From assembly GCF_011758745.1 (NCBI RefSeq), contig NZ_JAANOV010000001.1:4340001-4404000 (forward strand): DNA of 64,000 nt. Direction: 5' to 3'. The notes beneath the pieces were generated by a model. The model was given only the letters and a program-made list of their open reading frames with translations, had not been told where the DNA came from and searched no databases. The first letter of the stretch is position 1; each line of letters opens with the position of its first letter. This document shows, in pieces, positions 1-64,000 of this stretch. This DNA is from Amycolatopsis granulosa (GTDB lineage: Bacteria > Actinomycetota > Actinomycetes > Mycobacteriales > Pseudonocardiaceae). A program made the position numbers and the translations under genes.

Positions 1-1857
1 CAGCTCGTCGACCGCGTCGCGTTCGTCGCGGTCCGGCCACAGCGCGGGCGTGGTCCCGGTCGCCGGGCTCGCCACGCAGTCGCGCTTGTGCACCTGTTCC
101 ACCCCTTCGCCGGGGCCGGCGATCAGTTCGCGGAACAGCTCGCAGCGCTCCTCCAGCTCGGCCGCGGTCCCGACGTCGACCACCTGGCCCCCGTCCAGCA
201 CGGCGATCCGGTCGGCCAGTGCCAGCGTGGACTTGCGGTGCGCGATCAGCAGGGTCGTGCGGGTCGCGGTGACCGAGCGCAGCGTCTCGTAGATGGCGGC
301 CTCGGTCACGGTGTCCACGGCGGAGGTGGCGTCGTCGAGGATCAGCACCCGCGGATCGGTCAGCAGGGCCCGCGCCAGGCCCAGCCGCTGCCGCTGGCCG
401 CCGGACAGCGTCAGCCCGCGCTCCCCGACCTGGGTGTCGTAGCCGTCCGGCAGCTCGGAGATGAACTCGTGTGCCTCGGCCGCCTTCGCCGCGGCGATCA
501 CCTCTTCGTCGCCGGCATCCGGGCGGCCGTAGGCGATGTTGTCGCGGATGGAGGTGGAGAACAGGAACGCTTCCTCGAACACCACGCCGATGGCCTGCCG
601 CAGGTCGGCTGTCCGCACGTCCCGCACGTCGCGATCGCCCAGCCGGACGCTGCCCGAATGCGCGTCGTAGAACCGGGGCAGCAGCAGCGAGATCGTCGAC
701 TTGCCGGATCCGGCCGTGCCGACCAGCGCCAGCGTCTCGCCGGGTTCGGCGCGCAGGCTCAGCCCGTCCAGCACCGGTTCCGACCGCGTGTAGCCGAACC
801 GCACGTCGTCCAGCTCGATGCTCAGCGGGCCGTCCGGCAGCGGCTTCGGGTCGGCCGGGTCGGTCACCTCGGGCTGCGCGTCGACCAGCTCGTACACGCG
901 CTCCGCCCCGGCCCGGGTCAGCTGGGCCTGCACCACCAGTGCGGACATCATGCGGGCCGGGCCGATCAGGCCGGACACGTAGCTGGCGAACGCGAGGAAC
1001 GTGCCGAGGCTGACCTGCCCGTTGAGCGCCAGGATGCCGCCGAAGGCCAGCACGGCGACCTGCCCGGCGGCCGGCAGTGCGGACGTCGTCGCGGTGGGCA
1101 CCGCGGCCAGCCGGGCCGCGCGCAACCGCTCGGCGAACAGCCGCCGCGCGGTCTTCTCCAGCCGCGCGACCTCCCGGGCCTCCTGCCCGAAGCCCTTGAC
1201 GACCCGCACGCCGGTGACGGTTTCCTCGACGTGCTGCGCCACGTCCGCGGCCCGCTGCTGCGCCGACCAGGTGGCGGGGAACAGGCGCTTGCGGGCCGTT
1301 CCCGCGACGATCGCCACCGCGGGCACCACGATCAGCGCGATCACGGTCAGGCCCGGCGACATCCACAGCATCGCGGCGACGGAGAACACCGCGAACACCA
1401 CCGAGCCCGCCGACAACGGCACCACGAACAGCAGCGACACGACCAGTTGCAGGTCCGTGATGGCGCGGGACACCACCTGCCCGGTGCGCAGCGAGTCCTG
1501 CTTGCCGCCGTCCAGCCTGGACACCGCGTCGAACACCCGCCGGCGCAGGTCGTGCTGCACGTCCAGGGCCAGCCGCCCGCCGACGTACCGCCGCACGAAC
1601 GCGGTGCCGAACATGAGCAGCTGGACACCGACCAGGCCGGCGACGAGCAGGCCCAGCCGGTCGGTCTGCCGCAGCACCGCGTCGTCCACGGCGACCTTCA
1701 CCAGCAGCGGGCTCGCGGCCTGCAGGCCGACGCTGAGCACCGCCGCGGCCATCGCCGCCACGACCAGAACCGGATGCCGCCAGCAGGCCGCGGCCAGCCG
1801 GCGGATCCAGCCGTTCGGTTCGTCCCCGGAGTCGCGTAGTGGTCGTGCGGTCACCAC
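1..1857 (-). CDS. ABC exporter half-transporter (TMD-NBD), C-terminal end beyond the window
   Basis: Partial gene: 619 codons are visible and the reading frame runs off the left edge. A membrane domain (first membrane helix about residues 25-50) precedes an ATPase domain with Walker A GTAGSGKST (about 380), signature LSGGQRQ (about 486), Walker B LILDDATSAVD (about 506) and an H-loop histidine (IAHRK, about 538). The family is the type IV ABC exporters (multidrug/lipid/peptide export). The residue after the Walker B aspartate is Asp rather than the catalytic Glu, which is typical of the degenerate half of heterodimeric exporters, so the partner half probably lies just outside the window. The GTG start is fixed by an in-frame TAA three codons upstream. 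It follows the ABC-2 permease by 20 nt and is probably in the same operon. Substrate unknown. Confidence 0.9.
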   Translation of the reverse strand, partial: MVTARPLRDSGDEPNGWIRRLAAACWRHPVLVVAAMAAAVLSVGLQAASPLLVKVAVDDAVLRQTDRLGLLVAGLVGVQLLMFGTAFVRRYVGGRLALDVQHDLRRRVFDAVSRLDGGKQDSLRTGQVVSRAITDLQLVVSLLFVVPLSAGSVVFAVFSVAAMLWMSPGLTVIALIVVPAVAIVAGTARKRLFPATWSAQQRAADVAQHVEETVTGVRVVKGFGQEAREVARLEKTARRLFAERLRAARLAAVPTATTSALPAAGQVAVLAFGGILALNGQVSLGTFLAFASYVSGLIGPARMMSALVVQAQLTRAGAERVYELVDAQPEVTDPADPKPLPDGPLSIELDDVRFGYTRSEPVLDGLSLRAEPGETLALVGTAGSGKSTISLLLPRFYDAHSGSVRLGDRDVRDVRTADLRQAIGVVFEEAFLFSTSIRDNIAYGRPDAGDEEVIAAAKAAEAHEFISELPDGYDTQVGERGLTLSGGQRQRLGLARALLTDPRVLILDDATSAVDTVTEAAIYETLRSVTATRTTLLIAHRKSTLALADRIAVLDGGQVVDVGTAAELEERCELFRELIAGPGEGVEQVHKRDCVASPATGTTPALWPDRDERDAVDEL

Positions 1858-1877
1858 GCCAGGTTATGCGTGCCCGG

Positions 1878-2758
1878 TCAGGTGATGTCGCGGCGCTGGT
1901 TCGAGGCCCAGCCGGCGGCGAAGAACATCACGGTCCAGGCGAGGAACACCAGCGCGGCGGCCCACCACGAGATCACGCCGGGCGCGCCGGCCGCGAGCTG
2001 GAGGCCCAGCTTGTCCCAGTGCTCGACGTCACCCGGCAGGTTGAGCGAGCTGATCCCGAACGCGTCCGCGGCGATGCCGCCGACGATCCCGTTCGCGGCG
2101 CCGTTCGGCAGGATCGCGCCGAAGATGTCGCTGGTGTTCCACAGCGCCACCAGCAGCACGTTCTCCACCAGCAGGAACCAGCCGATCAGCAGGATGACGG
2201 CCAGCACGACCCGGTTCAGCACCGCGCCGAACCCGATGCCGAACAACGTCACCAGGGCGTAGGCCAGCACGGTCCCGCCGAGCGCGGCGAGCCACTCGCC
2301 GCCGCTGGGCAGCCGGTCGCCGTTGACGGTGACGACGGTCGCCAGCGCCGCGACCGCGAAGCTGAGCAGCCCGTACAAGGCGCCCCACAGCAGGTAGGTG
2401 ATCATCTTCGCGGTCAGCGCGGACACCCGGTTCGGCGCGGTGAGGAACGTGGTGGTGATCGTCCGGCTGCTGTATTCGCCGGCCAGCGCGAAGACGCCGA
2501 AGATCGCCGGGATCAGCTGGGCGATGTTCACACCGTGCGCGATGCTCAGCAGCCCGACGGGCAGCGCGTCGGCCGACACCCCGGCCTGCCCGGCGATGAT
2601 GCGCGCGGTCCCGCTGCCGATGTAGTCGGCGAAGTCGTTGGTGATCCGGCCCCACACGAACGACATCCAGAACGCGACCAGCACCAGCGGGATGATCAGG
2701 ATCCACCAGGTGTTGAGGCTCAGGGTCTTGCGGAACTCCGCCTTGATCAACCGGCCCA

Positions 2759-2759
<1 letters not shown>
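1878..2759 (-). CDS. ABC-2 type transporter permease
   Basis: 293-residue integral membrane protein with about six hydrophobic segments, beginning MGRLIKAEFRKTL, the usual amphipathic N-terminus of ABC-2 permeases that precedes the first membrane helix (LNTWWILIIPLVL). It should pair with the ATPase encoded immediately upstream. The ATG lies inside the TGATG junction with that gene's stop, which argues for translational coupling and decides the start; the frame stays open further upstream but only inside the ATPase gene. Resembles Streptomyces/mycobacterial two-component ABC-2 exporters with a separate ATPase. The cargo cannot be read from sequence. Confidence 0.88.
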
Positions 2760-3808
<1,049 letters not shown>

Positions 3809-3842
3809 GTGCGCCCCTCCCCGCCCGGTGAACATGATCGCG

Positions 3843-3884
3843 GGGCACATAGTGCCCTACTCGCGACCGGATGAACCGATCCGG
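3843..3884. promoter_or_regulatory. Two stacked inverted repeats upstream of the ABC operon
   Basis: GGGCAC-ata-GTGCCC (3843-3857) lies about 35 nt upstream of the ATPase start, and CCGGAT-gaaccg-ATCCGG (3867-3884) follows. On the transcribed strand the first repeat covers an ACTATG that could act as a -10 box, so it may be an operator. No regulator gene is adjacent. Confidence 0.35.
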
Positions 3885-4053
3885 CACCGCGTGTCGGGCG
3901 GGCGGGCGGACAAAAAGGGGCGACCCGCTCAACCAGCCTGGGGGTCACTGGGAGCGGGCCGCCACTGACCAGCTTAGGTGGTATCCCGGGACTTCGCTTA
4001 CGCGGGGGGCCAAGTTCCCCGGGAAAAATTCTTCACGGACCACGCCGGGAGGT
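3885..4053. other. Non-coding spacer between the ald terminator and the ABC promoter region
   Basis: No convincing gene on either strand. Contains a short GC palindrome TTCCCCGGGAA near 4015-4025, but nothing else that I can assign. Confidence 0.5.
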
Positions 4054-4081
4054 GGGCGGTCCCTGACCCGCGGGACCGCCC
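4054..4081 (-). terminator. Hairpin terminator downstream of ald
   Basis: Perfect 10-bp stem GGGCGGTCCC / GGGACCGCCC with an 8-nt loop, starting 8 nt after the ald stop codon. On the minus strand it is followed after about 20 nt by AAGAATTTTTCC rather than immediately by a T-tract. Confidence 0.75.
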
Positions 4082-4088
4082 GTTCCGC

Positions 4089-5204
4089 TCAGCCGAGGGC
4101 TTCGGCCAGCGGTGTGTGCGCCAGGTCGTGGGCCTGCGCGACGGCCGCGTTGGTCAGGGCGCCCGCGTGGGCGTTCAGGCCCAGCGACAGCGGCTGGTTG
4201 CCGCGCAGCGCCGCCTGCCAGCCGCGGTCGGCCAGCTGGATCGCGTAGGGGAGCGTGACGTTGGTCAGCGCGTAGGTGCTGGTGCGCGGGACCGCGCCGG
4301 GCATGTTCGCCACGCAGTAGAACACCGACTCGTGCACGGTGTAGGTCGGGTCGTCGTGCGTCGTCGGGTGCGAATCGGCGAAGCAGCCGCCCTGGTCGAT
4401 CGCGATGTCGACCAGCACGCTGCCCGGCTGCATGCGTGCGACCAGATCGTTCGACACCAGCTTCGGTGCTCGCGCGCCCGGCACCAGCACGGCGCCGATC
4501 ACCAGGTCGGCCTCCAGCACGGCCTGCTCCACCGCGAAGGCGTTGGAGGTGACGGTGCGGATCCGGCCGCCGAAGTCGTGGTCGATCTGCCGCAGCCGGT
4601 CCACATTGGTGTCCAGGATCTCGACGTCGGAGCCGAGGCCGAGCGCGATGCGCGCGGCGTTCAGGCCGGCGACGCCGCCACCGATGACCACCACGCGGGC
4701 CGGGTGCACGCCGGGCACACCGCCGGGCAGCACGCCGCGGCCACCGCTGGGCTTGAGCAGGGAGTGCGCGCCGACCTGCGGCGCGAGCCGCCCCGCGACC
4801 TCGGACATCGGCGCGAGCAGCGGCAACGCTCCGGTCGGCAGCTGCACGGTCTCGTACGCGATCGCGGTGGTGCCGGCGTCCAGCAGAGCCTGCGTCAGCG
4901 GGCGGTCGGCCGCGAGGTGGAGGTAGGTGAACAGGACCTGGTCGCGCCGCAGCCGCGAGTACTCCTCGGCAACCGGTTCCTTGACCTTGAGGACCAGCTC
5001 GCCCTCGGCCCACACGTCGTCGGCGGTGGCGAGGATCTTCGCCCCGGCGGCGACGTACTCGTCGTCGCTGATCGCGGACCCGGTTCCGGCGCCGGCCTCG
5101 ATGACGACCTCGTGGCCTCGGGTGGTCAGCTCGTGCACCCCGGCGGGGGTCACGGCGACCCGGTACTCGTGCTTCTTGACCTCGCGGGGGACGGCGATGC
5201 GCAC
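4089..5204 (-). CDS. ald: Alanine dehydrogenase
   Basis: 371 residues, the normal family length. Catalyses reversible NAD-dependent deamination of L-alanine to pyruvate and ammonium. It starts VRIAVPREVKKHEYRV, the hallmark N-terminus, and shows the lysine/histidine substrate-site motifs LKVKEP and YLHLA, the KPSGGRGVLPGG loop and a Rossmann GGGVAGLNAA turn before a long second half. The GTG start is preceded by GGAGGA at 6 nt. Monocistronic, with a strong hairpin terminator directly downstream. In mycobacteria ald is controlled by an Lrp-type regulator (AldR); an inverted repeat lies in the divergent region with the next gene, but no Lrp gene is seen here. Confidence 0.96.
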   Translation of the reverse strand: MRIAVPREVKKHEYRVAVTPAGVHELTTRGHEVVIEAGAGTGSAISDDEYVAAGAKILATADDVWAEGELVLKVKEPVAEEYSRLRRDQVLFTYLHLAADRPLTQALLDAGTTAIAYETVQLPTGALPLLAPMSEVAGRLAPQVGAHSLLKPSGGRGVLPGGVPGVHPARVVVIGGGVAGLNAARIALGLGSDVEILDTNVDRLRQIDHDFGGRIRTVTSNAFAVEQAVLEADLVIGAVLVPGARAPKLVSNDLVARMQPGSVLVDIAIDQGGCFADSHPTTHDDPTYTVHESVFYCVANMPGAVPRTSTYALTNVTLPYAIQLADRGWQAALRGNQPLSLGLNAHAGALTNAAVAQAHDLAHTPLAEALG

Positions 5205-5276
5205 TGCTTCCTCCTGCTGGTGGTGAACGTGGTGGTGCCCACGGTGAGCCACCCGGATGGTGGTGTCATCGTGCTC

Positions 5277-5295
5277 CGCCGACAATTCTTCGGCG
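5277..5295. promoter_or_regulatory. Inverted repeat between ald and the quinone-reductase gene
   Basis: CGCCGA-caattct-TCGGCG, 6-bp arms, in the 156-bp divergent intergenic region about 75 nt from the ald start and 65 nt from the next gene. Possible operator for an Lrp-type regulator; no regulator is adjacent, so this is only a candidate. Confidence 0.35.
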
Positions 5296-5339
5296 CATGG
5301 CTGGTTCCGGCGCGACAAGGTGTTGACCTCCAGCATGGT

Positions 5340-5360
5340 GGAGATCGCAGGATGATCTCC
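5340..5360 (+). promoter_or_regulatory. Hairpin carrying the ribosome site of the quinone-reductase gene
   Basis: GGAGATC-gcaggat-GATCTCC forms a perfect 7-bp stem whose loop contains the AGGA ribosome site and which ends on the base before the chosen ATG (5361). Such a structure could limit or regulate translation initiation. Confidence 0.5.
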
Positions 5361-6293
5361 ATGAGAGCAGTGTGGTTGACCGAGTTCGGCGGACCCGACG
5401 TGCTGGTGGCCGGGGACGCACCGGATCCGGTGCCCGGTCCCGGCCAGGTGCTGATCGGTGTGACGTTCGCCAACATCACGTTCGTGGAGACGCAGTTCCG
5501 GTCGGGCCTGCCCGGGCCGTTCCGGGCGGAGCCGCCGGTCATCCCGGGCAACGGGGTCGGCGGGGTGGTGCTGGCCGGCCCGGACGACCTGGTCGGTGCG
5601 GCGGTGGTGACCAGCCTGACCGGGTCGGGCGGTTACGCGGAGCGCGCCGTGGTGGACGCGACCGCGCCGTTCCGGGTGCCGGACGGCCTGGCACTGGACG
5701 ACGCGGTCGCGCTGCTGGCCGACGGCCGGACCGCCATGGCACTGATCCGCGCGGCCGGGGTGTCCGCGGGGGAGCGGGTGCTGGTGCTGGCCGCCGCCGG
5801 CGGGGTGGGCAGCATTCTCGTGCAACTGGCGCGCAACGCCGGGGCAACGGTGGTCGCCGCGGCCGGTGGTGCCCGGAAGACGGCGGTGGCGCTCGACCTC
5901 GGCGCGGAGACGGCCGTGGACTACACCCGGCCGGACTGGGCAGGTGAGGCCGGCCCGGTGGACGTCGTGTTCGACGGCGTCGGCGGCGCGATCGGAGCGG
6001 CCGCGTTCGGCCTGGTGCGGCGTGGTGGCCGGCACTTCAGCTACGGACTGGCCAGCGGCGGGTGGACGGAGGTGTCCGAGGAGGAGGCGTCCACGCGTGG
6101 TGTCCGGTTGCACCGCGGTGCGCTGGGCAGCCCGGCGGACCTGCGGGACGCCACCGAGTCGGTCCTGGCCGAGGCGGCCGCCGGACGGGTGAAACCCCTG
6201 ATCGGGCAACGTTTCCCGCTCGCGCGGGCCGCCGATGCCCACCGCGCCATCGAGTCCCGCGGGACGATCGGCAAGACGCTGCTCGAAGTCTGA
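5361..6293 (+). CDS. Zinc-independent quinone-oxidoreductase-like MDR enzyme
   Basis: 310 residues. N-terminal GroES-like fold (MRAVWLTEFGGPDVL) and a Rossmann domain with AAAGGVGSILVQLAR, the NADPH-binding signature of the medium-chain dehydrogenase/reductase family. No zinc-ligand cysteines of the alcohol dehydrogenase type are visible, so it groups with NADPH:quinone reductases / enoyl reductases (QOR). Substrate unknown. The ATG at 5361 was preferred over the in-frame ATG at 5352 because AGGA stands 8 nt before it. Transcribed alone, divergently from ald. Confidence 0.85.
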   Translation: MRAVWLTEFGGPDVLVAGDAPDPVPGPGQVLIGVTFANITFVETQFRSGLPGPFRAEPPVIPGNGVGGVVLAGPDDLVGAAVVTSLTGSGGYAERAVVDATAPFRVPDGLALDDAVALLADGRTAMALIRAAGVSAGERVLVLAAAGGVGSILVQLARNAGATVVAAAGGARKTAVALDLGAETAVDYTRPDWAGEAGPVDVVFDGVGGAIGAAAFGLVRRGGRHFSYGLASGGWTEVSEEEASTRGVRLHRGALGSPADLRDATESVLAEAAAGRVKPLIGQRFPLARAADAHRAIESRGTIGKTLLEV

Positions 6294-6336
6294 TCCGGAC
6301 TCGCGCCCGTGCGCCGGGCCGCGAGTTCCACCTTCC

Positions 6337-7059
6337 TCAGGCGGTGTCCGCCCGGGCGGCATCGCCGGTGGCGATCACCCCGGCACGCGTCACGCGCATG
6401 ATCACGCCGAACTTGTTGTCGTGCCGCCGGATCAGGTGGGATTGCAGCTCCGGCCACCGCGCGCGGCCGGACGGGTCCCAGCTGGGCACCGCGCAGCGGA
6501 TGCACGGCCCGGCGCGTTCGCCGGTCACCTCGAGCGTCACGTCACCGGCCCGGAGCACCGTGCCGGCCGTCCAGTCCTCCTCGGCGAACGGCGGTGCGTC
6601 GAGCGTCAGGTGCAGGTTCGGCCGGAACCGGTCGAGTTCGACCGGCCTGCCGAGTTCCGCCGCGAGCGCCGCCAGCGACGCGGCGAACGTGACCAGCACC
6701 GTCGGCCCGCGATCCTGCTGCCCGTCGGCCGCGCGGAGTTCCACCGGCATCCCGAACGAGTCCGCCAGCGCGTCCGCCAGCCCGGGCTCGTCCCAGTGCC
6801 ACGCCCGGCCGTCCGGGGCGTGCAGCACCGGCGGTTTCGGCGGGTCGATCACCGCCCCGTACTCCGCGCTCCAGGTGAGCATCGCCGGGTTCTGGCGCAC
6901 CGTCAGCAGGTTGCCGCGGCGCCGGTCCCGGCCGTCGACGAGCGCGTGCGCCCGGTCGCCCGCCACGCCCCGTTCGTCGAAACGCGCGGCCTCGATCTCC
7001 TCGCCCCGCAACGACTTCACCGGCCAGCGGTGCACCGCGGCAACAGACCCGTCGAACAC
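6337..7059 (-). CDS. MOSC domain-containing protein
   Basis: 240 residues. An N-terminal beta-barrel segment (VAAVHRWPVKSLRGEEI) is followed by a MOSC domain; the ERAGPCIRC segment near the C-terminus supplies the conserved cysteine that in this family (molybdenum cofactor sulfurase C-terminal domain, YiiM/mARC relatives) handles sulfur or the molybdenum ligand. The GTG at 7059 follows AGGAGG by 4 nt and leaves an 8-nt gap after the PucR gene. The ATG at 7077 would overlap that gene by 10 nt and is the alternative. The substrate is not predictable. Confidence 0.82.
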   Translation of the reverse strand: MFDGSVAAVHRWPVKSLRGEEIEAARFDERGVAGDRAHALVDGRDRRRGNLLTVRQNPAMLTWSAEYGAVIDPPKPPVLHAPDGRAWHWDEPGLADALADSFGMPVELRAADGQQDRGPTVLVTFAASLAALAAELGRPVELDRFRPNLHLTLDAPPFAEEDWTAGTVLRAGDVTLEVTGERAGPCIRCAVPSWDPSGRARWPELQSHLIRRHDNKFGVIMRVTRAGVIATGDAARADTA

Positions 7060-7067
7060 GAACCCTC

Positions 7068-8585
7068 CTACGACCATCGCACGGTCACCAGTTGTACCAG
7101 CAGCGCCAGGCGGACATCGGCCTCGTCCAGGTCGAGCGGTACGAGGTCGAGCACCCGGCGCATCCGGTACCGGAACGTGTTGGGATGGATCCGCAACGCC
7201 TGCGCGGCGGAGCGCGGGTCGCCGGGGTGGCGCAGCCATTCATAGAGCGTCTCGACGTACTCGGTGCGGTTGGCCCGGTCGTACTCGCGCAAGGTGTCCA
7301 GCGGCCCGAGTTCCACGACACCCGCCGCGGCCGCGGCCGTCGCCGTGCGGTGCAACGCCAGCGCGGTCCACAACCCGTCGAAACTGCCGGACGACGCCTC
7401 GACCACTCCGGCGCGCAGCAGGCTCAGCGTCTCCTCGGCCTCCGCACGGGACCGGGGCAGCTCGCCCAGCTTCACCGCGCTCCCGGCCGCCACCCGGGGC
7501 GCGCCCCGCGCCGGGTCGGCCAGGGCGGACCAGTTCGCCCCGTCCGGCACCACCGTGTACAGCAGCCCGCCCAGCTCCGTCGCGATCGGACGGTGCCCGA
7601 TGCCCTGCGACATCCGTTCCAGCAACGCCAGCCGCAGTCCCTCGTCGTCGCCGGGGGTGTCGATCACCACCACGCGGTGCGGCTCGTCGGTCAGCTCCAG
7701 CTCCGCGACCGCCGCGCGCGGCCCGGCCTTCCCCTCCAGCACCGCGCGCAGCAACTCGGCCGAGGCCCGCCGCTGCGCGTCCGCGTGGGCGCGGCGCCGC
7801 AACAGGTGCAACGCCACGACCGGCGCGGTGTCCGCGAAGGCCGCCGCCCGTTCGTCCGACACCGGCCCGCGCACCACCGCCCACATCGACCCGAGCAGTT
7901 CGCCGCCCATCCGGATCGGCACGATCAGCCGCGGCAGCGTGCCGTCCCGCTGCGCGGGCACGAAGATCGTCTGCCGCCCGCGGGACAGTTCCCGGAACAC
8001 CCCGCGGGAGCGGAACTTGGCGAGCACGTCGTCCGGGATGCGCCGGCCCATGATCGTCGACACCCGCGCCGGGTCGGTGATGTCCTGCCGCGCCGAGTAG
8101 GCCAGCACCCGCGAGTTCGTGTCCTCGATCGTCACCGGCGCGTCCACCACCGCCGCGACCGCGTCCGCGAGCCGGAACAGGTCGCCCGACCCGGGATCGC
8201 CCTCCAGCGACTCGGGTTCCTCGGCGGCCGCGTCCAGCACCGTCCGCAGCAGCCACACCAGCTGCGCCCACGCCGTCGCCGCGTGCACCTCGATCAGCGC
8301 GATGCCCGCCGTCCGCGCCGCCCGCCGGACCGGCGGCTTGCGGGCGACCGGCGGTTTCAGCAGGACCGCCGCCGCGCCGGCCGCGGCGCTGTTGCGCACC
8401 AGCTCGACCGCCGCGTCCGGGCCGGTCGTGGCGACGCCGAGCACCAGGTCACCCGCCGCGAGTTGCGCGGGCGCCCCGGGCTCGGCGATCACCACGTCCG
8501 CCACGGCCGGGCAGGGATCCGGCAGCTGCACGGCGTGCAGCAGGGTCGGCCCCACCCGGTCGACGACGCTGCGGACGGACACCAT
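7068..8585 (-). CDS. PucR-family transcriptional regulator
   Basis: 505 residues. An N-terminal PucR-type sensory region (about 1-120) is followed by a GAF-like middle and a C-terminal helix-turn-helix near residues 445-495 (AAQALRIHPNTFRYRMRRV), the canonical PucR/HTH_30 end. Family members control purine, amino acid or aromatic catabolism by binding small metabolites. Its stop codon overlaps the ribosome site of the MOSC gene, so the two are likely co-transcribed, and it starts 17 nt after the stop of the FAD monooxygenase, which may be part of the same transcript or a target. Confidence 0.87.
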   Translation of the reverse strand: MVSVRSVVDRVGPTLLHAVQLPDPCPAVADVVIAEPGAPAQLAAGDLVLGVATTGPDAAVELVRNSAAAGAAAVLLKPPVARKPPVRRAARTAGIALIEVHAATAWAQLVWLLRTVLDAAAEEPESLEGDPGSGDLFRLADAVAAVVDAPVTIEDTNSRVLAYSARQDITDPARVSTIMGRRIPDDVLAKFRSRGVFRELSRGRQTIFVPAQRDGTLPRLIVPIRMGGELLGSMWAVVRGPVSDERAAAFADTAPVVALHLLRRRAHADAQRRASAELLRAVLEGKAGPRAAVAELELTDEPHRVVVIDTPGDDEGLRLALLERMSQGIGHRPIATELGGLLYTVVPDGANWSALADPARGAPRVAAGSAVKLGELPRSRAEAEETLSLLRAGVVEASSGSFDGLWTALALHRTATAAAAAGVVELGPLDTLREYDRANRTEYVETLYEWLRHPGDPRSAAQALRIHPNTFRYRMRRVLDLVPLDLDEADVRLALLVQLVTVRWS

Positions 8586-8601
8586 TTCCGCAGGATACGG
8601 T

Positions 8602-10188
8602 CTACCTGCTCAGGACACGGGCCAGGACGTCCCGCAAGGTGGCGGCCGGGTCCGCGGTGCCGCCGGCCGAGCGCCACGCCACGATCCCGTCCGGCCGCAC
8701 CAGGCTGGCGCCGCCCTCGCGCAGGCCGAACCGCGCGCCGAACACGCCCCGCGGGTCGTCGAAATCGCGGCCGGCTTCCCGGTAGTCCAGGTCGAGACCG
8801 GTCTCCGCGCGGACCGCGTCAACCGCGTCGCGCCATCCGCCGGTGGCGAACAGCACCCAGCCGTGGCCCAGGAAGTCCCAGGTGGAGCCGGTCGTGGTGG
8901 GCACGGTCGGTGCGCGGAACCCGGGCCGCCCGGACGGTTCCACCGGGTTCTCCAGCCGGTCGGTGTCGCCGGTGTCTTCGGTGTTCTCGCTGTCTTCGGT
9001 GAGCACGGCGCCGGACCGGTAGCGGAACCCGAGGGTGAGGGCCATCTGGTCGACCGGTTCCGGTGCCCCGGTCAGGTCGAGCTCGGGGAACATCCGCTCC
9101 TTGGCGTTGTGCAGCGAGGTGCCGACCACCATCTCCGCGATCGGCCTGCGCTCGGCGTCGTAGCTGTCCAGCAGGCCCGGACCGGCGTCGCCGCGGATCA
9201 CCGCGGCGAGTTTCCACGCGATGTCGTGCCCGTCGCCGACCGCGGTGTTGCCGCCCATGCCGCCGGTGGGCGGGGTGACCTTGGCGGCGTCGCCGACCAG
9301 GAACACCCGCCCGGCGGAGAACCGGTCGGCGACCCGCGCGGCCATCTCCCAGGCGCCCGTCCACTGGATCTTCGGTTGCAGATCGGGCAGGTCGGTGGCG
9401 AGCCGGATCAGGTGGACCAGCCGCTCCTCCGGGAAGTCCGCGGCGGTTTCCCCGCGCTCGGGGTGCAGGTCGACGGCGAAGACGTAGCGGCCGGGGGTGT
9501 CGGTGTTGGTCAGCGCGCCGGTGAACTCCGCGTTCTGCAGGTAGTAGAGGTCGGTGACGTCGCGGTCCAGGCGGTCCCCGAGGTCGGTGTCGAACACGAC
9601 CCCGATCGAGTGCGCGATCGCGCCGATCCCGGTGGTCCCGATGCCGAGGGTGTTGCGGATCCGTCCGCGGCCGCCGTCCGCGGCGACCAGGTAGGACGCG
9701 CGCACGGTGGTCTCCTTGCCGCTGTCCCGCGAACGCAGGACCGCCGTCACCCCGTCCGCGTCCTGCTCGAACGACACCATCTCGGTGGAGAACCGCACGT
9801 CCGCACCGGCGGTGCGAGCCCGCGCGAGCAGGATCGGCTCCACCACGTCCTGGCCCGCCATGCCCCACGGCGCCGCGGTCGCCGCGCTCAGGTCGATCTC
9901 GCCGAGGTCCTCGACGAGCCGGTGGAACACCGGGCCGCCGAGGCTCGCCGCGACCGTGATCTTCAGGCCCTGTGAAGCCCGCTTGCTGACGCCGAGCACC
10001 TCGTGGTCGATCCCGGCGAACCGGTACAGCTCCATCGTGCGCGGCGTCTGGCCACTGGCTCGCGGGTGCAGTGCGGTGCCCGGATGCCGGTCCACCGTCA
10101 GCACCTGCACGCCCTCGATGGCGAGGAACATGCTCGCGGACAGGCCACCCAGTCCGGCCCCCACGACCAGGACGTCGACGTTTTCCAT
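8602..10188 (-). CDS. FAD-dependent aromatic monooxygenase (group A flavoprotein)
   Basis: 528 residues. GAGLGGL near the N-terminus binds the FAD ADP moiety, the ADGGRGRIR stretch is the DG motif, and FLVGDAAKVTPPTGGMGG is the GD motif contacting FAD ribose. The C-terminal thioredoxin-like domain (from about residue 400) is typical of polyketide/phenol hydroxylases such as PgaE, RdmE and MhpA. It would use NAD(P)H and O2 to hydroxylate an aromatic ring. ATG with AAGGAGA 6 nt upstream. No polyketide genes are adjacent, so an aromatic catabolic or detoxifying role is as likely as a biosynthetic one. Confidence 0.9.
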   Translation of the reverse strand: MENVDVLVVGAGLGGLSASMFLAIEGVQVLTVDRHPGTALHPRASGQTPRTMELYRFAGIDHEVLGVSKRASQGLKITVAASLGGPVFHRLVEDLGEIDLSAATAAPWGMAGQDVVEPILLARARTAGADVRFSTEMVSFEQDADGVTAVLRSRDSGKETTVRASYLVAADGGRGRIRNTLGIGTTGIGAIAHSIGVVFDTDLGDRLDRDVTDLYYLQNAEFTGALTNTDTPGRYVFAVDLHPERGETAADFPEERLVHLIRLATDLPDLQPKIQWTGAWEMAARVADRFSAGRVFLVGDAAKVTPPTGGMGGNTAVGDGHDIAWKLAAVIRGDAGPGLLDSYDAERRPIAEMVVGTSLHNAKERMFPELDLTGAPEPVDQMALTLGFRYRSGAVLTEDSENTEDTGDTDRLENPVEPSGRPGFRAPTVPTTTGSTWDFLGHGWVLFATGGWRDAVDAVRAETGLDLDYREAGRDFDDPRGVFGARFGLREGGASLVRPDGIVAWRSAGGTADPAATLRDVLARVLSR

Positions 10189-10225
10189 GATCTCTCCTTG
10201 CTGTGGAAATCCCTGTTGCCGAGTA

Positions 10226-10240
10226 TCTTAGCGACTGAGA
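10226..10240. promoter_or_regulatory. Imperfect inverted repeat upstream of the monooxygenase
   Basis: TCTTAG-cga-CTGAGA (5 of 6 pairs) lies about 38 nt upstream of the monooxygenase start, in an AT-richer patch. Weak operator candidate. Confidence 0.3.
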
Positions 10241-10260
10241 GATTTAGTTTGCAAGGTGGC

Positions 10261-10310
10261 TTCCCATGTGCTGGGAACCGTTGGGCGCGGCTGTCCGGTT
10301 TGGCTAACTT
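10261..10310 (+). promoter_or_regulatory. Candidate metY promoter with upstream inverted repeat
   Basis: Perfect repeat TTCCCA-tgtgc-TGGGAA (10261-10277) directly precedes a possible -35 TTGGGC (10281-10286) and -10 TAACTT (10305-10310), spacing 18. I looked for a SAM riboswitch here and did not find its conserved core. The repeat may bind a regulator of sulfur metabolism. Confidence 0.4.
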
Positions 10311-10358
10311 CGGTCCCGGCGCCCTTGCTCCGACAGCCACGCACCGAGGAGAACGACG

Positions 10359-11663
10359 ATGACCCAGTCGCAGGCCTGGTCCTTCGAGACGAAGCAGATC
10401 CACGCCGGCGCGAGCCCTGATCCGGCCACGGGCGCCCGGGCCACGCCGATCTACCAGACCACGTCCTTCGTGTTCCGGGACAGCCAGCACGGCGCCGACC
10501 TGTTCAGCCTCGCCGAGCCCGGCAACATCTACACGCGGATCATGAACCCGACGCAGGACGTGCTCGAGCAGCGCGTCGCCGCGCTCGAGGGCGGCGTGGC
10601 CGCGCTGGCCTTCGCGTCCGGCACCGCCGCGACCAACGCCGCGATCCTGAACGTCGCCAACGCCGGCGACCACATCGTGGCCAGCCCGAAGCTCTACGGC
10701 GGCACCTACAACCTCTTCAACTACACGCTGCCCAAGCTCGGTGTCGAGGTGTCCTTCGTCGAGGACCAGAACGACCTGGAGCAGTGGCGGGCCGCGATCC
10801 GCCCGAACACCAAGGCCTTCTTCGCGGAGAGCCTGGCCAACCCGGGCAGCGACGTGCTCGACATCCGCGCGGTCGCGGACGTCGCGCACGCGGCCGGGCT
10901 GCCGCTGATCGTCGACAACACGATCCCGACGCCGTACCTGCTGCGCCCGATCGAGCACGGTGCCGACGTCGTGGTCCACTCGGCGACCAAGTACCTGGGC
11001 GGGCACGGCACCACCATCGCCGGCGTCCTGGTGGACGGCGGCACCTTCGACTTCGGCGCATATCCGGAGCGCTTCCCCGGCTTCACCGAGCCGGACCCGA
11101 GCTACCACGGTCTCAAGTACTGGGAGGCTCTCGGCCCCGGCGCGTTCGCCGCCAAGGCGCGCGTCCAGTTGCTGCGCGACACCGGTGCGGCCATCGCGCC
11201 GCTGAACAGCTTCCTGATCCTGCAGGGCATCGAGACGCTGTCGCTGCGGGTCGAGCGCCACGTCGGCAACGCCAGGGCGCTGGCCGAGTGGCTGGAGCAG
11301 CGCGACGAGGTCGAGCGCGTCTACTACGCGAGCCTGCCGTCCAGCCCGCACTACGAGCTGGCCCGGAAGTACCTGCCGCAGGGCGCCGGCGCCGTGCTGT
11401 CGTTCGACCTGCGTGGCGGCGTCGAGGCCGGGCGGAGGTTCGTCGACGGGACCGAGCTGCACAGCCAGCTCGTGAACATCGGCGACGTGCGCAGCCTCAT
11501 CGTCCACCCCGCCAGCACCACCCACAGCCAGCTCACGCCCGACGAGCAGCTGGCCAGCGGCGTGACCCCGGGCCTGGTGCGGCTCGCGGTCGGGCTGGAG
11601 GGCCTGGAGGACCTCAAGGCCGACCTCGAGGCCGGGTTCCGGGCGGCCAAGGCGGCCCTGTGA
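10359..11663 (+). CDS. metY: O-acetylhomoserine sulfhydrylase (MetY)
   Basis: 434 residues, full length for the family. Converts O-acetylhomoserine and sulfide to homocysteine in direct-sulfhydrylation methionine synthesis. The PLP-binding lysine is in VVVHSATKYLGGHGTT, and QIHAGASPDPATGARATPIYQ is the characteristic N-terminus. ATG with GAGGAG upstream. Its TGA overlaps the GTG of metX, so the two enzymes of the pathway are translationally coupled: MetX makes the acetylhomoserine that MetY consumes. Confidence 0.96.
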   Translation: MTQSQAWSFETKQIHAGASPDPATGARATPIYQTTSFVFRDSQHGADLFSLAEPGNIYTRIMNPTQDVLEQRVAALEGGVAALAFASGTAATNAAILNVANAGDHIVASPKLYGGTYNLFNYTLPKLGVEVSFVEDQNDLEQWRAAIRPNTKAFFAESLANPGSDVLDIRAVADVAHAAGLPLIVDNTIPTPYLLRPIEHGADVVVHSATKYLGGHGTTIAGVLVDGGTFDFGAYPERFPGFTEPDPSYHGLKYWEALGPGAFAAKARVQLLRDTGAAIAPLNSFLILQGIETLSLRVERHVGNARALAEWLEQRDEVERVYYASLPSSPHYELARKYLPQGAGAVLSFDLRGGVEAGRRFVDGTELHSQLVNIGDVRSLIVHPASTTHSQLTPDEQLASGVTPGLVRLAVGLEGLEDLKADLEAGFRAAKAAL

Positions 11664-12799
11664 CACAACCGTCCACTGTGGATCTTCCGCCGGCGACCGG
11701 TGCGTGGCGCGCGGGAGATCCACCTGGACGGCGGCAGTGGTCCGCCGGCGGACGGCTACGGCTGGACGCCGGCGGCACCCTGCCGGAGTACTCGATCGCG
11801 TACGAGACGTGGGGGCGGCTCAACTCCGACGCCTCGAACGCCGTCCTGGTCGAACACGCCCTCACCGGCGACAGCCACGCCGCCGGCACGGCCGGCCCGG
11901 GTCACCCCACCGCGGGCTGGTGGGACGGCCTGATCGGGCCGGGCCGCGCGCTGGACACCGACGAGCTGTTCGTGGTGGTGCCGAACGTGCTCGGCGGCTG
12001 CCAGGGATCGACCGGGCCGTCGTCGCCCGGTCCGGACGGGCGGCCGTGGGGGAGCCGGTTCCCCCGGATCACCATCCGCGACCAGGTGCGCGCGGAGGCC
12101 GTGGTGGCCGACGAACTGGGCATCGACCGCTGGGCCGCGGTGCTCGGCGGGTCGATGGGCGGGATGCGGGCGCTGGAATGGGCGGCGACCTTCCCCGGCC
12201 GGGTCGCCGGGCTGCTCGTGCTCGCCGCACCGGCCGCCTCCTCGGCCGACCAGGTCGCCTGGGCCTCGCCCCAGCTGCACGCGATCACCGCCGACCCCGG
12301 GTGGCGTGACGGTGACTACTACGACGCGCCGCCCGGTGCGGGGCCGCATCGCGGGCTCGGGGTGGCGCGGCGGATCGCCCACGTGACGTACCGCAGCGGG
12401 CTGGAGCTCGACCAGCGGTTCGGCCGCCGGCCGCAAGGCGCCGAGGACCCGCTCGGCGACGGCCGGTATGCCGTGGAGTCCTATCTCGATCACCACGCGG
12501 ACAAACTGGTGCGGCGTTTCGACGCGGGCTCCTACGTGCTGCTGACCCGGTCGATGAACACCCACGACGTCGGCCGCGACCGCGGCGGTGTGGGCGCCGC
12601 GCTGGCCCGGGTGACCGCGCGGAGCGTGATCGCGGGGGTGGACAGCGACCGCCTCTACCCGATGCGGCAGGCACACGAGCTGGCCGCCGGGATCCCGGGC
12701 GCGGGCGAGGCGGCGGAGATCAACTCACCTTACGGGCACGACTCGTTCCTGATCGAGACCGAGCAGGTGGCGAACCTGGTGAAGGCGCTGCTGCACTGA
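11660..12799 (+). CDS. metX: Homoserine O-acetyltransferase (MetX)
   Basis: 379 residues. Alpha/beta hydrolase-fold transferase using acetyl-CoA to activate L-homoserine. The catalytic serine is in LGGSMGGMRALEW, the Asp in SDRLYP and the His in GHDSFL near the C-terminus; NVLGGCQGSTGP is the family oxyanion-hole segment. GTG start in the GTGA overlap with the metY stop. Whether it uses acetyl- or succinyl-CoA is not certain from sequence, but actinobacterial members generally use acetyl-CoA. Confidence 0.94.
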   Translation: MTQPSTVDLPPATGAWRAGDPPGRRQWSAGGRLRLDAGGTLPEYSIAYETWGRLNSDASNAVLVEHALTGDSHAAGTAGPGHPTAGWWDGLIGPGRALDTDELFVVVPNVLGGCQGSTGPSSPGPDGRPWGSRFPRITIRDQVRAEAVVADELGIDRWAAVLGGSMGGMRALEWAATFPGRVAGLLVLAAPAASSADQVAWASPQLHAITADPGWRDGDYYDAPPGAGPHRGLGVARRIAHVTYRSGLELDQRFGRRPQGAEDPLGDGRYAVESYLDHHADKLVRRFDAGSYVLLTRSMNTHDVGRDRGGVGAALARVTARSVIAGVDSDRLYPMRQAHELAAGIPGAGEAAEINSPYGHDSFLIETEQVANLVKALLH

Positions 12800-12852
12800 G
12801 CCCGGCCGGGACCGGTGCCCCAGCGGCGCTCCGGTCTGGTTCGGAGGCGGTC

Positions 12853-13317
12853 TCAGGCCAGCGCCTCGGAGATCCAGTCGGTCACCGGCAGGTCCCGGTC
12901 GAGGCATTCGGTGGACAGCCGGACCGTCCAGCGCAGCGCTTGCAGCGTGAGGCTGTTCACCTCCGCGCGGTTCGCGCTCGCCAGTGCGATCTCCACCTGT
13001 TCGGCCGCGGCCTCGGTGTTGCCGTGCACCTCGGCCAGCAGGGTGCGGACCGCCGTGCGCACCGGCGGGTCGGCCTGGTCGATCGAGACCTCCGCGCCCG
13101 TCTCGTCGAACACCTGCACCTTCACCGGCGCGCTGCCGCCATCACCGAGGGTGGTCACCATCGTGCTGCACTCCTCGAACAGCAGCAGCATCAGCTCCCG
13201 CGTCTCGTCGTGGCTCGACGGGGCCACCTCGTCGAGCGCGTCGTCGTCACGGCCGAGCTGCATCGCGACGAGGGCGCGCTGCGCTCGCGAGATCAGCTGC
13301 TGCCGGTCGGAGGTCAC
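12853..13317 (-). CDS. Hypothetical helical protein
   Basis: 154 residues from the GTG chosen here; a TTG four codons upstream would give 158. Mostly alpha-helical, acidic, no signal peptide or membrane segment; begins VTSDRQQLISRAQRALVAM. I do not recognise a domain. No clear ribosome site precedes either start. It converges with metX and is upstream-adjacent to the TetR gene on the same strand, about 50 nt beyond that gene's stop, so it may be co-transcribed with it. Confidence 0.65.
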   Translation of the reverse strand: MTSDRQQLISRAQRALVAMQLGRDDDALDEVAPSSHDETRELMLLLFEECSTMVTTLGDGGSAPVKVQVFDETGAEVSIDQADPPVRTAVRTLLAEVHGNTEAAAEQVEIALASANRAEVNSLTLQALRWTVRLSTECLDRDLPVTDWISEALA

Positions 13318-13378
13318 GGGGTCTATCAAAGCCGGGGAAAGCCGTTCAAGGTAGTGGGAAAAACGAGTGACGTGCCGA

Positions 13379-13969
13379 TCACGCGGCGGCCTGCAGCGCG
13401 CCGAGCGCGAGGCGCCGCAGGAGGACGGCCAGATCCTCGTCGTCGAGATGGCGGTTGTACGGCGTGGAGTTGATCAGCCCGAACACGGCGTGTGCCGCCG
13501 AACGAGCCTGGCGTTCCCCCACTCCGGGGACGGCGTCGCGGATCACCTTCACCCACACCTCGACGTAACGCCGCTGCAGCGCGCGCACCTGCTTGCGGTC
13601 GGCATCGGTGAGGTTGGCGAGGTTGCGCTCCTGGACCGTGATCAGCGACGGGTGGGTGAGCGCGAAGTCGACGTGGAACTCGACCAGCTCGGTGAGCGCC
13701 TGCCCGGGGTCGGAGGTCTGCTCGACGCGGGCGGTGCCGCCGTCGAGGAGGTAGTGGCTGATCGAGTTCAGCATCTCCCCGAGCATCGCGTCCTTGCTGC
13801 GGAAGTGCCGGTACAGCGCCGGGCCGGAGATGCCGACCGCCGCGCCGATGTCGTCGATGCCGACGCCGTGGAAGCCGTGCCGGGCGAACAGCTCGGCCGC
13901 CGCGCTCAGGATCTCCTCACGGCGCGTGGCCTTCTCACCGGTGACCAGCGGGGTGGGACTCGTCGACAC
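13379..13969 (-). CDS. TetR-family repressor, AccR-like
   Basis: 196 residues. N-terminal helix-turn-helix at about 15-65 (REEILSAAAELFARHGF, then ISGPALYRHFRSKDAML) and a C-terminal ligand domain. GTG start at 13969 with AGGA upstream; the nearby ATG is out of frame. A strong palindrome, GTTAGCGAGCGCTAAC, sits 22 bp upstream, and two related copies lie in front of the acyl-CoA carboxylase operon 1.9 kb away, so this protein very likely represses both itself and that operon. In Streptomyces a TetR protein (AccR) is known to control short-chain acyl-CoA carboxylase genes through a GTTAA-N6-TTAAC type site. Confidence 0.88.
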   Translation of the reverse strand: MSTSPTPLVTGEKATRREEILSAAAELFARHGFHGVGIDDIGAAVGISGPALYRHFRSKDAMLGEMLNSISHYLLDGGTARVEQTSDPGQALTELVEFHVDFALTHPSLITVQERNLANLTDADRKQVRALQRRYVEVWVKVIRDAVPGVGERQARSAAHAVFGLINSTPYNRHLDDEDLAVLLRRLALGALQAAA

Positions 13970-13990
13970 GTGACCATCCTATCGAGTCAG

Positions 13991-14006
13991 GTTAGCGAGC
14001 GCTAAC
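13991..14006. promoter_or_regulatory. TetR operator, copy 1 (autoregulation)
   Basis: GTTAGCG-AG-CGCTAAC, perfect 7-bp arms, just upstream of the TetR gene. Fits GTTAR-N6-YTAAC like the two copies at 15815 and 15843. Confidence 0.8.
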
Positions 14007-14120
14007 GTCGGCTCGTTGTCACCTGTTGGTAGACGGAATGCCTCCCAACGGGGGTCCCTTCCGGGCACCGCACCTGGTAATCGTTCAGTAGTGCTTCGCT
14101 CACGGAAGGTGGTCACCGTT

Positions 14121-14912
14121 GTGCTGAGAACGCTTGCCGTCGCCGCCGTCGCGGCCCTCACCGCGATCGGCCTGAACTGGGGGGTTGCCGGTGCGGACAC
14201 CCTCGACTACGTCGCCCTCGGTGACTCCTACTCCTCCGGGGTGGGTGCCGGGAGCTACCTCGACTCCTCCAGTTGCAAACGCAGCTCGAACGCCTACCCG
14301 GAGCTCTACGCCAGGCAGACGTCGGCTGCGCTCGACTTCCGGGCGTGCTCCGGTGCCAAGACCTCCGACGTGCTGTCCAAGCAGGTCGGCGCACTGTCCG
14401 CCGGCACCGACCTGGTGACGATCAGCGTCGGCGGCAACGACGCCGGCTTCGCGAGCGTGATGCAGGACTGCATCCTCGGCGGGGACGCGGGCTGCAAGAC
14501 GGCGATCGACAACGCGAAGGCGTTCGTGACCGGGACCCTGCCGGGGCTGCTGGACAAGACCTACCGGGAGATCCGGTCGCGCGCCCCGGAGGCGAAGGTG
14601 GTCGTGCTGGGGTACCCGCACTTCTACAAGATCGGCGGCTCGTGCTCGGTCGGGTTGTCCGACACGTCGCGCGGTTACATCGACAGCGGGGCGGACGCGC
14701 TGGACTCGGTCATCCAGAAGGAGGCGTCGGAGGCGGGTTTCGCCTTCGCGGACGTGCGCCCGGCCTTCGCCGGGCACGAGATCTGTTCCGGCGCGTCCTG
14801 GCTGCACAGCCTGACCTACCCGGTCGACGAGTCCTACCACCCGACGGCGACCGGCCAGGCGCGGGGCTACTACCCGTCACTGGTGGCCGCGGTGCGGGAG
14901 CTCCGGGTGTGA
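14121..14912 (+). CDS. Secreted SGNH/GDSL-family lipase or esterase
   Basis: 263 residues with a signal peptide (hydrophobic LAVAAVAALTAIGLNWGVAGA, probable cleavage after VAGA). Catalytic blocks: GDSYSSG (nucleophile Ser, block I), SVGGNDAGF (block III) and YHPTATGQ (block V His). Several paired cysteines are consistent with an exported, disulfide-stabilised enzyme like Streptomyces SGNH lipases and esterases. The GTG at 14121 is chosen for its signal peptide with GGAAGG 11 nt upstream; in-frame GTGs at 14109 and 14091 are alternatives. Acts outside the cell on ester or phospholipid substrates; exact specificity unknown. Confidence 0.87.
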   Translation: MLRTLAVAAVAALTAIGLNWGVAGADTLDYVALGDSYSSGVGAGSYLDSSSCKRSSNAYPELYARQTSAALDFRACSGAKTSDVLSKQVGALSAGTDLVTISVGGNDAGFASVMQDCILGGDAGCKTAIDNAKAFVTGTLPGLLDKTYREIRSRAPEAKVVVLGYPHFYKIGGSCSVGLSDTSRGYIDSGADALDSVIQKEASEAGFAFADVRPAFAGHEICSGASWLHSLTYPVDESYHPTATGQARGYYPSLVAAVRELRV

Positions 14913-14981
14913 CCCCGCGGCCGGGCGGCCGGCCCGCGCCGCTTCGGTAACGCGTGGCGCGGGCACGGCGACGATCATCGT

Positions 14982-15770
14982 GTGCAGGCGGAGACGAGCT
15001 GGCTCCCCCCGTGGAGCACGGACCCGGCCACGTTCGCCGCCTGGGGCCAGTGGGCCGGCGCGCTGGGCAGCATGGCGGCGGTGATCGTCGCACTGGCGCT
15101 CGCGGCGGTGGATGGACGTCGGCGGCGACGCGAACTGGCGGACCGGCAAGCGGCACAGGCCCGCACCGTGACCTGCACCGTCACGCGCAGCATCGGCCAG
15201 GACGGCGACCGGGACGAGTTGTCCGTCGTCGTCCACAACCACGGGCAGCTGCCGGTCACCGATGTCTACCTCCGGGACGTCCGGATGCACTTCGGGGACA
15301 CCACGCTGCAGGATTGGGATTTCGCGGCGCCTCGTCAGCGCGACGAGGGGCGGGCATACCCGTTGGACACGGTGATCGGTCCACAGGATCACTCCAGCTC
15401 CCCCCGATTGATCTTCCGGGACGAGCCGGCGGAGGGTGCACCCCCCGGCCGAGGCGAGGCGACCACGCGGTTCGCCTTCCTCGATGCGAGTGGACTCTGC
15501 TGGGAACGCATCAACAACGGCCCGCCCAGGCGGATCTACACAAGGCAGGAGAAGAACCGGATCGAGAGGCGGGCGTTCCGGCGGCTCATCGTCAACGTCA
15601 CGGTCGTGTGCCTGCTGATCGGCATCGGTGTCGGCACACTCACGGCGACGCTGGACATCAACTTCGTCAGTTCTCTGCTGCTCGATCTCACCGTGTGGGC
15701 CGGTGCCGCGTACGTCATCGTCCGCAAGGTCGACGGCAAGCCGCTGCTCCCCGTCCGCCCGGGGAAGTGA
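14982..15770 (+). CDS. Hypothetical membrane protein
   Basis: 262 residues. One hydrophobic segment near residues 27-45 (MAAVIVALALAAV), a soluble middle of about 150 residues that may be a beta-sandwich (VVHNHGQLPVTDVYLRDV resembles receptor-like beta strands), and two more membrane segments near the C-terminus (VTVVCLLIGIGVG and the following hydrophobic stretch). GTG start with no strong ribosome site. No family recognised. Confidence 0.7.
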   Translation: MQAETSWLPPWSTDPATFAAWGQWAGALGSMAAVIVALALAAVDGRRRRRELADRQAAQARTVTCTVTRSIGQDGDRDELSVVVHNHGQLPVTDVYLRDVRMHFGDTTLQDWDFAAPRQRDEGRAYPLDTVIGPQDHSSSPRLIFRDEPAEGAPPGRGEATTRFAFLDASGLCWERINNGPPRRIYTRQEKNRIERRAFRRLIVNVTVVCLLIGIGVGTLTATLDINFVSSLLLDLTVWAGAAYVIVRKVDGKPLLPVRPGK

Positions 15771-15814
15771 GCGGGCGGCCGCGAGAAGCAGTGCCGCCGC
15801 GCTGGACAGCGCAC

Positions 15815-15830
15815 GTTAGCCGTGGTTAAC
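15815..15830. promoter_or_regulatory. TetR operator, copy 2
   Basis: GTTAGCCGTGGTTAAC, 56-71 bp before the accD start. Same GTTAR-N6-YTAAC pattern as the site in front of the TetR gene. Confidence 0.75.
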
Positions 15831-15842
15831 ATCGACCCGTGC

Positions 15843-15858
15843 GTTAACGCCTGCTAAC
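15843..15858. promoter_or_regulatory. TetR operator, copy 3
   Basis: GTTAACGCCTGCTAAC, 28-43 bp before the accD start. Centre-to-centre distance to copy 2 is 28 bp. Confidence 0.75.
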
Positions 15859-15885
15859 CATGTTCGGCGTCGGATGAGGAGGGTC

Positions 15886-17499
15886 ATGGACTTCCCGGTG
15901 CTCGGCACCTCCGCGGACCCGCGAAGCGAGCAATACGCCCGGAACGCGACCGCTCACGCGGAGCTCACCGAGGATCTGCGCAAGCGTCTGGCCGCCGCCC
16001 GCACCGGCGGCCCCGAGAAGGCGCGTGCCCGGCATGTGGAACGCGGCAAGCTCCTGCCCCGCGACCGCGTCGACGCCCTGCTCGACCCGGGCTCGCCGTT
16101 CCTCGAACTCTCGCCGCTGGCCGCGAACGGCCTCTACGACGACGAGGCTCCCGCGGCGGGCATCATCACCGGGATCGGCCGCGTCTCCGGGCGTGAGTGC
16201 GTCGTCGTCGCCAACGACGCGACCGTCAAGGGTGGCACGTACTACCCGATGACGGTCAAGAAGCACCTGCGAGCGCAGGAAGTCGCCCTGCACAACAACC
16301 TGCCGTGCATCTACCTGGTCGACTCCGGTGGCGCCTTCCTGCCGAGGCAGGACGACGTGTTCCCCGACCGCGAGCACTTCGGCCGCATCTTCTACAACCA
16401 GGCGACCATGTCCGCGCGCGGTATCCCGCAGATCGCGGCCGTCCTGGGCTCGTGCACGGCCGGTGGCGCGTACGTGCCGGCGATGAGCGACGAGGCGGTC
16501 ATCGTCCGCAACCAGGGCACCATCTTCCTCGGCGGCCCGCCGCTGGTGAAGGCCGCGACCGGGGAGGTGGTCACCGCCGAAGAACTCGGCGGCGGCGACG
16601 TCCACGCCCGTCAGTCCGGCGTCACCGACCACCTCGCCACCGACGACGCGCACGCCCTGTCCATCGTGCGCAACATCGTCGCCACCCTCGGCCCGCGCAG
16701 CCCGCGCCCGTGGGAAACCCGCCAGGTCGAGGCTCCCGTCGTCGACCCGGAGCAGCTCTACGGCGTCGTGCCCACCGACCCCCGCACCCCCTACGACGTG
16801 CGCGAGGTCATCGCGCGGATCGTCGACGGCAGCCGCTTCGCGGAGTTCAAGAAGGAGTACGGCGCCACCCTCGTCACCGGTTTCGCGCACATCCACGGCC
16901 ACCCGGTCGGCATCATCGCCAACAACGGCGTGCTGTTCGCCGAGTCCGCGATGAAGGGCGCGCACTTCATCGAGCTGTGCGACCAGCGGTCGATCCCGCT
17001 GGTCTTCCTGCAGAACATCAGCGGCTTCATGGTCGGCAGGGCCTACGAGGCCGGCGGCATCGCCAAGCACGGCGCCAAGATGGTCACCGCGGTCGCCTGC
17101 GCCCGGGTGCCCAAGTTCACCGTCATCATCGGCGGCTCGTTCGGCGCCGGCAACTACTCGATGTGCGGGCGGGCGTACTCGCCCCGCTTCCTGTGGATGT
17201 GGCCCAACGCGCGCATCTCCGTGATGGGCGGTGAGCAGGCCGCCTCGGTGCTGGCGACCGTCCGCCGCGACTCGATCGAGAGCCGTGGCGGCGAGTGGCC
17301 CGCCGACGAGGAGGAGGCGTTCAAGGAACCCATCCGCCGCCAGTACGAGGAGCAGGGCAGCCCCTACTACTCGACGGCGCGGCTGTGGGACGACGGCGTG
17401 ATCGACCCGGCGGACACCCGCATGGTGCTCGGCCTCGCGCTGTCGGTGGCGGCGAACGCGCCGCTGGAACCGGTCAGCTACGGCGTCTTCCGGATGTGA
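15886..17499 (+). CDS. Acyl-CoA carboxylase beta subunit (methylcrotonyl-CoA carboxylase type)
   Basis: 537 residues, carboxyltransferase subunit. The stretches [40 protein letters not shown] and [12 protein letters not shown] match methylcrotonyl-CoA carboxylase beta chains (MccB/LiuB/AccD1) more closely than propionyl-CoA carboxylase. It transfers carboxyl from biotin to 3-methylcrotonyl-CoA in leucine breakdown. The ATG at 15886 has GAGGAGGG directly upstream; a second ATG four codons earlier lacks it. First gene of a tight three-gene operon preceded by two TetR operators. Confidence 0.92.
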
Positions 17500-17504
17500 G
17501 GGGC

Positions 17505-19466
17505 ATGTTCGACACCGTCCTCATCGCCAACCGCGGCGAGATCGCGGTTCGCGTCATCAGCACCCTGCGGCGCCTGGGTATCCGCTCGGTCGCGGTCTAC
17601 AGCGACGCCGACGCGGACGCGCGGCACGTGCACGAGGCCGACACCGCGATCCGCATCGGACCCGCTGAGGCCACCCACAGCTACCTGTCCATCCCGGACA
17701 TCGTCCGGGCCGCCGTGGACTCCGGCGCGCAGGCCGTCCACCCCGGATACGGCTTCCTCGCCGAGAACGCCGAGTTCGCCGCCGCGTGCGAGAAGGCCGG
17801 GCTCACGTTCATCGGGCCGCCGCCGGGCGCGATCGACGCCATGGGCGACAAGATCCGCGCCAAGGCCACGGTCTCCGCGGCCGGTGTCCCCGTCGTGCCC
17901 GGTCTGTCCGATGTGGACGACTTCGCGAAGGCGGCCGACGAGGTCGGCTACCCGTTGCTGCTCAAGCCGTCCGCGGGCGGTGGCGGCAAGGGCATGCGGC
18001 TGGTACACGAGCCCGGTGAACTCGCCGCCGCGGTCGAGTCCGCGCAGCGCGAGGCCCGCGCCGCGTTCGGCGACGACCGCCTGCTGCTGGAACGGTTCGT
18101 CACCACGCCGCGGCACATCGAGATCCAGGTGCTCGCCGACGCCCACGGCACGGTCCTGCACCTCGGTGAGCGCGAGTGCAGCCTGCAGCGCCGGCACCAG
18201 AAAATCATCGAGGAGGCGCCGTCGGTGCTGCTCGACGAGCGGACCCGGGCGCGGATGGGCGCCGCCGCCGTGGAAGCGGCCCGCTCGGTCGGGTACGTCG
18301 GCGCCGGCACCGTCGAGTTCATCGTCTCGGCGCGCAAGCCGGACGAGTTCTTCTTCATGGAGATGAACACGCGGCTGCAGGTCGAGCACCCGGTGACGGA
18401 GCTGGTGACCGGGCTGGACCTGGTCGAGTGGCAGGTGCGCGTCGCCGCGGGCGAGCCGCTCACGCTGACCCAGGACGACATCCGGCTCGACGGTCACGCC
18501 ATCGAGGCCCGCGTCTACGCCGAGGACCCGGCCCGCGGGTTCGTGCCGACCGGCGGCACCGTGCTGGCGCTCGACGAGCCGCGCGGCCAGGGTGTCCGCG
18601 TGGACTCCTCGCTCGCGGAGGGGTCGGTCGTCGGGTCGAACTACGACCCGATGCTCGCCAAGGTGATCGCGTGGGGCCCGGACCGGGCCGCCGCGCTGCA
18701 CCGGCTCGACCGCGCCCTGGCGGGCACGGCCGTGCTGGGCGTGCCGACCAACGTGACCTTCCTGCGTGCGCTGCTGGGCGACCCCGACGTGCGGGCCGGG
18801 AACCTGGACACCGGGCTCGTCGAGCGCCGGCTCGACGAGCTGGTCGGCTCGGCGGTGCCCGCGGAGTTCTTCGTCGCGGCCGCGATGGACCGGCTGCTCG
18901 GTCTGGTGCCGGCCGGCACCTCCGATCCGTGGGCAGTGCCCAGCGGGTGGCGGCTGGGCGGCCCGGGCGGGGTCCGGTTCCGGTTGCGTGCCGGGGACAC
19001 CGAGGCGCTGGTCACGGTCGAGGGCTCGCCGGACGACGCCCGGGTCACTGTGGACGGTGGCGAGCCGGTGCCGGTGTCCGCCCGGCGCACGGGCAACCGG
19101 CTCGAGGTGCACTACGACGGCGAGTTCCGGCGGTACCTGCGCGCCGACGCACCGCGGGACCGGGTGTGGCTCGGCCGGGACGGGCACGGCGTCGTCGTCG
19201 GGGAACGGCCCAACCTGCTCGCCACGCACGGCGAGGCGAACGAGGCGGGACCGGTGACGAGCCCGATGCCGGGCACGGTCCTGGTGGTCAAGGTCGCGCA
19301 GGGCGACGTGGTGCGCGCGGGCGCGCCGCTGCTGGTCGTCGAGGCGATGAAGATGGAACACACGCTGGTCGCCCCGGTCGACGGCGTGGTCGACGAACTC
19401 CGCGTCCAGGTGGGCCAGCAGGTGGCCCTCGACGAGACGCTCGCGGTGGTCAAGGAGCAGAAATGA
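17505..19466 (+). CDS. Acyl-CoA carboxylase biotin-carboxylase/BCCP alpha subunit
   Basis: 653 residues. The biotin carboxylase domain begins [15 protein letters not shown], has the glycine-rich ATP loop [11 protein letters not shown], and the catalytic lid/active-site segments [15 protein letters not shown] and [14 protein letters not shown]. The C-terminal biotin-carrier domain carries the biotinylated lysine in EAMKMEH. Partner of the beta subunit 5 nt upstream; together they form the methylcrotonyl-CoA carboxylase-type complex. The stop overlaps the next gene's ATG (ATGA). Confidence 0.95.
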
Positions 19467-20617
19467 TCGACTTCCGGCTCGGCGAAGAGTACGAGGCGCT
19501 GCGCAAGACCGTGCAGGACTTCGCGCAGTCCGAGGTGGCCCCCGTGATCGGCGGCTTCTACGAGCGGGAGGAGTTCCCGTACGAGATCGTCCGCGGCATG
19601 GCGCGGATGGGCCTGTTCGGACTGCCGTTCCCGGAGGAGTACGGCGGGATGGGCGGCGACTACTTCGCGCTGTGCCTCGCGCTGGAGGAACTGGCCCGGG
19701 TCGACTCGTCGGTGGCGATCACCCTGGAGGCGGGCGTGTCGCTGGGCGCGATGCCGCTCTACCGGTTCGGCTCCGCCGAGCAGAAGGCGAAGTGGCTGCC
19801 CGCGCTGTGCGCCGGTGACGCGCTGGGCGCGTTCGGCCTGACCGAGCCCGGTGGCGGTTCCGACGCCGGCGCGACCCGCACGAGCGCGAAGCTGGACGGC
19901 GGCGAGTGGGTGATCAACGGCAGCAAGTCGTTCATCACCAACTCCGGCACCGACATCACCCAGCTGGTCACCGTCACCGCGGTGACCGGCGAGAAACCCG
20001 GTGGTGGCAAGGAGATCTCGGCGATCATCGTGCCGTCCGGCACGCCCGGGTTCACGGTGGCGCCGAAGTACTCGAAGGTCGGCTGGAACGCCTCGGACAC
20101 CCACGAGCTGTCCTTCACCGACTGCCGGGTGCCCGCGGAGAACCTGCTCGGCGAACGCGGCCGCGGGTACGCCCAGTTCCTGTCCATCCTGGACGAGGGC
20201 CGGGTCGCGATCGCGGCGCTGAGCGTGGGGCTCGCGCAGGGTTGTGTCGACGAGTGCCTGCGTTACGCGGGGGAGCGGGAGGCGTTCGGCCACCGCATCG
20301 GCGAGTACCAGGCGATCCAGTTCAAGATCGCCGACATGGAGGTCCGCGCCCACACCGCCCGGCTGGCCTACTACGCGGCCGCGTCGAAGATGCTGCGCGG
20401 TGAGCCGTTCAAGAAGGAGGCCTCGATCGCCAAGCTGGTCGCCTCGAACGCGGCGATGGACAACGCGCGGGACGCGACGCAGATCTTCGGCGGTTACGGC
20501 TTCATGAACGAGTTCCCCGTCGGCCGGTTCTACCGGGACGCGAAGATCCTCGAGGTGGGGGAGGGCACCAGCGAGGTGCAGCGCATGCTGATCGCCCGCG
20601 AGCTGGGTCTTCGCTGA
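19463..20617 (+). CDS. Acyl-CoA dehydrogenase (isovaleryl-CoA dehydrogenase type)
   Basis: 384 residues, FAD enzyme. Standard landmarks: [15 protein letters not shown] (FAD/substrate contact), [35 protein letters not shown] and a catalytic glutamate in [12 protein letters not shown]. In this operon it would make the methylcrotonyl-CoA-type substrate of the carboxylase from isovaleryl-CoA. Start ATG in the ATGA overlap with AAGGAG upstream. No hydroxymethylglutaryl-CoA lyase or enoyl-CoA hydratase follows, although both are commonly present in leucine operons. Confidence 0.92.
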
Positions 20618-20632
20618 ACCGGGCGAACTGAG

Positions 20633-20660
20633 GCAACCTGCCGCGCCCCTTGCGCGTGTA
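20633..20660 (+). promoter_or_regulatory. ECF-type promoter of the sigma factor gene
   Basis: GCAACC (20633-20638) and CGTGTA (20655-20660), spacing 16, resemble promoters read by SigE/SigM-like ECF sigma factors, suggesting that the downstream sigma factor reads its own promoter. Confidence 0.5.
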
Positions 20661-20699
20661 TCCCCGGGACGAACTGGGACGGTCTGTGCAGGGGGCGCG

Positions 20700-21185
20700 G
20701 TGGACGAGGATTTCGCGGAGTTCGTGCGGGCGGCATTGCCCGGGCTGCTCCGCTACGGGCACCTGCTCACCGGCAACCCGCACGACGCGGCCGACCTGGT
20801 GCAGATCGTCCTGGAGAAGATCGGCGCCCGCTGGGGCGCGTTGCGCAGCGGTGAGAGCCCGCTGCCGTACGTGAAGCGGGCCATGGCGAACACGAACATC
20901 AGCCGGTGGCGCGGCAGGCGGCGGGAGAACCTGGTGGCCGACATCCCGGAACCGCCACCGTTCATGCAGCCCGACCGTCTCGAGAACGAGCCGTTGTGGC
21001 AGGCTCTCGCCGCACTGCCACCGAGGCAGCGGACAGTTCTGGTACTGCGGTACTACGAGGGGTTGTCCGAGGCCGAGATCGCGGACGCGATGCGGATCAG
21101 CCGGGGGACGGTGAAGAGTCAGGCCAGCAAGGCGCTGGCCAGCCTGCGCGGAAGGTTGGGGAGCCTGGTGGGGGCCGAGTTGTGA
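20700..21185 (+). CDS. SigE-family ECF RNA polymerase sigma factor
   Basis: 161 residues. Sigma-2 region at about 10-60 (LLTGNPHDAADLVQIVLEK) and sigma-4 region with helix-turn-helix at about 110-150 (LPPRQRTVLVLRYYEGLSEA, then ISRGTVKSQ). The short SigE-family type (TIGR02983-like) common in Streptomyces and Pseudonocardiaceae. GTG start. Its TGA overlaps the GTG of the next gene, a membrane protein with a cytosolic N-terminus that is the natural candidate for its anti-sigma factor. Confidence 0.9.
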   Translation: MDEDFAEFVRAALPGLLRYGHLLTGNPHDAADLVQIVLEKIGARWGALRSGESPLPYVKRAMANTNISRWRGRRRENLVADIPEPPPFMQPDRLENEPLWQALAALPPRQRTVLVLRYYEGLSEAEIADAMRISRGTVKSQASKALASLRGRLGSLVGAEL

Positions 21186-22024
21186 ACGTCGAGGACGAGC
21201 TGAACCGGCTGTTCCAGGACGAGCGCCTGGACGTCGCGGTGCGGCCGGATGCCGAGCAGCGGGTGGTCGCGGGTGCCCGGCGGCGGCGGCGGCACCGGCG
21301 GACCGCGGCGGCCGTCTCCGGTGGGGCGCTGACGATGGTCGCGCTGACCGCGATCGGCATCGCGCTGGCCGGTGTGGGCGCCGGCCGGACGGAGACCCTG
21401 CCCGCGACGAACCCGCCGGTCCCGGCGGTTCCGACGACCGCGGCCCCGGTGTCCGGGGAGCCGGTGCCCGGTGGGCCGGTGCTCCCGCCACCGTCGGGCA
21501 ACGCGGTGCCGCCCTCCGCGTCCGGCGGGGCGATGTCGTCGAGCGCGACGGTCCCGGGCAGCGGTTCCCGCACACCGCCGCCGAGTTCGTCCTCGGCGCC
21601 GGCATCGAAGCAGCGCCCGGCCTCCACCGACCCGACGATCGGCCCGAGCGGCTGGGGCCGGCTGGTGCTCGGGATGAGCGAGGCCCAGGCGGTGGCGACG
21701 GACGAGTTCGACATGTCGGAGGGCGTGTCGGGCAGTCCCTGCCACCGGTACTGGTTGCGCAACGGTGGCAGCAGCCCGGTCGACATATCGCCCAGCTACG
21801 GGGTGGCGCGCATCTCGGCGAAGCCCGGGGTGACCACGCCGGAGGGAATCGGGGTGGGCTCGACGGACGATGAGGTCATGGCGGCTTACCCGAGCGCGAC
21901 GAAGACCGGCTACGTGATCACCGCACCGGTCCCGGGCAACTCGCGCGCGGTGTACATCTTCACCACGGACCCGTCGCAGAAGATCTTCAGCCTCCGCCTG
22001 GAGCTGGCCACGCAGAACTGCTGA
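21182..22024 (+). CDS. Membrane-anchored putative anti-sigma/sensor protein
   Basis: 280 residues. A short cytosolic N-terminus (about 1-45, rich in Arg at RRRRRHRR) is followed by one membrane helix (LTMVALTAIGIALAGVG), an extended Pro/Ser/Thr-rich linker of about 90 residues and a C-terminal extracytoplasmic domain of about 120 residues with two cysteines. Translationally coupled to the sigma factor gene. There is no recognisable zinc-binding anti-sigma motif (HXXXCXXC), so the anti-sigma role rests on context; such proteins are often annotated only as hypothetical. Confidence 0.75.
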   Translation: MNVEDELNRLFQDERLDVAVRPDAEQRVVAGARRRRRHRRTAAAVSGGALTMVALTAIGIALAGVGAGRTETLPATNPPVPAVPTTAAPVSGEPVPGGPVLPPPSGNAVPPSASGGAMSSSATVPGSGSRTPPPSSSSAPASKQRPASTDPTIGPSGWGRLVLGMSEAQAVATDEFDMSEGVSGSPCHRYWLRNGGSSPVDISPSYGVARISAKPGVTTPEGIGVGSTDDEVMAAYPSATKTGYVITAPVPGNSRAVYIFTTDPSQKIFSLRLELATQNC

Positions 22025-22041
22025 CCGCCACCACCTGTGAC

Positions 22042-22066
22042 ACCTCTGGTCAAGAGGTAAGTTACC
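22042..22066. promoter_or_regulatory. Overlapping inverted repeats upstream of the SDR gene
   Basis: ACCTCT-ggtca-AGAGGT (22042-22058) overlaps GGTAA-G-TTACC (22056-22066), both perfect, within 35 nt of the SDR start. Likely an operator region for the SDR/PhaC-like pair; the regulator is not adjacent. Confidence 0.45.
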
Positions 22067-22073
22067 CGGCAGT

Positions 22074-22907
22074 ATGTTCGGCATGGCAACGATGCAAGGC
22101 AAGGTCATCGTGATCACCGGCGGCGCGCAGGGCATCGGCGCCACCACGGCCGCCGCCCTGGTGCGGCTGGGTGCGCGGGTCGCGATCGGTGACCTGGACC
22201 CGGTCCTCGCCGAGAAGACCGCGAGCGAACTGGGCGGCGGCACGATCGCCCTGCCGCTGGACGTCACCGACCACGCGGGCTTCACCGCGTTCCTGGACGA
22301 GGTCGAGCGCCGCCTCGGCCCGATCGACGTCCTGATCAACAACGCCGGTGTCATGCTGCTCTCGCCGCTGGCGGACGAGGACGACGCGGCCACCACCCGG
22401 CAGATCGACGTCAACCTCGGCGCGGTCATCCACGGCACCCGCGAGGCGGTCCGGCGGATGCGGCCGCGCGGCCGGGGCCACATCGTCAACGTCGCCTCCA
22501 TGGCGGGCAAGGCCGGGTTCCCCGGCGCGGCGACCTACTGCGCGACCAAGCACGCGGTGGTCGGTCTGTCCGAAGCGGTACGACAGGAGCTGCGCGGGTC
22601 GGGAGTGGACATTTCGTGCGTGATGCCCGCGGTCGTCCGCACCCACCTCGCCGACGGGCTGCCGGAGACGAAGCTGTTCCCGTCGCTGCGGCCGGAAGAC
22701 GTGGCCGCGGCGATCGTGGCGACGGTGCGCAAGCCGCGCTTCGACGTGTTCGTCCCGAAGTCGCTCGACCTGACCGGCCGGGTCAGCCGGCTGGTGCCGC
22801 GCGCGGCCGCCGAGTGGTTCATGCGCGCGATCGGCGCGGACAAGGTGTTCACGCAGGCCCACGCGGGCGCGCGGGCGGAGTACGAGGCCAGGGTGCGGCG
22901 GGCGTGA
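22074..22907 (+). CDS. Short-chain dehydrogenase/reductase
   Basis: 277 residues. Rossmann motif TGGAQGIG near residue 15, NNAG, and the catalytic YCATK, the classical SDR set; the C-terminal 60 residues (LVPRAAAEWFMRAIGADKVF) resemble mycobacterial lipid-metabolism SDRs. Substrate unknown. Start uncertain: the ATG at 22083 is also in frame and neither has a strong ribosome site. The gene precedes a PhaC-like hydrolase by 55 nt, so the two may be co-transcribed. Confidence 0.87.
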   Translation: MFGMATMQGKVIVITGGAQGIGATTAAALVRLGARVAIGDLDPVLAEKTASELGGGTIALPLDVTDHAGFTAFLDEVERRLGPIDVLINNAGVMLLSPLADEDDAATTRQIDVNLGAVIHGTREAVRRMRPRGRGHIVNVASMAGKAGFPGAATYCATKHAVVGLSEAVRQELRGSGVDISCVMPAVVRTHLADGLPETKLFPSLRPEDVAAAIVATVRKPRFDVFVPKSLDLTGRVSRLVPRAAAEWFMRAIGADKVFTQAHAGARAEYEARVRRA

Positions 22908-22962
22908 AGTACCGTCGATCCGGCAAGCAGGATCCCGGGCTGTGAACGGAGTTTCGAGGTAG

Positions 22963-24003
22963 ATGGTGGTTCCCGGAGTGGCCGCGCTGGCCGCCAACGC
23001 GCTCGGCGTGCTGCGCGGCGGTCTCGCCGACCTGCGACCGGTGCCGCGGGTGCTGGTCGACCAGGGCCCGAACCGGTCGCTGTACCGGATGACGCCGTCC
23101 GCGGACGGCGACCCGGTCCTGCTGGTGCCGCCGCTGGCCGCGCCCGCGCTGTGCTTCGACCTCCGCCGCGGTTGCAGCCTCGCCGAGCACCTGGTCGAGC
23201 GGGGCCGGCGCACGTACCTCGTGGACTACGGCACGGTCGCCTTCGCCGACCGGCGACTGGGTATCGAGCACTGGATCGACGAGGTGCTGCCGCGAGCGAT
23301 CCGGAAGGTCAGCGAGGACTCCGGCGGCCGCCGCGTGCACCTGGTCGCCTGGTGCCTGGGCGGGCTGTTCGCCCTGCTGACCACCGCGGACCGGCCCGAC
23401 CTGCCGGTGCAGTCGATCACCACGGTGGCCTCGCCGGTCGATTTCACCGCGATCCCGCTGGTCGCGCCGTTCCGGCCGTTGGTGGACATCACCGGCGGCT
23501 ATCTGCTGACCCCGCTGTACCGGATGCTCGGCGGCGCACCGTCCTATGTGGTGGAGCGCGTGTTCTGGGCGACGGGCATCGACAAGCAGCTCACCAAGCC
23601 GCTGGCGATCCTGCAGAACCTGGGTGACCGGGACTACCTCGCGCAGATCGAGGCGGTCGACCACTTCATGGACAACATGATCGCCTACCCGGGCCGCACG
23701 TTCGGGCAGATGTACCACCGGTTCTTCCGGGCGAACGACCTCGTCGAGGGCGGGCTGGACCTCAACGGGCGGATCATTTCGCTGTCCGGCGTGAAGGTGC
23801 CGACGCTGGTGATCGCGGGCCGCAACGACACGATCGCCCCACGGCGCGCCGTGGAGCGCCTGGTGACGTTGCTGGAGAACGCGCCGGAGGTCCGGTTCGA
23901 GTCCGCGCCCGGCGGGCACCTGGGCGTGCTGACCGGCCGCCGCGCCCGGGACACGACGTGGCGGCACATCGACACGTTCCTGGACGAGCAGCTGTCGTCC
24001 TAG
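22963..24003 (+). CDS. PhaC-like alpha/beta hydrolase (PHA synthase-related)
   Basis: 346 residues. The nucleophile motif is AWCLGG with cysteine in place of the usual lipase serine, as in poly-hydroxyalkanoate synthases (class III/PhaC). A catalytic Asp (AGRNDTIAP) and His (GGHLGV) follow at the expected spacing. It lacks an adjacent PhaE, phasin or PhaB partner in this window, apart from the upstream SDR, which could play a reductase role. ATG with GAGGTAG just upstream. Function in polyester synthesis is plausible but unproven; many actinobacterial homologues are of unknown role. Confidence 0.82.
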   Translation: MVVPGVAALAANALGVLRGGLADLRPVPRVLVDQGPNRSLYRMTPSADGDPVLLVPPLAAPALCFDLRRGCSLAEHLVERGRRTYLVDYGTVAFADRRLGIEHWIDEVLPRAIRKVSEDSGGRRVHLVAWCLGGLFALLTTADRPDLPVQSITTVASPVDFTAIPLVAPFRPLVDITGGYLLTPLYRMLGGAPSYVVERVFWATGIDKQLTKPLAILQNLGDRDYLAQIEAVDHFMDNMIAYPGRTFGQMYHRFFRANDLVEGGLDLNGRIISLSGVKVPTLVIAGRNDTIAPRRAVERLVTLLENAPEVRFESAPGGHLGVLTGRRARDTTWRHIDTFLDEQLSS

Positions 24004-24043
24004 CGCACCACGTGCGGGTGACGTCCCGAGCGGGCGCGCGGTG

Positions 24044-24073
24044 ACCGCCGGGTTCCCCGGTGCACCCGGCGGT
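24044..24073. terminator. Bidirectional hairpin terminator
   Basis: Perfect 9-bp stem ACCGCCGGG / CCCGGCGGT with a 12-nt loop between two converging genes (PhaC-like and the acyl-CoA dehydrogenase). Confidence 0.65.
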
Positions 24074-24087
24074 GTTCCCGCACCGTG

Positions 24088-25296
24088 CTACTTCAGCTCC
24101 GCGCTCGTCTTCCCCAGCAACCGGCGCGCGACGATGAGCTGCTGGATCTGCTGGGTGCCCTCGAAGATGTCGAGGATCTTCGAGTCCCGCGCCCACTTCT
24201 CGAGGAGCATCTCCTCCGTGTAACCGAGGGTGCCGGCCAGCTCCACGCACTTCAGGGTGATGTCCACGACGGACCGGCCGGCCTTCGCCTTCGCCATGGA
24301 CGCCTGGAGCGAGTTCGGCTTGCGGTTGTCGGCCATCCACGCCGACTCCAGGGTCAGCAGGTACGCCGCCTCGTAGTCGGCCTCCAGCTCCAGGTAAGCG
24401 GCCGCCGCGGCGTGCTGGTGGTGGGCGGGGCGGTCGTAGTCGACGACCACGCCGGCCTCCGCCAGGATTCGCGCCGTCTCCTCCAATGCCGCACGTGCCA
24501 GGCCGACCGCCATCGCCGCGACCAGGGGACGCGTGTTGTCGAAGGTCTGCATGACCCCCGCGAACCCCTTGGACGTGTTGATCTCCGGCGACCCCAGCAG
24601 GTTCTCCTTGGGCACGCGGCAGTTGTCGAACCGCAGCACCGCCGTGTCCGACGCGCGGATCCCGAGCTTGTGCTCCAGCCGCACCACCTCGAAACCCGGC
24701 GTGCCCTTCTCCACCACGAACGACTTGATCGCCGCGCGGCCGACGCTTCTGTCCAAAGTGGCCCAGACGACCACGGCGTCGGCGCGGGCACCGGAGGTCA
24801 CGAAGATCTTCTCGCCGTTGAGGACGTAGCTGTCGCCGTCCTCGGTGGCCGTCGTGGTGATGTTCGCCGAGTCCGAACCGGTGCCCGGCTCGGTGATCGC
24901 CATCGCGGCCCACACCTTCGCGAACCGCTTGAGCTGCTCGTCGTTGGCCACCGAGGCGATCGCCGCGTTGCCCAGCCCCTGCCGCGGCATCGACAGCAGC
25001 AGGCCGACGTCACCCCAGCACATCTCGATCGTGCCGAGCACGGTCGCCAGGTTGCCGCCGTTGCGGTTCCCGGTCTCCTTCTCCTTCTCGTTGCGCCGCA
25101 CGCCCGCGGCGCCGGCGCCGCCCTCGCCGGAGGAGTTCAGCCCGTCCAGCACCGCGGCGAACATGTCCAGCTCGACCGGGTACTCGTGCTCCGCGCGGTC
25201 GTACTTGCGGGAGATGGGGCGCAGCACTTCCGACGCCGCCTGGTACGCCTGGTTGATCAGCGCCCGGGCCTTCTTCGGGGTTTCCAGATTGATCAT
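24088..25296 (-). CDS. Acyl-CoA dehydrogenase
   Basis: 402 residues, FAD enzyme with AITEPGTGSDSANI, the LGIRASDTAVLRFDNCRVP segment and a catalytic glutamate in DIFEGTQQIQQL. The N-terminal lid region differs from short-chain types (an ~30-residue charged insert, RRNEKEKETGNRNGG). Second gene of a two-gene operon of acyl-CoA dehydrogenases, separated from the first by about 20 nt. The ATG at 25296 follows GGGAAGG. Probably fatty-acid or branched lipid beta-oxidation; the chain-length preference is not evident. Confidence 0.9.
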   Translation of the reverse strand: MINLETPKKARALINQAYQAASEVLRPISRKYDRAEHEYPVELDMFAAVLDGLNSSGEGGAGAAGVRRNEKEKETGNRNGGNLATVLGTIEMCWGDVGLLLSMPRQGLGNAAIASVANDEQLKRFAKVWAAMAITEPGTGSDSANITTTATEDGDSYVLNGEKIFVTSGARADAVVVWATLDRSVGRAAIKSFVVEKGTPGFEVVRLEHKLGIRASDTAVLRFDNCRVPKENLLGSPEINTSKGFAGVMQTFDNTRPLVAAMAVGLARAALEETARILAEAGVVVDYDRPAHHQHAAAAAYLELEADYEAAYLLTLESAWMADNRKPNSLQASMAKAKAGRSVVDITLKCVELAGTLGYTEEMLLEKWARDSKILDIFEGTQQIQQLIVARRLLGKTSAELK

Positions 25297-25315
25297 GATG
25301 ACCTTCCCAGGCTTG

Positions 25316-26656
25316 TCAGAGGAGGACGACGCCTTCGAGCACACCGATCGCACGCAGGTCGCGGTACCACCGCTCGACCGGGTGCTCCTTCACGAACCCG
25401 TGCCCGCCGAGCAGTTGCACCCCCGCGCTGCCGATGCGCATGCCCTTGTCGGTGGCCAGCTTGCGGGCGAGCGCGACCTCGCGGGCGAACGGCTTGCCCT
25501 GCTCGGCCCGTGCCGCGGCACGCAGCACGACCAGGCGCATGCCCTCCAGTTCGATCGCGATGTCCGCGACCGAGAACGCCACGGCCTGCCGGTGGCTGAT
25601 CGGCTCGCCGAACGCGGTGCGCTCGTTCACGTACGGGATCACGTAGTCCAGCACGGCCTTCGCGGTGCCCGTGGCCAGCGCGGCCCAGCCCAGCCGGGAC
25701 AGGCGGACGGCTTCGGCGAACACCTCCGGCGAGCCGCCGCCCAGCAGCGCGCCCGCGGGCAACGGCACCTGCTCCAGGTGCAGCTTGCCGGTCGCCGCGC
25801 CACGCAGGCCCATGGCCGGCTCGGGCTCCACGGACACGCCCGCGGTCGACGACTCGACCAGGAACAGCGCCGGTCCGCGCCCTTCCAGGTCGGCCGACAC
25901 GACGAACAGCTCGGCCTGGGCGGCGCGCGGGACCAGCGACTTGACGCCGTCGAGCTGATAACCGCCGGGGGTGCGGCGGGCCTTGGTGGCGGGCCTGAAG
26001 GGGTCGAACAGCGGCTTGCCCTCCAGCAGGGCCAGCGCCGCGGCCGGCACGTTCTCGCCGACGAACTCGGGCAGGTAGTCCGCCTGCTGCTGCGCGTCGC
26101 CCCACAGCACGAGTGCGTTGCTGACCGCCGACGGCGCGAGCACCGCGACGGCCAGGCCCAGGTCGCCGTGCGCGAGAGCCTGGGCGACCAGCGCGTTGGT
26201 GACCACCGACCGCTCGCTGCCGGCGCCGCCCAGCTCCTCCGGGATGCCGATCTGCGTCACGCCCAGCTCGGCGGCCCTGGTGAGCAGGCCGTCCGGCGGG
26301 CTGAGCTTCTCGTCGGCCCCGGCGGCGGCGGGCCGCAGCTGCTCGGCCGCGAACTCGCCCACCGTCTCGACGATCATCCGCTGGTCTTCGGTCGGGGTGA
26401 GGTCGAACAGGCCCTGGTCCTCGGCCGGGGCGGGGCGGGTCCCGGCACCACGGTGCCGGCGGGCCGAGGTGAACGTCCGGCTCGCCGCGCCCGCGACCTT
26501 GAAGCCGTTCCTCGTCGCCGCCGCGACCAGGTTCTGCACCGGTTCGCGCAGCCCGGCGCGTTCCAGGGTCCTGCTGCCCGCGAGCCGGGAGAGGGCGGCC
26601 AGGCCAAGGCCCATCACGTCCCGTTTCCGGCCGCCGTTCTGCCTGAGCGCTGCCAC
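25316..26656 (-). CDS. Acyl-CoA dehydrogenase with N-terminal extension
   Basis: 446 residues. About 80 residues of basic, helix-rich extension (GLGLAALSRLAGSRTLERAG) precede the acyl-CoA dehydrogenase fold. VTQIGIPEELGGAG and the substrate pocket are recognisable, but the usual TEPxxGSD loop is degenerate (AALALLEGKPLFDPF), and the conserved C-terminal glutamate is in AIGVLEGVVLL. Together with the downstream paralogue it may form a heteromeric dehydrogenase, as seen for paired FadE proteins in mycobacterial lipid and sterol side-chain breakdown; that is inference. GTG start with GGGAG 6 nt upstream. Confidence 0.85.
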   Translation of the reverse strand: MAALRQNGGRKRDVMGLGLAALSRLAGSRTLERAGLREPVQNLVAAATRNGFKVAGAASRTFTSARRHRGAGTRPAPAEDQGLFDLTPTEDQRMIVETVGEFAAEQLRPAAAGADEKLSPPDGLLTRAAELGVTQIGIPEELGGAGSERSVVTNALVAQALAHGDLGLAVAVLAPSAVSNALVLWGDAQQQADYLPEFVGENVPAAALALLEGKPLFDPFRPATKARRTPGGYQLDGVKSLVPRAAQAELFVVSADLEGRGPALFLVESSTAGVSVEPEPAMGLRGAATGKLHLEQVPLPAGALLGGGSPEVFAEAVRLSRLGWAALATGTAKAVLDYVIPYVNERTAFGEPISHRQAVAFSVADIAIELEGMRLVVLRAAARAEQGKPFAREVALARKLATDKGMRIGSAGVQLLGGHGFVKEHPVERWYRDLRAIGVLEGVVLL

Positions 26657-26674
26657 GTGGCACTCCCATCGCCG

Positions 26675-26698
26675 TTACCTACTCGTGAGTAGGTTAAC
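26675..26698. promoter_or_regulatory. TetR-type operator of the acyl-CoA dehydrogenase pair
   Basis: ACCTACTC-GT-GAGTAGGT (26677-26694) is a perfect 8-bp inverted repeat, flanked by GTT and AAC with one extra base, immediately upstream of the dehydrogenase operon. The shape is that of a fatty-acid or lipid responsive TetR site. The remains of a TetR gene lie just beyond (26879-27241). Confidence 0.65.
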
Positions 26699-26733
26699 GC
26701 ATCCCCGTGCGTGATCGCCACCCCGGCCGGTCC

Positions 26734-26868
26734 GTCACGCAGGCCGAAGCGGTCGTGCCAGCGCCGCAGCCGCTCCGGTGCCCACCAGTTCGCCGCACCC
26801 AGCAGCTTGAGCACGCTCAGCTCGGAGGTGGCGACGGCCACCAGGACGACGGCCACGACGAGTGCGGC
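26734..26868 (-). pseudogene. Remnant of the MMPL transporter C-terminus
   Basis: The minus-strand frame reads SVLKLLGAANWWAPERLRR followed by WHDRFGLRDG, the unmistakable end of an MMPL (RND lipid exporter) protein, preceded by a hydrophobic stretch (VVAVVLVAVATS). Only about 45 residues survive; the N-terminal 90-plus percent is missing, and no stop follows at the expected place. Its broken N-terminal side abuts the broken side of a TetR gene on the other strand, as if a deletion removed the heads of a divergent pair. Confidence 0.75.
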
Positions 26869-26878
26869 AGCCGAAGCG

Positions 26879-27241
26879 ATGGCCGCGCCGCCCGCCGCGC
26901 AGCTGCGGCTGATGGTGACCGGCGCGGCGGCGATCTTCGCCCGCGTCGCCCCGGTCCTGGAGGTCGTGCGGTCGGTCGCGGCGGTGGATCCGGAGATCGC
27001 CGAGATGTGGCGGGCCAACCTGGACCAGCGGCGCACCGTGATACAGGCCTTCGCCGCCTCCCTCGTGGCGAAGACCCCGCTGCGGGGTGACATCTCCGCG
27101 CGGCGCGCGGCGGACATCGCGCTCGCGACCCTGTCGCCCGAGGTCTACCACCTGCTGGTGCACGAGAGCGGCTGGAGCACCGAGGACTGGACGGAGTGGG
27201 CCGCGGACGCACTGGTGCGCCAGCTCCTGCCCAGCTCGTGA
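26879..27241 (+). pseudogene. Truncated TetR-family regulator (ligand domain only)
   Basis: About 120 codons encode a TetR C-terminal domain (IFARVAPVLEVVRSVAAVDP, then EIAEMWRANLDQRR), but no helix-turn-helix precedes it in any frame. In-frame ATG codons at 26879 and 26912 could be annotated as starts, with no ribosome site. As it lacks a DNA-binding domain, it is almost certainly non-functional as a repressor. Confidence 0.75.
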
Positions 27242-27335
27242 TCACCCCGCACCGTTGTGCAGTTGGCGGGAAGCCGGCCGCAGCCGGTGCGCCCCGTTGT
27301 ACCGTGCGTGAGTGACAGGTGACCAGGGGGACGGC

Positions 27336-27776
27336 GTGAGTTCGAGCGAGAGCCCGGTCCAGTCGGTGGCATCCGCGATCACCAGCGCCATCGGCGGCCC
27401 GGAACAGGCGAGGTCCTTCGCCGACGGCGCGAAACACATGCTGGCGGAAGCGCAAGCCGGCCAGTGGGCGGTCGACGAGGAAACCGGCACCCACCTGCGG
27501 AACGCGATCGCGAATGCGAAGAGGCAGTTCGAGGGGCTCGAACTGCGGGTCAGCTACCTCCAGCGTGCTCCGAATCTTGGCGACGACGCATACGCGCGCC
27601 GCGTGGCCGAGCACTTGCGCGAAGCCATGGACTCGGACGAGCGTTCGTTGGTGCCCGTCTTCCGCGCTCTCATGCAGGGTCTGGACAACCTTCTGACTGC
27701 GCTGGATGTGGCGATGCGCAACTACGATGCCGCGGATACCGCTGCACGAGAGCAGCTCCGGCAGTTCAGGGATTGA
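27336..27776 (+). CDS. Small helical ESX-like hypothetical protein
   Basis: 146 residues, acidic, almost entirely alpha-helical, no signal peptide. The two long amphipathic helices (EETGTHLRNAIANAKRQFEG and FRALMQGLDNLLTALDVAM) resemble the WXG100/ESX-associated small proteins common in Pseudonocardiaceae, but no WXG motif is present. GTG at 27336 with AGGGGGA upstream; an earlier GTG at 27312 is possible. The next gene, a lipoprotein, begins 7 nt after its stop, so they form one operon. Confidence 0.75.
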   Translation: MSSSESPVQSVASAITSAIGGPEQARSFADGAKHMLAEAQAGQWAVDEETGTHLRNAIANAKRQFEGLELRVSYLQRAPNLGDDAYARRVAEHLREAMDSDERSLVPVFRALMQGLDNLLTALDVAMRNYDAADTAAREQLRQFRD

Positions 27777-27782
27777 GGACAC

Positions 27783-28307
27783 GTGACCCGTATGGTGCGC
27801 TTCGCTGGCGTTGTGGCCGGCATGGCGGTGGCATTGGTGACGGCGGGTTGCTCGACGGTGGTGAGCGGATCGCCAGCACCAGCAGCAGGATCGGCGTCGC
27901 GGAACAGTGTCGACCCGCAGGAAGCGCTTCGCAAGCTGGATGCGTGCGCGCTCCTCGACCGATTGCTGACCGGTGAGGGGTTCGATCCGGGGGAGCGCAA
28001 AACTACGCGGAACGAGTGCGTCACAACGAAGATCGACTACGGCGCGCGAGGTATCGCGCTGGACCCGGTGCAGGGTTTGGCGGACTACCAGGCACAGGTG
28101 CCCGCCGCGACTCCCGTCGAGATCAACGGACGGAGAGCCGTCCAGGGGAAGCCGACAGGTCAGGGATCGTGTGAGTTCGCACTCGAAGTCGGTGAGCATG
28201 CGCGTGCCATGGCGACGGCGGTGATCTCGGGTACGGATGAGTCACGGGTGTGCACGGTGGCGCAGGAGCTCGCCACGAAGCTCGAGCCGCTGTTGCCAAG
28301 GGGCTAG
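27783..28307 (+). CDS. DUF3558-family lipoprotein, copy 1
   Basis: 174 residues. Signal peptide with lipobox VTAGC (cysteine about residue 23) predicts a lipid-anchored extracytoplasmic protein; a Ser/Ala/Pro-rich linker then leads to a domain with conserved cysteines and the motif LDACALLDRLLTGEGFDPGE seen in DUF3558 proteins. Function unknown; the family is characteristic of mycobacteria and Pseudonocardiaceae. Its final 15 or so residues (AQELATKLEPLLPRG) are identical to those of the copy downstream. GTG start 6 nt after the preceding stop. Confidence 0.85.
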   Translation: MTRMVRFAGVVAGMAVALVTAGCSTVVSGSPAPAAGSASRNSVDPQEALRKLDACALLDRLLTGEGFDPGERKTTRNECVTTKIDYGARGIALDPVQGLADYQAQVPAATPVEINGRRAVQGKPTGQGSCEFALEVGEHARAMATAVISGTDESRVCTVAQELATKLEPLLPRG

Positions 28308-28381
28308 TTCAGGTCCAGGACCGGGGGTACCGAAGCCCGCAGCTCGGCCGCGAACGGTCAGGCAGTATCTCGGGCGCGTCA
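28308..28381. repeat. 73-bp decayed sequence, copy A
   Basis: From the copy-1 stop codon onward, these 73 bp align without gaps to 28908-28980 (copy B). The minus-strand reading ends FAAELRASVPPVLDLN-stop, resembling the C-terminal tail of the TetR protein encoded at 30729. Probably duplicated with the lipoprotein gene. Confidence 0.5.
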
Positions 28382-28397
28382 AGGATTGGGGGAACCG

Positions 28398-28910
28398 GTG
28401 ATCCGTAGCGCAGGCATGGTTGGCCTCCTGGCGGGTCTCGCCGTGGGACTGACCGCCTGCACCGCCACCGTGAACGGCAGCCCGTCGCCGGCTCCCGGAC
28501 CGCCGACGACCAGCACCCGGGATGCGCTGGGCTCGCTGGATGCCTGCGCCGTGCTCGATCAGCTGCTCGCCGGTCAGGGTTTCCAGCCCGGCGAACGCAA
28601 GACCGTCCGGAACGAGTGCGTGGCGTCGAAGAGCGAATACGGCGCCCTCGCGCTCGCAATCGATCCGGTCCAGGGTCTGGCCGAGCTCCAAGCTCAGGGA
28701 CCGGGAGCGGCTTCCCTGCAGATCAACGGTCGACAGGCGTTGCGGACAGGGTCCGCGGCCAATGGCATGTGCGAGGTCGCTCTGGCGGTCGGTGAGCACG
28801 CCCGTGCACTGGTCGTCGCGTCGATCACGCGGTCCGAAGTCCGGGCCCAGGTGTGCACCGCGGCGCAGGAGCTCGCCACGAAGCTCGAGCCGCTGCTCCC
28901 CAGGGGCTAG
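28398..28910 (+). CDS. DUF3558-family lipoprotein, copy 2
   Basis: 170 residues with lipobox LTAC and the same arrangement as copy 1: Pro/Ser-rich linker, then LDACAVLDQLLAGQGFQPGE, the conserved cysteine positions and an identical C-terminus (AQELATKLEPLLPRG). The first half is diverged while the last 45 bp are nearly identical at DNA level, pointing to duplication with local gene conversion. GTG at 28398 with GGGGGA upstream; a TTG at 28386 is possible. Unknown function. Confidence 0.85.
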   Translation: MIRSAGMVGLLAGLAVGLTACTATVNGSPSPAPGPPTTSTRDALGSLDACAVLDQLLAGQGFQPGERKTVRNECVASKSEYGALALAIDPVQGLAELQAQGPGAASLQINGRQALRTGSAANGMCEVALAVGEHARALVVASITRSEVRAQVCTAAQELATKLEPLLPRG

Positions 28911-28980
28911 CCCAGCTCCAGGCCGCGGCCATCATGGGCGTGGAGCTGGGCCGCGAACAGGGACGCGGTGTCTCGGGCGT
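28908..28980. repeat. 73-bp decayed sequence, copy B
   Basis: Same sequence after lipoprotein copy 2. The minus-strand reading ends LFAAQLHAHDGRGLELG-stop. Shares the tract GCCCAG, then CCGCGGCCATCA, with the end of the tandem-TetR gene near 30731. Confidence 0.5.
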
Positions 28981-28989
28981 TTCCAGGAC

Positions 28990-29207
28990 TGTGTGCCTGG
29001 CGCACAGAGCGCCCACGGACCGAAAACAGCGCACCGCGGTCACGCAGGTCGGCAGCGCCTGGTCCAGCCCGGCCCGGTTGGTGCGGGTGGTGCCGGAGAA
29101 CCCGCGGTCGAGGTGGATCCGCTCCGGCTCGACCCCCCGGCGCCGGCAACTGCTCGGTCTGCACCGACCACGTCCTGCTCGTCGGTCGAGCAGCACGCAT
29201 ACCCGGC
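28990..29207 (-). pseudogene. Frameshifted serine resolvase/invertase remnant
   Basis: The minus-strand frames read RAGYACCSTDEQDVVGADR and, after a frameshift, GVEPERIHLDRGFSGTT then RTNRAGLDQAL, the start of a Tn3-type serine recombinase (compare GYARVSTDEQ and RAGLREAL of the family). The catalytic serine context is eroded (ACCSTDE), the DNA-binding end is missing and at least two frameshifts occur. Relic of a mobile element. Confidence 0.8.
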
Positions 29208-29346
29208 TCGTGTCCCGTTCACCCCGGCTCCCGTTCCGGATGGCTCCCCTCAGCGACACGACACGCCGAACACTCCTGCGGAACAGTGCCGGCCGCGGCG
29301 CCCTGGGCCCGAGCCCGATCCGGGCCAGTGCCTGCTCGACGCCTGA
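29208..29346. other. Short gene-free stretch beside the resolvase relic
   Basis: No recognisable gene, terminal repeat or promoter. Possibly further decayed mobile-element sequence. Confidence 0.4.
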
Positions 29347-30648
29347 TCACCCGACCGCAGGCGCGTGGTCGCTGACCGGTTCGGCCGGCGGCTGTCCGAG
29401 GAACTCACTGTCGATGCGGGAGGCTCGGCCCCGGTCGCGGCGTCCGCCGAACGGGCTCGCGGCAGACTCGTGGTCGGCTCGCGGCCACGCGGCGAGCACC
29501 AGCGTTACCCCCGCGTACAGCACGAACGGGCTGATGCGTAAGACCGCGTTGGTGACCGCGTCGATCGAGGGTGCTACCGCGACCAGCGCGCCGGCCAGAG
29601 CCAGCCGGATCATCGTCCGGTCACCGCCGCGCAGACCGAGGACCGCGTGCACCACGATCGCCGGCGTGAACCACACCCAGTGGTGGGACCACGAGATCGG
29701 CGACACCAGTAGGGCGGCGAACGCGTTGAGCACCACCGCCTGGGCCGGTTGGCCCTGTGCGAGTACGCGTCTCATCCCGAGCACCGCCACGACGAGCACG
29801 GCAAGGCAGGCCAGCAGCCACACGGTGCTGTCCAGCCACACCAGGCCGGTGCCCGGCCGCGCGATGGTTCCGCGCAGGGACTGGTTGCCCGCGATGTCGA
29901 CGGGGCCGATGTGGTCGGTGCGGAAGATCGCCGAGGTCCAGTAGGACATCGAGTCGACCGGCAGGACGAGGTACCCGGCGACCGCACCGGCCGCGAAGGT
30001 CAGCCCGGCCACGAGTGCCGCCCTGCGGTCCCGGTTGAGCAGGAAGAACAGCAGGAACGCCAGCGGGGTCAGCTTGATCGCCGCGGCGATGCCGACCAGC
30101 AGGCCGCGCGGCCACCACGGCTGCTTGGCCAGGCAGTCGAGAAGCACGAGAGCCATCAGCACCATGTTGATCTGGCCGTAACCGAGGGTGTAGCGCATGG
30201 GCTGGAGGAACAGCAGCGCCGGCGCGAACACGATCCCGGTCAGCAACCACGCATACCGGTCGAGGCCGAGGGCCCGGAACACCATCAGCAGGCAGAGCGG
30301 GAGCGGCGCCACTATCAGCAGGGCGGTGAACAGCAGGCTCGCCACCGGGTAGGGCACCAGCGCGAGGGGAGTGAACGCCAGGCTCGCGAACGGGGTGTAG
30401 GTGAACCACAACTCGTTCACCAGCGTGTCGGCATACAGGGGGCCGTGGTTGAGCACGGTCCGCCCGGCCTCCTGGTAGACCGCGAGGTCCCCCTGGTTGC
30501 CCGGGTCGGTGGTCAGCACCTGCAGTACGGCGAGCACGTCCACGGCGACGACCGCGGCGACCAGCACCCGCCTGGCGGCCAGCAGCTCCGCGAGTAACCA
30601 GATCCCCCGTACCGAGGGATGCGCCCCTCGGACCCCAGCTTCGTTCAC
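29347..30648 (-). CDS. GT87-family polyprenyl-phosphomannose-dependent mannosyltransferase
   Basis: 433 residues with about ten to eleven hydrophobic segments and a positively charged soluble tail. The acidic first loop (GDLAVYQEAG) and ELWFTYTPFASLAF resemble the DUF2029/GT87 alpha-mannosyltransferases (PimE, Rv1159/Rv2181-like), which add mannose to glycolipids on the outer face of the membrane using polyprenyl-phosphate-mannose. GTG start. It sits between a resolvase relic and the tandem TetR regulator, with a 20-bp palindrome in its upstream region. Confidence 0.85.
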   Translation of the reverse strand: MNEAGVRGAHPSVRGIWLLAELLAARRVLVAAVVAVDVLAVLQVLTTDPGNQGDLAVYQEAGRTVLNHGPLYADTLVNELWFTYTPFASLAFTPLALVPYPVASLLFTALLIVAPLPLCLLMVFRALGLDRYAWLLTGIVFAPALLFLQPMRYTLGYGQINMVLMALVLLDCLAKQPWWPRGLLVGIAAAIKLTPLAFLLFFLLNRDRRAALVAGLTFAAGAVAGYLVLPVDSMSYWTSAIFRTDHIGPVDIAGNQSLRGTIARPGTGLVWLDSTVWLLACLAVLVVAVLGMRRVLAQGQPAQAVVLNAFAALLVSPISWSHHWVWFTPAIVVHAVLGLRGGDRTMIRLALAGALVAVAPSIDAVTNAVLRISPFVLYAGVTLVLAAWPRADHESAASPFGGRRDRGRASRIDSEFLGQPPAEPVSDHAPAVG

Positions 30649-30672
30649 GGCCCCTACGACGCCGGGCGGCGG

Positions 30673-30692
30673 TCACTGTTGCGCGACAGTGA
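30673..30692. promoter_or_regulatory. 20-bp near-perfect palindrome
   Basis: TCACTGTTGCGCGACAGTGA, 9 of 10 pairs, 25 nt upstream of the GT87 start and 37 nt after the tandem-TetR stop. It may be an operator for the mannosyltransferase gene or a terminator for tetR; no T-tract follows on the minus strand, which favours an operator. Confidence 0.5.
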
Positions 30693-30728
30693 TCATCCTC
30701 CCAAAAATCCCGCGCTGCGAGCTCGCCA

Positions 30729-31904
30729 CTAGCCCAGGTCCAGCACCGCGGCCATCAGGGCCCGCAGCTCGCCCGCCAGACAGGGGCGCTGGTTGACCCG
30801 GCGGGTGCGGGACAGGTCGTTGGCGATGGTCAGCGCGGCGTGCACGGTGATTTTCGCTTCGCGGGGGTTCAGCGACGGCTGCGCCGCGCCCAGCAGGCCG
30901 ACCCACTGGGCGACGTAGTCCCGCTGGATGCGCCGCAGCTCGGCGCTCTCCTCCTCGGCGTAGGTGACCGCGTCGGCGGAGAACGACACCGCCAGCTCGG
31001 CCGAACCGGTCAGCACCCGCACGTACGAGTCGATCAGCCCGCGCAGCGCTTCCGTCTCGTCGGCGCTGCCCAGCCGCACCCGCTCGGCGTCCAGCAGCAG
31101 CCGGTCGGCCGCACGGCGCGCGATCGCCCCCAGCAGGGCCGCCTTGCTGGAGAAGTGCCGGTACACGCTCGGTCCCGCGATGCCCGCCGCCGCCCCGATG
31201 TCCTCCATGCTCACCGCGTGGAAACCCGCGCGCTGGAACAGCTCCGCGGCCGCGGACAGGATCTGCTCGCGCCGCGAGACCACACCGACCCCCGGTGACG
31301 CGGCCGTGGGCGGATCCAGCACGTCCGGCAGCCGCACGTCCAGCACGCGGCGCGCCAGTGCCGCCAGCAGTTCGGCGAACCGTTTGCGCGCCACCGACGT
31401 CCGGTGCACCGAAACGCTGCCGAACACGCTCATCGCCGCCCAGCACAGCAGCTCCGCGTCCGCCGGTTCCAGGTCGTCGCGCACGTTCATGAGCTCCTTG
31501 GCCCACGCCGCCAGCAACGCCGCCGACCGCCGCCCGATCTCGCGCTGGTCCGCCGGCGCCAGGTGGCGGCCCTCCCACCGCCACAGCGCCGCCACGTCCC
31601 GCCGCTCCACCGACGCCTCCGCGATGCCCCGCAGCAGCCGGTCCACCTGCGCGCCGTCCGGCCGGCGCAGGCTGGACAGGGCGGCCGCGGTCGCCTCCTC
31701 CATCTCCCGCACGCCGCCGAGCAGCACATGCGCGAGGATCGCCTGCTTGTCCGCGAAGTGCCGGTACACGGCGGGCCCGGTGATGCCGGCGGCCGCCGCG
31801 ATGTCGTTGATGCCCACGCCGTGGTAGCCGCGGGCGCGGAACAGCTCGGCCGCGAGGCCGGCGAGCTGGTCCTTGCGGTCGGGACGGCGGCGTGTACTCG
31901 ACAT
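30729..31904 (-). CDS. TetR-family regulator with two complete TetR modules
   Basis: 391 residues, twice the normal length. Each half has its own helix-turn-helix: ITGPAVYRHFADKQAIL at about 40-58 and IAGPSVYRHFSSKAALL at about 242-260, each followed by a ligand-type helical domain. Such fused double-TetR proteins are known in actinobacteria, often near fatty-acid degradation genes. It is divergent from fadA-fadB (33 kb) with 127 bp between starts, so repression of that beta-oxidation operon is the natural guess. ATG start at the upstream end. The C-terminal tail sequence recurs twice near 28.3 and 28.9 kb. Confidence 0.9.
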   Translation of the reverse strand: MSSTRRRPDRKDQLAGLAAELFRARGYHGVGINDIAAAAGITGPAVYRHFADKQAILAHVLLGGVREMEEATAAALSSLRRPDGAQVDRLLRGIAEASVERRDVAALWRWEGRHLAPADQREIGRRSAALLAAWAKELMNVRDDLEPADAELLCWAAMSVFGSVSVHRTSVARKRFAELLAALARRVLDVRLPDVLDPPTAASPGVGVVSRREQILSAAAELFQRAGFHAVSMEDIGAAAGIAGPSVYRHFSSKAALLGAIARRAADRLLLDAERVRLGSADETEALRGLIDSYVRVLTGSAELAVSFSADAVTYAEEESAELRRIQRDYVAQWVGLLGAAQPSLNPREAKITVHAALTIANDLSRTRRVNQRPCLAGELRALMAAVLDLG

Positions 31905-31912
31905 GGTGATGC

Positions 31913-31928
31913 CACTCTAGCCGGAGTG
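31913..31928. promoter_or_regulatory. Inverted repeat in the tetR-fadA divergent region
   Basis: CACTC-tagccg-GAGTG, 5-bp arms, just upstream of the tandem-TetR start. Candidate autoregulatory operator. Confidence 0.35.
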
Positions 31929-31945
31929 AGAAGCGGCGCAAGCGG

Positions 31946-31976
31946 TTGACACCAGGGGATTCAGTAGGACTATGTT
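31946..31976 (+). promoter_or_regulatory. fadA-fadB promoter
   Basis: -35 TTGACA (31946-31951) and -10 TATGTT (31971-31976), spacing 19, upstream of the GTG of fadA. A TTAG-tggcca-TTAG repeat lies at the probable start of transcription. Confidence 0.5.
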
Positions 31977-32031
31977 AGTGGCCATTAGCGTCAGACCCAG
32001 ACGGATGCAGTAAGCAGGAAGGACCGTCGGT

Positions 32032-33243
<1,212 letters not shown>

Positions 33244-33245
33244 TC

Positions 33246-35408
33246 ATGACCAACACTATTCGCTGGGACCAGGATTCCGACGGCATCGTCGTGCTCACCC
33301 TGGACGACCCCAACCAGTCGGCCAACACCATGAACGCCGACTTCCGCGAGTCCTTCGCGAACGCCGTCGAGCGTCTGGAGTCCGAACAGGACTCCATCAG
33401 CGGTGTGGTGCTGACCTCCGCGAAGAAGACCTTCTTCGCCGGTGGTGACCTGCGCGACCTGATCCAGGCCACGCCCGAGCAGGCGGCCGAGATCACCGAG
33501 CGCACCAACGAGATGAAGGCCCAGCTGCGCAAGCTGGAGACCCTCGGCAAGCCGGTCGTCGCGGCCATCAACGGTGCCGCGCTGGGTGGTGGCCTGGAGA
33601 TCGCGCTGGCCGCGCACCACCGGATCGTCGCGGACGTGCCGGGCGCCGTCGTCGGCCTGCCCGAGGTGACCCTGGGCCTGCTTCCCGGTGGTGGCGGCAT
33701 CGTGCGCACCGTACGGCTGCTCGGCATCCAGAGCGCGGTGCTGAACGTGCTGGTGCAGGGCCAGCGGCACAAGCCGGCCAAGGCGCTGGAGATCGGTCTC
33801 GTGCACGAGGTCGTGTCCACTGTGGACGAGCTGCTGCCCAGGGCCAAGGAGTGGATCAAGGCCAACCCCGGGGCCCAGCAGCCGTGGGACGTCAAGGGCT
33901 ACAAGATGCCCGGCGGCACGCCGTCCAACCCGAAGTTCGCGGCCAACCTGCCGGCGTTCCCGGCGAACCTGCGCAAGCAGATCAAGGGCGCGCCGATGCC
34001 CGCGCCGCGTGCCATCCTGGCCGCCGCGGTCGAGGGCGCGCAGGTGGACGTCGAGACGGCGACGCGGATCGAGACCCGGTACTTCGTCAGCCTGGTCACC
34101 GGCCAGGTGGCGAAGAACATGACGAAGGCGTTCTTCTTCGACCTGCAGCACATCAACTCCGGCGGCTCCCGGCCCGACGGGTACGACAAGTACCAGGCGC
34201 GGAAGGTCGGTGTGCTCGGCGCGGGCATGATGGGCGCCGCGATCGCGTACGTGTCGGCCAAGGCCGGTATCGACGTCGTGCTCAAGGACGTGTCGCAGGA
34301 GGCGGCCGAGAAGGGCAAGGGCTACGCGGTCAAGCTCGAGGAAAAGGCCCTGTCCCGCGGCAAGACCACCAAGGAGAAGTCCGACGCGCTGCTGGCCCGC
34401 ATCAAGCCGACGGCCGACCCGGCGGACTTCGCGGGTGTCGACTTCGTGATCGAGGCGGTGTTCGAAAGCCAGGAACTCAAGCACAAGGTCTTCGGCGAGA
34501 TCGAGAACATCGTCGACCCGGACGCCGTGCTCGGCTCGAACACGTCCACGCTGCCCATCACCGGCCTCGCGCAGGGCGTGCAGCGGCAGGAGGACTTCAT
34601 CGGCATCCACTTCTTCTCGCCGGTGGACAAGATGCCGCTGGTGGAGATCATCCGCGGGGAGAAGACCTCGGACGCCACCCTGGCGAAGGTCTTCGACTAC
34701 ACGCTGCAGATCAAGAAGACGCCGATCGTGGTCAACGACAGCCGTGGCTTCTTCACCAGCCGGGTGATCGGCACGTTCCTCAACGAGGCGGTCGCGGCGG
34801 TGGGTGAGGGTGTCGAGCCGGCGTCGATCGAGCAGGCGGGTTCCCAGGCCGGCTACCCGGCGCCGCCGTTGCAGCTGATGGACGAGCTGACGCTGACCCT
34901 GCCGCGCAAGATCCGGGAGGAGACGCGGGCGGCGATCGAGGCGGCCGGTGGTACCTGGCGGTCGCACGCGTCCGAAGCGGTCATCAACAGGATGATCGAC
35001 GAGTTCGACCGCAAGGGCCGCTCCAGCGGTGCCGGTTTCTACGACTACGACGAGAACGGCAAGCGCGCCGGCCTGTGGCCCGGGCTGCGCGACGCGTTCA
35101 AGTCCGGCAGCGGCAACGTGTCGTTCAAGGACCTGCAGGAACGCATGCTGTTCGCGGAAGCCCTGGAAACGGTCCGGTGCTTCGACGAGGGCGTGCTGAC
35201 CTCGGTGCAGGACGCCAACATCGGCTCGATCTTCGGCATCGGATTCCCGGCGTGGACCGGCGGTGTCATCCAGTACATCAACCAGTACGAGGGCGGCCTG
35301 CCCGGTTTCGTGGCGCGGGCACGCGAGCTGGCCGAGCGCTACGGTGACCACTTCCAGCCGCCGGAATCGCTCGTGAAGAAGGCCGAAGCCGGCGAGAAGT
35401 TCGAATAG
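33246..35408 (+). CDS. fadB: Multifunctional beta-oxidation protein: enoyl-CoA hydratase / 3-hydroxyacyl-CoA dehydrogenase
   Basis: 720 residues. N-terminal crotonase domain (about 1-210; oxyanion loop AINGAALGGGLEIALA and ETTL-type PEVTLGLLPGGGG), then a Rossmann 3-hydroxyacyl-CoA dehydrogenase domain (GVLGAGMMGAAIAYVSAKAG at about 320) with SNTSTLPI and GIHFFSPVDKMPLVEII, and a C-terminal helical half. It converts enoyl-CoA to 3-ketoacyl-CoA for the thiolase just upstream. ATG 2 nt after the fadA stop. A strong hairpin terminator follows. Confidence 0.95.
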   Translation: MTNTIRWDQDSDGIVVLTLDDPNQSANTMNADFRESFANAVERLESEQDSISGVVLTSAKKTFFAGGDLRDLIQATPEQAAEITERTNEMKAQLRKLETLGKPVVAAINGAALGGGLEIALAAHHRIVADVPGAVVGLPEVTLGLLPGGGGIVRTVRLLGIQSAVLNVLVQGQRHKPAKALEIGLVHEVVSTVDELLPRAKEWIKANPGAQQPWDVKGYKMPGGTPSNPKFAANLPAFPANLRKQIKGAPMPAPRAILAAAVEGAQVDVETATRIETRYFVSLVTGQVAKNMTKAFFFDLQHINSGGSRPDGYDKYQARKVGVLGAGMMGAAIAYVSAKAGIDVVLKDVSQEAAEKGKGYAVKLEEKALSRGKTTKEKSDALLARIKPTADPADFAGVDFVIEAVFESQELKHKVFGEIENIVDPDAVLGSNTSTLPITGLAQGVQRQEDFIGIHFFSPVDKMPLVEIIRGEKTSDATLAKVFDYTLQIKKTPIVVNDSRGFFTSRVIGTFLNEAVAAVGEGVEPASIEQAGSQAGYPAPPLQLMDELTLTLPRKIREETRAAIEAAGGTWRSHASEAVINRMIDEFDRKGRSSGAGFYDYDENGKRAGLWPGLRDAFKSGSGNVSFKDLQERMLFAEALETVRCFDEGVLTSVQDANIGSIFGIGFPAWTGGVIQYINQYEGGLPGFVARARELAERYGDHFQPPESLVKKAEAGEKFE

Positions 35409-35420
35409 GACGGACGACGA

Positions 35421-35456
35421 GGCGCCCTCCCCGCAACGGGGAGGGCGCCGTTGTCT
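35421..35456 (+). terminator. Strong rho-independent terminator after fadB
   Basis: 12-bp perfect stem GGCGCCCTCCCC / GGGGAGGGCGCC with a GCAAC loop, then TTGTCTTCT. Confidence 0.88.
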
Positions 35457-35472
35457 TCTGCGCTTCGCACCG

Positions 35473-37026
35473 CTAGAGCAGGGGTGGCACCGCCGCGTCG
35501 ATGAGGTGTGGGCCGGGTTCGGCGAGCGCGTGGCGGAACTGGTCGGCGAGTTCCTCGGCGGTGGTGGCCCTGGACGCGGGCACGCCCATGCCTTCCGAGA
35601 TCCGCACGAAGTCGATGCCGGGCCGGGCGAGGTCGAGCAGGTCCTGCGCCTTCGGCCCGGCGGCCTCCGCGCCGACGCGCTGTAGTTCCATGCGCAGGAT
35701 GGCGTACGCCTGGTTGTTCAGGATCACCGTCGTGACGTTCAGGTTCTCCCGTGCCATCGTCCACAGTGCCGAGATCGTGTACAGCGCGCTGCCGTCGGAC
35801 TGGAGTGCGATGACGGGGCGGCCGGAGGCGGCGATGGCGGCACCCGTGGCGACCGGGAGTCCTTGCCCGATCGCACCGCCGGTCAGGGTGAGCACGTCGT
35901 GACGCGGGGCGCCCGCCGTGGCGCCCGGCAGCAGCAGCCCGGACGTGTTGGCCTCGTCGGAGATGATCGCGCCCTCCGGCAGCAGGGCGCCGATCACCTC
36001 GACCCAGTTCTGCACGGTGAGCGGGCCGCTCGGCAGGGCCGGGCGGGCCGGCTCCTGCAGGACCGGTTCGGTGCCGGGCGCGACCTCGTCCGCCAGTGCC
36101 TCCAGCGCCGCCACCACGTCCTGGTCCAGCTCCGCGAGGGTGTGCACCTGCGCGCCCTCCGGGACCAGGTCGCTCGGCTTGCCCGGGTAGGCGAAGAACG
36201 ACACCGGAGCCCTGGTCCCGGCCACGATGACGTGCCGCACACCGTCCAGCTGCCACTGCACCTGCTCGGCCAGGTACGCCAGGCGCTCGATCGCGGGCAA
36301 CCCGGCACCGCGCTCCAGCCGCGCCGGGAAGGTCTCCACGAACGGCTTCGCACCCGTCGCGGTCGCGATCCGGCTCAGCGCGCGCAGGCCGGCCTCGCGG
36401 CAGGCCGGGCCGCCCACCAGCACCGCCACCGGTTCTCCGGATCGCAGCACCTCCGCGACCGCCTGCACCGTGGTGTCACCGACGCGCTGGGGCGTGCGCG
36501 GCGGGACCGGTTTCACGGCGACCCCACCGTCGCCCCAGGACACGTCCGCGGGCAGGATCAGCGTGGCCACCTTGCCCGGCGCCTCCTGCGCCGCGGCCAC
36601 GGCGAACGCCGCGTCCGCGCCCACGTCCGCCGAGTCGGCCGAGCGGCGCACCCAGCCCTCGAGCGAACCGGCGATCGCGTCGATGTCCGATTCCAGCGGC
36701 GCGTCGTACTTCTTGTGGTACGTCGCGTGGTCGCCGATCACGTTCACCACCGGCACGTGCCCGCGGCGGGCGTTGTGCAGGTTCGCCAGACCGTTGCCCA
36801 GGCCCGGCCCGAGGTGCAGCAGCGTCGCGGCCGGCTTGCCCGCGATCCGCGCGTAGCCGTCCGCCGCGCCGGTGACGACGCCCTCGAACAGGCCGAGCAC
36901 GCCCCGCATCTCCGGCACGGAGTCGAGCGCGGCGACGAAATGCATCTCCGACGTGCCCGGGTTGGCGAAGCAGACGTCGACACCCGCGTCGACGAGCGTG
37001 CGGATCAGGGACTGCGCGCCGTTCAT
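35473..37026 (-). CDS. Thiamine-diphosphate enzyme, acetolactate-synthase/benzoylformate-decarboxylase family
   Basis: 517 residues. The TPP/glutamate site is in LFEGVVTGAADGYAR near the N-terminus, and the Mg-TPP motif reads SDGSALYTIS with NN 27 residues later (ILNNQAYAI). It lacks a separate FAD cue. The gene is co-transcribed (ATGA overlap) with a flavin-dependent 2-hydroxyacid oxidase, so a joint role such as oxidising a 2-hydroxyacid and then decarboxylating or ligating the 2-oxoacid is likely. Acetolactate synthase proper is less likely because no regulatory subunit is present. Confidence 0.85.
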   Translation of the reverse strand: MNGAQSLIRTLVDAGVDVCFANPGTSEMHFVAALDSVPEMRGVLGLFEGVVTGAADGYARIAGKPAATLLHLGPGLGNGLANLHNARRGHVPVVNVIGDHATYHKKYDAPLESDIDAIAGSLEGWVRRSADSADVGADAAFAVAAAQEAPGKVATLILPADVSWGDGGVAVKPVPPRTPQRVGDTTVQAVAEVLRSGEPVAVLVGGPACREAGLRALSRIATATGAKPFVETFPARLERGAGLPAIERLAYLAEQVQWQLDGVRHVIVAGTRAPVSFFAYPGKPSDLVPEGAQVHTLAELDQDVVAALEALADEVAPGTEPVLQEPARPALPSGPLTVQNWVEVIGALLPEGAIISDEANTSGLLLPGATAGAPRHDVLTLTGGAIGQGLPVATGAAIAASGRPVIALQSDGSALYTISALWTMARENLNVTTVILNNQAYAILRMELQRVGAEAAGPKAQDLLDLARPGIDFVRISEGMGVPASRATTAEELADQFRHALAEPGPHLIDAAVPPLL

Positions 37027-38408
37027 TCCACTCCTCGGTCGAACAGGACATCCGGGTTCAGGATGCCCTTCGGGTCGAACGCCTGCTTGATCCGGCGCAG
37101 CAACGCCACCTTGGCCGGGTCCTCGAGCGCGCGGAAGTGGTCCTTCTTCGCCTGCCCGATGCCGTGCTCACCGGAGATCGCCCCGCCCATCGCGATCGCC
37201 GCGGTGAAGATGTCGTGCAGCAACCGGTGCCGCTTCCCCGGGTCCTTGCAGAAGATTCCCATGTGGACGTTGCCGTCCCCGGCGTGCCCGCAGCCGAGTG
37301 CGCCCGCCTCGGCGGCGGTCGCGAGCTCCCGGACCTTCGCGAGGAAACCGGGCATCTCCGAGCGTGGCACGACGACGTCGATCACGTCGTCCGCACCGGC
37401 CGCCTTGGCCGTCCAGAACGCCTTCTCGCGCGCCTGGATGAGTTTGCGGGCCGAACCGCCGTCGAGCACGTAGACCTCCGAGGCACCCAGCTCGGCGAGC
37501 AACTCCGCGGCCAGTCCGACGTCGCCGTCCAGGCGATCGCCATCGCGGTTTTCCAGGCCGACCACCAGATACGCCTGCGTCGCGTCGCGGACCTCCGCGG
37601 GCACGCCCAGCTCCAGCTTCTCCGTGTAGCTGATCGCGGCCATCGTGAGGTTGTCGATGTATTCGAGGATGTTCGGTGTCAGGCCGCGCGCGATGACCTC
37701 CGGCACGGCGCGCATGACCTGGTCGAGGTCACCGAACGGGGCGAGCAGCGTCGCGGCGTGGGCCGGGCGCGGGTGGAGCTTGACGATCACCTCGGTGACC
37801 AGCGCGAGCGTGCCCTCGGAGCCGATGATCAGCTGGGTCAGGTCGTAGCCACTGGAGATCTTCGACGTCCTGCCGCCGGTGCGGATGATCTCACCGGTGG
37901 GCAGGACCGCTTGCAGGCCCACGATGTTGTGCCGGGCGACGCCGTACTTCACCGCGCGCATGCCGCCGGCGTTGGTGGCGGCGGTGCCGCCGACGCTCGC
38001 GCTGAGCTCGCCGGGGTGGACGGTGTAGGCGAGGCCGGCTCCGGCGGTCTTCTCGTCCAGTTCGGCGAGCGTGACGCCCGGCTGGACGACGGCGACCTGG
38101 TTGGCGGCGTCGACCTCGAGCACCGCGTTCATCCGCTCGAACGAGACGAGCAGGCCGCCCTCCCGCGGACGGGCCGCGCCGGACAGCCCGGTGCCGGCGC
38201 CGCGCGCCGTGACCGGAAGGTCGTGCTCGGCGGCGAGGGTCAGCAGCGCGGCGACCTCCTCGGCGGTGGCGGGTTTGGCCACGTACGCCGGTTTCGCCGG
38301 CTCGACGGTGAGGGATTCGTCCTTCGCGTAGTCGTCCGGGACGGCGTCCCCGGTGAGGAGGTTGCGTTCGCCGACGATCTCGGCGATCCGCCCGGTGACG
38401 TCGCCCAT
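37023..38408 (-). CDS. FAD-linked 2-hydroxyacid oxidase (GlcD family)
   Basis: 461 residues. PCMH-type FAD-binding domain with VTARGAGTGLSGAARP and GVTLAELDEKTAGAGLAYTVHP at about 60-145, then FAD-linked oxidase C-terminal domain with GCGHAGDGNVHMGI and ISGEHGIGQAKKD near residue 400-425. Oxidises glycolate, D-lactate or related 2-hydroxyacids. ATG with GGACGAGG upstream; its stop overlaps the start of the TPP enzyme. No GlcE/GlcF subunits are present, so it probably acts alone as in D-lactate dehydrogenase (D-2-hydroxyglutarate type). Confidence 0.9.
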   Translation of the reverse strand: MGDVTGRIAEIVGERNLLTGDAVPDDYAKDESLTVEPAKPAYVAKPATAEEVAALLTLAAEHDLPVTARGAGTGLSGAARPREGGLLVSFERMNAVLEVDAANQVAVVQPGVTLAELDEKTAGAGLAYTVHPGELSASVGGTAATNAGGMRAVKYGVARHNIVGLQAVLPTGEIIRTGGRTSKISSGYDLTQLIIGSEGTLALVTEVIVKLHPRPAHAATLLAPFGDLDQVMRAVPEVIARGLTPNILEYIDNLTMAAISYTEKLELGVPAEVRDATQAYLVVGLENRDGDRLDGDVGLAAELLAELGASEVYVLDGGSARKLIQAREKAFWTAKAAGADDVIDVVVPRSEMPGFLAKVRELATAAEAGALGCGHAGDGNVHMGIFCKDPGKRHRLLHDIFTAAIAMGGAISGEHGIGQAKKDHFRALEDPAKVALLRRIKQAFDPKGILNPDVLFDRGVE

Positions 38409-38586
38409 GACGTACCTCGTCCTTTCCTGCGCCTGCCGTTGCCCGCAGCGTAGTACGGGAGGACACCGAGCCGGAAGCGAAGACGATTCATGTTTCTTTA
38501 CCCGGGGAACCCGGGCCGACGGGGGCGCGGGTGCGGGGCCGGTCCGCGCCAACGTCACCGGCCCCGCATCGTGAGACTGTCCCGGG

Positions 38587-38673
38587 TCAGACCAGCCAGC
38601 CGAGAACGTGCGCGAGACCGGCCAGGATGTTGGTGATGACGTCGTGGCCGTGGTGAACGTGCGCGGCAAACAT
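38587..38673 (-). CDS. 28-residue histidine-rich hydrophobic peptide
   Basis: Very short gene outside normal gene-size limits: ATG, 28 codons, TGA. The peptide begins MFAAHVHHGHDVI, with four histidines in the first eleven residues, and continues with a hydrophobic helix (LAGLAHVLGWLV). AAGGAG stands 9 nt upstream, the spacing is normal, and a TTGACA box 84 nt further upstream is compatible with a promoter. Could be a membrane or metal-binding peptide, a leader peptide, or a toxin-like peptide; no partner is visible. Confidence 0.55.
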   Translation of the reverse strand: MFAAHVHHGHDVITNILAGLAHVLGWLV

Positions 38674-38714
38674 TCTGAGGGGCTCCTTAGCGAAATCGAA
38701 CTGTGAATCTGACT

Positions 38715-38762
38715 GCTTTCGAAAGCGTCGAAAGATTTTCAGCTTCGCCAGGGGGCTGTCAA
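38715..38762 (-). promoter_or_regulatory. Candidate promoter of the 28-residue peptide, with palindrome
   Basis: -35 TTGACA (38757-38762, minus strand), 17-nt spacer, weak -10 AAAATC (38734-38739). The 12-bp perfect palindrome GCTTTCGAAAGC (38715-38726) lies just downstream at the likely 5' end of the transcript. Confidence 0.4.
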
Positions 38763-39037
38763 ACCGCGTGAAAGGCCAGGGGTCCCACCGGAAATCGTCG
38801 CGGAAAATCCGCCCAGCCTAAACATGTAACTCTTTCGGGTTTCACGGTGGGGGGTGAAAACGCTTGCCGTAGCACGGCCGGACGGGGCCACCTGGGCCGA
38901 CGCTGATCTTGATCGGCGGCCCGGGTAGCGCCCGCCCGATCGGGTGAAGCTGTTGCCACGTAAGGTAATCCCCTAATGATCACGCTAACGAGTGACGGGG
39001 ACCAGGGGATCAACCCCTAACGGCCGCAGGTCGCGGC
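38763..39037. other. Gene-free spacer with two hairpins
   Basis: No convincing gene. TTTCAC-ggtggggg-GTGAAA at 38840-38859, and a long imperfect hairpin at 38894-38925 (GGGCCGACGCTGATC / GATCGGCGGCCC) that may terminate transcription arriving from the aminotransferase-DUF3830 operon. AT-richer than its surroundings. Confidence 0.5.
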
Positions 39038-39538
39038 TCACTCCGCGCGGGCGAAGGAAAGGGTTTCGCCCTCCACGCCGCGCAGCCACAGATCCTGGGC
39101 CGCCGCCGCCATCTCCGGCAGGCCTTCCACGATCGTGGCGAACACGTTGCCCGGAACCCAGCCCGCGTCCCCGTTGATCAGCAGGTTGTTCCGGCCGTAG
39201 AAGATGGCGAGATCGGTCGCACCCTGATCGCTGTGCGCCTCGCTGCTCTCCTCGTACCCGTATGCCGGGTTGCCGATTTCCCACGCCTCGAACCCGAAAT
39301 AGACGACGTCGCCCGGGATCGGGGTGATGGTCGGGTTCTCCCGTCCCGGCTTCGGGTCGGCGAACGGCGGCACCAGCGTGTAGACCTCGTTGCGGGCGTA
39401 CTTCGCGTGGTAGGCCGATCCGCTCTGCGGCAACGCGTCCCACACCGCCTGGCAGGTCCGCGGAGCCTCCGCGTCCAGCAGCACGGCTCGGCAGGACACG
39501 CCGCGCTTGTCGAGCGAGATGGTGATGTAACGGGCCAA
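39038..39538 (-). CDS. DUF3830-family protein
   Basis: 166 residues from a TTG start with GGGAGAGG 5 nt upstream. Begins LARYITISLDKRGVSCRAVL and contains PITPGD-like IPGDVVYFGFEAWE and AIFYGRNNLL; the family has a cyclophilin-like fold and unknown activity, and its genes usually sit beside amidases, maleate isomerase-like proteins and amino-acid degradation enzymes, as here. Co-transcribed with the aminotransferase, 11 nt downstream of its stop. Confidence 0.8.
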   Translation of the reverse strand: MARYITISLDKRGVSCRAVLLDAEAPRTCQAVWDALPQSGSAYHAKYARNEVYTLVPPFADPKPGRENPTITPIPGDVVYFGFEAWEIGNPAYGYEESSEAHSDQGATDLAIFYGRNNLLINGDAGWVPGNVFATIVEGLPEMAAAAQDLWLRGVEGETLSFARAE

Positions 39539-39549
39539 CGTGCCTCTCC

Positions 39550-40809
39550 CTACTTGGAACCGGTGACGGTCGCGACGGTCTCGGCCCAGATCGCGAGCGC
39601 GTCGTCGATCTGCTCGGCGGTGACCACGAGCGGCGGGATCATCCGCACGACGTTGGAGTAGGCGCCACAGGTGAGCAGCAGCAGCCCGCGCCGCGCCGCC
39701 TCCTGCTGCGCGGCCGCGGCCGTCGCGGTGTCCGGCGTTCCGTCCGCCTTGGTGAACTCCGACCCGACCAGCAGGCCCAGCCCGCGCACCTCGCCGATCT
39801 CCGGCGTCTTGTCGGCGATCAGCCGGGCGCCCTCGAGCAGCTGCGTGCCGCGTGCCGCCGCGTTCTCGACCAGGTTCTCCTCCTCGATCACGTCGAGGGT
39901 GGCCAGCGCCGCCGCGCACGACACCGCGTTGCCGCCGTAGGTGCCGCCCTGGGAACCGGGGAACGCCTTGCTCATCAGCTCCTTCGACGCCGCGATACCG
40001 GACAGCGGGAACCCGCTCGCCAGGCCCTTCGCGATCAGCACCACGTCCGGCCGCACCCCGAAGTGGTCGTGGCCCCAGAACCGGCCGGTGCGCCCGAACC
40101 CGGTCTGGATCTCGTCGACGACCAGCAGGATGCCGTGCTGGTCGGCGCGCTCCCGCAGCCCGGCCATGAACTCGGAGTTGGCCGGCACGTAGCCGCCCTC
40201 GCCGAGCATCGGCTCGATGAAGAACGCGGCCGTCTCGTGCGGCGCGCTGATGGTCTGGAAGAGGTAGTCCAGCTCGCGCAGCGCGAACTTCGTCGCCGTC
40301 TGCTCGTCCCAGCCGTAGTGGTAGGCGTAGGGGAAGGGTGCCACGTGCACGCCGCCCATGAGCGGCGAGATGCCCGCGCTGAACCGGGTGCCGGAGGTGG
40401 TCATGGTGGCCGCGGCGACCGTGCGGCCGTGGAACCCGCCCTGGAAGACGATCACGTTCGGGCGCCCGGTCGCCTGCCGGGACAGCCGCAGCGCCGCCTC
40501 GACGGCTTCGCTGCCCGAGTTGGCGAAGAACAACGAGTCCAAACCGGACGGCAGCACGTCGCCGAGCCGCTCGGTCAGCTTCAGCAGCGGCTGGTGCATC
40601 ACGGTGGTGTACTGGCCGTGGATCAGCTTGCCGACCTGCTCCTGTGCCGCCTTGACCACCTTCGGGTGGCAGTGGCCGGTGCTGGTCACGCCGATTCCGG
40701 CGGTGAAGTCGAGGTGACGGTTGCCGTCGGTGTCGTAGAGGTAGGCGCCTTCGCCGTGCTCGACGACGACCGGAGTGGCCTGCTTGAGCAGGGGGGAGAG
40801 CTGGGCCAT
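39550..40809 (-). CDS. Class III aminotransferase (4-aminobutyrate aminotransferase family)
   Basis: 419 residues. The PLP lysine is in VVLIAKGLASGFPLSG, the Asp-X-X-Gln segment in VVDEIQTGFGRTG, and SGSEAVEAALRLSRQATGRP binds the phosphate. It moves an amino group from a terminal or omega position (GABA, beta-alanine or similar) to 2-oxoglutarate. Divergent from an aldehyde dehydrogenase that would oxidise the resulting semialdehyde, with a shared GntR-type operator between them. The exact substrate of the GabT-like enzyme is not given by sequence. Confidence 0.92.
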   Translation of the reverse strand: MAQLSPLLKQATPVVVEHGEGAYLYDTDGNRHLDFTAGIGVTSTGHCHPKVVKAAQEQVGKLIHGQYTTVMHQPLLKLTERLGDVLPSGLDSLFFANSGSEAVEAALRLSRQATGRPNVIVFQGGFHGRTVAAATMTTSGTRFSAGISPLMGGVHVAPFPYAYHYGWDEQTATKFALRELDYLFQTISAPHETAAFFIEPMLGEGGYVPANSEFMAGLRERADQHGILLVVDEIQTGFGRTGRFWGHDHFGVRPDVVLIAKGLASGFPLSGIAASKELMSKAFPGSQGGTYGGNAVSCAAALATLDVIEEENLVENAAARGTQLLEGARLIADKTPEIGEVRGLGLLVGSEFTKADGTPDTATAAAAQQEAARRGLLLLTCGAYSNVVRMIPPLVVTAEQIDDALAIWAETVATVTGSK

Positions 40810-40838
40810 GACGGCGGAACTCCTAACGCGGAGTGAGC

Positions 40839-40867
40839 TTGTAGATTGTTGACAATCTGTCTAGCAT
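40839..40867 (+). promoter_or_regulatory. Promoter with GntR operator (site 1)
   Basis: AGATTGTTGACAATCT (40843-40858; perfect 7-bp arms) lies between a -35 TTGTAG (40839-40844) and -10 TAGCAT (40862-40867), spacing 17, so a bound regulator would block the promoter of the aldehyde dehydrogenase. It also faces the aminotransferase promoter. The core GATTGTTGACAATC is repeated at 49427 and 50247. Confidence 0.8.
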
Positions 40868-40904
40868 GGCCCGTGGACAGGCGCAAGGTTGATCAGGAGG
40901 ACTG

Positions 40905-42364
40905 ATGGGCGAGCTGACCGAAACGGGTGTCGTGGAGGCCGTCGGCAAGGAGCTGTTCATCGGCGGGAAGTGGGTCCCGTCGAGCACCGGCCGGACCTTC
41001 GCGGTCGAGGACCCCGCCACCGGCCAGGTGCTCTGCGAGGTGGCCGACGCCTCGCCGGAGGACGGCAAGGCCGCCCTCGACGCCGCGGTCGCCGCCCAGG
41101 CCGACTGGGCGAAGACGGCGCCGCGTGAGCGCAGCGAGATCCTGCGCCGCGCCTACGAACTGCTCAATGCGCGCGTCGACGAGCTGGCGCTGCTGATGAC
41201 CCTGGAGATGGGCAAGCCGCTCGCCGAGGCGAAGGGCGAGGTCGCCTACGCCGCCGAGTTCTTCCGCTGGTTCTCCGAGGAGGCCGTGCGCATCGACGGC
41301 GGCTACCAGGTCGCACCCAACGGAGCGGGCCGGTTCCTCGTCACCAAGCAGCCGGTCGGTCCGTGCCTGCTGATCACGCCGTGGAACTTCCCGATGGCGA
41401 TGGGTGGCCGCAAGATCGGCCCGGCCATCGCCGCCGGCTGCACCATGGTGATCAAGCCCGCCGAGCAGACCCCGCTGTCGATGCTCGCGCTGGCCGCGAT
41501 CCTGACCGAGGCGGGGCTGCCCGCGGGTGTCCTCAACGTCGTCACCACCAGCGACCCCGGTGGCGTGGTGGAGCCGATGATCAAGGACGGCCGCGCGCGC
41601 AAGCTGTCGTTCACCGGTTCCACCGCGGTGGGCCGCAAGCTGCTCGAACAGTGCGCCGACAAGGTGCTGCGCACGTCGATGGAGCTGGGTGGCAACGCGC
41701 CGTTCCTGGTCTTCGACGACGCCGATCTGGACGCGGCCGTCGAGGGTGCGATGCAGGCCAAGATGCGCAACATCGGCGAGGCGTGCACCGCGGCCAACCG
41801 GTTCTACGTGCAGCGCGGGGTGGCCGGGGAGTTCGCGCGCAGGCTGACCGAGCGGATGTCCGCGCTGCCGCTGGGCCGCGGCACCGAGCCGGGCGTGGTG
41901 GTCGGCCCGCTGATCGACCGGGACGCGGTCGCCAAGGTGACCGAGCTGGTGACCGACGCCGCGCAGCGCGGCGCGAAGGTGCTCACCGGCGGAGCCACTG
42001 TGGACGGTCCCGGCAACTTCTACCAGGCCACGGTGCTGACCGACGTGCCACGGGACGCCCGCATGGCGAGCGAGGAGATCTTCGGGCCGGTCGCGCCGAT
42101 CAGCGTGTTCGACGACGAGGACGAGGCGGTCGCGGCCGCGAACGACACCGAGTACGGCCTGGTCAGCTACGTCTACACCAACGACCTCAAGCGGGCGCTG
42201 CGCGTGTCCGAGGCGCTCGAGGCCGGCATGATCGGGCTCAACCAGGGCATCGTGTCCAACCCGGCAGCGCCGTTCGGCGGGGTCAAGCAGTCCGGGCTCG
42301 GCCGCGAGGGCGGCACCGTCGGCATCGACGAGTTCCTCGAGACCAAGTACATCGCGGTGAGCCT

Positions 42365-42368
<4 letters not shown>
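40905..42368 (+). CDS. NAD(P)-dependent semialdehyde dehydrogenase (GabD family)
   Basis: 487 residues. The catalytic cysteine is in GEACTAANR and the general base Glu in MELGGNAPFLVF; ITPWNFPMAMGGRKIGPAI and FTGSTAVGRKL are the NAD(P)-binding segments. It most resembles succinate-semialdehyde dehydrogenase. Its neighbour on the other strand is the aminotransferase that would make the aldehyde. ATG with CAGGAGG upstream. The stop overlaps the GTG of the tartrate-dehydrogenase-like gene. Confidence 0.93.
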
Positions 42369-43423
<1,055 letters not shown>

Positions 43424-43657
43424 CCCTCCCGCCCCAGCCAACCCACCGCCCGGAGCGGCGAACACGCCGCCGGGAGCGGCCAACCCGCCGCCGCCGTCGT
43501 GTTCGCCGTTCGTGGCGCCGTGTTGGCCGTCGAAGGTGACGTCCAGGGTGACGGCGAGGGCGGTGAAAAGACCGGGCCGAGCTGCGGGAGCAGGCATATC
43601 TTCACCCGGAATGGGCACACCACTGGCACCGGTGGAGTCGAGGTGCGGGAGTGGTTC
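43424..43657. other. Low-complexity spacer before the P-type ATPase
   Basis: No supported gene; a near-repeat of about 20 bp (CGCCCGGAGCGGCGAACA / CGCCGGGAGCGGCCAAC) produces Pro/Ala- or Gly-rich reading frames on both strands. I treat these as compositional, not coding. Confidence 0.5.
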
Positions 43658-46600
43658 ATGGAGTTGCTGGGTGTCCGGGTGCCCGGTCCGGCGTCGGTGG
43701 TCAAGGGGCTGGCCGGGGCGGTGCTGTCACCGCTGAGCAGGTCCCGCCGCCGGGTCTGGTCCTGCCCCGGGCGGCTGCACATCGAGGCGCACGGCGTCCA
43801 CGGCCCGGGCGGTGAAGCGGTTGCGCAGCGGATCGAACAGGCCCTCCAGCAGCACCCGGGTGTCGCGTGGGCCCGGGTGAACGCGCCCTCCTCCCGGGTG
43901 ATCGTCGGCGTGTCCGATCCCGCCCCGGACAGCGACGAGCTGATCCGGCTCGTCGAGGAGGCCGAGAGCGCCCCGGCCGATCTCGGCGAGCAGCTCGCCG
44001 AGGACGAGCTGCACCACCCGGCCGACGGCCCGCGCGGCACCCGTCTGCTGCCGACGCTGGCCGCGGACACCCTGGGGCTCGGTCTGTCGCTGATCACCCG
44101 GCTCGCGCCGTGGGCGCCGATCCCGACCGAGATCGCCGCGCTGCCCAACGTGGTCGACCTGCACCCGCGGCTGCGGCAGATCGCCGCCGCCCGGGCCGGC
44201 GGCCGGGAGAAGGCGGACAGCGCGACCTCGGCGTTCGGCGCGTTCGCGCAGGGGCTGGCCTCCGGTGGCGAGGGCACGGTCGTCGACATCCTCCAGCGCG
44301 CCGAGCAGTGGCGCGAGGCGCGCGCGCACGAACGGCAGTGGTGCCAGGCCGAAAACCGGCTGATCCACGGTCCGGAGGACGCGGCCGCCGGACCGGTCGT
44401 CGTCGAGCGCCCGCGGGAGCTGCCGGAGGGACCGGTCGAACAGTACGAGCAGCGCATTCTCAACCTGGGTGCCGCCGCGGCCGCGGTGTCGCTGCCGTTC
44501 GCGCGCCCCCGCCGGGCGATCGGGATCGGGCTGGCCACGCTGCCGAAGGCCGCCGAGGCCGGGCGCACCGCGTTCGGCGCGCGCCTGGGCCGGGTCCTGG
44601 CCACGCAGGGTGTGCTGGTCATGGACCGCTCGGTGCTGCGTCACCTGGACGCGATCGACACGCTGGTCCTCGACGAGGAGGCGTTCGACACCGGGCACAT
44701 GATCCTCGGCGATCTCGTTCCGCTCGGCGATGCGGGCACCTCCGAAGTGGTCGAGCGCGCGTGGCAGCTGTTCGACGCGCACACCCCGGAGAAGGTCCAC
44801 TCCGACGACGGCTGGCGGCTCGGGCCGCTGGACGAACTCGGCGTCGACGAGGGCGCGCACGAACGCGAGCAGCTGGAGAAGCGCGGTGCCGCCGCCGTCC
44901 TCGGGTTGGTGCACGAGCAACAGCTCACCGCGGTCATCGGGCTCGCCAGGCAGGTGCCGCCGGGCGTGGCCGCGGTGATCGCCGCCGCCCGCCGCTCCGG
45001 CATCGAGGTGATCAGCGCCAACGGCGGGCACGCCGCGTTCGAGGCCGACCGGCTGATGCCCGGCGGCGAGCGGCTCGTGCCGACGGTGCGCGAACTGCAA
45101 GGTGAGGGCCGCGTCGTGATGCTGGTGTCGGACGACCGGCGCGCGCTGGGTGCCGCCGACTGCGGCATCGGCACCCAGCGGCCGGGCGACCCGCCGCCGT
45201 GGGGTGCGCACCTGCTGATCGGCGCGGAGATCGGGGTGGCCGCGCTGGTCGTGGACGCGATCGCCGCCGCCAGGGAGGTCAACCGGGACAGCATCTGGTT
45301 GTCGCAGGGCGCTTCCGGTGTCGGTGCGGTCGCCGCGTTGCAGCCCGGCCGCCGCAGCCCGGCCAGCCGCGCGATGCGGGCGGTGAACCTGGGTGCCGCG
45401 GTGGCCCTGACCAACGCGCACCGCCGGGCGAAGCGGCTCGCGGAGCGGGATCTGAGCCTGGCCGGGGACGCCGCGCCCTGGCACCTGATGCCGGTGGACG
45501 TCGTCCTCGACCGGCTCGGCACCGACCCGGACGGGTTGAGCGAGGACGACGCCGGCAAGCGCGCCCGGGCGCGCGGCACCGGCAGCGGTGGCCGCACCAG
45601 CTTGATGCAGGCGTTCATCAACGAACTGTCCAACCCGCTCACGCCGGTCCTGATCGGCGGCGCGGCGCTGTCCGCGTCGGTCGGCTCGCCCGTGGACGCC
45701 GCGCTGGTCGCCGGGATCACCGGGGTGTCCGCGCTGGTCGGCAGCATCCAGCAGGTGCACACCGAGAAGCAGCTCGCCGAGCTGCTGAGCCGGTCGGCCA
45801 TCACCACCACCGTCGTGCGTGGCGGCCGGGAAAGCGTGGTCAGCGCCGATGACCTCGTGCCGGGCGACATCATCCGGCTCACCTCGGGTGACGTGGTGCC
45901 GGCCGACTGCCGGCTGCTCGACGGCGACGGGGTCGAGGCCGACGAGTCGTCGCTGACCGGCGAGTCGCTCCCGGTGGCCAAGGACCCGGCGCCGGTGATC
46001 GCCGCGGATGTCGCCGAGCGCGCATCGATGCTCTACGAGGGCACGACGATCGCCGCCGGTGCGGCCACCGGGATCGTGGTCGCCACCGGAGTGGACACCG
46101 AGGCGGGCCGCAGCATGGCGATGGCCCGGGAGAACGCGCCGATCACCGGGGTCGAGACGCGCCTCGCGGAGCTGACGTCTAAGTCGATGCCGCTCGCGAT
46201 CGGCTCGGCGGTCGCGGTCGCCGGTGCCGGACTGCTGCGCCGGGTACCGCTGCGGCAGAGCCTGTCCGCGGCGGTGAACCTGGCGGTCGCGTCGGTGCCG
46301 GAAGGATTGCCGTTCCTGGTCAGCGCCGCACAGCTGGCCGCGGCACGCCGGCTGGCCGAGCACAACGCCCTGGTCCGCAACCCGCGCAGCATCGAGGCGC
46401 TGGGCCGGGTGGACGTGCTGTGCTTCGACAAGACGGGCACGCTCACCGAGGGCACGCTGACCGTGCACGAGGTCGACGACGGCCGCAAGCGCCGCACCGT
46501 CGAGGAGCTCGATGCGGACACCCGGTCGGTGTTGCTGACCGCGTTGCGGGCGACACCGCACGCCGACGACGCGTCCGACCTGCCGCACGCGACGGACCGG

Positions 46601-47959
46601 GCGATCGTCGAAGGTGCGCAACGGGTTTCCCTGGACACCGGCGGGTGGGAGCTGGTCGACGCGGTGCCGTTCGAGCCGTCGCGCGGTTACCACGCCTCGC
46701 TGATGCGCCGCGGGGACGAGCTCGTGCTGAGCGTCAAGGGCGCGCCGGAGTCGGTGCTGCCGCGCTGCGCTCTCGACGAGGGGCAGCGCAAGAAGCTGAC
46801 CGGCCGGATGAAGAAGCTCACCAAGACGGGACAGCGGGTGCTCGCCGTTGCCGAGTCCGCAGTGGACAGCACCGCTCTCGACGAGGACGCGGTGCGGGAC
46901 CTGCGGTTCACCGGCTTCGTCGCGATCGCCGATCCGGTGCGGGGGAGCGCGGCGGCCGCCGCGGCGGACCTGCGGGCGGCCGGAGTGCAGATCGTGATGA
47001 TCACCGGTGATCACCCGGACACCGGTGAGGCGATCGCGGGCAAGGTCAGCGAGGACGGCGCCGACCTGCACGTGGTGACCGGCGCCGAGCTGGACGCGAT
47101 GGACGACGAGCAGCTGGCGTCCACTTTGGAGACCGTGGACGTGGTCGCCCGGTGCAGCCCGGCGCAGAAGGTGCGGATCATCAAGGCGTACCAGAAGCAC
47201 GGGCACACGGTCGCGATGACCGGGGACGGCGCGAACGACGCGCCCGCGATCCGGCTCGCGGACGTCGGCATCGCGCTGGGCGGCCACGGTGCCCCGGCGG
47301 CGCGTGCCGCGGCCGACCTCGTGGTGACCGACGACCGGCTGGAGACGATCATCGCGGCGCTGGTCGAGGGACGGGCCATGTGGGCGTCGGTGCGGGAGGC
47401 GCTGGCGATCCTGCTCGGCGGGAACCTCGGTGAGATCGGGTTCAGCGTGCTGGGCGCGACGCTGACCGGCCGGTCACCGCTGGGTGCGCGGCAGTTCCTG
47501 CTGGTCAACCTGCTGACCGACCTGGCGCCGGCGCTGGCGATCGCGTTGCGGCGGCCCGAGGACGGCGCCGACCTGTTGCGGGAGGGTCCGGAGAGCTCGC
47601 TCGGCAGGCGCCTGCAGAAGGACATCGGCGTGCGCGCCGGGGTGACGACGCTGGGCGCCACGAGCGCGTGGATGCTGGCCCGCTTCACCGGCCGCAGCCG
47701 CCGGGCGAGCACGGTCGCGCTCGCCGGGCTGGTCGGTACCCAGCTGGGGCAGACCTTGCTGACGGGCGGGCTGAACCCCTCGGTGGTGGCGACGTCGCTG
47801 GGTTCGGTCGCCGTGCTCGCGGCGGTCATCCAGACGCCCGGGGTGAGCCAGTTCTTCGGCTGCACGCCGCTCGGGCCGGTGGGCTGGGGGATGGCGCTGG
47901 GCAGCGCCGGCGCGGCGACGGCGGTGGGTGCGCTGGTCGGCCGGCGGATCGCGGAGTGA
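43658..47959 (+). CDS. Large P-type cation ATPase (CtpI family)
   Basis: 1433 residues. The C-terminal half (from about 640) is a complete P-type ATPase: ADESSLTGESLPV, VPEGLP in the fourth membrane helix, the phosphorylation site CFDKTGTLTEG and TGDGANDAPAIRLADVGIAL, all of the P2-like class. The N-terminal half contains an incomplete, degenerate ATPase copy (LVLDEEAFDTG in place of DKTG, and a decayed hinge region). Architecture and size match mycobacterial CtpI. Probably a metal-ion or lipid-linked exporter; substrate unknown. ATG with GGGAG upstream. It lies inside the GntR-controlled cluster without an operator of its own. Confidence 0.9.
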   Translation: MELLGVRVPGPASVVKGLAGAVLSPLSRSRRRVWSCPGRLHIEAHGVHGPGGEAVAQRIEQALQQHPGVAWARVNAPSSRVIVGVSDPAPDSDELIRLVEEAESAPADLGEQLAEDELHHPADGPRGTRLLPTLAADTLGLGLSLITRLAPWAPIPTEIAALPNVVDLHPRLRQIAAARAGGREKADSATSAFGAFAQGLASGGEGTVVDILQRAEQWREARAHERQWCQAENRLIHGPEDAAAGPVVVERPRELPEGPVEQYEQRILNLGAAAAAVSLPFARPRRAIGIGLATLPKAAEAGRTAFGARLGRVLATQGVLVMDRSVLRHLDAIDTLVLDEEAFDTGHMILGDLVPLGDAGTSEVVERAWQLFDAHTPEKVHSDDGWRLGPLDELGVDEGAHEREQLEKRGAAAVLGLVHEQQLTAVIGLARQVPPGVAAVIAAARRSGIEVISANGGHAAFEADRLMPGGERLVPTVRELQGEGRVVMLVSDDRRALGAADCGIGTQRPGDPPPWGAHLLIGAEIGVAALVVDAIAAAREVNRDSIWLSQGASGVGAVAALQPGRRSPASRAMRAVNLGAAVALTNAHRRAKRLAERDLSLAGDAAPWHLMPVDVVLDRLGTDPDGLSEDDAGKRARARGTGSGGRTSLMQAFINELSNPLTPVLIGGAALSASVGSPVDAALVAGITGVSALVGSIQQVHTEKQLAELLSRSAITTTVVRGGRESVVSADDLVPGDIIRLTSGDVVPADCRLLDGDGVEADESSLTGESLPVAKDPAPVIAADVAERASMLYEGTTIAAGAATGIVVATGVDTEAGRSMAMARENAPITGVETRLAELTSKSMPLAIGSAVAVAGAGLLRRVPLRQSLSAAVNLAVASVPEGLPFLVSAAQLAAARRLAEHNALVRNPRSIEALGRVDVLCFDKTGTLTEGTLTVHEVDDGRKRRTVEELDADTRSVLLTALRATPHADDASDLPHATDRAIVEGAQRVSLDTGGWELVDAVPFEPSRGYHASLMRRGDELVLSVKGAPESVLPRCALDEGQRKKLTGRMKKLTKTGQRVLAVAESAVDSTALDEDAVRDLRFTGFVAIADPVRGSAAAAAADLRAAGVQIVMITGDHPDTGEAIAGKVSEDGADLHVVTGAELDAMDDEQLASTLETVDVVARCSPAQKVRIIKAYQKHGHTVAMTGDGANDAPAIRLADVGIALGGHGAPAARAAADLVVTDDRLETIIAALVEGRAMWASVREALAILLGGNLGEIGFSVLGATLTGRSPLGARQFLLVNLLTDLAPALAIALRRPEDGADLLREGPESSLGRRLQKDIGVRAGVTTLGATSAWMLARFTGRSRRASTVALAGLVGTQLGQTLLTGGLNPSVVATSLGSVAVLAAVIQTPGVSQFFGCTPLGPVGWGMALGSAGAATAVGALVGRRIAE

Positions 47960-47987
47960 TCGGCCGCGTGCCTGAGCTGCCCTGAGC

Positions 47988-48004
47988 CGGTCCGATGTGG
48001 ACCG
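47988..48004. terminator. Small bidirectional hairpin between ctpI-like and gntR
   Basis: CGGTCC-gatgt-GGACCG between two convergent genes. Confidence 0.45.
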
Positions 48005-48026
48005 CGTACCGGGCACGCCGACGTGT

Positions 48027-48692
48027 TCAGGCGTACAGGCTGGTTCCCGGGGCGAGCCGCTGCACCGCGTCCTCCATGTGTGCCTCCAGCAGGGACACCG
48101 CCTGTTCCTCGTCGGCGGCGCCGATCGCTTCCGCGATGCGCTTGTGCTCGGTCACCCGCTCCTCGTTGGTGGCGTACGTCCGGTGCAGCGCGGACAGGCA
48201 CATCCGCGTCTCGATCAGCAGCGTGCGGGCCATCCGGCCGAGCCGCCTGCTGCCGGACGCCGCCACCAGCTCCTCGTGGAAGCGGACGTCGGCCGCGGAC
48301 ACCTCGTCCGCGTCGGCGGCGGAGGCCATGTCCTCGACCGCCTCCAGCAGCCGCGCGGCCACCGATTCCGCTTCGCCGATGCGCAGCACCCGGATCAGCG
48401 CGGCCCGTTCGATCGCGAACCGCGCCGAGTAGATGTCGTGCACGTCGTCGGGTTCCAGGTCGATCACGAACAGTCCGCGGTGCCGCTCGCTGCGCAGCAG
48501 GCCCTCCGACACCAGCCGCTGCATCGCCTCGCGCAGCGGCCCGCGGGACACCTGGAACCGGCCGGCCAGCTCGGTCTCACCCAGCTGCGTGCCGGGCGCG
48601 AACGTGCCGTTCATGATCGCCTCGCGGAGCTGCCGCGCGATGATCGCCGCGGTCGACTCCCGGCTCACCGGTTCGAGCTCGGTCAGGGCCAT
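48027..48692 (-). CDS. GntR/FCD-family transcriptional regulator
   Basis: 221 residues. N-terminal winged helix (AIIARQLREAIMNGTFAPGT, then LAGRFQVSRGPLREAMQRL) and a C-terminal FCD all-helical ligand domain with the metal-site histidines/aspartate (VRFHEELVAASGS, then VTEHKRIAEAI and LEAHMEDA). FCD-type regulators usually sense small organic acids. It starts 3 nt after the stop of an Asp/Glu-racemase-family gene that has the operator in its promoter, so it is co-expressed with that gene and likely recognises GATTGTTGACAATC. TTGT...ACAA is typical of FadR-group GntR sites. Confidence 0.92.
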   Translation of the reverse strand: MALTELEPVSRESTAAIIARQLREAIMNGTFAPGTQLGETELAGRFQVSRGPLREAMQRLVSEGLLRSERHRGLFVIDLEPDDVHDIYSARFAIERAALIRVLRIGEAESVAARLLEAVEDMASAADADEVSAADVRFHEELVAASGSRRLGRMARTLLIETRMCLSALHRTYATNEERVTEHKRIAEAIGAADEEQAVSLLEAHMEDAVQRLAPGTSLYA

Positions 48693-48695
48693 GGC

Positions 48696-49412
48696 TCACC
48701 TGCTTTCCGCGAACAGTCTGCCCAGCTGTTCGCACCGGGGCACCCGGCCGGTCAGCCGGAGCCCTTCCCAGATCGTCACCTGGTTCGCGGTGAGCACGGG
48801 CTTGCCCAGCCGCTCCTCGATCGCGGTCAGCACACCGAGCGTGCGCATCGCGGTGTCGGGCACCAGCACGGCGTCGGCGGCGGGATGGTCGTGTGCGACG
48901 GCCAGCTCGACCACCGCCTCCGGCGTCAGCCGGCCCACCTCGGCGGCGGTGTCGATGCCCTCGCTCGCCATCGCGACCACCTCGATCCCACCCGCGGCGA
49001 GGAACTCCACGAACAGCTTCGCCACGTCGTCCGGGTAGCTCGCGGCCACCGACACCCGCTTCAGGCCGAGTGCCCGCGCGGCCCGGACGAACGCGAACGA
49101 GGTGCTCGACGCGGGCTTGCCCGCGGCCGCCGCCAGCTTCTCCACCTGCTCGTGCGCACCTTGCCAGCGGTACACGAAGCTGCCGCTGGTGCAGGCCCAG
49201 ACCACCGCGTCCGGCTCGTGCCCGGTTAGCAACCGGGCGCCTTCCGCGAGCCGCTGCTCGCTGCCCAGGTCGAGCAGCTCGGGCACGGCGTGCAGGTCGG
49301 TGCCGTAGATGTGCTCGACCGGCAGCGCGATCTTCTCGCCCAGCAGTCCCTCGGCGAAGGGGTAGTCGTCCTCCGCGGCGTGGTCCGGGTAGATGAAGCC
49401 GACGGTCGTCAT
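48696..49412 (-). CDS. Asp/Glu racemase superfamily protein (maleate isomerase/AMDase type), lacking second cysteine
   Basis: 238 residues. First catalytic cysteine in VVWACTSGSFVYRW (about residue 75). At the place where the second cysteine normally stands, the sequence reads VLVPDTAMRTLGVLTAIEE with Asp in the Cys position, while the paralogue 40 nt downstream has SCTNLPT. The enzyme may therefore act as a one-cysteine isomerase or decarboxylase-type protein (as in arylmalonate decarboxylases), or have lost racemase/isomerase activity. ATG with TTGGAGG upstream. Coupled to gntR. Substrate unknown. Confidence 0.87.
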   Translation of the reverse strand: MTTVGFIYPDHAAEDDYPFAEGLLGEKIALPVEHIYGTDLHAVPELLDLGSEQRLAEGARLLTGHEPDAVVWACTSGSFVYRWQGAHEQVEKLAAAAGKPASSTSFAFVRAARALGLKRVSVAASYPDDVAKLFVEFLAAGGIEVVAMASEGIDTAAEVGRLTPEAVVELAVAHDHPAADAVLVPDTAMRTLGVLTAIEERLGKPVLTANQVTIWEGLRLTGRVPRCEQLGRLFAESR

Positions 49413-49426
49413 GCACGAACCTCCAA

Positions 49427-49440
49427 GATTGTTGACAATC
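49427..49440. promoter_or_regulatory. GntR operator (site 2)
   Basis: GATTGTTGACAATC, 15-28 nt before the racemase-family start; on the minus strand a TAGGAT -10 box overlaps its upstream edge. Confidence 0.8.
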
Positions 49441-49454
49441 CTACGGTACGGTGT

Positions 49455-50195
49455 TCAGGACACTTCACGCAGCCACTGGCCCGGCCCGACGATCGGCAGT
49501 TCCATGCGCCGCAGGCACGCCCACATCGTCAGCTGGTTCGCGGTCAGCACCGGTTTGCCCAGCGCGGCCTCCAGCGGTTCGATCACGTCGTAGGTCGGCA
49601 GGTTCGTGCAGCTGACGAAGATGGCCTGCGCGTCGGGATGATCGGCGCCGAGGATCCGTTCGGCGATGGTCCGGTAGCTGACCTTCCAGATCCCGCCGCC
49701 GAGCCCGAGGTGGTCGCTGGAGACGGTGTCCACGTTCAGCTCGGCGAGGAAGTCGTGCAGGCTCCGGGTCAGGTCCGCGTCGTACGGGGTGATCACCGCG
49801 ACCCGCTGGACGTCCAGCAGGTGCAGCACCTCGGCCAGCGCGCCCGAGGTCGTGACCGCGTCCGGCGCGCCGGCGTCGCAGATCGCCTTGCGCAGCGACC
49901 GTTCGTAGTCGACGCCGTTGACGAAGCTGCCCGAGGTGCACAGGTAGGCGACCACCTCCGGCTCGACGTGCAGGACGTCGCGGGTCGCGGCCGCCAGGTG
50001 CTGGTGGTTGCTGACCAGCTGGGCCATCTCCATGCTCACCGGCACCGGCTCGTAGGGGGTGCGGGCCAGGTGCAGCGACACCTCCACCGGGATCCATCGC
50101 CAGAGCTCGCGCTCGAGCGCCAGATCGAAGGGGGCGATGACTCCGATGCCTCGCTGTGCCAGTGGCCCGTCGAAGACAGGGAAGTCGAAATCCAA
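49455..50195 (-). CDS. Asp/Glu racemase superfamily protein (maleate isomerase type), two-cysteine
   Basis: 246 residues. Both catalytic cysteines are present: VVAYLCTSGSFVNGV (about residue 85) and IFVSCTNLPTYDV near 200, followed by PVLTANQLTMWACLR, the maleate cis-trans isomerase / Asp-Glu racemase pattern. TTG start with GGAGG 7 nt upstream. It is closely related to the gene downstream on the same strand, from which it is separated by the second operator. Likely isomerises or racemises a dicarboxylic or amino acid produced in the same regulon. Confidence 0.88.
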   Translation of the reverse strand: MDFDFPVFDGPLAQRGIGVIAPFDLALERELWRWIPVEVSLHLARTPYEPVPVSMEMAQLVSNHQHLAAATRDVLHVEPEVVAYLCTSGSFVNGVDYERSLRKAICDAGAPDAVTTSGALAEVLHLLDVQRVAVITPYDADLTRSLHDFLAELNVDTVSSDHLGLGGGIWKVSYRTIAERILGADHPDAQAIFVSCTNLPTYDVIEPLEAALGKPVLTANQLTMWACLRRMELPIVGPGQWLREVS

Positions 50196-50246
50196 GGCTC
50201 AGCCTCCGAAGGAAGATCTCAAGGAAGCCTCCGGGGTGGCTCCTCG

Positions 50247-50260
50247 GATTGTTGACAATC
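50247..50260. promoter_or_regulatory. GntR operator (site 3)
   Basis: GATTGTTGACAATC midway between the two-cysteine racemase-family gene (minus) and the D-2-hydroxyacid dehydrogenase (plus), so it can control both. Confidence 0.8.
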
Positions 50261-50308
50261 ATACGACCGGCTCCTACCGTGTCAACGGTGATCGGCAAGG
50301 AGAAACCG

Positions 50309-51280
50309 GTGCTGGCGGTGCTCTGCGGTGACGACCAGGCCGGGGACCTCACCGGATCACCGGCCATGCAGGGCATCGAAAAGACGGCCCTGGTGCGTTA
50401 CACCGGTGCCGCCGGGCTCGCGGACGCGCTGCGGGACGCCGATGTCCTTTTTGTCTACGACTTCCTCTCCCGCGCGGTGCCGGACGCCTGGCACGCGGCG
50501 AACCGGTTGCGGTGGCTGCACATCGCCAGCGCCGGCGTCGATCCCGTGATGTTCCCCGGGATGCGGGACAGCGACGTGGTGCTCACCAATTCGCGGGGCG
50601 TGTTCGACGACTCCATCGCCGAGTACGTGCTGGGCGTGGTCCTGTCCTTCGCCAAGGACCTGCACGGCTCGCTCGACCTGCAGCGCGAGCGCCGCTGGCA
50701 GCACCGCGAGACCGAACGGATCGCCGGGCGGGACGTGCTGATCGTCGGCACCGGGCCGATCGGCCGCGCCATCGCGCGGATGCTCCGTGCGGCCGGGATG
50801 CGGGTCGCGGGCGCCGGCCGCCGGGCGCGGACGGGCGACCCCGACTTCGGCACCGTGCACGCCTCCGCCGCGCTGGCCGAGCACCTGCCCGCCTACGACT
50901 ACGTGGTGGCCGTGGCGCCGCTGACCGAACAGACCAAGGGCCTCTTCGACGCCGCCGCCTTCGCCGCCATGAAGCCGTCCGCGCGGTTCGTCAACGTCGG
51001 CCGCGGCGAGCTGGTCGTCACCGGCGACCTCATCGAGGCGCTGCGGTCCGGCGCGATCGCCGGTGCCGCGCTGGACGTGTTCGACACCGAACCGCTGCCG
51101 GCGGAGAGTCCGCTGTGGACAATGCCGGGCGTGTTGATCTCCCCGCACATGTCGGGTGACTTCCTCGGCTGGCGCGATACCCTGATCGAGCTGTTCGCCG
51201 ACAACTTCCACCGCTGGCGGACCGGCACTCCGCTTCGTAATGTCGTGGACAAGCAGCTGGGGTATGTGCCGTCGGAGTAG
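50309..51280 (+). CDS. D-2-hydroxyacid dehydrogenase
   Basis: 323 residues. NAD-binding domain with GTGPIGRAIARML; catalytic Arg in VNVGRGELV, Glu in ALDVFDTEPLP and His in ISPHMSGD near the C-terminus. Family members interconvert 2-oxoacids and D-2-hydroxyacids. GTG start with AAGGAG 6 nt upstream, 48 nt after the operator. Followed 13 nt later by an amidase in the same direction. Probable oxoacid handler in the regulon. Confidence 0.9.
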   Translation: MLAVLCGDDQAGDLTGSPAMQGIEKTALVRYTGAAGLADALRDADVLFVYDFLSRAVPDAWHAANRLRWLHIASAGVDPVMFPGMRDSDVVLTNSRGVFDDSIAEYVLGVVLSFAKDLHGSLDLQRERRWQHRETERIAGRDVLIVGTGPIGRAIARMLRAAGMRVAGAGRRARTGDPDFGTVHASAALAEHLPAYDYVVAVAPLTEQTKGLFDAAAFAAMKPSARFVNVGRGELVVTGDLIEALRSGAIAGAALDVFDTEPLPAESPLWTMPGVLISPHMSGDFLGWRDTLIELFADNFHRWRTGTPLRNVVDKQLGYVPSE

Positions 51281-51293
51281 GTGAGGAGCCACC

Positions 51294-52688
51294 ATGAGCA
51301 CCCTGTTGACGGCGAGTGAGCTGGTCGCCGCGTACTCGACCGGCGAGATCAGCCCGGTCGAGGCGACCGAGGCCGCGCTGCGCTCGATCGAGGAGCGGGA
51401 CGGGGAGTGCAACGCGTTCTGCCTGGTGGACCCGGAGGTCGCGCGCGAGGCCGCGAAGGCGTCGGAGACCCGGTGGCGCGAGGGCAACCCGATCGGCTCG
51501 CTGGACGGGGTGCCGGCCTCGATCAAGGACATGTTCCTGACCCAGGGCTGGCCGACCCTGCGGGGTTCGGCGTGCATCGACCGCGACCAGCCGTGGGAGG
51601 AGGACAGCCCGGTCACCGCGCGGCTGCGGGAGAACGGGCTGGTGCTGCTCGGCAAGACGACCACACCCGAGCTGGGGTGGAAGGGCGTCACGGACAACCC
51701 GCTGACCGGCGTCACCCGCAACCCGTGGGACCCGGCGAAGACACCGGGCGGGTCGAGCGGTGGCAGCGCGGCGGCGGTGGCGGCCGGGATGGGCGAGCTG
51801 TCGGTGGGCACCGACGGTGGCGGGTCCGTGCGGATCCCGGCGTCGTTCTGCGGCATCGTCGGGCTGAAACCGACCTACGGCCGCATCCCGATGTGGCCGG
51901 CCAGCCCGTTCGGCGCGCTGTCGCACGCGGGGTCGATGGCGCGGTCGGTGTCCGATGTGGCGTTGTTGCTGGACGTGCTGGCGTTGCCGGACCACCGCGA
52001 CCCGACGGCGCTGGAGCCGCCGGTCGGCGCGTACCGGGAAGCAGTGCGGCGGGACGTGCGGGGGTTGTACGCGGCGTTCTCCCCGACGCTGGGATGGGCA
52101 CGCGTGGACCCCGAGGTGCGGCGCATCGTCACGTCGGCGGTGGCGGCGCTCGACGAGGCCGGGTTGCGGGTCGAGGAGACGGACCCGGGGTTCGGCGATC
52201 CGCGCGAGGCGTTCGACGTGCTGTGGTCGACCGGCGCGGCCCAGTGGCTGGACACCTTCCCCGCCGGGTCGGACGCGAAGATCGACCCCGGCCTGCGGCG
52301 GTTGTGGGAGCAGGGCAAGACGTACTCGGCGTCGGACTACCTGGCGGCCAGCGCGGAGCGCGCGTCGCTGGGCATCCGAATGGGCGAGTTCCACACCCGC
52401 TTCGACGTGCTCATCACCCCGACGGTGGCCGTCCAGCCGTTCGACGCGGGCTTCGACGTCCCGCCGGGCAGCGGGATGAGCGGCTGGCCGGAGTGGACGC
52501 CCTTCACCTACCCGTTCAACATGACCCAGCAGCCGGCGATCAGTGTGCCCGCGGGGTTCACCGACGGCGGGTTGCCGGTGGGATTGCAGATCGTCGGCCC
52601 GCGGCATTCCGATGATCTGGTGCTGGCGGTCGCCCGGCTCGTCGAGGAGCTCCTCCCGTGGCCGACCGACCGGCCGGCAGGCCGCTGA
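51294..52688 (+). CDS. Amidase (amidase-signature family)
   Basis: 464 residues. Ser-cisSer-Lys triad pieces are visible: SIKD (Lys, about residue 78), GGSSGGSAAAVAAGMG (about 150) and TDGGGSVRIPASFCG (about 175). Hydrolyses an amide or related bond; substrate specificity is not predictable. ATG with GAGGAG upstream. It belongs to the operon starting with the hydroxyacid dehydrogenase and may provide the first step by releasing an amine or an acid from an amide substrate for the rest of the pathway. Confidence 0.91.
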   Translation: MSTLLTASELVAAYSTGEISPVEATEAALRSIEERDGECNAFCLVDPEVAREAAKASETRWREGNPIGSLDGVPASIKDMFLTQGWPTLRGSACIDRDQPWEEDSPVTARLRENGLVLLGKTTTPELGWKGVTDNPLTGVTRNPWDPAKTPGGSSGGSAAAVAAGMGELSVGTDGGGSVRIPASFCGIVGLKPTYGRIPMWPASPFGALSHAGSMARSVSDVALLLDVLALPDHRDPTALEPPVGAYREAVRRDVRGLYAAFSPTLGWARVDPEVRRIVTSAVAALDEAGLRVEETDPGFGDPREAFDVLWSTGAAQWLDTFPAGSDAKIDPGLRRLWEQGKTYSASDYLAASAERASLGIRMGEFHTRFDVLITPTVAVQPFDAGFDVPPGSGMSGWPEWTPFTYPFNMTQQPAISVPAGFTDGGLPVGLQIVGPRHSDDLVLAVARLVEELLPWPTDRPAGR

Positions 52689-52763
52689 CCGGCCGGTCCA
52701 CGAGGGCTGTGGCACCAGCCACCCCACCCTGCGTTCCGGCCCCCGCTGTGTTGTTCTGGGGGC

Positions 52764-53738
52764 ATGCGCAGAACGACTTTGGGCAAGAGCGGACTGGACG
52801 TCTCCCGGATCTCGTTCGGGACCTGGCAGCTCGGCGGTGACTGGGGCTCCTTCGACGAGGACGCCGCCATCCAGGCCATCCGGCACGCGCGTGAGCTGGG
52901 TGTCAACTTCTTCGACACCGCCCAGGCGTACGGCTTCGGCAAGTCCGAGGCCATCCTCGGCCGTGCCCTGCGTGATGAGCTGAGGCGCGACCGCGACAGC
53001 CTGGTGATCGCCACCAAGGGCGGGATCAACCCGGGCAGCGACCGGCCCCGCGACGCGCGCCGTGACTGGCTGCGCAAGGGCGTCGAGGAGAGCCTGCGTC
53101 ACCTGGACCTCGACCACATCGACCTGTACCAGGTGCACTGGCCCGACCCGGACACCCCGGCGGAGGAAACCGCGGCAGCGCTGCAGGAACTCGTCGACGA
53201 GGGCAAGATCCGGCACGTCGGTGTCTCCAACTACGACACCGAGCAGCTCGCCGCGTTCGACCGGACCCGTCCGGTGGAGACCCTGCAGCCGCCGTACCAC
53301 CTGTTCCGCCGCGCGATCGAGCAGGACCCGCTGCCGTACTGCCGCGAGCACGACATCGGCGTCCTCGTCTACAGCCCGCTCGGCAGCGGCTTGCTCACCG
53401 GCGCGCTCACCCCGCACACCACGTTCGAGGACGGTGACTGGCGGGCGCACTCCAGCGCCTTCCAGGGTACGAACCTGCAGAAGAACCTCGAGGTCGTCGA
53501 GCAGCTGAAGAACCTCGCGGCCGAGAAGGGCGCCACCGTGAGCCAGCTCGCCATCGCCTGGACGCTGCACCAGCCGGGCGTCCACGTGGCGATCGTCGGC
53601 GCGCGCCGGGCGAAGAACATCGAGGACAGCGTTGCCGCCGCGGACCTCGATCTCACGCCCGAGGACCTGACCCGCATCGAGGAGATCACCTCGTACGGCA
53701 TCCAGGTCGAGGGTGCCAGCCCGGAGGGCGTCGCCTGA
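52764..53738 (+). CDS. Aldo/keto reductase
   Basis: 324 residues. Catalytic tetrad segments FFDTAQAYGFGKSE (Asp, Tyr), ATKGG (Lys) and DLYQVHWPDPDT (His) in a TIM barrel, plus a C-terminal NADPH-binding region (IVGARRAKNIEDS). ATG with GGGGGC only, so translation may rely on a weak site or a leaderless transcript. 75 nt after the amidase; no GntR site precedes it, so membership in the regulon is uncertain. Confidence 0.88.
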   Translation: MRRTTLGKSGLDVSRISFGTWQLGGDWGSFDEDAAIQAIRHARELGVNFFDTAQAYGFGKSEAILGRALRDELRRDRDSLVIATKGGINPGSDRPRDARRDWLRKGVEESLRHLDLDHIDLYQVHWPDPDTPAEETAAALQELVDEGKIRHVGVSNYDTEQLAAFDRTRPVETLQPPYHLFRRAIEQDPLPYCREHDIGVLVYSPLGSGLLTGALTPHTTFEDGDWRAHSSAFQGTNLQKNLEVVEQLKNLAAEKGATVSQLAIAWTLHQPGVHVAIVGARRAKNIEDSVAAADLDLTPEDLTRIEEITSYGIQVEGASPEGVA

Positions 53739-53748
53739 GCACGGCGCC

Positions 53749-53780
53749 GACCGGACGGCGGGCGGTGGGGCCGTCCGGTC
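53749..53780. terminator. Bidirectional terminator
   Basis: Perfect 10-bp stem GACCGGACGG / CCGTCCGGTC, 12-nt loop, between the aldo/keto reductase and the convergent wax-ester synthase gene, overlapping the latter's stop. Confidence 0.75.
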
Positions 53781-55143
53781 AGCGCGCCGCGAACTCCAGC
53801 TCCTCCAGCGCGGTGTCCAGATGGGTCAGGATCCGCTGCAGGTGCGGCACCGACCGGCGGCATCCGGTGATCCCGAAATCCAGGTTGTCCCCGTTGCTGG
53901 TCAGCGTGATGTTGAGCGCCTGGCCGTCGAGCAGCACCGACGCCGGGTAGATGCCGTCGAGCTTCGCGCCGTTCCAGTACATTTGCTTGCGCGGCCCGGG
54001 CACGTTCGAGATCACCAGGTTGAACGGCGGGCGCGTGTTGTTCACGACGCCGGGCACCGGGGAGATGCCCAGCTGGGCCACGTTGATCCCGGACAGCAGC
54101 AGCGCCTGCAGCGGCGTCAGCTCCTTGAAGATCCGCTTCGCCTCCCGCATCGACCGGTGGATGGTCATCAGCCGGTCCGCGGGATCGGACCGGTCCGTGC
54201 CGAGGTTGCACAGCACCGCGCCGATCTGGTTGCCCGAGGCTTCCCCGGGGTCGGCCGGTTTCCGCATCGACACCGGCACCATCGCGATCAGCGGCGCGTC
54301 CGGCAGCGCGCGCTGCTCGATCAGGTAGTCGCGCAGCGCGGCGGAGCACATCGCGAGCACGACGTCGTTGCGTGAGGTGCCGGTGGCGGTCGCGATCGCG
54401 CGCACCCGCTTGAGCGGCCAGGACTGCGCGGCGAACCGGCGGGCACCACCGATCGGCACGTTGAAGATCGTCTTCGGTGCCTGCATCGGCAGCAGCAGCG
54501 TGTGTTCCCGGAACGCCTCCCGCGCCACCTTCACCGCCGCCGGCGCCATTCCCGCGACCTGCTTCAGCGAACTGGTGCCCAGCCGCAGCAGTGACCGTGC
54601 GTTACGCGGCGGCTTGCCCTGCGGCAGCTGACGCGAGCCCCACGGCGGCGGGCAGCTGCGGTCGTCCGGGTCGTCCGACAGCGTCCCCTGCAGGTGCCGC
54701 AGCGCCGAAACACCGTCCATCAACGCGTGGTGCACCTTGCTGTACATCGCGAACCGGCCGTCTTCCAGGCCCTCCACCAGGTGGATCTCCCACAGCGGGC
54801 GGTGCCGGTCGAGCAGGGTGCTGTGCCAGCGCGAGGTCGCTTCCAGCAGTTCCCGCACCCGGCCCGGATAGGGCAGCGCCGAATGCCGGAAGTGGTAATC
54901 GAGATCGAGTTCCTCGTCGCGCGCCCAGGCGGTGTAACCCAGGGTGTTCACCGGCCGGGCGGGACGCTGCCGGAACGACGGCCGCACGTCGTTGTTCTTC
55001 ACCAGGTCGTCACGCAGGCTGCGCAGGTACGTGTGATCGGCGCCCTCGGGGGTCTGGAACAGTTGCAGCCCGCCCACGTGCATCGGGTGCTCACGGCTTT
55101 CCACCAGCAGGAACATCGAGTCGGTGAAGGGCATCAACGGCAT
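53779..55143 (-). CDS. Wax ester synthase / diacylglycerol acyltransferase
   Basis: 454 residues of the WS/DGAT (Tgs) family. The acyltransferase motif HHALMDG stands at about 135, and the SNVPGP motif and NITLTSNGDNLDFGI (C-terminal domain) are present. Makes triacylglycerol or wax ester from acyl-CoA. Start ATG with ribosome site GGAGAGG. Lone gene, with a hairpin terminator. Fits a lipid-storing actinobacterium. Confidence 0.93.
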   Translation of the reverse strand: MPLMPFTDSMFLLVESREHPMHVGGLQLFQTPEGADHTYLRSLRDDLVKNNDVRPSFRQRPARPVNTLGYTAWARDEELDLDYHFRHSALPYPGRVRELLEATSRWHSTLLDRHRPLWEIHLVEGLEDGRFAMYSKVHHALMDGVSALRHLQGTLSDDPDDRSCPPPWGSRQLPQGKPPRNARSLLRLGTSSLKQVAGMAPAAVKVAREAFREHTLLLPMQAPKTIFNVPIGGARRFAAQSWPLKRVRAIATATGTSRNDVVLAMCSAALRDYLIEQRALPDAPLIAMVPVSMRKPADPGEASGNQIGAVLCNLGTDRSDPADRLMTIHRSMREAKRIFKELTPLQALLLSGINVAQLGISPVPGVVNNTRPPFNLVISNVPGPRKQMYWNGAKLDGIYPASVLLDGQALNITLTSNGDNLDFGITGCRRSVPHLQRILTHLDTALEELEFAAR

Positions 55144-55236
55144 CGGTGACCACCTCTCCGTCCGGGCGGCGATGTGCCCAGGGTCATTGAGTCTACGCGC
55201 ACTGCTACCGTCCCGGGCACAATCTACGCTGAGGGA

Positions 55237-56238
55237 ATGACCATTCCGACGGACCCGGAAACCGGCGAGTTCAGGCGGTCGCCGAACCGCTTCACGGCAC
55301 GGATCACCGCCGGCGGCGCGGACGGCTGGCCGGTCGAAGCGGGCCGGTACCGGCTGGTCGTCAGCCGCGCCTGTCCCTGGGCCAGCCGGGCGCTCGTCGT
55401 GCGGCGCCTGATGGGGCTGGAGGAAGCGCTCTCCGTCGCGATCGCCGATCCGATCCAGGACGATCGCAGCTGGCGGTTCACGCTCGACCCGGGTGGCCGC
55501 GATCCGGTGCTGGGCATCGGGTTCCTGGGCGAGGCGTACCGCGCGGCCGACCCGGAGTACGACGGCGGGATCAGCGTGCCGGCGATCGTCGACATCCCGA
55601 GCGGGAAGCTGGTCACCAACGACTATCCGCAGATCACGCTGGACCTGGACACCGAGTGGGGCCGTTACTACCGCGACGGCGCGCCGGATCTGTACCCGGA
55701 GAAGCGGCGCGACGAGATCGACGCGATCAACCGCGTGGTGCACCGGGACGTCAACGCCGCGGTGTACGAGGCGGGTTTCGCCACGAAGCAGTCCGCCTAC
55801 GACGACGCCTACCGCCGGCTGTTCGCCCGGCTCGACGAACTGTCCGACCGGTTGTCGGGGCAGCGCTACCTGGTCGGGGACACGATCACCGAGGCCGACA
55901 TCCGGCTGTTCACGACGCTGGTCCGGTTCGACCCGGTCTACCACGGGCACTTCAAGTGCAACCGGAACAAGCTGACCGAGATGCCGGTGTTGTGGGCATA
56001 CGCGCGCGATCTCTTCCAGACGCCCGGTTTCGGCGACACCGTGGACTTCGACCACATCAAGCGGCACTACTACCAGGTGCACGAGCAGGTCAATCCCACG
56101 CGGATCGTGCCGAATGGTCCGGACCTCTCGGGCTGGGCGCAGCCACACGGACGTGCGGACCTCGGTGGCCGCCCGTTCGGCGACGGCACGCCACCGGGGC
56201 CGCCGCCGCCGGAGGAGGTCGTGCCACCGCAGTGGTGA
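55237..56238 (+). CDS. Xi-class glutathione S-transferase-like reductase (ECM4/YqjG family)
   Basis: 333 residues. Catalytic CPW motif in RACPWASR (about residue 47) at the N-terminal thioredoxin-like domain, then an all-helical C-terminal domain (GLPT-type AEADIRLF at about 230, VYHGHFKCN). Homologues reduce glutathionyl-hydroquinones. As this group of bacteria uses mycothiol rather than glutathione, the thiol partner is uncertain. The ATG has a close, unusual ribosome site (GAGGG 1-2 nt away); an upstream GTG at 55174 is possible. A Pro-rich C-terminal tail is unusual. Confidence 0.87.
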   Translation: MTIPTDPETGEFRRSPNRFTARITAGGADGWPVEAGRYRLVVSRACPWASRALVVRRLMGLEEALSVAIADPIQDDRSWRFTLDPGGRDPVLGIGFLGEAYRAADPEYDGGISVPAIVDIPSGKLVTNDYPQITLDLDTEWGRYYRDGAPDLYPEKRRDEIDAINRVVHRDVNAAVYEAGFATKQSAYDDAYRRLFARLDELSDRLSGQRYLVGDTITEADIRLFTTLVRFDPVYHGHFKCNRNKLTEMPVLWAYARDLFQTPGFGDTVDFDHIKRHYYQVHEQVNPTRIVPNGPDLSGWAQPHGRADLGGRPFGDGTPPGPPPPEEVVPPQW

Positions 56239-56260
56239 TGCGGTGCCCTACTCTGACGGC

Positions 56261-57907
56261 GTGACGAAGACCGGCGCCCAGCACCTCGCGGACGCGCTGC
56301 TCGAACTCGGGGCCGAGGTCGCGTTCGGTCTTCCGGGCGTGCACAACCTGCCGATCTGGGAGGCGCTGGCGGACAGCCCGCTGCGGCTGGTCGGCGTCCG
56401 GCACGAGCAGACCGCCGGATACGCGGCGGACGGGTTCGCGCGCGCGACCGGCAAGCTCGGGGTCGCGATCGTGACGACGGGCCCGGGCGCGGCGAACACG
56501 ATCGCCGCGGTCGGCGAGGCGATGGCGTCCGGGTCGCCGGTGCTCGTCATCGCGACCGACATCCCGGCCGGGCTGCGACGGCCCGGTGTGGTGCGTGGCG
56601 TGCTGCACGAGACCGGTGACCAGGCCGCCTTGTTCGCGCCGGTGACGAAGGCGGGGTTCACCGTGGGTGCGCCGGAGGACCTGGCGCCGACGGTCCTGCG
56701 GGCCGCCCGGCTGGCGCTGGAGCCGCAGAGCGGGCCGGTGTACGTCGGGATACCGACGGATTTCCTGCGGCACAACGGTTCCCGCGGGCCGGACCCGGAG
56801 CCGACCGAAACGTTCCCGGCCCTGTCCGTCGGGGACCTGGACGCGGCCCGGCACATGCTGGCGATGGCCTCGAAACCGTTGATCTGGGCCGGCGGTGGCG
56901 CGGTGCGCGCCGAGGCCGGGCCGGTGATCGGGCAGCTGGCGGAGACGCTCGCCGCACCGGTGATCACGACGTTCGCCGCGCGTGGCCTGCTGCCGCCCGC
57001 GCACCCGTGCGCCGCACCCAACCCGGTGCACGCACCGGAGGTCGGTGCGCTCTGGGACGAGGCCGACGTGGTGCTGGGTATCGGCACCGACTTCGACGGG
57101 CTGATGACGCAGAACTGGGCGATGCCCCAGCCGCCGAAGCTGATCGTGATCAACGTGGATCCGAAGGACGCGGCCAAGAACTACCCGCCGGACATCACGC
57201 TCGTCGGCGACGCGCGGGACGTGGTGCCCCAGTTGCTGCGGGGGCTGCCGGCGCGGCCCGGGCTGGGCGAACTCACCGAACGGCTGCAGCGGATCTCCGA
57301 TCAGGTTCGCCGCCGGGTCCGCCGCGAGGAGCCGCAGGCCGCGGATTTCCTGCGCACGCTGGAGGAAACCCTGCCCGAGCGGGCGATGCTGGTGGCCGAC
57401 ATGTGCATCGCCGGCTACTGGGCCGGCGGGTTCCACCGGGTGGCGGCACCGCACCGCTTCGCGTACCCCATGGGCTGGGGCACGCTCGGGTTCGGCTTCC
57501 CGGCCGCCCTGGGCGCGGCGGCCGCGGGGACGGGCCGGGTGATCTGCATCAGCGGCGACGGCGGTTTCCTGTACGGCTGCGGCGATCTGGCCACGCTGGC
57601 GCAGGAGTCCTTGCCGGTCACGGTCATCGTCGTGGACGACGGCGGTTACGGCATGTTGCGGTTCGACCAGGACCGGGAGGGCCTGCCGCACCGCGGGGTC
57701 GATCTGCACACGCCCGATTTCGTCGGTTTGGCGCGATCGTTCGGCGTCGACGCCGGCCGGGTGGACGGGTTCGGCCGCGCGTTCCGGCGGCTGCTGGGCG
57801 AGTTCGTGCGGAGCACCGAGCCGAACGTCCTCGTGGTGCGCGCGTCGCTGAAGCCTCCGGTGAACACCTCCCCTCGCTGGTACCGGACGTCGAAGCCCGG
57901 CCGGTAG
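56261..57907 (+). CDS. Thiamine-diphosphate enzyme, acetolactate-synthase-like
   Basis: 548 residues. The N-terminal TPP site Glu is in VRHEQTAGYAADGFAR, the TPP/Mg motif GDGGFLYGCGDLATLAQ is at about 430, and a central Rossmann-like domain is intact. Not the catalytic subunit of biosynthetic acetolactate synthase by context (no IlvN or IlvC nearby); it resembles oxalyl-CoA decarboxylase / benzoylformate decarboxylase-type enzymes (the C-terminal PVTVIVVDDGGYGM). GTG start. Separate from the TPP enzyme near 36 kb, with which it shares no near-identity. Confidence 0.87.
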   Translation: MTKTGAQHLADALLELGAEVAFGLPGVHNLPIWEALADSPLRLVGVRHEQTAGYAADGFARATGKLGVAIVTTGPGAANTIAAVGEAMASGSPVLVIATDIPAGLRRPGVVRGVLHETGDQAALFAPVTKAGFTVGAPEDLAPTVLRAARLALEPQSGPVYVGIPTDFLRHNGSRGPDPEPTETFPALSVGDLDAARHMLAMASKPLIWAGGGAVRAEAGPVIGQLAETLAAPVITTFAARGLLPPAHPCAAPNPVHAPEVGALWDEADVVLGIGTDFDGLMTQNWAMPQPPKLIVINVDPKDAAKNYPPDITLVGDARDVVPQLLRGLPARPGLGELTERLQRISDQVRRRVRREEPQAADFLRTLEETLPERAMLVADMCIAGYWAGGFHRVAAPHRFAYPMGWGTLGFGFPAALGAAAAGTGRVICISGDGGFLYGCGDLATLAQESLPVTVIVVDDGGYGMLRFDQDREGLPHRGVDLHTPDFVGLARSFGVDAGRVDGFGRAFRRLLGEFVRSTEPNVLVVRASLKPPVNTSPRWYRTSKPGR

Positions 57908-58220
57908 GCCACGCCCGCCGGGTCGCGCTGCCACCCGGCGCCACCTTCGTGCCCGGCGGCAGCCGCGGATCGCGCGAGTCCTCGCCGACGCTGACGCATG
58001 CGATGCCCAGCGCCCGCGGGAACCGGACATCCGCGGAACCTCCCCGTCTGTCATCGGCTCCGCCCCCTTCGGTAGTGCCCGGAAGGCCAGCCGGGAGGAC
58101 CGACGATTCCGGCGGTGCCGGGGAGTCCTCGGCCGGACGGCCCGTGGAGACGGACGAGTGAGCGGCCCAGGCGTGGGTAGCCCGGGGGACGAACGAGCCA
58201 CAACAGGAAGGAGCACGACG
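57908..58220. other. Non-coding stretch after the TPP enzyme
   Basis: No gene that I can support; the minus-strand frames look like composition artefacts. Ends with GAAGGAG, the ribosome site of the DUF2795 gene. Confidence 0.45.
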
Positions 58221-58412
58221 ATGTCGGCCCCGAATCCGATTCAGATGCAGAAGTTCCTGTCGGGTGTGGACTACCCGTGCACACGGGACGAGCTCGTGCA
58301 GCACGCGCAGAGCCAGGGCGCGCCGGATGACGTGCTGGGCCACCTGCGCCAGCTGCCGGACCGCGAGTACGACGGCCCCAACGCGGTGAGCGCCGAGTTC
58401 TCCCGCACCTGA
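58221..58412 (+). CDS. DUF2795 small protein
   Basis: 63 residues. Contains MQKFLSGVDYPCTRDELVQH and LRQLPDREYDGPNAVSAEFSR, the repeat-like core of DUF2795, a small soluble helical protein family of unknown function that is common in actinobacteria. ATG with AAGGAG 7 nt upstream. Monocistronic. Confidence 0.88.
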   Translation: MSAPNPIQMQKFLSGVDYPCTRDELVQHAQSQGAPDDVLGHLRQLPDREYDGPNAVSAEFSRT

Positions 58413-58563
58413 CCCGGAAAACCGCCACGGCGTCGCGCGCGACCGCGCGGCGCCGCTGGCGCTGCCAGGAGGACGTGCATCACCCGGTCGGGCGGGGGTG
58501 ACGGCGGCCGGTCGCGGGAGGCCGCGTTCTTGTCGGTGGCAGGCCGTAGGGTCTGCGGACGTG

Positions 58564-59406
58564 ATGGATTACCTGAGCATCCCGACCGCGGCCGGCACGT
58601 TCGACGCGATCGCGGCCGGTCCCACCGACGGCAGGCCCGTGTTGCTGCTGCACGGGTTTCCCGAAGCGGCGGTGTCGTGGGAGCACCAGGTCGCGGTGCT
58701 GGGCGACCGGGGTTTCCGCGCGGTGGCGCCCGACCAGCGCGGGTACTCGCCGGGCGTGCGCCCGGAGCAGGCGACCGAGTACGGCATGGACGAGCTGGTG
58801 GGCGACGTCCTCGCCATCGCCGGCTCGCTGGGGTGGTCCCGGTTCGACCTGGTCGGGCACGACTGGGGCGGGGCGGTCGCGTGGTGGACGGCGTCGGAGC
58901 ACCCCGGGCGGCTACGCACCCTGACGGTGGTGTCGACACCGCACCCGGGCGCGCTGGGGCACGCCCTGCGTGTGGACGAGGACCAGCAGTTGCGGTCGCA
59001 GTACATGCGGGACTGGCGCTCGAGCTCGACGGAGCGGCAGATGCTCGCGAACAACGCCGAGGCGCTGCGGCGGATGTTCGAGTGGAAGGTGCCGGCGAGC
59101 CGGGTCGACGAGTACATCCGGCGGCTGTCCGAGCCGGGAGCCCTGACCGCGGCGCTGAACTGGTACCGCGCGAACCGGCCGCGGGCCGCGATCGAGAAGG
59201 TCGCGGTGCCGACCCTGTACGTGTGGAGCACGGAGGACGTCGCGTTCGGCTCGACCGCCGCGCTGGAAACCGGGAACTGGGTCACCGGTGCCTACTCGTT
59301 CCAGATGCTGGAGGACGTGACGCACTGGGTTCCCGAGGAGGTGCCCGAGGTCCTGACCGCACTACTGCTGGAACACCTGACCGCGTTCGCCGCGGACCGC
59401 GCTTGA
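58564..59406 (+). CDS. Alpha/beta hydrolase, epoxide hydrolase-like
   Basis: 280 residues. HGFPEAAVSWEHQ supplies the oxyanion hole, GHDWGG carries the Asp nucleophile as in epoxide hydrolases and haloalkane dehalogenases, and THW near the C-terminus (EDVTHWVPEE) is the catalytic His. The tyrosines of the lid (CAP) region (YSP, YRANRP) suggest epoxide hydrolase. ATG directly after a GTG codon; either may serve. Substrate unknown. Confidence 0.87.
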   Translation: MDYLSIPTAAGTFDAIAAGPTDGRPVLLLHGFPEAAVSWEHQVAVLGDRGFRAVAPDQRGYSPGVRPEQATEYGMDELVGDVLAIAGSLGWSRFDLVGHDWGGAVAWWTASEHPGRLRTLTVVSTPHPGALGHALRVDEDQQLRSQYMRDWRSSSTERQMLANNAEALRRMFEWKVPASRVDEYIRRLSEPGALTAALNWYRANRPRAAIEKVAVPTLYVWSTEDVAFGSTAALETGNWVTGAYSFQMLEDVTHWVPEEVPEVLTALLLEHLTAFAADRA

Positions 59407-59439
59407 CCTCCAGCTAGGTCGAAGTTCTACGGTCGGGGC

Positions 59440-59895
59440 GTGATCAAGGAATACTCGGCGGAAGAACTGGCGGCCCAGCCCATCGGGGCGTGGAGCAGCG
59501 AAGCCTCCCGGCGCGTGGTCGGCGCGCTCCGCGCCGCGCTGGCGGTCGAGGACCTCACCCAGCCGCATTGGTGGACGCTCAACCACGTCGCCGGGAAGCC
59601 GGGGGAGTGGACTCGCCAGGCACTGGTCGAGCGCCTGGCGAGGTACGACGACCTGGGTATCGACTTCGACGAGGTCTTCGACGACCTCCTCGCCCGCGGC
59701 TGGATGACCGAGCGGGACGGGCGGCTGACGCTCACCGAGGCAGGTGAAGCCGGCCGGGCCCGAGCGCGCGAGCGCAACGCGCGGGTTCACGAACGGATGC
59801 ACGAGGGCGTCGACACCGCCGACTTCGTGACCACCATCAACGTGCTGCGGCGCATGGTGGCGAACCTCGGGGGCGACGGCAACCTGCCGGACTAG
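59440..59895 (+). CDS. MarR-like winged-helix protein
   Basis: 151 residues. The middle reads as a winged helix (AGKPGEWTRQALVERLARYD, then LARGWMTERDGRLTLTEAG), flanked by amphipathic helices that could dimerise, as in MarR-type regulators, but the helix-turn-helix match is partial. GTG start. No neighbouring gene to pair it with. Moderate certainty. Confidence 0.65.
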   Translation: MIKEYSAEELAAQPIGAWSSEASRRVVGALRAALAVEDLTQPHWWTLNHVAGKPGEWTRQALVERLARYDDLGIDFDEVFDDLLARGWMTERDGRLTLTEAGEAGRARARERNARVHERMHEGVDTADFVTTINVLRRMVANLGGDGNLPD

Positions 59896-59986
59896 TGCGT
59901 GTTTCGGCGGTGGCTTGCGTGGCGGCGCGGGTACCGCAACCCGGCGCGATGCCGGTGCACGGTCCACGGCGAGCAGCTCCGCCGCT

Positions 59987-60031
59987 GAGGAAGCAGAACT
60001 CGAGGAACCAGAACTCGAGGAAGGAGAACCT
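59987..60031. repeat. Three tandem 15-bp repeats
   Basis: GAGGAAGCAGAACTC, GAGGAACCAGAACTC and GAGGAAGGAGAACCT in direct order at the 3' end of the paaX gene, the last reaching its stop codon. A 15-bp tandem repeat can add or delete 5 codons. Confidence 0.7.
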
Positions 60032-60896
60032 AGGCGGCCTCTTCCACGCCGATCAGCGCGTCCCAGTGCCGCTGTGCGACCGGGCGCCATTCCACGTGCC
60101 TGCGGTGGAACAGTCCCGCGGCCTTCGCGCCGCTCCAGTTCTCGGGCAGCAGCCGGCCCGGCAGCCGGGGGTCGAGGAACGGGAAGCGGCGCCACTCGTG
60201 CACCAGCCGCGTCTGCGCGTGCAGCACCGCCTCACCGGACGCGGGTGTCAGCCCGGCGAACTCGTCGACGAAGTCCTCGTACCGCTCCTCCAGGGCGCTC
60301 AGGTCCCACGCGCGGGCGACCATGGCGTCCTCCTCGCCGACGCTGCCGTAGGCGGCGACGAACGACATCGCCTCGGCGTCCAGTCCCAGGTCACGCACGA
60401 TGGACTTCGCTTCGTCCTGCCTGTTCGGATGCGGGCTGATCCACACGCCGGGCGTCGGTGAGCCGAAGCCCGCCCAGGTCAGCCGGGTGCGCAGGCTGTG
60501 CCGCAGGTCCCGCTTCGTCTCCGGCACCGACACCAGCAGCATCAGCCAGGTGCCGTCCCACGGGGTGTGCTCGCGGCCGAAGCCGTAGATGCGCTCCGCG
60601 CCTTCGGTCAGCAACCGCCGGCCGGGCGCGGTCAGTGACCACTGGACCCGGCGGCCGTGCCGTTGCGACACCAGCCAGCCTTCCGCGGCGGTGCGGGCCA
60701 GTGCCTGGCGGGCCGACTTCTCCTCGATGCCGAACATCGCGAGCACGTCGACCAGGGTCGAGGTCCACACCGGGCGGTCCCGCGGCAGCACGAACTCCCC
60801 GAGCACGGTCATCAGAACCGATCGCGCGCTCGTGTGGCTGACCTCGCGCCGCCTGCTCACGGTGGGGCGGGTCGTGGTGTCCGCGATCGCGCTCAC
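60030..60896 (-). CDS. PaaX-family transcriptional regulator
   Basis: 288 residues. An N-terminal winged helix (SARSVLMTVLGEFVLPRDRP, then SARQALARTAAEGWL at about 55-75), a central domain with DGTWLMLLVSVPETKRDLRH and PTPGVWISPHPN, and a C-terminal helical domain with LVHEWRRFPFLDPRLPGRLL. The family represses phenylacetate-type catabolic operons and senses the CoA ester; no phenylacetate genes are adjacent here. Start GTG uncertain: the GGGGAG site abuts it, and the GTG about 12 codons further down is an alternative. Confidence 0.85.
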   Translation of the reverse strand: MSAIADTTTRPTVSRRREVSHTSARSVLMTVLGEFVLPRDRPVWTSTLVDVLAMFGIEEKSARQALARTAAEGWLVSQRHGRRVQWSLTAPGRRLLTEGAERIYGFGREHTPWDGTWLMLLVSVPETKRDLRHSLRTRLTWAGFGSPTPGVWISPHPNRQDEAKSIVRDLGLDAEAMSFVAAYGSVGEEDAMVARAWDLSALEERYEDFVDEFAGLTPASGEAVLHAQTRLVHEWRRFPFLDPRLPGRLLPENWSGAKAAGLFHRRHVEWRPVAQRHWDALIGVEEAA

Positions 60897-61021
60897 CTCC
60901 CCGCGAAGCCGACCTCGACGTCTTTGGCGCTGCCCAGGCTAGCCCAGCCCGATCCGGTTCCCGGAGCGTGGTCGTTCCGCGTCGGACGGGTGACCGGCTT
61001 TTCTCCGGAGCCTGGGAGCTC

Positions 61022-61945
61022 TCACCGAGGGGGCAGCAGGGCCGTGGTGATGGCGACCTGGACCGGTTCCAGTGTCACCTTGCCGTCTTCGACGTCCCAC
61101 AGCGCGTTCTGCAGTACCCGGCCGAGGGTCCAGCCGGCCGCCCGGTCGCGGTCCAGCCCGAGGACCTCGGTCAGCAGGTCGAAGCGCCGGAGCACCGCGC
61201 GGGTGACGTCACCGGTGGCCCTCACCTCGTCCCACCGGTTGTCCAGCGCGGGCAGCAGCTCGAATCCCGGGTCGCCGGCCAGCGGTTCCGGATCGATCGC
61301 CAGCCAGGGTTCGCGTGTTCCGGCGAGCACGTTGTCGTAGTGCAGATCCCAGTGCAGCAGGCGGTCGCCGGGTTCCCCGATGAGTTCGGCGACGGCGGAC
61401 GCGCAGCGGCGCACCAGCCGCTGTTCGGCGGGATCGCGCAGGGCCGGTACCGCTTTCGGGACCTGGTCGAGCATGGCGGCGGCGATGTCGGACAGCCGTC
61501 GCAGACCGGCCGGGGCGGGCACCGCGGTCAGCCGCGCCAGCAGATCGGCCAGGATCTGGATGGCCTCGCTGTCGTCGGCGACGGAGGACAGGGGCCGGGT
61601 CGTGTCCAGCCGCTCCAGCAGCTGAGTGGCGGTACCGTCGTCGTGGTCGAGCAGGCGGACGGTCCCGTCGCCGTTCCACGCCCGCAAGCCGGCCGCGATC
61701 CCGGCCGTCTCCTCCCGCGGCTGCTGAAGCTTCAGCACAGCGGGAGTTCCGTCGGACCGGAGCACGGGCAGGACCAGCGACGCCATGCCGTAGGCGGGCC
61801 GGCCGTCGAGCCGCAGGCTCCAGCGATCCAGGAACTCGCCGGCCAGACGGGGCAGCCCGGCGAGCCATGCCCGCGCCGCGGGGCCGTGCGCGCCGTAGGA
61901 CGCGGCGAATCCGTCCGGTACGTCGATGGGGGCAGGTGTGGTCAC
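61022..61945 (-). CDS. Aminoglycoside/hydroxyurea kinase-family protein (APH(6)-like)
   Basis: 307 residues. The catalytic loop HWDLHYDNVL and the Mg-binding DPEPLAGDPGFELL of protein-kinase-like phosphotransferases are present, in the order of streptomycin 6-phosphotransferases (Strep 6-kinase/hydroxyurea kinase family). Resistance to an aminoglycoside is possible, but a housekeeping sugar-kinase-like role cannot be excluded. GTG start with GGAGAA upstream. Monocistronic. Confidence 0.82.
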   Translation of the reverse strand: MTTPAPIDVPDGFAASYGAHGPAARAWLAGLPRLAGEFLDRWSLRLDGRPAYGMASLVLPVLRSDGTPAVLKLQQPREETAGIAAGLRAWNGDGTVRLLDHDDGTATQLLERLDTTRPLSSVADDSEAIQILADLLARLTAVPAPAGLRRLSDIAAAMLDQVPKAVPALRDPAEQRLVRRCASAVAELIGEPGDRLLHWDLHYDNVLAGTREPWLAIDPEPLAGDPGFELLPALDNRWDEVRATGDVTRAVLRRFDLLTEVLGLDRDRAAGWTLGRVLQNALWDVEDGKVTLEPVQVAITTALLPPR

Positions 61946-62058
61946 GGAAATTCTCCTTCGTCAGCTCGAAATCCGGGCGCGGTGAACGAAGGAGATCGCG
62001 GAGGGGCCCGGGCACCGGGCAGACGTCAAACCACGCCGCCAGCCTACCTGGGAACGAT

Positions 62059-62086
62059 CACGACCGGCGCCGTGGCGCCTGTCGTG
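62059..62086 (-). terminator. Long hairpin after peptidase E
   Basis: CACGAC-c-GGCGCC-gt-GGCGCC-t-GTCGTG: arms of 13 with one mismatch, 28 nt after the stop of the peptidase gene on the minus strand. Confidence 0.75.
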
Positions 62087-62113
62087 GCGACCGGGCTGCA
62101 GCGGCCGGCGAGC

Positions 62114-62824
62114 TCAGGCGATCTCGTCGGCCAGCAGGTCGCCGAGGTTCGCGCCCGGGCGCAACTCGGCCGGTTCCGCGCCGCGGCGGAACAGCCGCGC
62201 GCCCACCTCCTCGCCGCCGAGGGTGAGCGCCCGGTCCTCGCGGCGCAGCCAGGTGCCTTCCCGCAGGCCCAGCACCGGCACGTCGTTCTCCTCGAGGAAC
62301 TGTTCGATCCGCTCCTCGCGTGTTTCGCCCATGTGGGTGGCGGACGGCGGCGCGTCGAGGTAGTGCGGGTTGATCTGGAACGGCACGAACCCCGCCGCCT
62401 CGAACGCGGGCGGCTGCACGATCGGCATGTCGTTCGTGGTGCGGATGGTGGGGCAGGCGACGTTCGTGCCCGCACTCGATCCGATGTAGACGGTCCCGTG
62501 CGCCACCCGGTCGCGGATCGGGGCGAGCAGCTCGCGGCGGTAGAGCTGGCGCAGCAGCCGGAACGTGTTGCCGCCGCCGGTGAACACCGCCTGAGCGGAG
62601 TTGAGCAACCGGATCGGGTCGTCCTGGTGGGCGCCGGTGACCTCGACGCCGAACGGGGCGAGCGCCTTGGCGACGGTGGCCGTGTAGCCGTCGTGGTCGG
62701 CCAGGGCGAACGGGACGAACACCAGCCGGCGCACGTCCGCCAGCACCTCGGCCAGCGCGTCCGTCGCGTGCTCCAGGTAGCCGCGTCCGGGCGCGGTCGA
62801 ATTGGACAGCAGCAGCAGACGCAT
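62114..62824 (-). CDS. pepE: Peptidase E (aspartyl dipeptidase)
   Basis: 236 residues. GGGNTF (about 80), the nucleophile serine in GSSAGTNVACPTI (about 115) and the HMGETREERIEQFLEE region are the family marks of alpha-aspartyl dipeptidases (class I glutamine-amidotransferase-like fold, S51). Cuts Asp-X dipeptides in the cytosol. ATG with GGGAAGGGA upstream. Confidence 0.9.
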   Translation of the reverse strand: MRLLLLSNSTAPGRGYLEHATDALAEVLADVRRLVFVPFALADHDGYTATVAKALAPFGVEVTGAHQDDPIRLLNSAQAVFTGGGNTFRLLRQLYRRELLAPIRDRVAHGTVYIGSSAGTNVACPTIRTTNDMPIVQPPAFEAAGFVPFQINPHYLDAPPSATHMGETREERIEQFLEENDVPVLGLREGTWLRREDRALTLGGEEVGARLFRRGAEPAELRPGANLGDLLADEIA

Positions 62825-62918
62825 CGACGTTCCCTTCCCGGCGTTCGCTCCCCGAATGCCTACCACGCGTGGTGCGCGGAGTTGCGGCGGACGTGAGCCG
62901 GGCCACTACCCTGGTGGC

Positions 62919-63350
62919 ATGGCAGGTGATGTGCTTCCGGACCCGGCCACTGCGTTCGGACAGCGGGTGCGTGCCCGGCTCGAGCACGAGCGGGTCGTGT
63001 GGCTGACCACGGCCGGTGCCGACGGCACACCCCAGCCGAACCCGGTGTGGTTCGTGTGGGCCGGCGACGGGTTCCTGGTGTACAACGCCGTGCACGCGAA
63101 GCGCTTGTCGCACATCCGGGACCGGCCGCAGGTGTCGCTCAACTTCGACAGCGACGGTCAAGGTGGGGACATCGTGGTGTTCCGCGGCCTCGCCCGGCCG
63201 GTCGACCCGCACCCGGGGCCGCACGAGAACCCGTCGTACGTGGCGAAGTACGGGGATGCGATGACCCGGATCAGCGGCAGCCTGGAAGCGTTCGGGGAGG
63301 CGTACCCGCACGCCGTGCACATCACCGTCCGGGGAGTACGCGGCTTCTAG
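62919..63350 (+). CDS. PPOX-class F420-dependent oxidoreductase family protein
   Basis: 143 residues. The pyridoxamine-5'-phosphate-oxidase-like barrel starts RLEHERVVWLTTAGADGTPQ, with PNPVWFVW, and ends with RGVRGF, as in the Rv3369-type (TIGR03667) family that binds F420. Enzymatic role unknown. ATG start. The stop overlaps that of the convergent XRE gene. Confidence 0.85.
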   Translation: MAGDVLPDPATAFGQRVRARLEHERVVWLTTAGADGTPQPNPVWFVWAGDGFLVYNAVHAKRLSHIRDRPQVSLNFDSDGQGGDIVVFRGLARPVDPHPGPHENPSYVAKYGDAMTRISGSLEAFGEAYPHAVHITVRGVRGF

Positions 63351-63622
63351 CGCGCGGCGGTGCCCGGGCTCTGCCGGTCGTCCAGCAGGTCGGCGGGGTG
63401 CACGCCGAGCGCCTCGGCCATGCGGAACAGCGTGTCGAGCGTGATGTTGCGGGTGGGGCGCGGGCCGCCGGCCGCCAGTCGCGACCGTTCCAGCTCGGCG
63501 ACGACCGAGCGGGACACCCCCGCCCGGTCGGCGAGGTCGGCCTGGCTCAGGTCGCGCTCCCGCCGGAACCGCCGCACACGTGTCGCCAGCGCGCGCAGCC
63601 GGGCGTCCAGGGCCTCCTCCAT
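63347..63622 (-). CDS. XRE-family helix-turn-helix protein
   Basis: 91 residues. Single Cro/CI-type helix-turn-helix (LSQADLADRAGVSRSVVAEL at about 25-45) and a short tail; no effector domain. The ATG at 63622 has no obvious ribosome site; a GTG two codons earlier is in frame. Divergent from the GntR-like gene with 72 bp between starts, so the two may regulate each other. Confidence 0.82.
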   Translation of the reverse strand: MEEALDARLRALATRVRRFRRERDLSQADLADRAGVSRSVVAELERSRLAAGGPRPTRNITLDTLFRMAEALGVHPADLLDDRQSPGTAAR

Positions 63623-63694
63623 CGTCACAGCGGCACAGCCTACCAACGGTCGTATTCTGCCTACTTTTTGTCCTTTACATGCTACCGTACAGGG

Positions 63695-63982
63695 GTGAAC
63701 AGAGAACTCGCCGCGCACGGTCCCGCCTACCTCTACGAACTCGTCGCCGACGACCTGGCCCGCCGCATCGAGAGCGGTGAACTCGCGGTCAACCAGCCGC
63801 TGCCGGCCGAACAGGTGCTCGCCCGGCAGTACGGCATCGCGCTCGGCACCTGCCGCCACGCCACGCGGATCCTCCGCGAGCGCGGTCTCGTGCGCACGAT
63901 CCCGTCGAAGGGCACGTTCGTCGTCGGGCGACCGCGGCGCACGCCCGTCTACTGCTTCGACCAGCTGCTCGGCGTGGCGTGA
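63695..63982 (+). CDS. Short GntR-type winged-helix protein
   Basis: 95 residues. Only the GntR winged helix is present (VADDLARRIESGELAVNQPL, QYGIALGTCRHATRILRERG); the protein ends before any effector domain, as in the small stand-alone GntR proteins of actinobacteria. GTG start with AGGG upstream. It lies at the window edge. Confidence 0.85.
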   Translation: MNRELAAHGPAYLYELVADDLARRIESGELAVNQPLPAEQVLARQYGIALGTCRHATRILRERGLVRTIPSKGTFVVGRPRRTPVYCFDQLLGVA

Positions 63983-64000
63983 CTACACGACCTGGTCGCG

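Follow-up and report, generated by a model that had tools for sequence, protein, structure and literature searches.

A predicted BkaR/AccR/SACE_7040-type repressor and putative promoter-fused operators of a leucine-catabolism regulon in Amycolatopsis granulosa

Organization of the locus

The region described here lies within a 64-kb stretch of the A. granulosa genome (the window; 64,000 nt, coordinates counted from its first base) and comprises a TetR-family regulator gene, two intervening genes and a carboxylase operon, with the following genes, operators and predicted promoter elements:

13379..13969, minus strand: TetR-family repressor (tetR), BkaR/AccR/SACE_7040 orthologue (NF050111 profile; closest fold BkaR)
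13976..13981, minus strand: predicted tetR -10, TAGGAT (by eye), with the GTG start 7 nt downstream
13991..14006, no strand: operator O1, GTTAGCGAGCGCTAAC, located at the tetR promoter's -35/spacer side
14016..14912, plus strand: GDSL-type lipase ORF (PF13472), true start probably near 14120
14982..15770, plus strand: ORF, second gene between regulator and operon, no family match
15803..15808, plus strand: predicted accD promoter -35 hexamer TGGACA, sole promoter-like match in 13300-16000
15815..15830, no strand: operator O2, GTTAGCCGTGGTTAAC, filling the -35/-10 spacer of the predicted accD promoter
15827..15832, plus strand: predicted accD promoter -10 hexamer TAACAT, which opens with the last four bases of O2
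15843..15858, no strand: operator O3, GTTAACGCCTGCTAAC, lying where initial transcription of accD is predicted
15886..17499, plus strand: accD-type beta subunit, 3-methylcrotonyl-CoA carboxylase (PF01039), alternative start 15874
17505..19466, plus strand: biotin carboxylase, alpha subunit with MCC-type BT domain (PF21139, BT_MCC_alpha)
19463..20617, plus strand: acyl-CoA dehydrogenase (PF00441/02770/02771), overlapping the end of the alpha-subunit gene

The original prediction had named the operon accD-accA-acyl-CoA dehydrogenase; these gene calls were right, and are refined here in that the carboxylase genes form a 3-methylcrotonyl-CoA-carboxylase-type pair and that accD probably starts at 15886 rather than 15874, as judged by eye from an AGGAGGG sequence just upstream. 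The best solved match of the beta subunit was AccD1 (4q0g), with MCC beta subunits among the next matches, and the operon looks like one encoding 3-methylcrotonyl-CoA carboxylase and an acyl-CoA dehydrogenase for leucine catabolism. The two genes between regulator and operon, previously described as unrelated, are indeed present but do not constitute an isolated oddity: the GDSL gene occupies this position in 53 of 99 host-family loci, while the second ORF (no Pfam or NCBIfam match at E 0.001) was found, among the loci searched, only in this genome and the near-identical G133.

The TetR protein and related repressors

The TetR protein scored 273.9 bits against the NCBIfam SACE_7040 equivalog NF050111 (cut-off 250), and eight of nine tested relatives from Streptomyces, Rhodococcus, Nocardia, Saccharopolyspora and the host family likewise exceeded the cut-off, the genes of these relatives being located beside or near accD. 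Its closest solved fold was that of BkaR (Rv2506, 6yj2; Z 24.6, rmsd 1.8, 182 aligned residues, 47% identity), followed by 4g12 (Fad35R; Z 23.4) and, as the next protein, 3ccy (Z 20.7). Together with GTTAR-N6-YTAAC operators before tetR and before accD-accA-acyl-CoA dehydrogenase, these data place the protein in the known repressor group of BkaR (mycobacteria), AccR (Streptomyces) and SACE_7040, and the repressor-operator core is a further member of that system. The narrower mycobacterial BkaR core, GTTA(N)T(N4)A(N)TAAC, is not present, as O1, O2 and O3 all carry C6 and G11; the TetR protein is therefore filed as an orthologue rather than as a regulator with the exact specificity of BkaR.

Mycobacterial BkaR (Rv2506/MSMEG_4718) is reported to bind such sites and to repress itself and accD1-accA1-fadE19 (PMC3920632), and the two systems have in common an orthologous TetR repressor, paired palindromic operators, autoregulation and control of accD1-accA1-acyl-CoA dehydrogenase genes, this last pair of activities being predicted for the present locus. 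Differences from the BkaR account (PMC3920632) concern gene order, with the regulator divergent and adjacent to the operon in M. smegmatis whereas 1.9 kb and two genes intervene here, the T6/A11 core, and the further targets: BkaR likewise has a distant one (fadA4 in M. smegmatis), yet its other targets are given as fadA4 or scoA and not hmgL, which has its own operator in A. granulosa. M. tuberculosis BkaR was described as not binding sites of the GTTAGTGAGCGCTAAC type in the Rv0575c-Rv0576 interval (PMC3920632); as GTTAGTGAGCGCTAAC is one base from O1, operator choice would appear to differ between lineages.

The resemblance to Streptomyces AccR noted in the original prediction was borne out, since the S. 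avermitilis site is reported as GTTAA-N6-TTAAC (PMC10933834), and a TetR repressor and a carboxylase operon target are likewise shared. AccR targets include accD1A1-hmgL-fadE4 and others (PMC10933834), with hmgL inside the operon rather than unlinked and with its own operator, as found here; short-chain acyl-CoAs are its reported ligands (PMC8546615). SACE_7040 of Saccharopolyspora erythraea, which gives its name to the equivalog family of the window protein, was called a morphogenesis repressor, the excerpted description referring to development without mention of leucine (PMC3825060). Its gene number suggests that it adjoins the SACE_7038-7039 operon, described as ACC and/or PCC genes (PMC8546615). 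PccD of the same species is also a TetR protein that represses an acyl-CoA carboxylase operon, and has been called a BkaR homologue (PMC11596240), but its site, (T/A)TGACG(G/C)TG(T/C)TG(T/A) (PMC10933834), is unlike O1-O3, none of which fits this printed TGACG-type motif.

Operator sites in the window and the genome

Exact GTTAR-N6-YTAAC matches occur at only three places in the window, namely O1, 22 bp from the tetR start, and O2 and O3, just before accD, precisely as originally predicted; dinucleotide shuffles of the window (n=100) yielded none, which marks all three as genuine, exact matches well outside chance expectation. Allowing one mismatch added a single place (31974). In the 5.62-Mb genome, six exact places were found versus two for the reversed control pattern, whereas with up to one mismatch the count was 25 versus 37, indicating that only exact matches are meaningful. 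Four of the six precede tetR, accD (two sites) or hmgL, and the remaining two (L002 and L003) resemble iron boxes; apart from these look-alikes, the scan favours the original prediction, which was to be refuted by equally good sites occurring at random frequency at unrelated genes. None of the exact genome sites was found at any further acyl-CoA gene, for instance the AccR targets echA8, echA9 and fadE2.

Across 107 loci (334,394 bp), 238 exact sites were counted, whereas 20 dinucleotide-shuffle rounds averaged 0.0, and 92 of 99 host-family loci possess at least two exact sites at the regulator or accD. Five host-family loci (L047, L053, L067, L083 and L087) lack the distal operator even at one mismatch, and four loci of genus g42 carry GTGAAC-type one-mismatch sites only. 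Among five genomes without the regulator, none has an exact site before accD and one has a one-mismatch site; G011, a 74% complete genome in which only a weak paralogue of the regulator was found, retains the sites.

Fusion of O2 to the predicted accD promoter

A promoter search of 13300-16000, independent of operator conservation, placed TGGACA 18 nt upstream of TAACAT, and the accD-distal operator O2 is thus fused to the predicted promoter, its right half-site opening the putative -10 (TAAC+AT); transcription would start at ~15839. The comparison of O2 with O3 covered 84 of the 99 loci, those in which two exact operators lie 20-32 bp apart. In these, the T at +2 after O2, i.e. the final T of the predicted -10, is present at 83/83 unique host-family sites, and T[AG]GAC lies 11-12 nt before O2 at 76 of these. 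The same T follows O3 in 30/84 and O1 in 21/45 cases, by which a -10 formed by O3 or O1 in the manner of O2 was rejected. Ten of the 15 loci outside this comparison have a distal site (exact, one-mismatch or a closer pair), in all ten followed by NT, and in Streptomycetaceae the T at +2 accompanies 36/36 distal versus 4/36 proximal operators. The commonest O2-O3 spacing is 28 bp (42/92 pairs, one-mismatch sites included), but fixed helical phasing was rejected, as spacings of 16-32 bp occur.

At the regulator's own promoter, compared in 45 of the 53 GDSL-type loci, TANNNT begins 6-14 nt past O1 at 43/45 sites versus 0/45 in a control stretch, and the distance from the predicted -10 to the GTG suggests a leaderless tetR transcript. 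A conserved putative -35 had already been marked by the BkaR authors (PMC3920632).

A fourth predicted operator, before hmgL

The sixth exact genome site lies 2.85 Mb from the window sites, directly before the hydroxymethylglutaryl-CoA lyase gene (hmgL), the product of which passes NF004283 and performs a later leucine step. It was found in 11/18 congeners and 6/55 host-family loci examined. Within a supported clade (SH-aLRT 97) it is exact in all nine members, with the T at +2 in 9/9 and TGGAC upstream in 8/9, and 7 nt separate the predicted -10 from the hmgL start codon downstream of it in 8/9 close congeners.

The composite promoter-operator across the class

The composite pattern, TRGAC-N6/7-GTTAR-N6-YTAAC-NT, gave 101 matches in 90 of 120 host-family genomes versus one for the reversed control, and at class level was present in 78/246 genomes (control: one). 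It occurs in 77/129 genomes with an orthologue (at least 200 bits) versus 1/117 without, and therefore tracks the regulator across the class; by an eye count, the exact composite is absent from 21/110 orthologue-bearing host-family genomes. The genes following it are mostly accD, hmgL or scoA. This tracking, the six-site genome count including hmgL and the O2-promoter fusion extend the original prediction. The literature available to the search, partly as excerpts, held no account of the composite or of an Amycolatopsis hmgL operator, either of which the original AccR and PccD papers may contain.

Proposed regulation and alternative explanations

It is proposed, with a probability of roughly 0.87, that the TetR gene encodes a BkaR/AccR/SACE_7040-type leucine-catabolism repressor acting via O1, O2, O3 and the hmgL operator. 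Weighing against it are the failure of M. tuberculosis BkaR to bind GTTAGTGAGCGCTAAC-type sites, the one-mismatch sites of g42, the host-family loci and genomes that lack the distal operator or the exact composite, the sites in G011, and the limited spread of the hmgL site. In the model suggested by the sequence, repressor dimers would, without inducer, occupy O1 at their own promoter and O2 and O3 at the carboxylase operon. As O2 takes up the spacer and contributes the opening four -10 bases of the predicted accD promoter, repressor and RNA polymerase would compete for the same base pairs, while O3, just downstream of the predicted transcription start, may back up this repression. The same-build operator would place hmgL under the same repressor, and a pathway acyl-CoA probably releases it.

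It is highly improbable that the sites instead serve another regulator of GTTA..TAAC palindromes, for example one of the DtxR/IdeR kind, with the TetR gene a bystander. Iron boxes of DtxR/IdeR read GTTAGG...CCTAAC, with G6/C11. L002 and L003 are of the form GTTAGG-N4-CCTAAC and stand, as judged by eye, at a locus for siderophore transport and at a gene possibly for haem utilisation, and one class-level composite match (L340) resembles an iron box before a bacterioferritin-like gene (by eye); O1-O3, however, lack G6/C11, the composite follows the TetR orthologue, and all five regulator-less genomes lack exact sites before accD.

The T and A after O2 might alternatively extend the operator, with the repressor acting beside rather than inside the promoter, and the BkaR motif, whose reported 24 bp include a 16-bp core, leaves room for bases beyond the core to matter (PMC3920632). 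This appears unlikely, as the O2 flank is one-sided (the mirror position, -2, is A at only 25/83 sites) and is not a shared feature of O3 and O1, is coupled to T[AG]GAC, and is matched by the position of the hmgL start codon. Similarly, the hmgL site is rare outside part of the genus, as a chance match beside functional O1-O3 would be, but there is little likelihood of this given its exact retention throughout the supported clade, its recurrence with the full composite at hmgL in genera g2 and g11, the fit to the pathway, and the location of hmgL within the accD operon of Streptomycetaceae.

Possible evolution and implications of the predicted regulon

Taken jointly, these observations can be read, at even odds for the reading as a whole, as a composite inherited as a regulon unit across actinobacteria, one half-site doubling as the -10, such that a gene acquiring it would at once be transcribed and leucine-controlled. 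Lineages would thereby have captured successive leucine steps (hmgL in the host clade and a further time in g2/g11, and scoA in family f17 as well as one f2 genome), with Streptomycetaceae keeping hmgL in the operon, and the core shift from T6/A11 (f2, Nocardiaceae) to C6/G11 (host family, Streptomycetaceae) would partly accompany an I/V to L change in the recognition helix SGP(A/G)xYRHF, against which stand genera g17 and g42. The helix alone was not accepted as setting the core bases, since g17 has SGPGVYRHF yet C6/G11 in 6/6 sites, and g42 combines SGPAIYRHF with drifted sites that are C6/G11-like.

The motif sighting has thus become a checked regulon prediction of one repressor, four operators and steps of one pathway, which a gene may join by operon membership (Streptomycetaceae) or through its own operator (host genus). 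It ties the SACE_7040 family, named by NCBI after a developmental regulator, to leucine catabolism, a link that could explain the reported effect of SACE_7040 on mycelium formation, and since the degradation of leucine supplies antibiotic producers with acetyl-CoA and related precursors, the targets have practical value.

The composite also provides a specific pattern for finding promoters of this regulon across the class. Methylmalonyl-CoA mutase was not accepted as a target, as its sites, seen in two g38 genomes (L214 and L216), lack the composite promoter, and composite matches at a glycerol-facilitator gene (G065 and G093; L369 and L370) and before a PepSY-like gene (by eye; G019, L371) look like other regulators or chance. 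Separately, a Fis-family regulator gene with GTTAGCAACGGTTAAC was observed in several congeners.

Operator sites and identity of the regulator

The three GTTAR-N6-YTAAC operators that the original prediction had assigned to a TetR-family gene and an acyl-CoA carboxylase operon were recovered at the predicted positions, and represent the sole exact matches in the window, where none is expected by chance:

13379-13969, reverse strand, TetR-family regulator gene (tetR)
13991, operator O1, upstream of tetR
15815, operator O2, distal site upstream of accD
15843, operator O3, proximal site upstream of accD
15886 onwards (probable accD start), forward strand, accD-accA-acyl-CoA dehydrogenase operon

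The complete genome (5,623,989 bases) contains six exact matches, compared with two for the reversed control pattern. Three of these are O1, O2 and O3, while a fourth precedes a hydroxymethylglutaryl-CoA lyase gene (hmgL; see below). The other two (L002 and L003) look like iron boxes, because they take the form GTTAGG..CCTAAC, matching the iron-box consensus, and lie beside a siderophore-transport locus and a possible haem-utilisation gene (assigned by eye). A further TetR-like reading frame (~30753-31280), 37% identical to the regulator, lies ~0.7 kb from a one-mismatch site, GTTAGTGGCCATTAGC (31974-31989).

The TetR protein scored 273.9 bits against NF050111 (SACE_7040 family, NCBIfam; cut-off 250). 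Of nine orthologues tested, drawn from Saccharopolyspora, Streptomyces, Rhodococcus, Nocardia and the Pseudonocardiaceae, eight also exceed this cut-off; the exception was a Pseudonocardia match of 244.9 bits on an incomplete stretch. Its predicted structure (mean pLDDT 91) aligned best with BkaR, Rv2506 (6yj2; Z 24.6, 47% identity), and its nearest named relatives are found in Amycolatopsis (95% in A. tucumanensis). The carboxylase alpha subunit carries an MCC-type BT domain, and the solved chain nearest to the beta subunit is AccD1 (4q0g); PMC4347857 describes mycobacterial AccD1-AccA1 as a 3-methylcrotonyl-CoA carboxylase of leucine breakdown. The overall reading of the TetR gene and its operators is correct in substance, and the system is a further example of a known one; what the present analysis adds is an operator at the distant hmgL gene and the fusion of promoter and operator.

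Conservation across the Pseudonocardiaceae

Among 99 loci with both regulator and accD (from 98 family genomes, window included), 92 contain two or more exact sites at the regulator or accD, and 95 one or more. The remaining four all belong to genus g42, each with two one-mismatch sites. Across all 107 loci scanned (334,394 bp), 238 exact sites were observed, against a shuffle mean of 0.0 (20 rounds). The accD regions of regulator-less genomes lacked an exact site in all five cases, with a one-mismatch site in one. In G004 the regulator match is on a separate contig, and accD has no site. G011 (74% complete), where nothing better than a weak paralogue was found, nevertheless carries two sites.

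In the four g42 loci (L124, L125, L128 and L134), the operators have drifted to GTGAAC half-sites, and the adjoining regulator is 54-59% identical. Genome G071 harbours the regulator-accD pair in two copies (L132 and L133), both of which have one or more exact operators.

A GDSL-lipase gene separates regulator and operon in 53 of the 99 loci, possibly a slight undercount, as three more loci have gaps above 500 bp without a GDSL match (840 bp in L083; 3.1 kb in L121 and L122). On the regulator tree this trait must have changed nine times or more; in an earlier, partly faulty tree, well-supported branches forced three of these changes. Among the loci searched, a second intervening ORF was observed in the window and G133 only.

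Predicted promoter-operator fusion upstream of accD

In 84 of the 99 loci, an exact O2/O3 pair is spaced 20-32 bp apart. On the accD strand, O2 is followed by NT in 83/83 unique sites (AT in 75), the operator end and NT forming TAACAT or similar, i.e. a TANNNT -10 in which the last four operator bases serve as the first four. T[AG]GAC is present 11 or 12 nt upstream of O2 in 76/83 sites, so that the spacer measures 17-18 nt. The mirror position left of O2 is unconserved (A in 25/83), and O3 carries the corresponding T in just 30/84; this one-sided flank argues that the conserved bases represent a predicted promoter and not a wider operator. In the 15 loci outside this count, ten have a distal site, invariably followed by NT, and five have none. 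A scan of the window retrieved TGGACA-18-TAACAT as the sole promoter-like match in 2.7 kb (shuffle mean 0.1).

The same arrangement was observed in Streptomycetaceae, with both the T and T[AG]GAC at 36/36 distal operators (T at 4/36 proximal ones), and, among five exact sites from six Nocardia/Rhodococcus-type loci, T in four and TGGAC in three. The layout at tetR is different: TANNNT begins 6-14 nt beyond O1 in 43/45 cases, placing O1 on the putative -35 side of the tetR promoter. Balhana et al. (PMC3920632) had already noted that a putative -35 is conserved between bkaR and the adjacent gene.

An unlinked operator upstream of hmgL

The fourth exact genomic site, GTTAGTGAGCGTTAAC, lies 2.85 Mb from O1-O3, with its end 8 nt upstream of the GTG of a gene passing the NCBIfam hydroxymethylglutaryl-CoA lyase model. 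hmgL was found, at the cut used, in 18 of the 19 genomes of the genus, and 11 of these 18 carry an exact site at its start, although in two (G121 and G123) the site is at or within the extrapolated start; the remaining nine group with the window in one clade (SH-aLRT 97). Second hmgL copies in the genus showed no exact site (0/10). A tree of 61 scored genomes demands four or more changes of the trait, of which well-supported branches force two. Of 55 hmgL loci in the family sample, six had the site, among them G001 (genus g2) and G010 (g11), both with the full composite promoter-operator; regulator-less family genomes had none (0/7). The start codon follows 7 nt beyond the -10 in eight of nine close congeners, a spacing that would fit a leaderless transcript. 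In most Streptomycetaceae loci read, hmgL is located inside the accD operon.

In several congeners (L198:7372, L199:7254, L200:2649, L202, L203, L208 and L209), a regulator gene of the Fis family (HTH_8, DhaR-like) has GTTAGCAACGGTTAAC or a close variant upstream of it, ~5 kb from hmgL in three; an exact site of this kind is absent from the window's genome. Two g38 genomes possess an exact site before the methylmalonyl-CoA mutase small subunit gene (L214:2057 and L216:2035), in which the composite promoter is absent.

Proposed mechanism and operator core bases

Repressor binding, repression and ligand are inferred by transfer from BkaR and AccR, for the latter of which PMC8546615 reports methylcrotonyl-, propionyl- and acetyl-CoA as ligands. 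Most likely, a repressor dimer at O2 and RNA polymerase would be physically mutually exclusive, O3, within the first transcribed bases, would strengthen the block, and O1 would mediate autorepression of tetR. The hmgL operator would coordinate a late pathway step, and acyl-CoA from leucine degradation would free the repressor.

Two points in PMC3920632 do not fit this model smoothly: the mycobacterial BkaR operator core is given as T6/A11 (bases 6 and 11), and no binding of BkaR from M. tuberculosis was seen at a site that differs from O1 by one base. T6/A11 was observed in 22/24 exact sites of family f2 and Nocardiaceae, where the recognition helix has I or V. Pseudonocardiaceae loci with SGPALYRHF showed C6/G11 in 109/206 sites, mixed cores (C/A or T/G) in 84 and T6/A11 in 6, and Streptomycetaceae (SGPGLYRHF) showed T6/A11 in 0/73. 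This correlation is confounded with lineage, and genera g17 (V, C6/G11) and g42 (I) are exceptions.

The composite pattern as a probe

TRGAC-N6/7-GTTAR-N6-YTAAC-NT gave 101 matches, spread over 90 of the 120 family genomes (reversed pattern, one). By eye, 91 of these precede accD, six hmgL and four lie elsewhere; one match (G032) is flanked by tetR and the GDSL gene, one precedes a PepSY-like gene, and in two g27 genomes (L369 and L370) it precedes an aquaglyceroporin-like/glycerol-facilitator gene opposite a glycerol-3-phosphate-dehydrogenase-like gene (by eye). The composite was present in 0/9 family genomes without the regulator versus 89/110 with it (G011 left out), and class-wide in 77/129 genomes whose orthologue scores ≥200 bits (a cut chosen post hoc; counts by eye) versus 1/117 others, although the relatedness of the genomes means that both comparisons overstate independence. 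The class-wide total was 78/246 genomes (control, one). The single match outside orthologue genomes resembles an iron box and lies upstream of a bacterioferritin-like gene.

Among the 79 class matches, 30 were read: 19 precede accD, eight the 3-oxoacid CoA-transferase A gene (scoA), and one each hmgL, an acyl-CoA ligase-like gene and this bacterioferritin-like gene (accD and hmgL called by alignment, others by eye, with a family check on two of the scoA products). The scoA matches derive from eight class-level genomes (L341-L347, L352, L379 and L380), and in two genomes (G218 and G248) the scoA composite is located far from the regulator gene.
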